Part shown: positions 1-34,990 of the stretch, one piece after another
Position numbering within the stretch: position 1 is the stretch's first letter
Layout: each line of letters begins with the position of its first letter
IMG/VR virus record: IMGVR_UViG_3300021368_001946
Location: 1 to 34,990 of that record
Reading direction: 5' to 3' (one strand)
Length of the DNA: 34,990 nucleotides
Origin: a virus
Notes under the pieces: model-generated
The model's input: only the letters and a program-made list of their open reading frames with translations
Told to the model about the DNA's origin: nothing
The model's database searches: none
Translations under genes and position numbers: made by a program

Positions 1-268
1 CGAGACGAGCACGAACACGAGCACAGCGCACCAGGTGTATTTACTCACACCCTCAGCTGATATCGATGTGACACTGCCAAGCGCGGCGACAGCTGGCTCA
101 GGTACACGCTACGACGTCAAGAACCTCGCTTCAGCGAACACTTTGACCTTAAAGGGTCAGACTGGCGATAATATTGACGGAGTGGCGCCAGCAACAGGCA
201 TCCCCATTGATACACAGTATGAGAGCTTAACTGTCATCTCAGATGGCTCTGAGTGGTTTATCATATGA
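1..268 (+). CDS. Tail fibre protein, 3' end (continues from 31401-34990)
   Basis: This is the C-terminal end of the tail fibre gene, split by the point where the circle was opened. The frame is open from base 2 and ends at TGA 266-268. Bases 10-135 repeat the last 126 bases of the window in the same frame, so the piece unique to this end is 136-268. Joined to 31401-34990 the protein is about 1240 residues. This part encodes a beta-rich, Thr/Ser/Gly-rich tip ending in SDGSEWFII, a style usual for phage fibre C-termini. The GTG at 35 is not a real start. The next gene starts inside the stop codon (ATGA). Confidence 0.85.
   Translation, partial: ETSTNTSTAHQVYLLTPSADIDVTLPSAATAGSGTRYDVKNLASANTLTLKGQTGDNIDGVAPATGIPIDTQYESLTVISDGSEWFII
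10..135. repeat. Left copy of 126-bp terminal direct repeat
   Basis: Bases 10-135 are identical to 34865-34990, an offset of 34855. The match breaks to the left: bases 1-9 read cgagacgag where the other end reads ctatacgat, three differences, each T in the right copy and G here. This shows that the ends join into a circle. It is more likely an assembly overlap than a physical terminal repeat, since it lies inside one gene. Confidence 0.9.
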
Positions 269-750
269 GTTATTTAAACGACTCTAGGCGCTTGCAAGCG
301 CACACTACGAGAGCTGATACCACATTTGCAAAGCAAGCAGTGGGCACAAGTCTTGTCGCGCTGAGTGATACTGAAATCACATACACTCCCTCAGTTTACG
401 CGAAAAAGGTTCTATTTGAGGTAGATGGAACCATCGCATGGTCACCTGATGGCGCTAGCAGTTTAATGTGTGTGCGTCTACAGTATTCTACAGATGGGGG
501 TACTAGCTGGACGACATACACAGGTACAGAGCTCTTTAACGGGAACAAGTCAGCGTCTGTAGACTATAACTGGCATGGCTATAAGTGGAGCTGTCAAGTT
601 GATGCTTGGACAGGTTCGCGGATGTTGCGCCTCGCCGCTCGAGCACATACTAGTAACGATGAGTTTACTTGGGGGCGTCAGTATAGGATCAGCGGTGGCG
701 AGGGCACAGGGTCCACACCTATCATCACCGTCACGTCTTTGACTGCTTGA
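265..750 (+). CDS. Tail-fibre-associated protein, paralogue A (161 aa)
   Basis: Function not recognised. ATG 265 is chosen over the in-frame GTG 253 because it overlaps the fibre stop (ATGA) and begins MSY like the next two genes. The product is soluble and beta-rich, with VRLQYSTDGGTSW in the middle and WTGSRMLRLAARAHTS near the end. The same positions match in the two following proteins (FKLQKSND and IRLVARSYSTS in B; FRLEYSTNGGVSY and LRVVVGSYATG in C), so the three are paralogues. Position directly after the fibre gene suggests a virion surface protein, a receptor-binding tip or a fibre assembly factor; the sequence alone does not decide which. Confidence 0.8.
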   Translation: MSYLNDSRRLQAHTTRADTTFAKQAVGTSLVALSDTEITYTPSVYAKKVLFEVDGTIAWSPDGASSLMCVRLQYSTDGGTSWTTYTGTELFNGNKSASVDYNWHGYKWSCQVDAWTGSRMLRLAARAHTSNDEFTWGRQYRISGGEGTGSTPIITVTSLTA

Positions 751-758
751 GGTTATCT

Positions 759-1262
759 ATGAGTTATTTCAACGCTAGATTCTTTCACCGCTCCTCAGTA
801 AGCGCCCCCGCTCGCCAGACAATATCCACAACATATACAGAGCTGACAGGTTCTAAGTGTGCAGTAAGGCTTCGTAACAGTTCATCAGCGGTCTACTATA
901 AATATTGCTGTTATTGGTCAACGTATGTAGATCTCAACGATACGTCCACAGAAGAAGACAGTCTCATCCATTTCAAGCTCCAAAAGAGCAATGATAATTT
1001 TGTGTCAAATATCGTGGACATTGATGGCAGCCGTCACAATGAGAGCTGTGATACGATTGAGAACAACGACTACCTGTTTAAGCCGAAAACTGCCTTCTAT
1101 ATTGTTGAGGACTTTTCAGGGTATACACATATCCGCTTAGTCGCTCGATCTTATAGCACCTCACAGCGCGCTTACTTACATCGTACTTTCAGCTGGGACG
1201 GTTCAAACACCGATGAGAAGTATTTTAACACGTCCCTGATAGTCTCGGAGTTAGAAGCATGA
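759..1262 (+). CDS. Tail-fibre-associated protein, paralogue B (167 aa)
   Basis: Second member of the MSY family. Start ATG 759 follows a good ribosome site (GAGG, then six bases) and sits just after the stop of paralogue A; the in-frame TTG at 747 is less likely. It shares with A and C the central FKLQKSND segment, the IRLVARSYSTS strand near the C-terminus and the following WDG. It is the most divergent copy and carries several cysteines (KYCCYW, ESCDT) not conserved in the others. No signal peptide or membrane segment is seen. Role inferred from position only: a fibre-tip or adhesion protein. Confidence 0.8.
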   Translation: MSYFNARFFHRSSVSAPARQTISTTYTELTGSKCAVRLRNSSSAVYYKYCCYWSTYVDLNDTSTEEDSLIHFKLQKSNDNFVSNIVDIDGSRHNESCDTIENNDYLFKPKTAFYIVEDFSGYTHIRLVARSYSTSQRAYLHRTFSWDGSNTDEKYFNTSLIVSELEA

Positions 1263-1756
1263 GCTATTCACTCTCTAGTAACTTCTTAAAACCTGTCTAT
1301 CAAGTGACCTCTCATACTACTGCTCAATCGAGTTCAGCGAGCGCGGGCGTGCTTACTACGATTGACGGCACAGCTCTCTCATATACTCCAGCAAGCGGAG
1401 CGACGAGCGTTGTCTATGAAGTCAGCTTCAGTATGCAAAAGATCAATGATCGGTATTTTCAGTCTTTCCGACTTGAGTACTCAACGAACGGAGGGGTAAG
1501 CTACACTGAGTTTAACGCTCGATATCAAAGGTCAGTAGGCCCATCAGGAGCCACAGGCCAGGCATACAGAGAGCTAAGAAACTTTAGATGGGTGTTGCCT
1601 GCTTGGTCAGGATCAAGAGACCTTCGCGTCGTCGTGGGATCTTATGCAACGGGCAGAGAGGCTGAATATCATGGGCTAGACAAGTGGGACGGGGCGAGCG
1701 CTGGCAGCCCGACGACTGTTTTAACTGATACTTGTTTGATGGTGTATTCAATATGA
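1259..1756 (+). CDS. Tail-fibre-associated protein, paralogue C (165 aa)
   Basis: Third member of the MSY family. The start overlaps the stop of paralogue B (ATGA) and has CGGAG eight bases upstream. SYTPAS near residue 43, FRLEYSTNGGVSY in the middle and WSGSRDLRVVVGSYATG toward the end match paralogue A closely, so A and C are nearer to each other than to B. It ends in LMVYSI, and the next gene's ATG overlaps its stop. A beta-sandwich fold is likely but unverified. The serial arrangement suggests tandem duplication followed by divergence, as expected for proteins under receptor selection. Confidence 0.8.
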   Translation: MSYSLSSNFLKPVYQVTSHTTAQSSSASAGVLTTIDGTALSYTPASGATSVVYEVSFSMQKINDRYFQSFRLEYSTNGGVSYTEFNARYQRSVGPSGATGQAYRELRNFRWVLPAWSGSRDLRVVVGSYATGREAEYHGLDKWDGASAGSPTTVLTDTCLMVYSI

Positions 1757-2082
1757 TTAATGTGAACTTACCTGAGATACCTAAAGAGGCGGCGGTCTAC
1801 GTCGTCGCGGCTGTGGTCGGCGCTGTGCTGATCTTTGGCGTGTGGTCTATCGGTGTAGCTTCAGGAGCTCGAGCAGCTCGTGAGGAGATGCAAGCTGAGA
1901 TCGATAAGAAGGCTGTGAGGATCAGCGAGCTTGAGGGCAAGTTGACCAAGGCAGAGGCTGACCTCATCGCTTGTAAGGCTCTTAAAGAGGGTGAGTGCAT
2001 CCTCAAGTGTGAGCCGATCTGTCGTGAGCGAGTCCAGAAGGCGCTAGATGTCAGGGGGGCTCTATGCTCGCCATCACACTGA
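1753..2082 (+). CDS. Single-pass membrane coiled-coil protein, i-spanin-like (109 aa)
   Basis: Start ATG 1753 overlaps the preceding stop. There is one transmembrane helix at about residues 14-36 (VYVVAAVVGAVLIFGVWSIG), then a charged heptad-like coiled coil of about 45 residues, then a cysteine-rich end (five Cys in the last 45 residues). An N-terminal anchor plus a periplasmic coiled coil is the layout of inner-membrane spanins such as lambda Rz, and the next gene starts inside this one as in Rz/Rz1 pairs. The spanin call is inferred from layout and from its place in the late region; sequence similarity to Rz was not evident. Confidence 0.6.
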   Translation: MINVNLPEIPKEAAVYVVAAVVGAVLIFGVWSIGVASGARAAREEMQAEIDKKAVRISELEGKLTKAEADLIACKALKEGECILKCEPICRERVQKALDVRGALCSPSH

Positions 2083-2549
2083 CCTTAGCTCTCCTGCAGC
2101 CATTGTCACCTGTGACCGTCGGCGCTGATATCGATCTTGAGCTTGATGATGCTCTGACTATCCCAATGGGTGAGTATCTGCCAGCGATCAAGGCGGAGCG
2201 CCTTGTCATGGATCACGAAATCCTCATCACGCTCGACGTTAATAGCTGGCTACGCCTAAAGGATGTCGTCTTAGGGCAAGGTGACATCTGTCAAGCGGCG
2301 GTCATTGCGACCGCTACCACTTGCCAGGAGCAATCTGAGAAGATGTTGACCAAGGCCAAGGCTGAGGCATCCAAGCGCAAGGCTGAAGACGCTAAGCTCA
2401 TCGGCTCGCTCAAACGTCAGCTTGATGAGTCTAAAGACTTGGCAGCGGTCAACGCACAGAGCCGAGATCACTATAAATGGGCGCTTGTCTCAGTTAGCGC
2501 TGTCACTGTAGTGGTCACATCGATTATGATTGTGCAGATGTATGACTGA
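2064..2549 (+). CDS. Secreted coiled-coil protein with C-terminal membrane anchor, possible spanin partner (161 aa)
   Basis: ATG 2064 lies within the end of the preceding gene and has a strong purine run (AGGGGGG) four bases upstream. The N-terminus looks like a signal peptide (MLAITLTLALLQPLSP). Two cysteines (GDICQ, TTCQE) precede a lysine/glutamate-rich coiled coil at about residues 90-130, and a hydrophobic helix at about 138-158 (ALVSVSAVTVVVTSIMIV) ends the protein. There is no lipobox cysteine, so it is not a classical Rz1 lipoprotein or u-spanin. Overlap with the i-spanin-like gene suggests a working pair that bridges the envelope at lysis; this is inference. Confidence 0.6.
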   Translation: MLAITLTLALLQPLSPVTVGADIDLELDDALTIPMGEYLPAIKAERLVMDHEILITLDVNSWLRLKDVVLGQGDICQAAVIATATTCQEQSEKMLTKAKAEASKRKAEDAKLIGSLKRQLDESKDLAAVNAQSRDHYKWALVSVSAVTVVVTSIMIVQMYD

Positions 2550-2616
2550 GCTAGAGATCATGGTAGTAGTCACCATCGCCACTCTCATCACGATATGGAG
2601 GCAGATGTGGATGTAA
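2542..2616 (+). CDS. 24-residue hydrophobic micro-protein
   Basis: A short frame, MTELEIMVVVTIATLITIWR and four more residues, starts eight bases before the end of the upstream gene and runs into the start of the next. It is almost wholly one hydrophobic helix with a charged first turn. No clear ribosome site precedes it, so translation would depend on coupling to the upstream gene. Its location among membrane proteins of the late region makes it plausible, but at this length it could be chance. Confidence 0.35.
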   Translation: MTELEIMVVVTIATLITIWRQMWM

Positions 2617-2885
2617 CAGCTATTGACGTCGGGACCATCGTTGCTCTCGTGGCCATGCTTTGGAAAATGAGCCAAGACAAGGCGGCGAGCGCTGAGGAGA
2701 TGGGGCGGCTGAAACAGCAGGTGAGGTCTCTTGAAACTAGAGCCTCTCAGAGTGACGCTAAGTTTGAGAGTGTTGATCGGAAGCTTCAACAGCTTATAGA
2801 AGCAGTGGCTAGGATCGAGGCGACCCTCGAAGCACAGCGCGACTTTGCGCCTCGAGCGCCAGCGATCTACAGACGCGACAGCTGA
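2607..2885 (+). CDS. Small membrane protein with coiled coil, lysis-associated (92 aa)
   Basis: GTG 2607 is preferred because GGAGG (2597-2601) sits five bases upstream; ATG 2595 would overlap that site and adds four residues. One hydrophobic segment (VGTIVALVAMLWKM) is followed by a coiled coil of about 50 residues (EEMGRLKQQVRSLETRA onward) and a basic tail. This layout resembles small haemolysin XhlA-like phage membrane proteins. The gene ends the plus-strand late region and its last 19 bases overlap the end of the opposing recT-like gene, so transcripts converge here. Function is inferred only from layout. Confidence 0.65.
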   Translation: MDVTAIDVGTIVALVAMLWKMSQDKAASAEEMGRLKQQVRSLETRASQSDAKFESVDRKLQQLIEAVARIEATLEAQRDFAPRAPAIYRRDS

Positions 2886-4012
2886 GCCAAGAGGCGATCA
2901 TCTCCACCGGTCGAGATGACCTCGCTCATCAGCTGCCTAGCTTGCTCGAGCTTCTCACCCTCATAGTGAGCTGAGATGCTGAGCGACTCCCAGAAGTATG
3001 GGTTAGAGAGGTTCTTGCCAACGGCGCGTGAGTCAGCATCGAGAGGTAGGGCGGGGAACTCGTCACGGATCTTCTTGACGATAGGCTTAGACGTACCCAT
3101 ATCACGCCACCACTCAGGGCTGAGTCGTGATGAGCGGATAGTGGAGCTGATCAGCCACGAGTAAAAGAAGTCACGCCTCTGCTCGGCGCTGATCCCCTCT
3201 AGATCCACCAGGAGTCTATTGGCCACATCGATAGCCTCACTCTTAGAGATGCTGTGATGGTCGAGCGCAGTAGCAAGCTCTTTCATGCTCTTGAAGTCTC
3301 TCACCGGCGTTGGTCGCTTGGGCTCATCGCTGACCTGCTGCGGAGGTGCTGAGGGCTCAGGAGCTGGCTGAGGTTGCACAGGTGCAGAGGGCTGAGGAGG
3401 TCGTGATGGCTGTGGCGCGCGTGATGGCTGAGGAGCTCGCTGAGCTTGTGGCGCTCGTGATGGCTTCTTGATCTCCTCACCGAGAGCCTGAGCGCTGATC
3501 TCGGCGCGCTCATCGTCGCTCATGTTGGTGTTATCTGCGATCTCATCAGCTGAGTAGATACCAGACACAGCATCAGGGAAGACAGCGCGTAGACCCATCG
3601 TCAGACAGCGAGCACGAAGCATCTGCATCGGCATCGTCTTCCAGTTGCGGTTATTCGTGAGGCCTTGGTTCTGAGCCATCTCAAAGGTGTAGGTGAAGCG
3701 GTGCATAACATCCATCGGCTCATCTCGGCGCGCCATCTCCATGACACAGTGCTCGTGATCCCATGAGACTGTACGGATGAAGGCCACGAGACCTGACGAG
3801 CGACAGATACCAGCCATCGCGTCAGCGTTGAGTGTCGGCTTGCCTCGGAGGCTATAGCCTTGTGTCCAGGTGCGCCCAAGGTCACCACCGAAGTGATCAC
3901 CGAAAGCCGCGAAGACTTGGATCAGGCTGAGAGCGTCACGCTGATTCCCGTTAGTCAGCAGCATAGCCATCTCTTGGAGCTCTTGAATATTTGTTGGTAC
4001 GAAGATGCTCAT
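2867..4012 (-). CDS. recT: RecT-family single-strand annealing protein (381 aa)
   Basis: Anneals complementary single strands for recombination and repair of phage DNA. ATG 4012 has AAGGA eight bases upstream; the longer frame to 4066 lacks such support. Residues 1-165 form the RecT core, with KPTLNADAMAGICRSSG at 58-74 and the family signature MLRARCLTMGLRAVFPDAV and GIYSADEI at about 130-158. A proline/serine/glutamine linker spans about 184-225, followed by a helical C-terminal region of about 155 residues that I do not recognise. That tail makes it longer than common RecT proteins (about 270-320 aa). No partner exonuclease of the RecE type was found nearby. It is the last gene of the minus-strand unit and converges on the late genes. 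Confidence 0.85.
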   Translation of the reverse strand: MSIFVPTNIQELQEMAMLLTNGNQRDALSLIQVFAAFGDHFGGDLGRTWTQGYSLRGKPTLNADAMAGICRSSGLVAFIRTVSWDHEHCVMEMARRDEPMDVMHRFTYTFEMAQNQGLTNNRNWKTMPMQMLRARCLTMGLRAVFPDAVSGIYSADEIADNTNMSDDERAEISAQALGEEIKKPSRAPQAQRAPQPSRAPQPSRPPQPSAPVQPQPAPEPSAPPQQVSDEPKRPTPVRDFKSMKELATALDHHSISKSEAIDVANRLLVDLEGISAEQRRDFFYSWLISSTIRSSRLSPEWWRDMGTSKPIVKKIRDEFPALPLDADSRAVGKNLSNPYFWESLSISAHYEGEKLEQARQLMSEVISTGGDDRLLAQLSRL

Positions 4013-4070
4013 AGTGTATATCCTTAATATCTGTTTGGTTAAGAGGCAGATGAGACGGTAGGTCATAGAT

Positions 4071-4110
4071 GGGGTCGAGAGAAGCGTTGGTCTGCTCCAC
4101 TCTCGGCCCC
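4071..4110. other. Hairpin in the leader of the recT-like gene
   Basis: GGGGTCGAGAG at 4071-4081 pairs with CTCTCGGCCCC at 4100-4110, an 11-bp stem with a single G-T wobble and an 18-base loop. On the plus strand a T-rich run (gtttatttta) follows, as in a terminator reading rightward; on the minus strand, the direction of transcription here, no T run follows. It lies between the 21-residue peptide gene and recT, so it may tune readthrough, block antisense transcription or stabilise the message. Confidence 0.5.
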
Positions 4111-4117
4111 GTTTATT

Positions 4118-4183
4118 TTAGAGGAAGATAAGAGCGCAGGTGATGACGAGCGCGGTGATGATGAAGAGGTCCTCAGCAGTCAT
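4118..4183 (-). CDS. 21-residue membrane micro-protein
   Basis: The frame reads MTAEDLFIITALVITCALIF then L and stop. Its ATG overlaps the stop of the upstream 70 aa gene as ATGA, the same junction used by many gene pairs in this genome. Apart from the acidic start it is one hydrophobic helix with a single cysteine. The coupling and clean composition favour a real gene; the size leaves doubt. Confidence 0.5.
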   Translation of the reverse strand: MTAEDLFIITALVITCALIFL

Positions 4184-4392
4184 CGTCGGAACTTCCGAGC
4201 GACGTAGGCAGAGAGACGAATAGCGCCACGAGCGACGCTGAAGCGGTTGATAGGCTCAGCGACTCGCTCAGCGATGTCAACGCCTCGGAGCGCGGCGAGC
4301 TCCACGTCTGTGATTGATGGGGTCTGAGGCTCGACGGTGAGCTTGACAGGCTCAAGGCCATAGCAAGTAGGCTGTGGGTCGGTGATGCACAT
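4180..4392 (-). CDS. Unknown protein downstream of the regulator (70 aa)
   Basis: Not recognised. The start overlaps the stop of the regulator gene (TAATG) and its own stop overlaps the next small gene, so it sits in the same minus-strand operon. The protein is soluble: a Pro/Thr-rich N-terminal third with one cysteine pair (MCITDPQPTC), then a helical, arginine-rich C-terminus ending VARKFRR. A competing 62-residue frame at 4173-4361 on the same strand is serine-rich and lacks coupling, so it was set aside. The operon position suggests an accessory to regulation or recombination. Confidence 0.6.
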   Translation of the reverse strand: MCITDPQPTCYGLEPVKLTVEPQTPSITDVELAALRGVDIAERVAEPINRFSVARGAIRLSAYVARKFRR

Positions 4393-4826
4393 TAGTCGGT
4401 CTCCTTGATGCGAACGACTCGACCGTCATAGAGCTCGATGGTCTTGTCTAGGTCAGCGGTGAGGTAAAGCTCTCTGAGCTGTTCTTCGACCTCAGGCTCT
4501 TTCTTATAGCGCTTGAGTAGCTTCTTGGCTGTCACCTCTAGATCTTGACCCCATAGTGAGTCAGTGATGATGAAGACAGCCGAGCGCGGAAGGTCGTTGT
4601 AGTTGTCAGATAGGTCAGGTCTGAAGTCTGTTGTCTCAAAGGGTGCAGGCAGATCGAGCGCAGCACATAGCTCATTAGCAGTGTCAGCGATGCGACCTGC
4701 CAGCTCAATAGATGGATTCGTTGAGCCATTAATGACCTGGGAGAGATAGCTGTAATTGATGCCGAGCGCAGCAGACAGCTGACGGTTCTTGATTGCTCTG
4801 AGAAGAGCTTCTTTCTGTTCTGTCAT
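4392..4826 (-). CDS. Cro/CI-type helix-turn-helix regulator (144 aa)
   Basis: Probable DNA-binding repressor acting on the divergent control region. ATG 4826 has GAGG six bases upstream; the frame extends to 4856 without a ribosome site. Residues 1-45 form a compact helix-turn-helix: LSAALGINYSYLSQVINGS matches the recognition region of the Cro/CI and YdaS-like families. The remaining 100 residues are acidic and helical and lack the Ala-Gly cleavage site and Ser/Lys pair expected of LexA/CI-type self-cleaving repressors. It is therefore either an uncleaved repressor or a Cro-like protein. First gene of the minus-strand unit, facing the replication genes. Confidence 0.75.
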   Translation of the reverse strand: MTEQKEALLRAIKNRQLSAALGINYSYLSQVINGSTNPSIELAGRIADTANELCAALDLPAPFETTDFRPDLSDNYNDLPRSAVFIITDSLWGQDLEVTAKKLLKRYKKEPEVEEQLRELYLTADLDKTIELYDGRVVRIKETD

Positions 4827-4851
4827 GTTATCCTCACACTGTGTTAGGCTG

Positions 4852-4891
4852 AACATGTTTTATGTTTGACATATCCTAAAACATGTGTCAA
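4852..4891. promoter_or_regulatory. Divergent operator/promoter region
   Basis: Between the regulator and the initiator gene, AACATGTTTTA (4852-4862) is mirrored by TAAAACATGT (4877-4886), and each half contains the palindrome ACATGT. TTGACA at 4866-4871 and its reverse complement TGTCAA at 4886-4891 give -35-like boxes on both strands within the same site. No convincing -10 box at standard spacing was found on either strand. The arrangement fits a repressor binding its own divergent promoters. Confidence 0.55.
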
Positions 4892-4931
4892 GTAGTTATT
4901 GTAAACTTTATTTAGCTTCGAAGGAGGAAGC

Positions 4932-5636
4932 ATGAAACAGCATGAGGCTTTATGCCTAGCGATCAACTGCCCTGTAGGAGATGCGGCCAAGTTTGTGCTC
5001 GTGGCTCTCGTGGCTAAGCTCGACTGGGAGACATGGGCTAAGCCTATGAGCGTCTCCTATATAGAGAAGGCTCTGAGGACTAAGAGCAGGTCAACCATCT
5101 CAAGAGGCTTGGCCGAGCTCCAGACCAAGGGCATCATCGAGCGCCATGATATTGAGGGTCGAGCAGACGGCGTGAGGCTGATCAAGCTCAACACTTCAGC
5201 GCTCACTGCCCTATGTCAGACTGACATACCCCCTATGTCAAAGAGACATACCCCCTCTGTCACTGTGACACACCCCCCTATGTCAGAGAGACATACCCCC
5301 TCTGTCAGTGTGACATACCCCCTATGTCAACCTGACATACCCCCTATGTCAGAGAGACATACCCCCTATGTCACTGTGACAGACAATATAATCAGTAATA
5401 ATCAGATATCTAATCTGAATGATAATCAGTCTTCTAATCAGTCTGAGCAGACCAAGAGCTTAAACAGCGCGCGAGAGACTTGGGGAAGTAGAGAAGCAAT
5501 GAAAGATAACTCTTCTTATTGGGGAACCTCATCAGGTCGAGGACTCACACCGGCTACTCAGCCTAGAAGACAGAAGACACACCAAGAGAAGATGGCAGAG
5601 GCCAGAGAGCTGATGAAGAGGACTTACGCGAAATGA
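4932..5636 (+). CDS. Replication initiator protein containing the origin (234 aa)
   Basis: Likely the lambda O counterpart: it binds the iterons in its own gene and brings in the loader encoded next. ATG 4932 has AGGAGG five bases upstream, the clearest ribosome site here. Residues 1-90 look like a winged helix (SVSYIEKALRTKSRSTISRG, then LAELQTKGIIERHD). Residues about 94-150 are the low-complexity translation of the iterons, with repeats such as IPPMSKRHTPS and HPPMSERHTPS. An Asn/Ser-rich stretch (from DNIISNNQIS) corresponds to the AT-rich DNA. The C-terminus is basic and helical. The gene ends at an ATGA junction with the loader gene. Initiator function is inferred from layout; no named family was recognised. 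Confidence 0.8.
   Translation: MKQHEALCLAINCPVGDAAKFVLVALVAKLDWETWAKPMSVSYIEKALRTKSRSTISRGLAELQTKGIIERHDIEGRADGVRLIKLNTSALTALCQTDIPPMSKRHTPSVTVTHPPMSERHTPSVSVTYPLCQPDIPPMSERHTPYVTVTDNIISNNQISNLNDNQSSNQSEQTKSLNSARETWGSREAMKDNSSYWGTSSGRGLTPATQPRRQKTHQEKMAEARELMKRTYAK
5212..5383 (+). repeat. Origin of replication: eight 22-bp palindromic iterons
   Basis: Eight units start at 5212, 5234, 5256, 5279, 5301, 5323, 5345 and 5367. Each is a 17-bp near-palindrome of the form TATGTCA-nnn-TGACATA, and successive units are joined by a run of five or six C. The pitch is 22 bp, about two helical turns, with a single 23-bp step between units 3 and 4. The last unit lacks the C-tract and leads into AT-rich DNA. 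Repeats of this kind inside an initiator gene are the hallmark of lambdoid origins. Confidence 0.85.
5384..5441 (+). other. AT-rich candidate unwinding element with TAATCAG repeats
   Basis: Immediately after the iterons lies a strongly AT-rich stretch with four exact copies of TAATCAG (5389, 5399, 5423, 5435) and one TAATCTG (5411). An AT-rich block beside the iterons is where lambda-type origins melt. The short repeats may be strand-specific initiator or loader contacts, which is inference. Confidence 0.7.
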
Positions 5637-6544
5637 AGAAGCTTGATCTCACACCATTCCTTAACTCAATCCCTCACCTCAAAGAGCAAGCGCGAGCTCG
5701 TGCAGCTGCTGAGGGTCGGACAACCCTCTTCACTGATCACAGCCATCTGAGACCTGATAACCTCGAAGCTCACAACTTTGTTGACCTCGACGCTGGCTAT
5801 CTTCGCCCTCGACTCGTCCCTCACTGCGGTGAGTGTCAAGATGGGTGGAACTATCGATGGCTGCCTAATCGATCAGCGCAAGAGGCGCAGATGTGTCACA
5901 AGTGCGAGCGCCCTAGACGATGGCTTAAGCGACTCGACAAGATGAGGTTGCCCTCAGATGCAATCAATATGAGCTTCACCACCTACGACGCTGATTCAGA
6001 TGAGCAGAAGCAACAGATTGACTCTATGCTCGAGTATCTCAGAGGAGGTCTGCAAGGTCAGCCTCAGGGTCTATTCTTCTATGGTCAACCTGGCAACGGT
6101 AAGACCTCAGTGCTTTATTGCTTCGCTCGTGAGGCGGCTTATCTCGGCGTGAAGGTTCGGTACATCAGCCACATCGGGATCATGAACAAGATCAAAGCTT
6201 CATGGAAGAACAAGGATGCTCAGGACCCTCTCAAAGACTGGCTTGCAGGGATCGACCTGCTCTTGATCGATGAGTTCGCTGGTGTTGGTGGGAGCGCTAA
6301 CAAGTCGCCTTGGTGGCTGAGTCAGACCGTCGAGCTCATCCAAGAGATCTATCAACAGTGGAGCGCGGGTGAGCTCGCTGTCGTGATGACCTCTAACGTC
6401 TATCCTCAGCAGCTCCTCAACATCTTCAGCTCTAATCCAGCAGTCAAGAGCAGACTCGGCGCGATGTTCCGTAGACCTTGTGAGATGGTCGGACGTGATC
6501 GGCGCTTAGATCAGGTCGATATGAGCGCTTGGGGAGTACGTTAA
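5633..6544 (+). CDS. DnaC-like AAA+ helicase loader (303 aa)
   Basis: Loads the host replicative helicase at the origin. The start overlaps the initiator stop (ATGA). N-terminal residues 65-91 hold a zinc-binding pattern (C65, C68, C88, C91). The ATPase domain starts near 130, with Walker A GQPGNGKTS at 151-159, Walker B LLLIDEF at 209-215 (D213, E214), and a sensor-1-like VVMTSN around 250-255. A zinc site ahead of an AAA+ core is known in DnaC/DnaI-type phage loaders. No phage helicase, primase or polymerase lies nearby, so it presumably recruits the host helicase. Lambda P is unrelated in sequence though equivalent in role. Confidence 0.85.
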   Translation: MKKLDLTPFLNSIPHLKEQARARAAAEGRTTLFTDHSHLRPDNLEAHNFVDLDAGYLRPRLVPHCGECQDGWNYRWLPNRSAQEAQMCHKCERPRRWLKRLDKMRLPSDAINMSFTTYDADSDEQKQQIDSMLEYLRGGLQGQPQGLFFYGQPGNGKTSVLYCFAREAAYLGVKVRYISHIGIMNKIKASWKNKDAQDPLKDWLAGIDLLLIDEFAGVGGSANKSPWWLSQTVELIQEIYQQWSAGELAVVMTSNVYPQQLLNIFSSNPAVKSRLGAMFRRPCEMVGRDRRLDQVDMSAWGVR

Positions 6545-6643
6545 GCCCTGCTCCTCCTCGCTTGAGCTGTTATGCTCCTAGTTGGCGCACGAGAAAGAGC
6601 AGAGCTACACGCAATATCTAAAAACGACATTTAAGAGCCTATC

Positions 6644-6677
6644 AAAAGAAAAGCCCCACCTCAACAGCGAGGCAGGG
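6644..6677 (-). terminator. Intrinsic terminator of the 90 aa gene (copy 1)
   Basis: Read on the minus strand, CCCTGCCTC (6677-6669) pairs with GAGGTGGGG (6662-6654) around a six-base loop, giving nine pairs including two wobbles, followed by a T-rich tail (CTTTTCTTTT). The gene's stop codon (6680-6678) is directly before the stem. Confidence 0.8.
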
Positions 6678-6950
6678 TCAAGGCTCTGTAATCAGCGCTC
6701 GGGCAAGCCTGATCATGGTATGACTCAGCAAAAAATAAGCGCGCGCGGCTGACTCTGGCGTCTTGGCCTCTTCAAGTCTCTTAAGGTCTAGTAGGCAGAG
6801 TTGAACCATTGAGCGCTTGAGCTGAGCTTCACTCTCTGTGTACTCATCTCGCGCGCTCAGCTCTGCCGCCGAAGGCTTTACAAGGTCTTGCTCTAAGATC
6901 TTTGCAACTTCACTTTGGAGTAGCTCTAAAGGCTTTATAATAACGCTCAT
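6678..6950 (-). CDS. Unknown helical protein (90 aa)
   Basis: Not recognised. The frame is open to 7115, but that extension would be translated straight through terminator copy 2, so ATG 6950, with AGAGG eight bases upstream, is chosen. The protein starts MSVIIKPLELLQSEVAKILE, is almost entirely helical and amphipathic, has one cysteine and ends RLARALITEP with its stop against the terminator stem. It is a lone minus-strand gene between two plus-strand blocks, bracketed by matching terminators, which looks like a self-contained unit. It could be a small regulator or an anti-host protein; nothing in the sequence decides. Confidence 0.65.
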   Translation of the reverse strand: MSVIIKPLELLQSEVAKILEQDLVKPSAAELSARDEYTESEAQLKRSMVQLCLLDLKRLEEAKTPESAARAYFLLSHTMIRLARALITEP

Positions 6951-6994
6951 AGGCTTACCCTCTCCATCACGCGACCGGCGCGCTTTTTTCAAAT

Positions 6995-7027
6995 AGAAAA
7001 GACCCCACCTCAACAGCTGAGGCAGGG
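6995..7027 (-). terminator. Second terminator, near-copy of the one at 6644
   Basis: The same stem arms recur (CCCCACCTC at 7003-7011 and GAGGCAGGG at 7019-7027, plus-strand reading) with a seven-base loop and a T-rich tail on the minus strand (TCTTTTCTATTT). The surrounding 30-odd bases, including the TGA-bearing GAGCCTTGACC, also match copy 1. It lies upstream of the 90 aa gene, so it would end any minus-strand transcript coming from 7037-7240. Confidence 0.7.
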
Positions 7028-7036
7028 TCAAGGCTC

Positions 7037-7240
7037 GGTGTTCACTAAGGTGCTCAGGATGAGCTGATGAGCCGTAAACATAGTTAACATTCATCATTGA
7101 CAGATTCAAGATCAATCAGTTAGCTTAGTCATCCCCCTTACCTGCACACATTAGACATGAGTCGATGTGCTCTTTGATTTTGCCTTGTATCCAGATTTCA
7201 CAGATAGCAGGAAGGGTCCATTATCCACCAGAGAGGCACG
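7037..7240. other. Intergenic region; possible promoter, no convincing gene
   Basis: On the plus strand TTGACA (7097-7102) is followed after 18 bases by TAGCTT, a weak promoter candidate for the ribbon-helix-helix and SSB genes. On the minus strand the longest frame ending at terminator copy 2 is only 19 codons (MLTMFTAHQL to NTEP) without a ribosome site. Its last residues, TEP-stop, match the end of the 90 aa gene, suggesting a duplicated gene end rather than a gene. Confidence 0.35.
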
Positions 7241-7420
7241 ATGAAAGCTGAGATTAAAGATGTGATAGTTGGCGTAAGGTTCACCAGTCGAGAGGCTGAC
7301 AGCCTTGACCACATCGCTCGTAAGCTCGGCTGGTCTCGTGGTCAGCTCCTCAGAGAGCTCTTTCAAAGGTTTATTGAAACGCACCGTCAACCGGTGAAGG
7401 AACTTCAGAACGATGATTAA
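7241..7420 (+). CDS. Small ribbon-helix-helix-like protein (59 aa)
   Basis: Likely a dimeric DNA-binding protein or regulator. ATG 7241 is preceded by GAGAGG. The first 12 residues form a short strand (IKDVIVGVRFTS), followed by two helices, EADSLDHIARKLGWSRGQLL and the following RELFQRFIE, which is the strand-helix-helix plan of the Arc/MetJ class. An overlapping 92-residue minus-strand frame at 7151-7429 is rejected in its favour. Its last eight bases overlap the start of SSB, so the two are co-translated, and a role in controlling the early or replication genes is plausible. Confidence 0.7.
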   Translation: MKAEIKDVIVGVRFTSREADSLDHIARKLGWSRGQLLRELFQRFIETHRQPVKELQNDD

Positions 7421-7826
7421 CAGGATCACCCTATGTGGGAACGTCGGCCAAGACGCCGAGCTCCGCCAGACCCAAAACGGTCAGCCTTATTGCTATTTCA
7501 GGTTGGCCACCCACGAGAGCTATAAGGACTCAACAGGCATGTGGCAGAAGTCCACCGAGTGGCATAGCTGCAAGGTGTGGGGTCACAGCGCTAACCGCGC
7601 AGCTGCTCAGCTCACCAAGGGGACCAAGGTTCACGTCGAGGGTCAGTTGAAGTCTTACCAAGACTCACAACAGCGCCGACAGTGGGAAGTGAGGGTCATT
7701 AAGTGGTGGGACTTGTCAGCCAAAGAGCCTGATCAGTTTCTACCCCCTGAGCCTCAGATCAGACCTGAGACGCCATTCAGTCAGCCTCAGGCCGCTCCTT
7801 ATGGGGATGGGTTCACACGACGTTAA
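7413..7826 (+). CDS. ssb: Single-stranded DNA-binding protein (137 aa)
   Basis: Coats single-stranded DNA during replication and RecT-mediated annealing. Residues 1-105 are a standard bacterial-type OB fold: INRITLCGNVGQDAELR at the N-terminus, YCYFRLATHESYKDSTG, then STEWHSCKVWG and GTKVHVEGQLKSY. The C-terminal tail of about 35 residues is rich in Pro and Gln and ends DGFTRR. It lacks the acidic DDDIPF-type tip that host SSB uses to recruit partners, so it may not call in host repair enzymes. The start ATG 7413 overlaps the upstream gene. Confidence 0.92.
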   Translation: MINRITLCGNVGQDAELRQTQNGQPYCYFRLATHESYKDSTGMWQKSTEWHSCKVWGHSANRAAAQLTKGTKVHVEGQLKSYQDSQQRRQWEVRVIKWWDLSAKEPDQFLPPEPQIRPETPFSQPQAAPYGDGFTRR

Positions 7827-7872
7827 AACTTAATGCGCCCCTGATGGGGAATGAGAGATGGAGCTTAGATAA

Positions 7873-8088
7873 ATGAGACAAATAAGACAAGTAACGCGCG
7901 CGCGCGAGGATGATGACCCAACGCTCGCCGAGCTGGAGCGGCTCTTGGTGATCCAACTAGGGCAAGACCTCGACCTTGATGACCCACAAGATTATGATCT
8001 GTATTGTCAAAGTAGAGACTTGCTAGAACACATCAGGGAGACGCTAGAGAATGTCAGAGTCATCCACGAACAAGAAGCGGAGCGCTAA
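7873..8088 (+). CDS. Unknown acidic helical protein (71 aa)
   Basis: Not recognised. It starts at ATG 7873 with GGAG nine bases upstream and overlaps the next gene (small terminase) by 38 bases. The composition is acidic, with a DDDP motif near residue 13 and clusters such as DLDLDDPQDYDLY, then a helical C-terminal half. No cysteine pairs or membrane segments. The tight overlap with the small terminase gene suggests expression with packaging genes. The gap before it (7827-7872) contains only a tiny CCCC-TGAT-GGGG hairpin. Confidence 0.65.
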   Translation: MRQIRQVTRAREDDDPTLAELERLLVIQLGQDLDLDDPQDYDLYCQSRDLLEHIRETLENVRVIHEQEAER

Positions 8089-8491
8089 GCGCCGACAGCG
8101 CCAAGAGGCTCTGCTAGATAATATCAGGACTGGCATGAGCATCGAGGCCGCTTGCTCTGTGAGTGGTATCAGCCGCGCTACTTATTACCGCTGGCTTGAG
8201 AAGTCAGGGCCAGATGGTGAGTGGACTGAAGAGGTTGAGGCCGCCAAAGACTTCGCTGAGGCGGTTCAGCTGCAGAGACTCAAGGAGAACGCAGAGGCCA
8301 AGCAGGATTGGCGGGGTAATGCTTGGATCCTAGAGCGCCGTTATCCTGATCGTTGGGGCGCTAAGCGAGAGGTTGAGGTCAACGTCAATGATAGCTCTAA
8401 GCAGGCTGATGACATCGTGATCTCTATGCTTGAGCAGATATCTAAACCATATGAAGAGGCGAGCAATGACACAGAAGAGACTGATGACTAG
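8051..8491 (+). CDS. terS: Terminase small subunit (146 aa)
   Basis: Recognises the packaging site and hands DNA to the large subunit. After a basic N-terminus, residues about 20-50 form a helix-turn-helix (SIEAACSVSGISRATYYRWL), the usual DNA-binding head of these proteins. The segment NAWILERRYPDRWGAKREVE around residues 95-115 is a well-known small-terminase signature. An acidic tail (NDTEETDD) ends the protein. The next-but-one gene is the large subunit, as expected. ATG 8051 has GGGAGA nine bases upstream. Confidence 0.88.
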   Translation: MSESSTNKKRSAKRRQRQEALLDNIRTGMSIEAACSVSGISRATYYRWLEKSGPDGEWTEEVEAAKDFAEAVQLQRLKENAEAKQDWRGNAWILERRYPDRWGAKREVEVNVNDSSKQADDIVISMLEQISKPYEEASNDTEETDD

Positions 8492-8735
8492 ATGCCTACT
8501 TGAGCGCTCATGGACTCGCACGCCGAGTAAGAAGCGGTCAAGCTATCGCGTTGAGGGCGGTGAGCATATCGTCCTAGCCACCGATGAGAAAGGTGATGAG
8601 GTCAACGTCATCCAGATGGATCACGTAGACGTAGAGGTCGGCGCTGATGTGATCACCACAGACGTGAGCGCTCATGGCTGGACTACTTCAGTGAGGTGGC
8701 GCGTGACTCTATGGGGTATGGAGCCAATAGCCTGA
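8466..8735 (+). CDS. Unknown protein between terminase subunits (89 aa)
   Basis: Not recognised. ATG 8466 is chosen because AGAGG lies seven bases upstream; an earlier in-frame ATG at 8430 lacks this. The N-terminal third is very basic (MTQKRLMTRCLLERSWTRTP), and the rest is acidic and strand-rich (QMDHVDVEVGADVITTDV). It overlaps the end of the small terminase gene and its stop overlaps the large terminase start (TGATG), so it is co-translated with the packaging genes. The basic head could contact DNA or terminase, which is speculation. Confidence 0.6.
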   Translation: MTQKRLMTRCLLERSWTRTPSKKRSSYRVEGGEHIVLATDEKGDEVNVIQMDHVDVEVGADVITTDVSAHGWTTSVRWRVTLWGMEPIA

Positions 8736-10102
8736 TGACGATCAACCTCAACGAGCTCCAGCACGGGATCATCTCACGCATAGCGCAAAATGAGCGGATC
8801 ATCGCGGCTCGTTGTGGTTGGGGATCTGGCAAGACCTCGGCGCTCGTCTTCGCTCTCCTCTTCGTGTCGAGGGTGAGGCCTAACACATCATCATTGCTCG
8901 TCACTGACACCAACCCACGCTATAACTCTGTGCTTATGCCTGAGATGGAGAAGTGGCTCTCACCGCTTGGTTGGACTTATAACCACACCCTCAGGCAGTG
9001 GAGCGCGCCGAATGGCTCAACAGTGTGGTGTCGCTCCTATTATCGACCAGGGACGAGAGACGCGACTCATAACCCTCTTGAGGGTCTCAACATCACGAGC
9101 GGCGTCTGTCTTATAGATGAGTGTCAGACGCTGAGCGCAGAGGTAGCCCACAAAGCGATGGGTCGATTGAGAGCAGGGCCGAGCCCCATTATGATCCTCG
9201 TGGGTCTGCCAGTGAGCGGCGCTTGGTGGTGTCACCTAGCTGAGGAGGCGAGTTGCTCACCGCTCCTCTTCACCTCATACGTCAACTCAGCCAACCTCAG
9301 CGCCGAGTGGTTTGAGGCTACTAAGCTGCTACCTGAGGCAGAGCGTGAGGCTATGGTGATGAACAAGCCACGGCCACCATCAGGGCTCATCTACTCCGAG
9401 TTCGACGAGTCACGCCACGTCATTAGCGGCTGGGAGTATAAGCCGACCATGAGCGGTCGAATCGCCATCGACTGGGGATTCAGGAAGCCATCAGTCTTGA
9501 TCATCGTACATGATGAGGAGCTCGGCGCTGATGTCATCTGCCACGAGATCAACCCCCAAGAGGTCACCACCTCTCAGCTTGCTACGCTTATCTTAGCTGT
9601 AGCTTGGCCGCGCTCGTTGAGGAGCTCCGCACCAGGTGATCGCATATGGCTTGATAATGGAGTGGCCGATAAAGCGGGTAGGGCTCGCAACGACCAGACA
9701 GGGCGCTCAGCATTCCGAGCGATGCGCGCCGCTCCACCAGATGGGCTCGGTATGCCGTTGAGGTCTAACACTGACCCAATCAGGACCGACATTCTCAACG
9801 GGGTGCAGCGTCTTAAGAGGGCCTTTGCTCGTGGTCAGTATCTCATCACCAAAGAAGTCTGGGACGGTGGCGAGCGCGCCACAGGTAACAGCATAAGAAA
9901 AGCTCTGATGTCCTACGGGTGGGACAACAAAGAACAACCTAAAAAGGATGGGCGTGAGGATCCGCTTGACGCTCTCCGCTATGACTGCATAACTTGGCGA
10001 TGGGCTGACTCAATCGTAGATCAACGCCAATATCAACCACGCTCCTCAGCCTCTAAAGATCGTAGAGTCAGAGTAGGTGGAGCCAAGAGGAGAAGCTTTT
10101 GA
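8735..10102 (+). CDS. terL: Terminase large subunit (455 aa)
   Basis: ATP-driven DNA packaging motor and nuclease. ATG 8735 forms a TGATG junction with the previous gene and has GGAG ten bases upstream; GTG 8696 and ATG 8711 are in-frame alternatives. Walker A is GWGSGKT at about 28-34, Walker B CLIDECQ with D128 and E129. The RNase H-like nuclease half shows its metal acidic residues in IAIDWG (D246), IWLDNG (D307) and EDPLDALRY (D409, D412). Length and order are normal for a siphovirus terminase. The next gene starts inside its stop codon. Confidence 0.95.
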   Translation: MTINLNELQHGIISRIAQNERIIAARCGWGSGKTSALVFALLFVSRVRPNTSSLLVTDTNPRYNSVLMPEMEKWLSPLGWTYNHTLRQWSAPNGSTVWCRSYYRPGTRDATHNPLEGLNITSGVCLIDECQTLSAEVAHKAMGRLRAGPSPIMILVGLPVSGAWWCHLAEEASCSPLLFTSYVNSANLSAEWFEATKLLPEAEREAMVMNKPRPPSGLIYSEFDESRHVISGWEYKPTMSGRIAIDWGFRKPSVLIIVHDEELGADVICHEINPQEVTTSQLATLILAVAWPRSLRSSAPGDRIWLDNGVADKAGRARNDQTGRSAFRAMRAAPPDGLGMPLRSNTDPIRTDILNGVQRLKRAFARGQYLITKEVWDGGERATGNSIRKALMSYGWDNKEQPKKDGREDPLDALRYDCITWRWADSIVDQRQYQPRSSASKDRRVRVGGAKRRSF

Positions 10103-10785
10103 GAATCTACAATGACGATGTAGGCGAGGTGAAATATGTGTCCTCGATGGGTAACGACTCAACGCCTGCTCATTCAGCGCGGGTGAGCTTCTATGATGAG
10201 AGCACATCCTCACCGCTGCAGATGACTGATCGAGACGTTAAGCTCATTCAATACCTAGCGAGGCATAACCACACCTCACCCTTTGAACATTGCGCAGCGA
10301 CTCTTAAGATCTCGTGTCCTCTCTTCGTTCGCTCTCAGATCATGCGTCATCGTACCTTCTCATTTAATGAGGTGAGCAGACGTTACACCTCAGATCGAAT
10401 CGCGTTCTGGATGCCTGAGGAGCTCCGCGAGCAACACCAGACCTCTCTCCAATGCTCGACCGATGAAGCGGTCCAAGAGTCTGATCATTGGCTGCAGTGT
10501 TGGGATCAACACCACGTTAACTGCGCCGCCTTCTATGAGTTGATGCTAGCCTCAGGTGTCGCTCGTGAGCAGGCGCGCGCTGTGCTGCCTCAGTCGCTCT
10601 ATACTCACTTTTGGATGTCAGGCAACCTCAACAACTGGGCTAAGTTTCTGAGGCTTCGACTTGACCCCCATAGTCAGCCTGAGACTCAGGCAGTAGCCAA
10701 GGCCGCGCGGTTTATCCTGATGAAGCACTTTCCTGTGTCGCTCGGCGCGCTCCTCGGTGATCTAGCCTACGATGAGTCACACTGA
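10099..10785 (+). CDS. thyX: Flavin-dependent thymidylate synthase (228 aa)
   Basis: Makes dTMP from dUMP using FAD, NADPH and methylenetetrahydrofolate, supplying thymidine for phage DNA. The family signature RHRxxSxNExSxRY is complete as RHRTFSFNEVSRRY at residues 83-96. ARVSFYD near 28 and RAVLPQSLYTHFWMSGNLN in the C-terminal third also fit. The start is an unusual TTG at 10099, supported by AGAGGAG upstream and a TTGA overlap with the terminase stop; the first in-frame ATG would remove the first strand of the fold. ThyX is common in phages but its place between terminase and portal is a moron-like position. Confidence 0.95.
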   Translation: MRIYNDDVGEVKYVSSMGNDSTPAHSARVSFYDESTSSPLQMTDRDVKLIQYLARHNHTSPFEHCAATLKISCPLFVRSQIMRHRTFSFNEVSRRYTSDRIAFWMPEELREQHQTSLQCSTDEAVQESDHWLQCWDQHHVNCAAFYELMLASGVAREQARAVLPQSLYTHFWMSGNLNNWAKFLRLRLDPHSQPETQAVAKAARFILMKHFPVSLGALLGDLAYDESH

Positions 10786-10940
10786 TGTGTGATGACCTCG
10801 ACGAGACCGTCTGCGCTAGGTGTGGTCGAGTAGACTGTGTATGTGAGGACGACGATGAGCATAGTGACCCTGATAGTGATCTCAATACTTCTAGTGAATG
10901 TGGTAGCCTCGATCTGGATAGTAGCATCACTGAGGGGTGA
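10785..10940 (+). CDS. Acidic cysteine-cluster micro-protein (51 aa)
   Basis: Begins at ATG 10785 in a TGATG junction with the thyX stop. Cys10, Cys13, Cys18 and Cys20 (VCARCGRVDCVCEDDDE) form a compact CxxC-x4-CxC cluster that could bind zinc; the rest is Asp/Ser-rich. Its second half overlaps the next micro-gene in another frame, so part of its acidic tail might be a by-product of that gene. Two cysteine pairs and stop-to-start coupling argue for a real product. Unknown function. Confidence 0.5.
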   Translation: MCDDLDETVCARCGRVDCVCEDDDEHSDPDSDLNTSSECGSLDLDSSITEG

Positions 10941-10968
10941 ACCATGGAGATCAGAGAACGACGACTAG
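10855..10968 (+). CDS. Single-helix membrane micro-protein (37 aa)
   Basis: ATG 10855 has a strong site, GAGGA five bases upstream. It encodes a hydrophobic helix (MSIVTLIVISILLVNVVASI onward, about 25 residues), followed by a charged tail ending SENDD. It overlaps the cysteine-cluster frame upstream and the first 25 bases of the cyclase gene downstream, each in a different frame. The ribosome site and clear membrane span make it credible. Its position suggests it works with the membrane-anchored cyclase or its neighbour. Confidence 0.5.
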   Translation: MSIVTLIVISILLVNVVASIWIVASLRGEPWRSENDD

Positions 10969-11723
10969 CCATAGTTCTTCTCGATCTCATCGGCTCAACT
11001 GCGTTCGTCTCCAAGGTGGGACCCATGAAGGCGGCGCGGTGGTTGCAGTACCATGATCGCCTCACTCGCTCTCTCATGCATCGTTTCAACGGTCGAGAGA
11101 TAGATAGGTCTGACGGCTTCCTCCTCAGCTTTGAATCTCCGATCAATGCGGTCAACTTCGCGCTGATCTACCAACGAGACATCCCACCTAAGATCAAGAT
11201 CAATACTCGTATCGGCCTACACGTCGGCATCGTCGCAGAGGTGACGCAGGATGAGCTTGACGTCTTGGTTGGCGCTAAGCCGGTCGAGCTTGAAGGCGTA
11301 GCTAAGAACATCGCCGCGCGCACTATGAGCTTATGTCAAGCTGGTCAAGTCCTCCTCACCGAAGAGGCGTTCAAACACATCAAGAGCAGGACGAACGGAT
11401 TCACACCGAAGGGAACACGTTATGTATGTGTGGGCCTCTATCGCTTCAAAGGTGTCCGAGAACCTCAGACGATATACGCAGTGGGTGTCAGGATTGAGTC
11501 TCTGCAGCCACCACCAGGTAGTGAGAAGGTTAAGCGACTCGGCGGCCCTAAGAAGGTCAAGAGCCGAGCGCGAGATAGAAGGATTAAAGAGTGGTTCTGG
11601 TGGATCATTATGAGGTGGGCTCTCATCAACCTCATTTACATTATCTGCGTCATTTGGCCTTGGCTCATGTATCATTTCCCTCTCGTCAACCGTTTACTAC
11701 AGTGGGTGATCAATGGAGACTGA
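10944..11723 (+). CDS. Class III nucleotide cyclase with C-terminal membrane anchor (259 aa)
   Basis: Predicted to make a cyclic nucleotide from an NTP at the membrane. Residues 8-183 are a class III cyclase domain: D14 in LLDLIGST and D57 in SDGFLLSF are the two metal aspartates, and N122 and R126 in VAKNIAART are the transition-state pair. QVLLTEEAF and RFKGVREPQTIYAV close the domain as in adenylate/guanylate cyclases with the TGDGFLATF-type core. The loop before D57 is one residue short and the base-selecting lysine is absent, with E115 at the usual Asp position, so the substrate cannot be predicted. Residues about 216-245 form one or two membrane helices (WFWWIIMRWALINLIYIICV). ATG 10944 has GAGGGG upstream. 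Cyclases are rare in phages. Confidence 0.85.
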   Translation: MEIRERRLAIVLLDLIGSTAFVSKVGPMKAARWLQYHDRLTRSLMHRFNGREIDRSDGFLLSFESPINAVNFALIYQRDIPPKIKINTRIGLHVGIVAEVTQDELDVLVGAKPVELEGVAKNIAARTMSLCQAGQVLLTEEAFKHIKSRTNGFTPKGTRYVCVGLYRFKGVREPQTIYAVGVRIESLQPPPGSEKVKRLGGPKKVKSRARDRRIKEWFWWIIMRWALINLIYIICVIWPWLMYHFPLVNRLLQWVINGD

Positions 11724-12189
11724 AAAGACAAGCAGAGAGATCACGAGTGAGATTAAGGCTAAGCGGGGGTGGTGGTTCTCGGTGTTCTTTATGATCCTCG
11801 TGGTGGGTCTCATCCTCTTCTTAACCTACGTTGAGATAGTGGATAAAAATCGCGATGTCCTCGTGGGGATACTCGGAATGATCACAGGCTCTATCAGCTC
11901 CATGATGGCTATCGCCTCAGGTCGTGACCCCTCAGAGGTCGAGGAGTTGAAGGACAAGCTCAGCGCCGCCAACGCTGACAGAGAGGCGCTCATCGCTCGG
12001 CTCAGAGATAGTCAGATTCAGATGCAGCTGCTAAGAGAGCAGATCAATGAGCTACAGGTCGCGGTGATAGATAAGCTCAGCATCTTTGCAGGTGAGAAGC
12101 CGATCAAGACCAAGGATGAGTCAGACGTTATCCTTCACCCAACAGTGGCTGAATGGTTGCCTGATACGAGACTAGACAAGAAGAGATAA
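11713..12189 (+). CDS. Two-helix membrane protein with coiled coil (158 aa)
   Basis: Starts inside the end of the cyclase gene (11-base overlap), so the two are translationally linked. A charged N-terminus leads to helices at about 20-41 (WWFSVFFMILVVGLILFLTY) and 48-69 (DVLVGILGMITGSISSMMAI), then a coiled coil at about 74-122 and a short acidic/basic tail. The two helices with a small-residue second helix resemble some phage holins, while pairing with a cyclase resembles signalling or effector modules. No cyclic-nucleotide-binding domain is visible. It ends before a 72-base gap carrying a regulatory hairpin. Confidence 0.65.
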   Translation: METEKTSREITSEIKAKRGWWFSVFFMILVVGLILFLTYVEIVDKNRDVLVGILGMITGSISSMMAIASGRDPSEVEELKDKLSAANADREALIARLRDSQIQMQLLREQINELQVAVIDKLSIFAGEKPIKTKDESDVILHPTVAEWLPDTRLDKKR

Positions 12190-12221
12190 AAGCTTTATTA
12201 TTCACGACTAGTATTGATGCG

Positions 12222-12255
12222 CTCCTAAGAGAAAGAAGAATCACCCCCTTAGGAG
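12222..12255 (+). promoter_or_regulatory. Hairpin sequestering the portal ribosome site
   Basis: CTCCTAAG (12222-12229) pairs perfectly with CTTAGGAG (12248-12255) around an 18-base loop. The second arm contains AGGAG, the ribosome site six bases before the portal ATG at 12262. In the folded message this site would be hidden, so head-gene translation may depend on upstream ribosomes or a trans-acting factor. Confidence 0.6.
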
Positions 12256-12261
12256 TCATCT

Positions 12262-13680
12262 ATGCAAGATCCAAGCGCAGAGCGTGACCCGCGACACATG
12301 AGGGCGCTCTCTCCTCGTTTTAGAACGCGAGGCATCACCGGCACTCAGATCAGCGGTGGCACCATCACCGGCAAAGAGCAGAATGCTCAACTCACTGGAC
12401 TCAACTGGGTTCAAGAGGCTGAGGAGATGCTCAGGACTGACCCTATTGTCAGACGCTCGTGGCACATGCTCAGGCAGACCCTGCTCTCTGCCTCTTGGCG
12501 ATTCGTGCCAGGGATTGAGAATGACCCTGTAGCGGAGGAGCTCGCGCGCTACGCCAATGAGTGTTGGGGCTTCGATGGCTATGCAGGTCAGATGACCATC
12601 TCTTGGGAAGATCAGCTAGCCTACCTCTTTGAGTTCGTCCCGTTGGGTTATCGATACGCCGAAGAGATCTATAAGGTATGTCCCGACTCAGAGGGTAAGG
12701 TCAGGGTATGGTTGAGCCATTACGCCGACCGAGAGCCAAGCGCTCACCAAAAGTGGCTATCACGAGACGCTCAGCAGCTCGACGGAGTGATACAGAACAC
12801 AGTAGGCATCACCTACACTCCTGAGCCGATCCCTGCTAACAAGCTCTTGCTCTTGACCCTCAATAAGACTGGCTCTAACTTTGAGGGCGTGGGGATGCTT
12901 CGGCCTGTGTGGTGGTGGTGGCGTACTAAGCAGCGGGTGAGTAACCTGATGTGTGTTGGCCTCGACCGTTGGGCGGTGCCTACGCCTAAGGTGGTGGTAG
13001 ACCGCGCAAGCGCTGAGAGTATCGGCCTAAGTGATGGTGACATCGACGCCATGATCAACGACGCAGAGGCTCAGGCTCAGGCTTTCGTCTCGGCTGAGCA
13101 GAGCTATTTGGTTGAGAATCCCGCCGTTAAGTTTGAGACCTATGTGGCCACACCTAACGTCTACGCAGATGGCCCCATCAATATTATTACTAAGTGTGAT
13201 TCACAGATAGCCGCTGCTTTCCTCTCTCAGTTCGCTGACCTCGGCAACACCGAGACGGGCGCTCGATCTGTTGGTGAGATTCATCATATGGTCTTCAGGC
13301 GCGCGGCTATCAATCTATGTGATGTGATCGCCTCGGCTGTGTCAGGTGTTGATCGTCGAGGAGCTGGGACCATCGGCCGCCTCATCAGGTGGAACTATGG
13401 AGCGGTCGATCCTTCAAAGCTGCCTAAGCTTACTCACTCAGGGCTCGATACTGATGATCTCGCTGAGTCTCTCGGTGCTCTCCCTGGTCTTGTTCAAGCT
13501 GGCCTGATCACTCCTGACGATGAGCTAGAGCGAGCCATCAGGGATCGACTCGGCGCGGGTGAGCTCCCTGAAGATGCTCAGCGCTCACCGCTCTCTAGGA
13601 TCTCATCAGCTGGCGCGGGTGGTGGTGTATCAGCTCTCACTGAGCAGCTCATCAGGAGGCGTCGAGATGGCAAAGCGTAA
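12262..13680 (+). CDS. Portal protein, Mu gp29-like (DUF935-type) (472 aa)
   Basis: Forms the dodecameric ring at the capsid vertex through which DNA passes. The protein has the layout of the DUF935/Mu gp29 group: DPIVRRSWHMLRQTLLSASW near residues 60-80, an FEFVPLGYRYAEEIYK segment around 115-130, and GVGMLRPVWWWWRTKQRVSN around 210-230, then a C-terminal helical and Gly/Arg-rich tail. Length is normal. It follows the terminase block and precedes the protease/scaffold and capsid genes, matching its role. The last 14 bases overlap the next gene. Confidence 0.85.
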   Translation: MQDPSAERDPRHMRALSPRFRTRGITGTQISGGTITGKEQNAQLTGLNWVQEAEEMLRTDPIVRRSWHMLRQTLLSASWRFVPGIENDPVAEELARYANECWGFDGYAGQMTISWEDQLAYLFEFVPLGYRYAEEIYKVCPDSEGKVRVWLSHYADREPSAHQKWLSRDAQQLDGVIQNTVGITYTPEPIPANKLLLLTLNKTGSNFEGVGMLRPVWWWWRTKQRVSNLMCVGLDRWAVPTPKVVVDRASAESIGLSDGDIDAMINDAEAQAQAFVSAEQSYLVENPAVKFETYVATPNVYADGPINIITKCDSQIAAAFLSQFADLGNTETGARSVGEIHHMVFRRAAINLCDVIASAVSGVDRRGAGTIGRLIRWNYGAVDPSKLPKLTHSGLDTDDLAESLGALPGLVQAGLITPDDELERAIRDRLGAGELPEDAQRSPLSRISSAGAGGGVSALTEQLIRRRRDGKA

Positions 13681-15622
13681 GAGGACCAAGGCACAGACGC
13701 CAGCACCCCCAAAAGATCGGCGCAAGGGAAGCGCTAAGAATCCTAAGGGGTCAGCCAGTGGCGCTCGTGGTGGTATCGAGATCGGTGAGCAAGCTACTAA
13801 AGCTCTTGAAAACATGCGCGACACTCACAACGCTCGTTTCAAGAAAGCATCTAGGCGCGTAGATCTCGGCACACTTAAGGCTGTGTTTAGACGTGGCGCG
13901 GGTGCTTTCAGTGTCTCTCATCGTCCAGGTATGACGCGGAATGGTTGGGCGCTCGCTCGCGTTAAGACGTTTCTTAAGTTGGTCGCCACAGGTCAGCGTA
14001 AGAAGGCCTACACTGGTGACTTAGACTTATTGCCTAAGGGTCACCCTCAGCGACGTGAGGCAGAGGCCAAGGCTGAGCTTCTCAACATTCCTGACAAATA
14101 CTCTCACATCGACTTTACGCCACCTCAGGGCGCTAGAGACGCGGCTGAGCGAGCGCTTGAGGTTAGGGCTGATAAGCCTGAGTCACAGCGCGGGATGACC
14201 CCTGTAGGAATCGCTCGAGCTCGTGACCTCAAAGCAGGTAAGCAACTCTCACCTGATACCGTCAAGCGTATGCTCGCTTACTTCACGCGCCATGAGGTCG
14301 ATAAGCAAGGTTCCACGTGGAACACTCAGGGCAAGGGCTGGCAGGCGTGGAACGGTTGGGGCGGTGATGCAGGTTACGCTTGGGCTAGAAAGATAGTTAA
14401 GCAGATGGACTCAGCAGATAATAAAGCTCAATCCCTCAGGGCCTATGGTGAAGCTATCCAGCTCTCAGAGGCTCCGAGCTATGACGTGCCAGATGGTCTC
14501 ACCATCGGTCGACCATTCAAGACGCTCTCTCTAGGTCAGGTGAGCTCACGCATGAGCGGTGAGGCCATCGGCAAAGAGATCGACGTGGATATGCTACGTG
14601 AGATGATCCGAGTATATCAGGAGCGTCGTGACGCTGATCCAGTGATTATCGACTGGCAGCACGCAACATCACCATTTAACGGTGGACCGCCAGCGCCCCC
14701 TGAGTCAGGTAATGCGCTCGGCCTCATCGTTGATCTAGAGCTGAGAGACGATGGCCTCTACGCAACACCAGCCTACAACGAGCGCGGTTTAACCGTCGTC
14801 TCTGAGGCGGGTGGCGTGTTGTGGTCTAGTCCTGAGTTCATCACTGGTGATGTATTCAACAGATCAGGTGGGGAGCAGATCGGAACTGCTCAGCTTCTCG
14901 CCGTCACCCTAACCCCTCGGCCGGCGCAGTCACATGACCGGATCGACCGAGTAACCCTTAATGAAAGGCTAGAGATGGACAATCTTGAGTCAATGTCAGT
15001 TGAGGAGCTCCGCGCCATGCTCGCCGCGAAAGACGAGATGGTCAAGGAGCTTGAGCAACAGATCAAGTCAATGAAAGAAGACGCAGAGGCTAACATCAAA
15101 GCTGAGAAGTCAGAAGACGACAAGGCTGAGATGGCCGAGAAGTCAGAAGACGACAAGGCTGAGATGAAAGCTGAAGACGACGACAAAGAGAAGAAGATGG
15201 GCTATCAGAAGATGAGTGAGAGCGTCGAGGCTGACGTAAACCTCCTCTCTGAGGTCGCTCTACTTCGCGAGTCACTCGCAGAGCTCACCGCTGAGCGTGA
15301 CGCTATCAAGCGCGATCAGGCTGTTAGCTCTCTCCTCAATGAGGGCAAGATCTCTCCTGCTGAGCAGACCGTCGCTGGCAAGGCTTGGGATCTCCGAGAC
15401 GCTCAACCTGAGTTCTGGCAGATGTTCAGCGAGCGCGCCGCCTCTTCTGCTGTACCTCTTCAGGAGGTCGGACACGGCGCGAGCGGTGAGGAGATCAGCC
15501 GCCAGAGCCTCAATGACGCAGTGCTCGCTCTTAAGAAAGAGAAGAGTGTTACTTACAGCGAGGCGCTCGACATGTTCCGCGCTGAGAACCCTGAATACTA
15601 CACTAAGGCCTTTGGAGTTTAA
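13667..15622 (+). CDS. Head protein-protease-scaffold fusion (651 aa)
   Basis: Directs capsid assembly and is expected to cleave head proteins. ATG 13667 has AGGAGG seven bases upstream; an open frame continues to 13559 without support. Residues about 57-130 form a domain familiar from phage head proteins (RRGAGAFSVSHRPGMTRNGW). A second block at about 175-247 contains GKGWQAWNGWGGDAGYAWAR. Residues about 270-425 resemble the Mu gpI protease: DWQHAT (D329, H332), NALGLIVDLELRDDGLYATP, and SSPEF with Ser387/Ser388 as the likely nucleophile. From about 437 on it is a charged coiled coil typical of scaffolds, with an exact internal repeat. Fusing all three in one chain is unusual; protease plus scaffold alone is common. 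Confidence 0.8.
   Translation: MAKRKRTKAQTPAPPKDRRKGSAKNPKGSASGARGGIEIGEQATKALENMRDTHNARFKKASRRVDLGTLKAVFRRGAGAFSVSHRPGMTRNGWALARVKTFLKLVATGQRKKAYTGDLDLLPKGHPQRREAEAKAELLNIPDKYSHIDFTPPQGARDAAERALEVRADKPESQRGMTPVGIARARDLKAGKQLSPDTVKRMLAYFTRHEVDKQGSTWNTQGKGWQAWNGWGGDAGYAWARKIVKQMDSADNKAQSLRAYGEAIQLSEAPSYDVPDGLTIGRPFKTLSLGQVSSRMSGEAIGKEIDVDMLREMIRVYQERRDADPVIIDWQHATSPFNGGPPAPPESGNALGLIVDLELRDDGLYATPAYNERGLTVVSEAGGVLWSSPEFITGDVFNRSGGEQIGTAQLLAVTLTPRPAQSHDRIDRVTLNERLEMDNLESMSVEELRAMLAAKDEMVKELEQQIKSMKEDAEANIKAEKSEDDKAEMAEKSEDDKAEMKAEDDDKEKKMGYQKMSESVEADVNLLSEVALLRESLAELTAERDAIKRDQAVSSLLNEGKISPAEQTVAGKAWDLRDAQPEFWQMFSERAASSAVPLQEVGHGASGEEISRQSLNDAVLALKKEKSVTYSEALDMFRAENPEYYTKAFGV
14975..15622 (+). 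CDS. Possible internal start making free scaffold (215 aa)
   Basis: Within the fusion gene and in the same frame, ATG 14975 has AAAGG six bases upstream and begins MDNLESMSVEELRAMLAAKD exactly where the protease domain ends and the coiled coil begins. The product would be the scaffold alone, the arrangement known for lambda C/Nu3 and Mu I/Z. The start position and ribosome site are seen in sequence; use of the start is inferred. Confidence 0.55.
   Translation: MDNLESMSVEELRAMLAAKDEMVKELEQQIKSMKEDAEANIKAEKSEDDKAEMAEKSEDDKAEMKAEDDDKEKKMGYQKMSESVEADVNLLSEVALLRESLAELTAERDAIKRDQAVSSLLNEGKISPAEQTVAGKAWDLRDAQPEFWQMFSERAASSAVPLQEVGHGASGEEISRQSLNDAVLALKKEKSVTYSEALDMFRAENPEYYTKAFGV
15104..15166 (+). 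repeat. Tandem 30-base repeat in the scaffold region
   Basis: Bases 15104-15133 recur exactly at 15137-15166, a 33-base period coding for two copies of EKSEDDKAEM. The exact match, including third positions, points to recent slippage duplication in the acidic linker. Confidence 0.85.
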
Positions 15623-15624
15623 TC

Positions 15625-16023
15625 ATGGCTAACACCGACAACTTATTATCATTCGTGGCGGCTGAGGCCATCACCGAGTACGCTCTTGTATCCGTCAATG
15701 TTGACGGCAAGGTCGCTATCACAGACGCAGCCACAGAGAATAACTGTGTAGGCATCGCTCAGCGCGCTTGCTCAGCAGGTGACTCTGTTGAGGTTAAGGT
15801 GCTCGGCAAGTCACGAGCTATCGCAGGTGGCAACATCGCGCCAGCTACCATGAACCTCCTCATGGCTACCGCAGACGGTAAGCTCATCGCATTTGACGCA
15901 GCTACTGATAAGTACGCTGTCGCTCGTATGCTTCCGAACATCAACCAAGCTTCAGCATCAAGCGGTGATCAGATCAACGTGATCTTCACTGGTCCTGTCG
16001 CTCTCACTGCTGTCACTCCATAA
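15625..16023 (+). CDS. Capsid decoration protein (132 aa)
   Basis: Probable head-stabilising protein that binds the mature capsid. It starts two bases after the fusion gene's stop, with GGAG seven bases upstream. The sequence is Ala/Val/Gly-rich with short strands (ALVSVNVDGKVAITDAA, GIAQRACSAGDSVEVKVLG), the pattern of DUF2190-like decoration proteins, which are often coded directly before the major capsid gene as here. Length is in the usual range (about 100-140 aa). No signal or membrane segment. Confidence 0.75.
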   Translation: MANTDNLLSFVAAEAITEYALVSVNVDGKVAITDAATENNCVGIAQRACSAGDSVEVKVLGKSRAIAGGNIAPATMNLLMATADGKLIAFDAATDKYAVARMLPNINQASASSGDQINVIFTGPVALTAVTP

Positions 16024-16033
16024 GAGGTGAATC

Positions 16034-17047
16034 ATGGCTAGTTCATACAGTAATCTACATCCAGTCGATCAGATCCTAACTAACCTCGTCGTCGAGGCGG
16101 TCCCATCTGATAACCAACTCATCGCTGATCAGGTCTTTGAGAGCATCAAGGTCCCTGAGCGCTCAGGCACAATCCTCTTGGAGGAGACGCGGAACTTCAT
16201 GGGCGCAGGCGCAGGCCTCGACCTTGAGCGCGCTCCTGGTGCTTCACGCGCTACCATCGGCGGCTTCGACCGTTCAAGCCAGACCTTCAAGGCGAAGATC
16301 TACGCGGCTCAAGACTCCATCGCAATGGAGGACATCTTTGACTCTCAGTATCCAGGGAGCGAAGAGGCACGCATCGCTAAGAAGGTAGCGCGCGTCATGA
16401 AGCTCGCTAAGGAGAAGCGCGCCGCTGATCTCCTCTTCGGGGTTTCTAACTTCAACAACGACACCGCCTCTAATGAGTTTGGTGGTCAGTTTGACGCTGT
16501 TGGGTCTACTCCGCTCAGCGATCTCTATGACCTTAAGAACACTGTCTTTGAGGCGGCTCATGGTATCGCTCCTGATACTCTCATTCTTGGTCATAAGGTG
16601 TTCCGCACACTCGCCAAGAATCCTGAGGTTCGTGGTTATCTTGAGGTTGGTGGCGCGTCTACCATTGGTGTGGCTGCAGGCTCACGCATCCTCAACAACC
16701 AGTCTGTGATTCAGATCCTGCGTGATGTGCTCGGCATCCCTAACATCTACGTTGGTGCAGCTCGTCAAGACACTGCGGTCCCTGGAGCGACTTCTGATGA
16801 GGGCTTCATTTGGGCTCAGGAAGACCTCTTTATGGGTATCCTTCGCGGCTCTGATTCAATCGTTCAAAAGAGCGGCAACGTCAAGGGGATGCCTGTTGGC
16901 GCGCTGAATCTTGAGTTCGGTGGCATGATCGCAGGTCAATATGATAGCCTCGATAAGACTAGGCGTTATGTCTACGCTGAGGAGGTTCACGAGTTTAAGG
17001 CGATTGATGGGACTCTTGGTCGCATCATCACGGACGCTGTAAGCTAA
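16034..17047 (+). CDS. Major capsid protein (337 aa)
   Basis: Main shell subunit. ATG 16034 follows a strong site (AGAGGTG) ten bases after the decoration gene. The sequence fits an HK97-fold capsid protein of the gpE/Mu gpT-like sort: N-terminal VDQILTNLVVEAVPSDN, E-loop-like region with GGFDRSSQTFKAK, the helix YDLKNTVFEAAHGIAPDTLI, and a C-terminal strand region ending LGRIITDAVS. There is no long N-terminal delta domain, consistent with a separate scaffold. Length, codon regularity and position after protease, scaffold and decoration genes support the call. Confidence 0.88.
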   Translation: MASSYSNLHPVDQILTNLVVEAVPSDNQLIADQVFESIKVPERSGTILLEETRNFMGAGAGLDLERAPGASRATIGGFDRSSQTFKAKIYAAQDSIAMEDIFDSQYPGSEEARIAKKVARVMKLAKEKRAADLLFGVSNFNNDTASNEFGGQFDAVGSTPLSDLYDLKNTVFEAAHGIAPDTLILGHKVFRTLAKNPEVRGYLEVGGASTIGVAAGSRILNNQSVIQILRDVLGIPNIYVGAARQDTAVPGATSDEGFIWAQEDLFMGILRGSDSIVQKSGNVKGMPVGALNLEFGGMIAGQYDSLDKTRRYVYAEEVHEFKAIDGTLGRIITDAVS

Positions 17048-17058
17048 GAGCTCTCTGA

Positions 17059-17958
17059 ATGATCGAGTCCGGCCACATCCATCTCTCAGAAGATGCAGAC
17101 AAGATCGCCATCGATGACCTGAGCCGTCAGGTCAAAGGTGAGCGCGGTCCTGTGGCTCGACTCATCAGAGCACGACGCGACCAACTAAGAGCAGAGGTTG
17201 AGGCTGAGCGCGGCTTCAAGCGTGCTCTTAGTCAATCGCGTAGAGAGTTCGTGGAGCTCGTCACGATGTCAGCAGTCACTGACAATCCTGAGCTTCTCTT
17301 GGCGCTCGATGATGAACAGCTTGTTGACTTCATCCTTTCATCGGGATTAGGTCTAGCGGTCGATGACTTCATCGAGTCCACCTCACGCATTAGATCAAGC
17401 GTTGAGACATCTCTTGAGACCGTAGGCATTGACCTACCTTCTGACGTGATGCCTCAACTTGATCTGATCCAACAGCAAGCCGCCAACGCTGTTTTCGATG
17501 ATGTGATCGTCCCAGACTTTAAGAAGTCTCTACGCGCATCTCTAACGGCGATGACTTTGGATATCCCTCTTGAGATCATCAAGAGCGACCTAGAGACTCA
17601 GCTTCAACGCTCAGAGGGTCGGCAACTCACCGAGATTAAAACTCAGATCTCAGAGTATGGGCGGTCACTGACAGCGGTAGCAGCAGAGGCGGCTGACCTG
17701 AACCACTATCTCTACACAGGCCCTAGAGATGGAGAGACTCGTAACTTCTGCAAGGCACTAATCAACCTCGTGGTCGATGAGACGCAGATGAGCAAGCTCA
17801 ACAATAATCAGGGCCGACCTGTCAAAATTGCCTGTGGTGGCTATAACTGCCGACATAGCTGGAGCCCTGTCACTGAGAGCTTCATCGAGGCGGCTGACCT
17901 GAAGCGCGCCACGGCGAGCGATATTAACGACGCGAACACAGGAGCAAAGAAGCGATGA
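17059..17958 (+). CDS. Minor head protein, Mu gpF-like C-terminal domain (299 aa)
   Basis: Likely a minor head/portal-associated morphogenesis protein. The first 210 residues are helical and charged. The C-terminal segment carries the recognisable signature of Mu gpF-type head proteins: GPRDGETRNFC at 221-231 and CGGYNCRHSW at 259-268, with conserved Cys/His that could bind metal. In Mu-like phages this protein is encoded near the portal; here it comes after the capsid gene. ATG 17059 has AAGAG eight bases upstream. Confidence 0.7.
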   Translation: MIESGHIHLSEDADKIAIDDLSRQVKGERGPVARLIRARRDQLRAEVEAERGFKRALSQSRREFVELVTMSAVTDNPELLLALDDEQLVDFILSSGLGLAVDDFIESTSRIRSSVETSLETVGIDLPSDVMPQLDLIQQQAANAVFDDVIVPDFKKSLRASLTAMTLDIPLEIIKSDLETQLQRSEGRQLTEIKTQISEYGRSLTAVAAEAADLNHYLYTGPRDGETRNFCKALINLVVDETQMSKLNNNQGRPVKIACGGYNCRHSWSPVTESFIEAADLKRATASDINDANTGAKKR

Positions 17959-18902
17959 GAAAAGCTGTCAAAGGTCAGACCCATCACTTTGTATGGGATC
18001 CACCACAACCTTATTCAGGATCACCAACACTCACTGTGGGCTTTAGCGCTCCTCTAACTGATGAGCTATTCACTCAGTCACGAGCTGATGTGACTGTGAC
18101 AGCTGTGGCCAATGATCGGCGCACACTTACCTTAAGCGCGAGCGTTGCAACTCAACTACAGCGCGATGAGGTCAAGGCGTTCCTCAAGACGACACGTGAT
18201 ACTTATTACGCTGTCAAGGTCAGCCGTATAGGTGGTACTACCGCAGTGCTAGCTGAGCCTCTACCTAGAGAGCTCGATCTCACAGCGGCGGCTACTCTTA
18301 ACTTCTCGATGAGCTACGTAGACATCGACGCAGTTAAAACGGCTACCGCTGGCGTGTTCCCCTACACGATCTCATATGAAGATAATGTAGGTGGTCAACA
18401 CGTTGAGACTGGTCTGTTGAAGGTCTGCGCTCGACCGTTCAACACTGGTCTAGATCATGATGAGCTCGTTGGTCGATTCGCTAACTTGGCTGATATGGTC
18501 CCACGTCGGCAAAGCGACTTTGAGCCACAGATCAGCGCCGCGCTAGATGAGATCATCCTAGTGATCAGAGATCATGTGATCTCCGATGGTGTGACTGAGG
18601 ATGAGGTCTTCAATCAGCAGAGCTTCAAGAGCGCTCACGCATACTGCGCAGCGGCTAGCGTCTACGAGATGAATATGCAGTTTGACGCCGCCACCCAAAT
18701 GAGAGCGCGCTGTCAGGAGCTCCTCGACGTGGCGCTTAGATCTATCACCCTAGACCTAGATGGTGATGGTGTGGTCGATGAGGGAGAGGAGAACCTCAGG
18801 CGCTCAGGCGGGAGTAGCACCGACTTTAGAGCATCATGGCGCTCATACAATAAGAGTGAGGCTGATAGCTTCTTCACCCCAGTGAGAGGGATGAAACACT
18901 GA
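17955..18902 (+). CDS. Head-tail connector-region protein with EF-hand loop (315 aa)
   Basis: Function inferred from position between minor head and joining proteins. The start overlaps the preceding stop (ATGA). The N-terminal 160 residues are strand-rich; residues about 165-262 are helical, as in connector proteins. At 267-278 DLDGDGVVDEGE is a perfect EF-hand calcium loop with acidic residues at positions 1, 3, 5, 9 and 12 and Gly at 6. Calcium binding could steady the neck, but a single loop may also be structural only. Two fused modules, a baseplate-like beta part and an adaptor, are possible. Confidence 0.65.
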   Translation: MRKAVKGQTHHFVWDPPQPYSGSPTLTVGFSAPLTDELFTQSRADVTVTAVANDRRTLTLSASVATQLQRDEVKAFLKTTRDTYYAVKVSRIGGTTAVLAEPLPRELDLTAAATLNFSMSYVDIDAVKTATAGVFPYTISYEDNVGGQHVETGLLKVCARPFNTGLDHDELVGRFANLADMVPRRQSDFEPQISAALDEIILVIRDHVISDGVTEDEVFNQQSFKSAHAYCAAASVYEMNMQFDAATQMRARCQELLDVALRSITLDLDGDGVVDEGEENLRRSGGSSTDFRASWRSYNKSEADSFFTPVRGMKH

Positions 18903-19408
18903 TGGCTAATCGAGTGAACATCAAAGTACCTCGGTCTCTATGGACCGCTAAAGATACGATGAGGTTAGCTCAGAACGCTCTAGCTTCTATTAAGCTACGC
19001 ACGTCTAAAGGCCTCGACGCAGATGAGGAGCCTTTCAAGGAATACTCAGACACCCCCATTTATGTCTCTACTCGTGGCGCTCGACTAAAGCCCAAAGGTG
19101 GCCGACCGTCGAGGACTGGCAACAGCGTCTTCTATGAGGGTGGCTATCAGCAGTACAAAGAGGAGAGCCGGAGCCGTGGCGGTGGTGGTGATAGCGCTGA
19201 GGTTGATCTGGTCCTAAGCGGTAACATGATGAACAATCTAGTAGTCAAAGAGGCCACCGAAAACATGTTCATCATAGGGCTCACGAGTAAGGCTCAATAT
19301 GGCTACGCAGTGAACGAAGAGCGCCGCTTCTTAGGGCTCAGCAAGAAGGACATCGAGACGCTTGTAGATGCTGTCGAGATCGAGGTCAGAAAGAAGCTAT
19401 TAAAATGA
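18902..19408 (+). CDS. Virion morphogenesis / head-tail joining protein (168 aa)
   Basis: Resembles Mu gpG/HK97 gp10-type tail completion proteins. Starts in a TGATG junction with the connector gene. A basic N-terminus, a strand with TGNSVFYEGGYQQYKEE, the segment LVLSGNMMNNLVVKEATENM, and the near-terminal motif NEERRFLGLSKKDIE, which is the FLGLS-type ending of the phage virion morphogenesis family. The protein is expected at the head-tail interface. Followed by another small joining gene with an ATGA overlap. Confidence 0.7.
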   Translation: MANRVNIKVPRSLWTAKDTMRLAQNALASIKLRTSKGLDADEEPFKEYSDTPIYVSTRGARLKPKGGRPSRTGNSVFYEGGYQQYKEESRSRGGGGDSAEVDLVLSGNMMNNLVVKEATENMFIIGLTSKAQYGYAVNEERRFLGLSKKDIETLVDAVEIEVRKKLLK

Positions 19409-19863
19409 GTCAAGGCATCTTCAGCGCGCTCACATATCTAGAGGATCAGCTAGAGGCCACGACGCCTAAGACCGATCTTCATCATGGCTTCGTCGCTCAC
19501 GCTCGAGCTAATGGCTCAGTAGTGCCCCTCGAGGAGCGCTTCAACTCTCAGCGCTTCTTCCAACTCGATATTGCAGAGATGCCGAGCGACGATGGCGCTG
19601 CAGGTCTCAGCGGTCGGCGTCGAGCGCTCATTGATCTGCGAGTTAGGTATGACATCCCTCAAGACTCCACATATCTAGCTAGGCTTGTGGCTGAGGATGC
19701 AGAGCTCTTGCTAGTCACCCTCAAAGGGCCAGACTACTCCCTCTCAACTACAGGGATCGTCTCAGTGATACCTGAGCCCCCATTGTATGAGCCCCTCAAC
19801 CTCGGTGAGCAGGGTGTCTATATCCTGACCATCCCCTTTACTCTCTTGTATTTGGAGGCATAA
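19405..19863 (+). CDS. Tail terminator-like protein (152 aa)
   Basis: Probable tail completion or terminator protein that caps the tube and binds the head. No strong family motif; the assignment rests on size, on the alpha/beta composition (RRRALIDLRVRYDIPQDSTY, GVYILTIPFTLLYLEA) and on the position just before the tail tube gene, where lambda gpU-type proteins are encoded. Start overlaps the joining gene's stop (ATGA). Confidence 0.6.
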   Translation: MSQGIFSALTYLEDQLEATTPKTDLHHGFVAHARANGSVVPLEERFNSQRFFQLDIAEMPSDDGAAGLSGRRRALIDLRVRYDIPQDSTYLARLVAEDAELLLVTLKGPDYSLSTTGIVSVIPEPPLYEPLNLGEQGVYILTIPFTLLYLEA

Positions 19864-19864
19864 C

Positions 19865-21151
19865 ATGGCGGTTACACATCGCTCTCTCTCAGTGGCTGTT
19901 GAGAGCTCATTTGGCTCACTCAGCGCTTCAACTGGTCTGCCTGATAACTCAGGTCTCACATTCGTCTCGATCCCTTGCGAGCGTGACCCCATCATCATCC
20001 CGGGTGAGCCCGTCGTCTCTGAGCGTAATGATGCTCGTGATGGTAACTACATGTTACCCCCTGAGCCAGACACTGTGTGGTCAGGAGGCAGCCGCGTGCG
20101 TCGTCGCACTGGTCAAGTGGTGTGTCGAGTCGATCTCACGACCGTTGGTAGCTCAGCTGACACCTACGCGGCTAACTACCTCGGCTATCTCCTCGGCGCT
20201 GGTCTTAAGACCAAGGTTCCATCTGTACTCACTGACTCAGTGACAGCGGTAGACGTGAACACTTACACGCCAAATTCAGCACCTGCTGAGGCCGATGTCG
20301 GGACGCTGATCTCTACCTCTCTCAGTGGTCGCGCCGAGTACAGCGCTATCACTGACAACGCCGACGCCTCATCAGATGTCACCATCTCACCAGCTTTCTC
20401 AGCGAGCTCCTACAGCTCAGTGAGAGGTCTCCAGACTTGGTACATCCCAGGGCGCACCAACACAGGTGAGCGTGAGCACTCTCTGAGCTTCCGCATCGAT
20501 GGCGTAAACTTCCGCTCATTCGCTTATGGCTGTGTGTTGGAGAGCATGAACATCACTCTCGACAATGGCCGCCTCATGGCTGAGCTCACATATCAAGCGG
20601 CGCTGATTCAGGATGATCATGGCAACGCGGTCGGGCCGATTGAGCCGACGTACAACACCGGAGCTCCTGCCTTCTTCCGTGGCGCTTATGTCGTGGCTTC
20701 ATCGACCTCACCCACCTCACTCACCAACGCGAGCACAGGTGACACCCTTGCGCGGCTAGCGCTCGACGCTGAGGACTTCAGCCTGACACTCACTAACACC
20801 CTGACACCTATGGGCCACTCAAACAGCATCCTAGCTATGAGTGACATGGAGATCAGTGACGTTGTGGTTGAGCTCAGCCTCACCCTCTCGACCGTCAACA
20901 CGACGATTAAAGACGACTTCTTTAACAGGACAGTCAGACAGATCCTCGTTGGCACTGGTCCTCAGGGTGACGGGCTCGGCTGTGCGATCATGTTACCTGC
21001 AGCTATGCTCACCGTTGACCCCAACGCTTATGACGTGTCAGGCAACGACATCGTGAGGCAACAGCTCACCTACCAGCAGTCACGCTTTGGCGGTGATGTG
21101 GTAGAGACTAACGCCGCTAACTCACCATTTAGGATTGGACTAGGTATCTAA
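19865..21151 (+). CDS. Major tail tube protein (428 aa)
   Basis: Builds the tail tube. ATG 19865 has GGAGG six bases upstream, one of the best ribosome sites in the region, consistent with high expression. The protein is beta-rich throughout and Ser/Thr/Gly-rich (TGLPDNSGLTFVSIP, SLSFRIDGVNFRSFAYGC, MNITLDNGRLMAELTYQAAL). It is placed before the frameshifted chaperone pair and tape measure, as tube proteins are. At 428 residues it is longer than lambda gpV (246), so extra surface domains are likely. No sheath gene follows, so the tail is non-contractile. Confidence 0.75.
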   Translation: MAVTHRSLSVAVESSFGSLSASTGLPDNSGLTFVSIPCERDPIIIPGEPVVSERNDARDGNYMLPPEPDTVWSGGSRVRRRTGQVVCRVDLTTVGSSADTYAANYLGYLLGAGLKTKVPSVLTDSVTAVDVNTYTPNSAPAEADVGTLISTSLSGRAEYSAITDNADASSDVTISPAFSASSYSSVRGLQTWYIPGRTNTGEREHSLSFRIDGVNFRSFAYGCVLESMNITLDNGRLMAELTYQAALIQDDHGNAVGPIEPTYNTGAPAFFRGAYVVASSTSPTSLTNASTGDTLARLALDAEDFSLTLTNTLTPMGHSNSILAMSDMEISDVVVELSLTLSTVNTTIKDDFFNRTVRQILVGTGPQGDGLGCAIMLPAAMLTVDPNAYDVSGNDIVRQQLTYQQSRFGGDVVETNAANSPFRIGLGI

Positions 21152-21660
21152 TGGCTCTCTCATTTCTCACGTCATCAGAGCAGACTCAGGAGGTGGTCGT
21201 CACCTGTGATCCTGAGGTGACCGCTTCAGCAGAGCAGCGCTCGGCCTACTTGGAAACAGGTGATCTATCGGCGCTAGGTGAGGTAGGTCAAGCTACTCGC
21301 TTCACTCTCAAGGCGCTCTCACCCTCTGAGCGTGAGGATGCAGAGGCCAGAGCAGGGGCGCTGATCCGCTCTGAGCTCGGCCGCCTCTTATGGACCGAAG
21401 CGCCGATTGAGGAGCGTGAGCGCGCAGAGTGGCATCATGCTCTCACCGATGATGAGCGGAAGGCCATGAGTGACTATCAGGCTTATCTCAATCGAGTCTA
21501 TCAGGAGATGATCAACAGCTCTCTCATCCTCATCGATGGTGAGGAGGCAGACGCTGAGCAGCTCCAGCTCATCAGGCCTGAGGCTCACAGGATTCAGACA
21601 GTAAGTGAGCTCGTGCTACACATCCAACGTATCAGCCTTCTAGGCATCGAGGGAAAATAG
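21151..21660 (+). CDS. Tail assembly chaperone, G-type (169 aa)
   Basis: Binds the tape measure during tail assembly. The start overlaps the tube stop (TAATG). The protein is acidic and helical (LSPSEREDAEARAGALI, TDDERKAMSDYQAYLNRVY). Its last codons, GAG GGA AAA TAG, contain a canonical slippery heptamer; ribosomes slipping back one base continue into the next frame, giving a longer G-T fusion. Order, size and slip site are those of lambda gpG. No family motif was recognised beyond this. Confidence 0.8.
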   Translation: MALSFLTSSEQTQEVVVTCDPEVTASAEQRSAYLETGDLSALGEVGQATRFTLKALSPSEREDAEARAGALIRSELGRLLWTEAPIEERERAEWHHALTDDERKAMSDYQAYLNRVYQEMINSSLILIDGEEADAEQLQLIRPEAHRIQTVSELVLHIQRISLLGIEGK

Positions 21661-21701
21661 CGCTTGCGGCCTCGGTGTGGCTGAGCCATAGCGGTGGCCG
21701 C
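21651..21701 (+). promoter_or_regulatory. Programmed -1 ribosomal frameshift site
   Basis: GGGAAAA at 21651-21657 is read G-GGA-AAA in the incoming frame, the XXXYYYZ pattern allowing tandem slippage; lambda uses GGGAAAG. The zero-frame stop TAG follows at once. After an eight-base spacer, GCGGCC (21666-21671) pairs with GGCCGC (21696-21701), and an inner TGGCT/AGCCA stem lies between. The -1 frame is the frame that ends at 22082. Confidence 0.88.
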
Positions 21702-22082
21702 GCTTGGGGATGCGCCCAATGCAAAGCTAATCCAAAGCTGAGAGCTCAGCGCGGTAACTGTGGTAGATCGTTTAAACAAGGTCTACCGATGGCTCAGCGT
21801 GATGAGCGCGGTCTCTTCGTGCCAGGTTATCGGGTCGCCCCTGACTGTGGTGAGGAGTTCAGTGACCTAGAGATCAGGTCATGTCCTGTGGCCGGCGCTA
21901 ACAAGATGGCCCCCATTATCAACGCTTACAACAGGCATAGATCAGGGCTGTTCAACCTCAGCCTCTCATATCCTAAGCCCTCATGTGCTGTGGTCGAAGC
22001 TATGGACATATTGCATAATAATAGAGAATCAGCGCACTATAGAGCGCAGGAGCGAGCGCTAAAGGAGTCGGGCAATGGCTAA
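21657..22082 (+). CDS. Tail assembly chaperone, T-type extension made by -1 frameshift
   Basis: Translated only as the C-terminal part of the frameshift product, about 310 residues in total (169 from the upstream frame plus about 141 here). The part has no good start: the first in-frame start-like codon is GTG 21675, without a ribosome site. It contains spaced cysteines (CAQCK, GNCGRSF, PDCGEEF, RSCPV), which could bind a metal; lambda gpT lacks an evident equivalent. It ends overlapping the tape measure start by eight bases, as expected for a chaperone that loads the tape measure. Confidence 0.82.
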   Translation: MALAASVWLSHSGGRAWGCAQCKANPKLRAQRGNCGRSFKQGLPMAQRDERGLFVPGYRVAPDCGEEFSDLEIRSCPVAGANKMAPIINAYNRHRSGLFNLSLSYPKPSCAVVEAMDILHNNRESAHYRAQERALKESGNG

Positions 22083-24162
22083 GAACACCGTTGATATTGA
22101 AGTACATCTTAAAGGGGCCGAAGCCGCTAAGAAGAATCTCAACTCCATCGGCTCAACCGCTGGTGATATGGCTGGCAAGTTCGACCAGACCAACTCTCAC
22201 TTGGGTGAGGGCCTCTCTCAGATCACCGATAACGTGGCAGAACTGGGTGGCTCGTTCAAAGAGCTAGGGTCAACCATTGGCTCAATAGGCAGTACAGGCG
22301 GGGCAAGCTTGACCTCTCTCATCCCTGCCTTCGCCGGTGCTGTGGCGGCAGGTATGGCGCTCTATGAGACTTACCGGATGATCACCGGAGAGGCTCAGAA
22401 AGCTGAGGATGCATCTGAGGCAGTGGCGGCGGCTGTTGGTGATCTTCAATCGAAGCTTGAGGCGCTCGCTGAAAAGGGCGTGACTCCTGGGGCCTTCGCT
22501 CTCACTCGCTTTAGTAAGATGACGATTGAGGCACAGCTGGCGAAGAGTCAGCTTGAGAACCTCATGGAGCGAGCTAAAGAGATCAAGGCTGTTTACACGG
22601 ATAATCAGACCCAGATCAGAGAGCAGAGAAAAGAGCTTAAGGAACTCCTAGACTTCAGAAAGAAGAACATCACAGCCTCAGACCCACGCCTTGTGGCTAG
22701 CCTGAATAGAGAGCAGGAGCTTCAACGAGATATCCATGATGCCATCATGGAGCGCCAAAAGGCTCAGCGTGAGTTAAGTACCTTTATTAAAGAGAAGGCT
22801 CTGCCTGCTCAACAAGATCTCAATAAGGCTATGGCTAGGGCGGCCAAGCTAGAGCAAGAGCTAGAGGAGCAGTCAGCAGAGTCAACCCTCGGAAGAGTCA
22901 ACGAGCTACGCGCCAAGCTTGAAGGCCTAAAGGTGATGAAGGCTGAGAACACTCTTTCAGATGAGAGGCTTGAGATCAGGAAAGCCGAGATCGAGAAAGA
23001 GCAAGCGCTGCAGGCTATAGAGCTAGAGGGCATCAAGAAGAATGCGCCAAAGCTTCTAGCTCTGGAGAAGCGGCTAAAAGCAGAGGCGGCTCAGTATGAT
23101 GAGAGGGCTATGCTAGTCAGGCGCTTCCAGCTTCAAGAGTTTGAGATCCTTGAGAAGTCGATAGAGGCAGAGAAGGAAGCCGAGAAAGCGAAGTATAATG
23201 AGTTCGTCGCTAGACGAAAGAAGAGGCTAGCAGAAGACCACCGAATCAGGTTGCTTGAGATTGAAAACATGAAGCTCAATGGAGTTGAGCAAGCTGTGAT
23301 TCTAGAGCAACGCTATCAAGCTGACTTAAAGCTAGCTCAGGGCAACGCCAAAGCTAAACTAGCGGTTGACCTGCGTTATCAAAATCAGCGCTTGAGACTT
23401 CAGCAGGAGGCAGACGCCAAGGCAGAGGCCGAGCGTCAAAAGCTTGAAGCTCATCGGCGTAACTTCCTTTTAGAGTCTCAGGCCTTTGACATCTCCATGA
23501 TGGAGGATGGTATCGACAAAGAGCTGAGCGCTTTAGAGCTGAAGTACCGCCGAGAGAGGGAGATGAAAGAGCGCTCTGAGGAGGAGCTCACCGAGCTTAC
23601 ACGTCGCTTCAACATAGAACGTCAAGCCATCGAGGAACGCTCGATTAATCAGCAGATCAAAAGAATAGGTGATCTGACCAACAACTATGCTGCAGGTTTT
23701 GCGGAGGCAGCTTATGGCTCTTTAGCCTTTGGTGAGAGTGCACAAGAAGCTATAGCAGGTGTGATCGGTGGCTTAGGTAGACAGGCCGCAGTAGAAGCTT
23801 TAATAGAGAGCGCCAAAGGTTTTGCGGCTCTCGTCCTCAACCCTGCAGCAGCAAGCGCGCACTTCTTTGCGGCTGCTAAGTTTGGGGCAGTGTCGGCGGC
23901 TGCTGGTGTAGCGAGTTCGGCGCTAGGTGGAGGCGGCGGCGGCGGTGGTGTCAGCACTTCACCGACCTCACCGACAGGCTCACCGCAGATCGCACCGACC
24001 GCAGAGCGAGAGCAGGCCGAGTCTTCACAGATGGTCTTCAATATCAACTTCGGTGGCGCTGTGGTCTATGACACTAAGCAAGCCGCCGAGCTCGCGCTTG
24101 CTGATCGAATCACCAACCTTCAGAACATCAACAGGCGCGGCGCGCCTAGGAGGAGATTCTAA
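22075..24162 (+). CDS. Tape measure protein (695 aa)
   Basis: Sets tail length and is ejected with DNA. The start has GGAG seven bases upstream. A Gly/Ser-rich N-terminus is followed by a hydrophobic segment at about 84-105 (SLIPAFAGAVAAGMALYETY), long coiled coils from about 110 to 530, and an Ala/Gly-rich C-terminus (AAAKFGAVSAAAGVASSALG, then eight glycines) that is typical of many tape measures. At about 0.15 nm per residue it predicts a tail near 100 nm, on the short side for siphoviruses. No lysozyme or peptidase motif was noticed. Confidence 0.92.
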   Translation: MAKNTVDIEVHLKGAEAAKKNLNSIGSTAGDMAGKFDQTNSHLGEGLSQITDNVAELGGSFKELGSTIGSIGSTGGASLTSLIPAFAGAVAAGMALYETYRMITGEAQKAEDASEAVAAAVGDLQSKLEALAEKGVTPGAFALTRFSKMTIEAQLAKSQLENLMERAKEIKAVYTDNQTQIREQRKELKELLDFRKKNITASDPRLVASLNREQELQRDIHDAIMERQKAQRELSTFIKEKALPAQQDLNKAMARAAKLEQELEEQSAESTLGRVNELRAKLEGLKVMKAENTLSDERLEIRKAEIEKEQALQAIELEGIKKNAPKLLALEKRLKAEAAQYDERAMLVRRFQLQEFEILEKSIEAEKEAEKAKYNEFVARRKKRLAEDHRIRLLEIENMKLNGVEQAVILEQRYQADLKLAQGNAKAKLAVDLRYQNQRLRLQQEADAKAEAERQKLEAHRRNFLLESQAFDISMMEDGIDKELSALELKYRREREMKERSEEELTELTRRFNIERQAIEERSINQQIKRIGDLTNNYAAGFAEAAYGSLAFGESAQEAIAGVIGGLGRQAAVEALIESAKGFAALVLNPAAASAHFFAAAKFGAVSAAAGVASSALGGGGGGGGVSTSPTSPTGSPQIAPTAEREQAESSQMVFNINFGGAVVYDTKQAAELALADRITNLQNINRRGAPRRRF

Positions 24163-25355
24163 TGCCTCTTAATAACCCTGCTCCTCAGTTCGCCCTGTTG
24201 ACTGAGTATGACATGAGAGCCTACGCAGGGGTTGAGGTCTTCGACCGCTCAGGCGGCTCAGCTGTCAGCCTTGGAGCCGGCGCGATCTTTGAAGATCTGA
24301 TGTTCTTTCTTAATCGTCGCTGCTCACCGGCTGATCAGATGTGGCAGGGGCAAGCCGACACAGTAAAATCTTTCGGAACCTCGTGGACCATCACGATTAA
24401 TGAGGACGACAAGGTGACTGTCACCTCAGATGCTGACTTCGAGATTAGGTCTATAGGCACAGTTGACGCGCTCGGCTTCGGCTCTGTGGCTGTCGGCGCT
24501 ACACTTGTCGGCTCTGACTACGTGGCGACCGCTCCCAATGATTGGACTAGAGGGTCTATAGACCTAGAAGACGTGAAGTATAGATTAGATGAGGTCGGCG
24601 GGGCGAATACCTTTAACTTTCCCTCAGTCAAGATCCACATGCAGGATGTGACTGTTGGGATGAGGAACAAGAGCACGATCAATGATGCAGATGCATTCTC
24701 TAGCCTAGCGAGTCTAGAGGAGCTCGACCGTGCCGCGAATCCTGGCTACTTTATCACTTGGTTTATCGATGACTCAGGGCGGGTCAACTGCTCATATGTC
24801 AGCGGAGCAGGAGACATCTCATGGAGCTCCACAGAGATCAGGAACCTATTAGGCTTTACTGGTGACGAGACGCCAACAGGCACAACTCACAAACTGCTCA
24901 CCGCGACCTACACGGCCTCAGGGGTGCTCATCCCCTCACGACCTTATCAGAGCCATCATCTCAGAGGTGAGAACGTGGCTCAGGCTCGGCGCTTGATCGG
25001 TGGTGGTTATGTCAGCAACCACATCGGGACTTATGTGACCTCAGTGTTGAGATTCGACCTCGATGCTCTGCTCGACTCCTCAGACGATTACAGACACTTC
25101 ACTGATCGATGGGTTCCCTACTGCTCACCAGGAGAGCGCGTGAACTTTTATCAGGGGTGGGGTGATAGTCGTCGAGCGCTGCCTAGTGCGTCGGTCAACA
25201 GCTCACAGCCTGCCTATGACACTCTTTATACCTCAGAGGATAACGGAGAGTATGGCAGGGTGAGAGGGTCACTCACCACAGAGAGTTTTGACCTGATCTA
25301 TCCTGGTCGGCTTAAGAGGCGTGTACCTGTGACGATGGAGATTGAGCACCTATGA
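24162..25355 (+). CDS. Tail-tip protein, possibly distal tail (397 aa)
   Basis: Family not recognised; role from position right after the tape measure, where distal tail proteins are encoded. Start is a TAATG junction with AGGAGGAG upstream. Mixed beta-rich sequence (KSFGTSWTITINEDDKVTVT, FNFPSVKIHMQDVTVGM) and a C-terminal part with YQSHHLRGENVAQARRLIGG. Ends at an ATGA junction. It could equally be a baseplate hub component. Confidence 0.6.
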   Translation: MPLNNPAPQFALLTEYDMRAYAGVEVFDRSGGSAVSLGAGAIFEDLMFFLNRRCSPADQMWQGQADTVKSFGTSWTITINEDDKVTVTSDADFEIRSIGTVDALGFGSVAVGATLVGSDYVATAPNDWTRGSIDLEDVKYRLDEVGGANTFNFPSVKIHMQDVTVGMRNKSTINDADAFSSLASLEELDRAANPGYFITWFIDDSGRVNCSYVSGAGDISWSSTEIRNLLGFTGDETPTGTTHKLLTATYTASGVLIPSRPYQSHHLRGENVAQARRLIGGGYVSNHIGTYVTSVLRFDLDALLDSSDDYRHFTDRWVPYCSPGERVNFYQGWGDSRRALPSASVNSSQPAYDTLYTSEDNGEYGRVRGSLTTESFDLIYPGRLKRRVPVTMEIEHL

Positions 25356-26416
25356 GTAACTCATTCACATCACCGCCGATCCTCGTTGATCCTGCTCGTC
25401 TCACGTCAGGGCTGACCATCAGGAGCCAAGAGGCTCAGCGTCTAGCCGACATGCAAAACTATGCTTTCGCCTACGGTGGGTCTGGTGATGTCCTGAATCA
25501 AGCGTGGGATGCTGAGGTCTTTGAGTTCACGACGACTAGCATGACTGATGTGTGTCAATGGTACATCCCTCACCCATCAGAGGAACATGTAGAGTTCAAG
25601 CTCAGGCTCTCATCGTTCTCAACTGTGTCAGGATCAACCGCTAAGTGTACTATTCAGTTTCCTCTGTCAGGTAACTCATATAACGCCACAGCGACGATCA
25701 CTGACAGCTCACGCTTTAACTCAGTCTTCGATGTGATCACAGTGCCGATCTCAGCGGTTGAAGATGAGCTTTACGCTATCGTCACTCTCAGCCTTCAAGC
25801 GGCCTCAGGTGCTACGATAGAGGTGAGCGCTGTGCAGGGAAGCTGGTCACCGCTCACATCTCCGCTAGCGTCTAGGGCGCTCGACCAATATGGACAAGAG
25901 GTAATCCCGCAAGGTCAGAGCCGTCTAGGGGTTGACCTGCCTCTCTCGTCTCGCTTCGGCGTCGAGACGCTCAACAACATCACCCAAATGAGGAGGAGGC
26001 CGCGCACGCTTCTCAACTGGTCAGGTGTGTTCGCGAGCTCCTCAAGCACTGCTAAGGGATTGGGCGCTGTTGATCCTCAGATCCTCTTCTCTGAGGTGGC
26101 GCTCAGCGCGGGGCTCAACCTGATAGGGCTCGATGTGGATATCTTTATCAATGCGGTCAACATCGGAGCCGACCCCTTGCTTATTGATGTGTTCGGCTAT
26201 CGTCTAAGCGTCCCTCTCAATGGTTGGAACTCCATCGGCGTAGATGTGAGAGAGCCTGAAGAGACAGACCGCTCTAACGACTTCAGGCTCTCAATGCGTC
26301 GATGTGGGTTGATGGATACACCTCATAATGCTGAAGTATTACTAAGCTTCTCTAACCCGATCACGGCTAGTCCTGCACCTCCCTATATTAAGGGAATCGC
26401 GATTATGGGGGTCTGA
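25352..26416 (+). CDS. Tail-tip structural protein, unknown type (354 aa)
   Basis: Not recognised. Beta-rich, Ser/Thr-rich sequence with few charged helices, e.g. VEFKLRLSSFSTVSGSTAKC and LYAIVTLSLQAASGATIEVS, suggesting a jelly-roll or Ig-like fold. It overlaps both neighbours by a few bases (ATGA at the start, TGATG at the end), so it belongs to the tail-tip operon. Ribosome site is weak, so translation is probably coupled. Confidence 0.6.
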   Translation: MSNSFTSPPILVDPARLTSGLTIRSQEAQRLADMQNYAFAYGGSGDVLNQAWDAEVFEFTTTSMTDVCQWYIPHPSEEHVEFKLRLSSFSTVSGSTAKCTIQFPLSGNSYNATATITDSSRFNSVFDVITVPISAVEDELYAIVTLSLQAASGATIEVSAVQGSWSPLTSPLASRALDQYGQEVIPQGQSRLGVDLPLSSRFGVETLNNITQMRRRPRTLLNWSGVFASSSSTAKGLGAVDPQILFSEVALSAGLNLIGLDVDIFINAVNIGADPLLIDVFGYRLSVPLNGWNSIGVDVREPEETDRSNDFRLSMRRCGLMDTPHNAEVLLSFSNPITASPAPPYIKGIAIMGV

Positions 26417-27030
26417 TGCTCATACCTACAACTATGCAACGTCTACCCAGTGAGATCGGCTGTTATAATGGCCAGCTCTTATTTGGTGGCGCAGTCTCTC
26501 AGATGGCCTCAGCGCTCGCTCAGCTCACCCGCGTCAAGTTTCTCGGTGAGGCTCATTACTATGTTGGGCGTGAGGTTGGCTCTGTTCAAGGTGGCCGATC
26601 TTGGCTCATTGAGACCGGCGCTTTCAAGGGGGCGACAACATCAAACTATCTCTATCAGAGCACGCCGATGAGCTCACATTTAGGGCTCATTATCCAATAC
26701 ACTAGCGCCAACTTTGAGTTCGCAGGTAACACCAACGTAGAGATAGAGCTCAGGGCTACAGGGTCAAACAGCTACACAGGCACAGTCTTAGACTATGGGT
26801 GCAAGTTCACTGAGGTCGATCTAGAGTCAGACCCAAATGATGCCTTAACAGCGTTCACTGGGACTGAGCTAATCAGCGCGCCGAGCAATACACTACCTGA
26901 AGCGCCAAGGCCTCTCTTTGTGCCATCAGCCAATAGAGGTGAGCTTCTCAATATCGCAGTTACTACCAATAACTTGGTGATATTAGGGCTGCATATCTAC
27001 GACTTGCTAGATCCAGAGGTGACCCCATGA
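26416..27030 (+). CDS. Tail-tip structural protein, unknown type (204 aa)
   Basis: Not recognised. Start ATG 26416 overlaps the preceding stop (TGATG). Beta-rich with repeated short hydrophobic strands (SSHLGLIIQYTSANFEFAG, LLNIAVTTNNLVILGLHIYD). Sequence style resembles the gene before it, so both may be parts of the same tip complex. It ends at an ATGA junction with the large tail protein. Confidence 0.55.
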   Translation: MLIPTTMQRLPSEIGCYNGQLLFGGAVSQMASALAQLTRVKFLGEAHYYVGREVGSVQGGRSWLIETGAFKGATTSNYLYQSTPMSSHLGLIIQYTSANFEFAGNTNVEIELRATGSNSYTGTVLDYGCKFTEVDLESDPNDALTAFTGTELISAPSNTLPEAPRPLFVPSANRGELLNIAVTTNNLVILGLHIYDLLDPEVTP

Positions 27031-30000
27031 GCGTAACGAGTCAACATGGTCGTAGAGTGTTCGCCCTCGAGGTGGCTGGTCTACCTCAGCGCTATCACAG
27101 CCATCCACCTCCATCATCGAGCAACTTAGACGCCAACATCACGACAGGGATCGCTTACACTGATATAGAGTCAATCGTAGCAGTTGGCTCATTTAGCGCG
27201 TCAATCGATCCTAGCGGGGGCGTGGCTACTTATGGCGCTGTGTCTGTCACGCTCGGCATTGACCGCAGAAGAGGCGGGGCAAATGATCCAGGGGTGATCT
27301 TTGGTCGCTGTGGAGCTCGTAGCGCTTCAACGAGAGCCAGACTCACTGAGAGCTCAGATCGCACTGACACCACGCTTAAGGTGGATACTGACTTCTCAAG
27401 CGAGACCTTCCCTAAGCTCTATCACATAGGCGCTGAGACTGTCAGAGCGGCGAGCGCTACGAGCACTGTTCTCACAGTAACTAGAGGTGTCGGCAACACT
27501 CCGCAGCAGACCCACAGTATAGACCTAGAGGGCTCATTTGTTCCTGAGGTGACTACAGAGATCACCACCTTTAGAGGTCGGCGCGCTCGACTATACATGG
27601 CTCACCGATACGCCAACGGCAACACATCAGACTATGTTGAGGTGATTAACGGCTTCATCGAGTCGAGCCCAAGAGTAGAGGAGGGAGATGAGATTAGTCT
27701 TTCTATCATGCCTCTCACAGCGCTCATCGATACAGATCTAAGTGACAAGGGGATCAATCAGACAGGACTGCTACAGGGTCATCACTATTATGATGGGGTC
27801 AATGGCAGCGTCTTAGAATATGCGCTCTCACTCCAACTAGATCAGGATCGCCGCGAGGTCATCGTGACCCCTGACACATCGGCGGCCATCACTGCCAACA
27901 CCTTTCAAGTATCGGTCGAGCGTCGGCGCGGCTTCTCTGATCTCTTCGATGACTTTGATGTGAGCCTACCACAAGGGCCTGATGGTGATGACTACATCAG
28001 AGAGCATCCAAGATATCCAAAGCTTAGGCGTAGTCAGGATCAGAGCTTCGAGGTTGAAGGCGTCTTCCCAAATACCATCACCTACGATGGGGCTATACCT
28101 GGCTATGTGATCAATGCAGATGGTGGGCTGACGAATGCGCTTAATGCCGCTGAGATCACAGCTAGTGAGACGCTTAGAATCAATCTCCCAATGGCTGAGA
28201 TTAAACAACACTCACTAGGATCAGGAGAGGTCAAGAAGTGGCCCGACGTGATCAACGACACATTAGAGAGTGATGGGCCGAGCTCCACACAAGGTCTAAG
28301 CGGTGGCTTCGGTCGATGGCGTATGAATCAGGGGTCAGCGATCCGAGCCGAGAAGCTGAGCGCTTCAGGGTTCGCTTGTTACATCTATCTATGGAATACG
28401 CTTGAGAGGTGGATTCAGCTTAGATGGGATATCTACGGAACGAGGAGCCCTCTTTGCTGGAAAGACTCAGGCACATCTAGGCCGCTCGATACCCTCTCTA
28501 GGCTGAGTTATCCTCTTGACCTTGGCAATGGTGACGACCCATACCCTGAGCGCTTTGATGTAGATACGCCTCAACAGCTGAAGATATTAAAGGTTGATGC
28601 AGTAGAGAGGACAGGCGTGGCTAAGATTCGCCAGATGCCTACTGCTTATTATCAGCATTATGAGTCAGCGATTCTCGTTGAGGGCTCTCTAGGGCTTCCC
28701 ACCTCAGCCACCGCTGGTGAGTTCTACTATGTGACTGTGCAGCACTATGACCGCAACCTAGAAGACACTAAGCGCCAAGTGTTCAAAGTCACACATGAGA
28801 CTGTGGCCACATTTGGCGGCTCTGATGTTGGCTATTTGCTCCACATCGCAGACAGCAATGTACATAGTCAAAACAGCTCATTCGGTGACTATCCAGACCA
28901 AGAGCGCACCCTTATATTTAGAGGAGGCCAGCTAGAGTCTGAGCGCCCTGGCACTGTGCTCTTGAAGCTCTTAGAGAGTGGTGGGGGTGATGAGGTCAAT
29001 GGTGACTATGATGTCTTAAGCCTTGGGCTGAACATATCGAGCGATGACATTGATGAGGCGTCCTTCTTAGAGCTCGACGCCACAGCCACACTCTCTCTCA
29101 CCTCGTCCTACGCAGGTGATGGGATGAACCTAAGAGACACCATCGATTCAATGTTGAGAATGATGGGCGCAGTCTTGGTGATGAAGAGAGACGCCTCTAC
29201 CGGTCGATCTAAGATCAGCTTGGTGGCCTTGGGTAATGAGCGGCCTGATGCTGCAGAGGGTACAATCTCAGCGGGTGAGTGGCTCAGTGATCCTCCTCCT
29301 CGTTGGGGCATCCATGAGGACATCGTTACTCAAATCCTGTTCTCTTATGACTATGACCCTAGTGAGGGGGCCTATCAGTCAGAGGTCCTGTACAATAACC
29401 AAGAGGCAATCAACCGCTATGGCGGCGAGCGCTCAAAGATCACCTTGACCCTACCTGGAGTGAGCTCTGATCAGTTTGGCCGTGGAGCTGGTGACGCCTT
29501 TGGTTATTTCACGCCGACCGCCTCTAGGATCTTCAACTTACTCGCTAATCCTCTGAGGACGTGGAGCGGCGCAGTCGGCACAGGTCGAAGCGTCTATTTC
29601 GATGTCGGCACTTACCTCACTGTTAACTCACCCCACCTCAGAGGCTACTCAGATACCTATGGTGTGACTGATGGCGTGGGGATGATTCGAGCGATACGTC
29701 AAGAGCTGATGAGTGAGGGCTGTGATATAGAGCTGATCGTCACAGGCATCTCACCAGTAAACTGGAATAGCGCGGCGCGGGTGACAGCGATCACCACCAC
29801 AACAGTCACTGTGGCCACTGACGACTTCAGCGGCTCAGACGTGGATGATGTGAGCTTCTTCAAAGCGGGTGATGTGGTCGATTATCTACCGAAAGGTAAC
29901 CATGATGGAGCTATCACAGGTCTAGAGATCGACAGCATCACAGGCAACGTCATAGCGTTCACAGCGGCGCATGGTATCGCCTCGATCAACGGCACGCTAG

Positions 30001-30107
30001 AGCCGACCACATACGCCAACGCGAGCGCAACCCATAGAAGTGATGCCTACCTTGCTAATAATAATGATATCATCAACACAACCGTCAACGCGCAGGAGTA
30101 CAGCTGA
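27027..30107 (+). CDS. Large tail-tip/hub protein (1026 aa)
   Basis: Largest protein of the tip after the fibre; by size and order the likely central hub or tail-associated protein (lambda gpJ position), which contacts the tape measure and fibre. Start has AGAGGTG upstream and an ATGA overlap. N-terminus includes ASIDPSGGVATYGAVSVTLG and RGVGNTPQQTHS, then SIMPLTALIDTDLSDKG, a pattern seen in hub proteins of several siphoviruses; the middle is strand-rich. C-terminal third includes NLRDTIDSMLRMMGAVLVMK and a terminal Ig-like stretch. No peptidase motif noticed. Confidence 0.65.
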   Translation: MSVTSQHGRRVFALEVAGLPQRYHSHPPPSSSNLDANITTGIAYTDIESIVAVGSFSASIDPSGGVATYGAVSVTLGIDRRRGGANDPGVIFGRCGARSASTRARLTESSDRTDTTLKVDTDFSSETFPKLYHIGAETVRAASATSTVLTVTRGVGNTPQQTHSIDLEGSFVPEVTTEITTFRGRRARLYMAHRYANGNTSDYVEVINGFIESSPRVEEGDEISLSIMPLTALIDTDLSDKGINQTGLLQGHHYYDGVNGSVLEYALSLQLDQDRREVIVTPDTSAAITANTFQVSVERRRGFSDLFDDFDVSLPQGPDGDDYIREHPRYPKLRRSQDQSFEVEGVFPNTITYDGAIPGYVINADGGLTNALNAAEITASETLRINLPMAEIKQHSLGSGEVKKWPDVINDTLESDGPSSTQGLSGGFGRWRMNQGSAIRAEKLSASGFACYIYLWNTLERWIQLRWDIYGTRSPLCWKDSGTSRPLDTLSRLSYPLDLGNGDDPYPERFDVDTPQQLKILKVDAVERTGVAKIRQMPTAYYQHYESAILVEGSLGLPTSATAGEFYYVTVQHYDRNLEDTKRQVFKVTHETVATFGGSDVGYLLHIADSNVHSQNSSFGDYPDQERTLIFRGGQLESERPGTVLLKLLESGGGDEVNGDYDVLSLGLNISSDDIDEASFLELDATATLSLTSSYAGDGMNLRDTIDSMLRMMGAVLVMKRDASTGRSKISLVALGNERPDAAEGTISAGEWLSDPPPRWGIHEDIVTQILFSYDYDPSEGAYQSEVLYNNQEAINRYGGERSKITLTLPGVSSDQFGRGAGDAFGYFTPTASRIFNLLANPLRTWSGAVGTGRSVYFDVGTYLTVNSPHLRGYSDTYGVTDGVGMIRAIRQELMSEGCDIELIVTGISPVNWNSAARVTAITTTTVTVATDDFSGSDVDDVSFFKAGDVVDYLPKGNHDGAITGLEIDSITGNVIAFTAAHGIASINGTLEPTTYANASATHRSDAYLANNNDIINTTVNAQEYS

Positions 30108-30760
30108 TGCCTACTAAAGCAGACCTTGAAGTCACTATCTCAGAACTTGAACACGACGTAAGGCGGCTCTCTCGCTCACTTGGTCAGGCGAAGCTTGATC
30201 TTCAGGAGCTCCCTGAGCGCCTCGTCAACTACCCTCGACCGCAGCGCAGTGAGCAGAGCTCAGTTGCTATCGACCGCGCTCTGGCTGAGTGGTCATCGAT
30301 GGTCGAGGAGCCTGACCAACGGATCAATACATACATCCGCAGCATGGAGGGCATCGGCTGGACGTGGGAGAAGGAGTACGTCAAGAATGGTCAGTTCGCT
30401 TGGTGCGGCGCTTTCGCCGCATTCTGTTACACGGCGGTGGCCTTCAAGACTCGTCAAAAGATCTTCCCTTCATGTTATCGCCTCTATTCTAATTGGTCAC
30501 AGACCTCACGAAGAATCGAGCCACGTGACATGCTCCCTGGTGACATCGTTGTCGTGTACAGCTCAGCGCGCGCCACATGGGGTGACCACATCACGCTCTG
30601 TCGAGTGGCTCCCATTGATGGCAAGTTCGAGACCATCGAGGGCAATGCCCACGGCACTCTAGGAGATGGCTCACATGGTGAGGGCGTCATCGCTCGCGAG
30701 CGTAGCCTTGATGAGGTGGCTTATGTCTACCGTCTACTCGCTGAGGACTTCGATGAGTGA
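30107..30760 (+). CDS. Endolysin, CHAP-like peptidase/amidase (217 aa)
   Basis: Cuts peptidoglycan for lysis. ATG 30107 overlaps the hub stop (TGATG) with AGGAG upstream. Residues 1-35 form a coiled coil. The catalytic domain, about 60-215, has the nucleophile C100 in FAWCGAFAAFC, H161 in WGDHITLCR, and an EGNAHG strand near 178-183 as the third site, plus LPGDIVVV before the His. This C-H-E/N order is that of CHAP/NlpC-P60-type phage enzymes. No signal peptide, so it depends on the holin encoded next. Confidence 0.85.
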   Translation: MPTKADLEVTISELEHDVRRLSRSLGQAKLDLQELPERLVNYPRPQRSEQSSVAIDRALAEWSSMVEEPDQRINTYIRSMEGIGWTWEKEYVKNGQFAWCGAFAAFCYTAVAFKTRQKIFPSCYRLYSNWSQTSRRIEPRDMLPGDIVVVYSSARATWGDHITLCRVAPIDGKFETIEGNAHGTLGDGSHGEGVIARERSLDEVAYVYRLLAEDFDE

Positions 30761-30998
30761 GAAGCAGACCATCACTGAGAAAGCAGGAGGGCGCAAAGCT
30801 ACAGCGTTCTATGCGACGCTCGCTAGTTGCCTCCTCTTAGCGCTCCTCGATAAAGCACACACAGAGGTCCTAGGCCTCATTGATACGCTGTTTTTTGTCT
30901 ACGCAGGAGCCAATGTCATGGCCAAGCGTACCCCTCAGCCAACTACTCAACCCCTTCCCCCTTCCCCCCAACCTGAGACTACACTGGAGAAGCCATGA
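30753..30998 (+). CDS. Holin (81 aa)
   Basis: Forms the membrane hole that lets the endolysin reach the wall. ATG 30753 has GAGGA six bases upstream and overlaps the endolysin end; the longer frame to 30666 is not supported. Two membrane helices at about 17-33 (ATAFYATLASCLLLALLD) and 38-56 (EVLGLIDTLFFVYAGANVM) are followed by a proline-rich tail (PQPTTQPLPPSPQP) facing the cytoplasm. Size, topology and place beside the endolysin fit a class II holin. Confidence 0.8.
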   Translation: MSEKQTITEKAGGRKATAFYATLASCLLLALLDKAHTEVLGLIDTLFFVYAGANVMAKRTPQPTTQPLPPSPQPETTLEKP

Positions 30999-31390
30999 GA
31001 CTCGGAGTTCAATATCCCATCCACGCCGGTGGATACTTCGCCGCTTATAACGCATCGAGCGTTAACGACACAGACTGGCACACACTATCATCTGACGACT
31101 TTTACGATACCCTCACAGGCAATCAGCTCAGCGCTGGTCTTAAGTTCGCCTATGTACAAATCGTGAGCGGCTCGACCGACACGCTCAGCTATTGGAAGGG
31201 GAGAGCAGCTGATGGGCCTTCTGATGGTGTGGCGAATTCTGATGGTGCTATACCTGTCTTCAGTGGTCAAAATGTCGATGTCCAAGCGCTCGTGGGCGGC
31301 AATTCAGTAACCTCTATCGCTTATAAGAAGGCGGCAGGGTCTGACAGCTTCGTCGTGTATGCTGGCTTCAATGCTACAACCAACGCTTAA
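30995..31390 (+). CDS. Small virion-type protein before the fibre (131 aa)
   Basis: Not recognised. Start overlaps the holin stop (ATGA) with GGAG five bases upstream. Soluble and Gly/Ser/Tyr-rich with short strands (LKFAYVQIVSGSTDTLSYW, SVTSIAYKKAAGSDSFVVY); likely a single beta domain, perhaps a fibre connector or head fibre. Ten bases separate it from the fibre gene. Confidence 0.65.
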   Translation: MRLGVQYPIHAGGYFAAYNASSVNDTDWHTLSSDDFYDTLTGNQLSAGLKFAYVQIVSGSTDTLSYWKGRAADGPSDGVANSDGAIPVFSGQNVDVQALVGGNSVTSIAYKKAAGSDSFVVYAGFNATTNA

Positions 31391-31400
31391 GGGGTGATCC

Positions 31401-34400
31401 ATGAGTATCAACGCTAAACCATGGGAGAGCGCCGGGGGCGCGGCTACGGTCCCAGACGCGAGCGAGACTACTAAAGGTAAGATTCGCATAGCGACAAGCG
31501 CAGAGGCCACGACCGGGACTGACGACTTGACAGCGATGACCCCATTGACAGTCAAAGAGCGGATCGACGCGGCGCTCGTTGGTGGCGTCGAGTATAAAGG
31601 CTCATACACAGGTCAAAGCCTGGTCACTGCTCAAAAGGGTGACATGTATATCTCTAGCGGGAATCAGACGCTAGGTGGTATCTCACTCACCAACGGTGAT
31701 CACATCATCTTTAATCAGAATGCTTCTGATCCTGTTACCGGCTCAATGTTCGATAAGATCGACAACACCGATCAAGTCACGAGCGTTAACGGCCAGACTG
31801 GTCCTGTATCGCTCGGCATCGGTGACCTCAATAACGTCACTATCTCAGGAGGTGGCGCAGATGGTGACTTTGTGCGCTATGATTCAGGTGATAGTCGTTG
31901 GGAAAACGTCACAGCTGCCAGTATCAACCTCAGTGACTTTAATAATGACCTATCTCTAAGTGGCAATCAGATCACCGATGTTGCAAGTCAGACGGGCTCA
32001 ACGTTCACCGCTACAGCCAATGTGATCTATGTGGTGGGGTACACGACAGGGACGCAGACGATCACCTTCCCAGATGCCTCAGCATCTACAGACGGTGACC
32101 TGATCGGCCTAACCTCTACAGGCACAACTGACTACAGCCTTGACCTCGTGAGCAGTGATGGCTCGACTAATGACCTCCTGAACATGAGCAACCAGACCAA
32201 GGGTGGCACTAATGGAGCTCTGTCGATCACTGTAAAGCAAGAGCTTATCCTCTTCGCCTGTGATGGGACTAGGTGGCGTCAACTCAGTCGGGAGCTCGCA
32301 GACGTGGCCAAGACTGGCGCTTATTCAGACTTGAGCGGAACGCCAACGCTCGGGACAGCAGCAGCAGCAGACACAGGTGACTTTCTCGCATCTACAGCAG
32401 CGCTTAATGATCTCTCTGATGTAACCATCTCCTCTGTGTCTAATGGTCAAGTGATCAGTTACAACTCAACCTCAGGCGAGTGGGAGAACTCAACCCCTGC
32501 AAGCGGTGGAGCTACTGATCTTAATGGCCTCTCTGATGTCACGATCACGAGCGCCGCTAGTGGTAACCTGTTACAGCATAATGGGTCAGGTCAGTTTGTG
32601 AATGTCGCTAAGTCAACTATCAACGTCGGCGACTTCAATGATGACTCAACCTATCAACCTCTTGATGCACAGCTGACAGACGTAGCGGGGCTCACTCCTG
32701 CTGATGGCGCGTTCATCGTCGGTGATGGGGCTAACTTCGTGGCAGAGAGCGGAGCTACAGCGCGCACGTCACTTGGCTTAACCATCGGCACTGATGTCCA
32801 AGCTCACGACGCTCAGCTTGATGATGTAGCGGGTCTCACTCCTGCTGATGGTGCTGTGATCATTGGTGATGGTGCTAACTTCGTCACTGAGTCAGGGGCG
32901 ACCGCTAGAGCTTCACTAGGTCTCACCATCGGCACTGATGTCCAAGCATATGATGCACAGCTCGCCGACGTTGCAGGGCTCACTCCTGCTGATGGTGCGT
33001 TCATCGTTGGTGATGGGGTCAACTTCGTCACTGAGAGCTTAGCTACTGCGCGCACATCACTTGGCCTCGGTACTGCTGCCACCTCTGACACTGGTGACTT
33101 CTTAGCCTCAACCGCAGCGCTCAATGATCTCTCAGATGTGACCATCACCTCAGTGTCTAATGGCCAGGTCATCTCTTACAACTCCACATCAGGCGAGTGG
33201 GAGAACTCGACCCCTGCAAGCGGTGGAGCTACTGACCTTGATGGCCTGAGTGATGTGACCATTACCTCAGCGAGCTCAGGGCAGATCCTGAGAAATAACG
33301 GCTCTGGTCAGTTCGTCAATGTAGCTCTCTCCATCGTGGACGATACCAGCCCCCAGCTCGGCGGCGCGCTCGACGTGAACGGGAACGCGATCACCTCAGC
33401 CTCTAATGGTAACGTCACGATCAACCCCGATGGCACAGGTGATATCAGCGTTGGCGCTGACATCATCCCAGACGCAGACGCCACCCACACCATCGGTGAT
33501 GAGGCTAACCGCTTCATCAGCCTCTACTCTGATGTTAATGGCGCCATCAGGTTCAAAGCTAAGAATGATCAAGGCGCGGCGATCAGCAAGGGTCAAGTGG
33601 TCTACATCAAGGGCGTAAGCGGTACAGTTCCAACTGTAGGCCTGGCGCGTGCTAACAGCTCATCAACGATGCCTGCTTTTGGTCTGGCGCTCGATAACGC
33701 CAACGATCAAGCAGAGGTGCAAATCATCACCTTCGGCAACCTCACTGACTACAACACTACGACCTACAGCCTCAGCGCTAATGATACAGTGTTTGTTAGT
33801 GCTGCCACTGCTGGAGCTCTCACCAACTCAGCGCCGACAGGTGAGGCCAACCTCATCCAAAACATCGGCCGAGTAGTGAGGGCAGACGCGAGCGCAGGCA
33901 TTATCAAGGTCGGTGGTGCTGGCAGGAGTAATGCTACGCCTAACCTCGATCAAGATAAGATCTTCTTAGGCAACGCATCAAACCAAGCGGTGTCCACCGC
34001 GCTGAGCTCGATCAACCTCACCTCATTCAATGATGATCTCGGCTCAACGTATCAGCCACTTGATGCACAACTGACAGACGTGGCGGGGCTCACCCCTGCT
34101 GATGGTGCTGTGATCATTGGTGATGGAACTAACTTCATCACTGAATCAGGCGCGACCGCTAGGGCTTCGCTCGGCTTGACCATTGGCACTGATGTCCAAG
34201 CTTATGATGCACAGCTCGCCGACGTTGCAGGGCTCACCCCTGCTGATGGTGCGTTCATCGTTGGTGATGGGGTCAACTTCGTCACTGAATCAGGCGCGAC
34301 CGCTAGGGCTTCGCTCGGCTTGACCATCGGCACTGATGTCCAAGCTTATGATGCACAGCTCGCCGACGTTGCAGGGCTCACCCCTGCTGATGGCGCGTTC

Positions 34401-34990
34401 ATCGTCGGTGATGGGGCCAACTTCGTCACTGAGTCAGGAGCGACCGCGCGCACGTCGCTTGGCGCTATTGCTGAGCTCAGCGAAGATAGTTCACCACAGC
34501 TCGGCGGGGACCTAGATCTTAACGGCCGAGACATCGTAACCACGAGCAATGCTGACCTTGATCTCGCTCCGAATGGCACTGGTGTAGTCGTTATACGCGG
34601 TAACACTAACCCAGGGGCGATTAAGCTTAACTGCGAGTCTAACTCACATGGGGTGCAGATCGAGAGCCCACCACACTCAGCAACAGCAGAATATAATCTG
34701 ATCCTGCCAACTGGCGTTGGATCACCTGGTCAGGTGTTAAAGACTGATGGTGGTGATGGTGGAACACCCGAGACAGTGCAACTAGCTTGGGTCGACCAGT
34801 CAGGCGGCGGCGGTGGTTCAGCGCCCGCTGTGACCTCTGCCTCTCCGAGTTCTGACTATACGATCACGAACACGAGCACAGCGCACCAGGTGTATTTACT
34901 CACACCCTCAGCTGATATCGATGTGACACTGCCAAGCGCGGCGACAGCTGGCTCAGGTACACGCTACGACGTCAAGAACCTCGCTTCAGC
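31401..34990 (+). CDS. Tail fibre protein (N-terminal 1196 residues; ends at 268 across the join)
   Basis: Host-recognition fibre. ATG 31401 has AAGGGG upstream. No stop occurs up to the window end, and the frame continues at the left end to TGA 266-268, for about 1240 residues. The N-terminus has the common fibre lead TTKGKIRIATSAEATTG and VTSVNGQTGPVSLGIGDLNN. The middle is built of repeated modules: two sets of three 48-residue units (DAQLxDVAGLTPADGA) and a duplicated LNDLSDVTI block. Between them is a conserved trimeric-fibre section (IPDADATHTIGDEANRFISL). The tip, past LPTGVGSPGQVLKTDG, contains a Gly5 run. High Asp/Ser/Thr/Gly and low Cys are usual for trimeric fibres. Confidence 0.88.
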   Translation, partial: MSINAKPWESAGGAATVPDASETTKGKIRIATSAEATTGTDDLTAMTPLTVKERIDAALVGGVEYKGSYTGQSLVTAQKGDMYISSGNQTLGGISLTNGDHIIFNQNASDPVTGSMFDKIDNTDQVTSVNGQTGPVSLGIGDLNNVTISGGGADGDFVRYDSGDSRWENVTAASINLSDFNNDLSLSGNQITDVASQTGSTFTATANVIYVVGYTTGTQTITFPDASASTDGDLIGLTSTGTTDYSLDLVSSDGSTNDLLNMSNQTKGGTNGALSITVKQELILFACDGTRWRQLSRELADVAKTGAYSDLSGTPTLGTAAAADTGDFLASTAALNDLSDVTISSVSNGQVISYNSTSGEWENSTPASGGATDLNGLSDVTITSAASGNLLQHNGSGQFVNVAKSTINVGDFNDDSTYQPLDAQLTDVAGLTPADGAFIVGDGANFVAESGATARTSLGLTIGTDVQAHDAQLDDVAGLTPADGAVIIGDGANFVTESGATARASLGLTIGTDVQAYDAQLADVAGLTPADGAFIVGDGVNFVTESLATARTSLGLGTAATSDTGDFLASTAALNDLSDVTITSVSNGQVISYNSTSGEWENSTPASGGATDLDGLSDVTITSASSGQILRNNGSGQFVNVALSIVDDTSPQLGGALDVNGNAITSASNGNVTINPDGTGDISVGADIIPDADATHTIGDEANRFISLYSDVNGAIRFKAKNDQGAAISKGQVVYIKGVSGTVPTVGLARANSSSTMPAFGLALDNANDQAEVQIITFGNLTDYNTTTYSLSANDTVFVSAATAGALTNSAPTGEANLIQNIGRVVRADASAGIIKVGGAGRSNATPNLDQDKIFLGNASNQAVSTALSSINLTSFNDDLGSTYQPLDAQLTDVAGLTPADGAVIIGDGTNFITESGATARASLGLTIGTDVQAYDAQLADVAGLTPADGAFIVGDGVNFVTESGATARASLGLTIGTDVQAYDAQLADVAGLTPADGAFIVGDGANFVTESGATARTSLGAIAELSEDSSPQLGGDLDLNGRDIVTTSNADLDLAPNGTGVVVIRGNTNPGAIKLNCESNSHGVQIESPPHSATAEYNLILPTGVGSPGQVLKTDGGDGGTPETVQLAWVDQSGGGGGSAPAVTSASPSSDYTITNTSTAHQVYLLTPSADIDVTLPSAATAGSGTRYDVKNLAS
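32361..32609 (+). repeat. Fibre repeat module type 2, copy 1
   Basis: About 249 bases that match 33078-33326 at an offset of 717 bases, coding DTGDFLASTAALNDLSDVTI through NGSGQFVNV. Most differences are at third codon positions, so this is an older duplication than the 144-base units. The shared GEWENSTPASGGATDL part is identical in protein. Confidence 0.8.
32664..33068 (+). repeat. Fibre 144-base tandem repeat, set 1 (three units)
   Basis: Units start at 32664, 32808 and 32952, each coding about 48 residues beginning DAQLxDVAGLTPADGAxI and ending LGLTIGTDVQA. The third is cut at LGL and passes into the type 2 module. Units differ mainly at synonymous sites. Confidence 0.88.
33078..33326 (+). 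repeat. Fibre repeat module type 2, copy 2
   Basis: Second copy of the block at 32361-32609. It directly follows set 1, so one larger segment (type 2 module plus repeats) appears to have been copied and then rearranged. Confidence 0.8.
34062..34463 (+). repeat. Fibre 144-base tandem repeat, set 2 (three units)
   Basis: Units start at 34062, 34206 and 34350. Units 2 and 3 here share long runs of exact DNA identity, closer to each other than to most units of set 1, pointing to recent copying. The third unit breaks off at SLG and leads into the fibre tip. Confidence 0.88.
34865..34990. repeat. Right copy of 126-bp terminal direct repeat
   Basis: Identical to bases 10-135. It lies within the fibre gene and keeps its frame, so removing one copy and joining the ends restores an intact gene. 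See the left copy for the mismatch pattern that bounds it. Confidence 0.9.

Follow-up and report, generated by a model that had tools for sequence, protein, structure and literature searches.

A class III nucleotide cyclase is encoded next to a two-helix membrane protein in a conserved gene pair of uncultured phages, a candidate membrane signalling unit

The window, by which we mean the whole 34,990-base stretch of an IMG/VR virus record, carries between its terminase and portal genes a compact run of small genes that includes a putative membrane-anchored nucleotide cyclase. The genes of the site, in order, are as follows.

8696..10102, plus strand: terminase large subunit (phrog_5653, E 9.6e-6), the left anchor of the site in the window's phage group
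10099..10785, plus strand: thyX, flavin-dependent thymidylate synthase (Pfam Thy1, E 3e-46), a neighbour outside the pair discussed below
10785..10940, plus strand: Cys-rich microprotein of 51 residues with a CxxC...CxC core, an accessory third gene
10855..10968, plus strand: predicted one-helix membrane frame of 37 residues, a +1 frame that spans the end of the Cys gene and the beginning of the cyclase
10944..11723, plus strand: class III nucleotide cyclase of 259 residues, assigned by profiles, predicted fold, catalytic residues and hydropathy
11713..12189, plus strand: partner protein g4 of 158 residues, with two predicted membrane helices (2TM) and a coiled coil, assigned by hydropathy, a low-confidence model and adjacency to the cyclase
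12262..13680, plus strand: portal protein (Pfam Portal_Mu, E 1.1e-23), the right anchor of the site

An earlier note on this DNA had described four overlapping frames downstream of thyX, and all of them are present where it placed them. From thyX through g4 every junction overlaps, the start of the Cys-rich microprotein sharing one base with the thyX stop, and 72 nt separate g4 from the portal gene at 12262. The one-helix frame may begin at ATG 10855 or, alternatively, at GTG 10837.

Both sequence profiles and structure prediction confirm the third of these frames as a class III nucleotide cyclase. It is made up of a catalytic domain (residues ~5-183), a conserved basic linker (184-213) and a C-terminal membrane helix (~219-248). 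The protein scored 22.8 bits against Pfam Guanylate_cyc, just above the 21.9 cut-off, and had a match of E 6.9e-46 to NCBIfam TIGR04510, confined to the N-terminal region; the TIGR04510 model was also matched by 39/39 diverse phage cyclases at E <= 0.001. The nearest solved sequence is Rv1900c/LipJ (E 2.1e-10). An AlphaFold2 model built from 39 phage sequences had a mean pLDDT of 85 and a pTM of 0.75; Foldseek gave 7.6e-13 against Ma1120, and VIA-align placed the model on Rv1900c (1ybt_B) with Z 23.8 and rmsd 1.8 over 171 residues, in agreement with the class III fold that had been proposed. Like the fold, the catalytic residues read earlier from the window, two aspartates assigned to metal binding (D14, D57) and an Asn/Arg pair assigned to the transition state (N122, R126), were found as described, and all four are invariant in the 76 distinct complete phage cyclases obtained from 126 loci with a match, including the two aspartates whose conservation had been singled out as a check. 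Hydropathy likewise bears out the membrane anchor, with a C-terminal stretch of two overlapping windows at 219-248, and a third hydrophobic window, at 8-26, falls inside the catalytic core. The median dN/dS was 0.078 for the catalytic domain compared with 0.282 for the linker and membrane part.

It had also been suggested that the cyclase might make an unusual product, as it has no base-selecting lysine and its loop before D57 is one residue short. In the alignment to Rv1900c the base-selecting places fall on D54 or R55 and on E115, with D54 opposite Asn, E115 opposite Asp and N122 opposite His. Cellular relatives were compared through 14 of 19 GTDB loci that were translated. In 13 of the 14 the segment reads EID[K/R][S/T]DG, a count that is partly due to construction as several of the 13 carry the scan's own pattern GREIDRSD; phages have EIDRSDG, and the remaining relative (L147) is LipJ-like with a longer loop. 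Five of the 13 (L129, L131-L133 and L142) have EIDKTDG and were therefore not brought in by that pattern. The basic residue two places before D57 is R55 in the window and K or R in the cellular relatives. Since the short loop and the absent lysine are common to nearly all translated cellular relatives, they are ancestral and thus give no argument for an unusual product; cAMP remains our default guess. A difference was seen at position 122, where phages carry Asn and none of the 13 cellular relatives does: nine have Pro, two Ala, one Ser and one His; these residue counts exclude L147 and four unread loci. Ma1120, with Ala at the equivalent place, is an active cyclase (PMC4215837).

In a tree of 43 catalytic domains, midpoint-rooted for drawing only, the 25 phage rows formed one group (100/100) on a long branch, adjoining proteins of Tahibacter and Rudaea (95/94 support) that are full members of TIGR04510 (794 and 842 bits). 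On this tree the phage catalytic domain is a descendant of a cellular TIGR04510-type family. As the phage rows form one group beside the TIGR04510 proteins a single acquisition appears likely, and the phage cyclase looks like a cellular catalytic domain taken up once, without the TPR part.

The protein encoded after the cyclase, g4, had been described as a two-helix coiled-coil membrane protein, and hydropathy agrees, with membrane stretches at 22-40 and 49-67. The coiled coil (~73-125) forms a long third helix in the low-confidence model and would lie on the cytoplasmic side of the membrane. The second helix is rich in Gly, Ser and Thr and nearly invariant, as is the segment that follows it, and the median dN/dS of g4 is close to that of the portal (0.079 vs 0.066). 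The g4 model is all-helical but poor (pLDDT 67.9, pTM 0.27) and gave no PDB match at E <= 0.001, and a Pfam profile search recognised no cyclic-nucleotide-binding or other ligand-binding domain. Membership in the SLATT effectors was considered. The window's g4 scored 21.1 bits against SLATT_fungal, under the curated cut-off of 26.5 bits, and weak SLATT-effector matches were found in 27 of 28 g4 members (best E 3.4e-5); AbrB, an unrelated membrane family, matched in 28/28. With a score below the cut-off, AbrB matches equally frequent and no fold match for the low-confidence model, SLATT membership is not established.

The relationship between the two genes was examined with the portal as the search query, which avoids the bias of a cyclase search. 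Among 77 distinct portal-found loci, 61 had both genes, three had neither (L182, L185, L245), none had a single gene and 13 were cut by the contig end; 14 had initially been set aside as cut, and L245, when read by hand, proved to be without both. Four of the 13 show the partner only, with the contig starting there. In the 85 of 115 distinct loci in which terminase and portal are both present, 83 had both genes of the pair and two had neither, but this set is biased, as it includes loci found via the pair itself, and the portal-found set is the trustworthy one. Downstream placement of g4 on the strand of the cyclase was seen in 238/238 locus pairs (not deduplicated), and the two share a strand in all 96 distinct pairs. 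The single long gap between them (722 nt, L072/L166, one contig) holds a D12 DNA methyltransferase gene, with both genes kept. One of the loci without the pair, L182, matches L180 at 85-92% on both flanks, but where L180 has ~1,320 nt, starting at the ninth codon of the cyclase and ending past g4, L182 has 24 nt; this natural loss of both genes suggests, from one assembled contig, that the pair is dispensable. By themselves the three joint absences are modest evidence, since one deletion can remove adjacent genes; the zero single-gene loci among 64 are stronger evidence of a unit. The conserved core of the site is thus the cyclase and the 2TM/coiled-coil protein, which are kept or lost together. 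Co-evolution of the two beyond shared descent is unsupported, as the Spearman correlation of their distances (0.59) is no higher than among core genes (cyclase-terminase 0.62, portal-terminase 0.61).

The pair was found in many uncultured phages, from ~36 kb to a contig of more than 300 kb, and 129 distinct cyclase loci were read. The scans kept the best 80 of 112, 502, 417 and 245 relatives, with more distant ones outside, the last of these being an IMG/VR scan led by a distant member. That scan contributed 48 new loci, some of them longer pieces of contigs already seen; g4 lies beside the cyclase in 47, and the exception ends within the cyclase gene. Eight contigs of 38-312 kb (L064, L246, L247, L248, L253, L278, L282, L284) have the pair, and a portal search that does detect the window's own portal gave no match in them; they represent fewer phage types, because L278 and L282 look alike around the pair and L246, L248 and L253 share neighbours. 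Their gene neighbourhoods are unlike that of the window, one group having PhoH and DNA methylase genes nearby, and in the tree, in which several forks are open, their cyclases fall among those of the 36-kb group. As the neighbourhoods differ while the cyclases interleave, the pair is probably mobile and has probably moved between phage backbones. In the larger contigs, a search for the terminase family PF03237 gave one weak sub-cut-off match in 9 records, and one for the T4-portal family, run without a positive control, gave none.

In 50,697 deposited phage records g4 was absent and the cyclase had one match, MT838110. This record was rejected as a phage relative, as the stretch listed has no phage genes by eye and resembles a piece of actinobacterial chromosome with a cyclase-ATPase regulator, in what looks like a mislabelled record. 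Plasmid matches came from 101 records, none covering more than 80% of the query, the best of the ten listed having 32% identity. We did not find g4 in the sequence stretches around cyclase relatives at 19 GTDB loci, in five whole genomes with related cyclases, or in 398 genomes of one phylum, the last being weak evidence as that search had no known positive. Open-licence PMC papers, a corpus that leaves subscription papers mostly uncovered, yielded no report of a phage class III cyclase or of a cyclase-2TM pair.

The small frames upstream of the cyclase are less widely kept. Of 129 distinct loci, a set that includes loci cut upstream, 25 have a Cys-rich frame directly before the cyclase, compared with 3 of 1,058 random windows; three of these are contigs of 73-85 kb without the window's portal. 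A T[IVL]CxxC core is common to 24 of the 25, L278 being the exception. The Cys-rich frame, noticed in the window as a cysteine-cluster microprotein, is therefore a real third gene in some phages, but the four-gene block in which it had been placed does not hold as a unit, for only the cyclase and g4 are conserved. In the window and seven close relatives the second Cys cluster is missing, and the +1 frame there encodes the one-helix protein. Across these eight sequences the first half of the Cys frame had a dN/dS of 0.195 and the second half one of 3.6; the one-helix frame, at 0.41, shows moderate purifying selection, consistent with the membrane micro-protein that had been predicted. Leaving out L278, which has another type of Cys frame, 22 of the 24 Cys loci have a membrane-like +1 frame (19-residue hydropathy of at least 1.6) and none has such a +2 frame. 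Where the Cys tail is intact this pattern is partly automatic, because a Cys codon becomes Val or Ala when read in +1. That the window's relatives keep a hydrophobic +1 frame without an intact Cys tail suggests a real overprinted gene, although the stretch is short and the evidence suggestive only.

Taken together, the predicted fold, the catalytic residues, the hydrophobic helices, the pairing, the joint absence and the occurrence on several phage backbones, all read from sequence, suggest that the pair may serve phages as a signalling switch of their own in the membrane of the host. The cyclase would be active in the cell as a homodimer, with its C-terminal helix anchoring it in the inner membrane; g4, its coiled coil in the cytoplasm, would oligomerise, contact the cyclase and work solely together with it. 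A cyclic nucleotide, or the cyclase itself, would most likely set the state of g4, which would change membrane integrity or conductance, and this might give the phage an advantage over a competitor or over a response of its host. We put the probability of such a two-gene, phage-owned membrane signalling unit, with an active cyclase, g4 as its output and an advantage to the phage, at roughly 0.45. The earlier interpretation thus survives in part: the membrane-anchored class III cyclase, its catalytic residues intact, stands, and a phage signalling module is plausible, whereas the four-gene unit and the argument for an unusual product are not supported. Of the detailed readings, a Pycsar- or Panoptes-like role of g4 as the output is the likeliest but is weakly supported, because no ligand-binding domain was recognised in g4 and because near-fixation in one phage group would suit a housekeeping function in infection equally well. 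It is rather unlikely, in our estimate, that g4 is specifically a 2TM toxin or channel which the cyclase restrains or opens, so that a rival phage or a host countermeasure disturbing the cyclic nucleotide would trigger membrane collapse. The frequency of the pair in one phage group (61/64) resembles that of a core function more than that of defence cargo, an observation that runs against a switch.

The main rival explanation, rather doubtful but a real contender, takes g4 as a regulatory or assembly subunit and not an effector, in a membrane complex that raises host cAMP (or cGMP) and so reprograms host metabolism while the cell is infected, as an auxiliary function beside thyX and dCMP deaminase. 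It would fit the near-fixation of the pair, the absence of a recognised ligand-binding domain in g4 and the frequent company of nucleotide-metabolism genes, as 43 of 96 loci have thyX between terminase and cyclase and 21 of the 96 also have a deaminase there (Pfam E 6.8e-18); however, 53 of the 96 have neither gene in that place, the neighbourhood differs in other phages, and as no host was identified there is no host cyclic-nucleotide pathway to point to. A part in lysis timing, with g4 as a holin-like pore under the control of what the cyclase makes, was suggested by its two hydrophobic helices, the second rich in Gly, Ser and Thr, and by the packaging and head genes that the pair adjoins. 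We consider it improbable, since a spanin-like frame (phrog_1026, weak, E 0.0095) with further membrane frames at 1732-2885, and an endolysin-like protein at 30107-30760 with a small hydrophobic frame beside it, suggest that the lysis genes are elsewhere, and three contigs do without the pair.

Still less probable is a purely structural role, in which the cyclase domain would have no enzymatic function. Inactive class III domains exist, and the activity of the phage protein is a prediction from sequence, but the four catalytic positions are invariant in all 76 complete homologues, and N122, present in phages and in 0/13 cellular relatives, argues against a decaying catalytic site. A true phage-borne Pycsar system would also consist of a cyclase and a membrane protein encoded by two adjacent genes, and PycC is likewise a class III-like cyclase; this reading is nevertheless hardly credible, as the PADLOC PycC profile matched the cyclase at a non-significant E 0.044 (11.3 bits) and no cyclic-nucleotide-binding domain was found in g4, so that Pycsar membership was rejected.

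Among known systems, the TIGR04510 proteins ('putative peptide modification system cyclase') of Tahibacter, Rudaea and relatives form the nearest cellular branch to the phage cyclase in the tree, with the same catalytic domain, the short EID[K/R][S/T]DG loop and a GAKxxE segment; a PP...K[A/S]xR linker follows the domain in the phage protein and in most of these relatives. The cellular proteins continue into more domains (TPR in L131, PEGA in L129), whereas the phage protein does not, aligns with 7-204 of the 814 profile positions (the first quarter) and scores 157 bits where a full-length member is expected to reach 400; it differs further in Asn122 and in its separate 2TM partner. The mycobacterial class III cyclases Rv1900c (LipJ) and Ma1120 are the closest solved folds (Z 23.8 and ~22) at ~25% identity. 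Like the phage cyclase, Rv1900c has no lysine at the base-selecting place (Asn opposite D54), but its loop is one residue longer and it is named as a lipase fusion, which the phage protein is not. We know of no 2TM partner for either. SLATT 2TM effectors resemble g4 in having two helices and then a further one, and they are not known to us to occur with a class III cyclase as partner. In the work we are aware of, cyclic-nucleotide signalling in phage-host conflict has so far been a weapon of the host that phages evade; the phages described here appear to have a cyclase of their own, its active site intact, together with a membrane partner. Selection on both is strong (median dN/dS ~0.08), and if the pair is active it raises the questions of which nucleotide is made and how g4 acts.

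Pycsar (PycC with PycTM or PycTIR) likewise joins a cyclase to a second protein from an adjacent gene, but the present pair is carried by phages. PycC is reported to have the base-pocket residues Y50, D94 and R97 or F60, K104 and F109 (PMC11224242). PycTM, like the 2TM-beta protein of Panoptes, has a ligand-binding domain, and none was recognised in g4. In Panoptes a small cyclase (mCpol) is also paired with a 2TM protein, which it holds in check (PMC12657230). The mCpol cyclase is Cas10-like and makes c-di-AMP, whereas the phage cyclase is of class III, and 2TM-beta senses c-di-AMP by a beta-barrel, of which the low-confidence model of g4 shows no sign. If the cyclase does restrain or open g4 as a toxin or channel, the pair would be a widespread phage counterpart of Pycsar and Panoptes, assembled from unrelated parts and carried across phages of very different size.

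Between thyX and the class III nucleotide cyclase gene, the Cys-rich microprotein gene of the window shares its tail with a second reading frame:

10855-10968, +1 relative to the Cys-rich microprotein gene (10785-10940), over the tail of that gene: one-helix frame

The +1 frame was found to be hydrophobic in 22 of 24 examined loci that have such a Cys-rich gene before the cyclase, and in the relatives of the window the one-helix frame seems to have been retained despite the loss of the underlying Cys cluster.

The cyclase (10944-11723) and its 2TM/coiled-coil partner g4 (11713-12189) form a pair that recurs in related loci. In locus L182 a natural deletion (6808-6833) removes the cyclase beyond its first eight codons together with the whole of g4, and the flanks of this deletion are 85-92% identical, on both sides, to L180, a relative that carries the pair. 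In L072 a D12-type adenine DNA methyltransferase gene (6826-7539) lies between the two genes, with neither lost. The pair is also carried by a virus-classed contig of 312 kb (L247), in which it is preceded by a small Cys-containing frame that has a signal-like start and differs from the other Cys genes.

Two additional small genes, one of which in L002 is DUF3310, occupy the terminase-thyX interval of the close relatives L002 (6808-7246) and L003 (2824-3256), and both are absent from the window. Elsewhere in the window, a group of small membrane frames at 1732-2885, the first of which is weakly spanin-like (phrog_1026, E 0.0095), possibly represents lysis genes.

Record L017 (MT838110), deposited as 'Bacteriophage sp.', includes a stretch that reads like a piece of actinobacterial chromosome, its contents, by eye, being a cyclase-ATPase regulator, a redox enzyme and TetR-like frames. 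A single Rubrivivax MAG was found to encode at least five large regulators (L130, L134, L137-L139) with an N-terminal cyclase domain of the same subtype as the phage cyclase.
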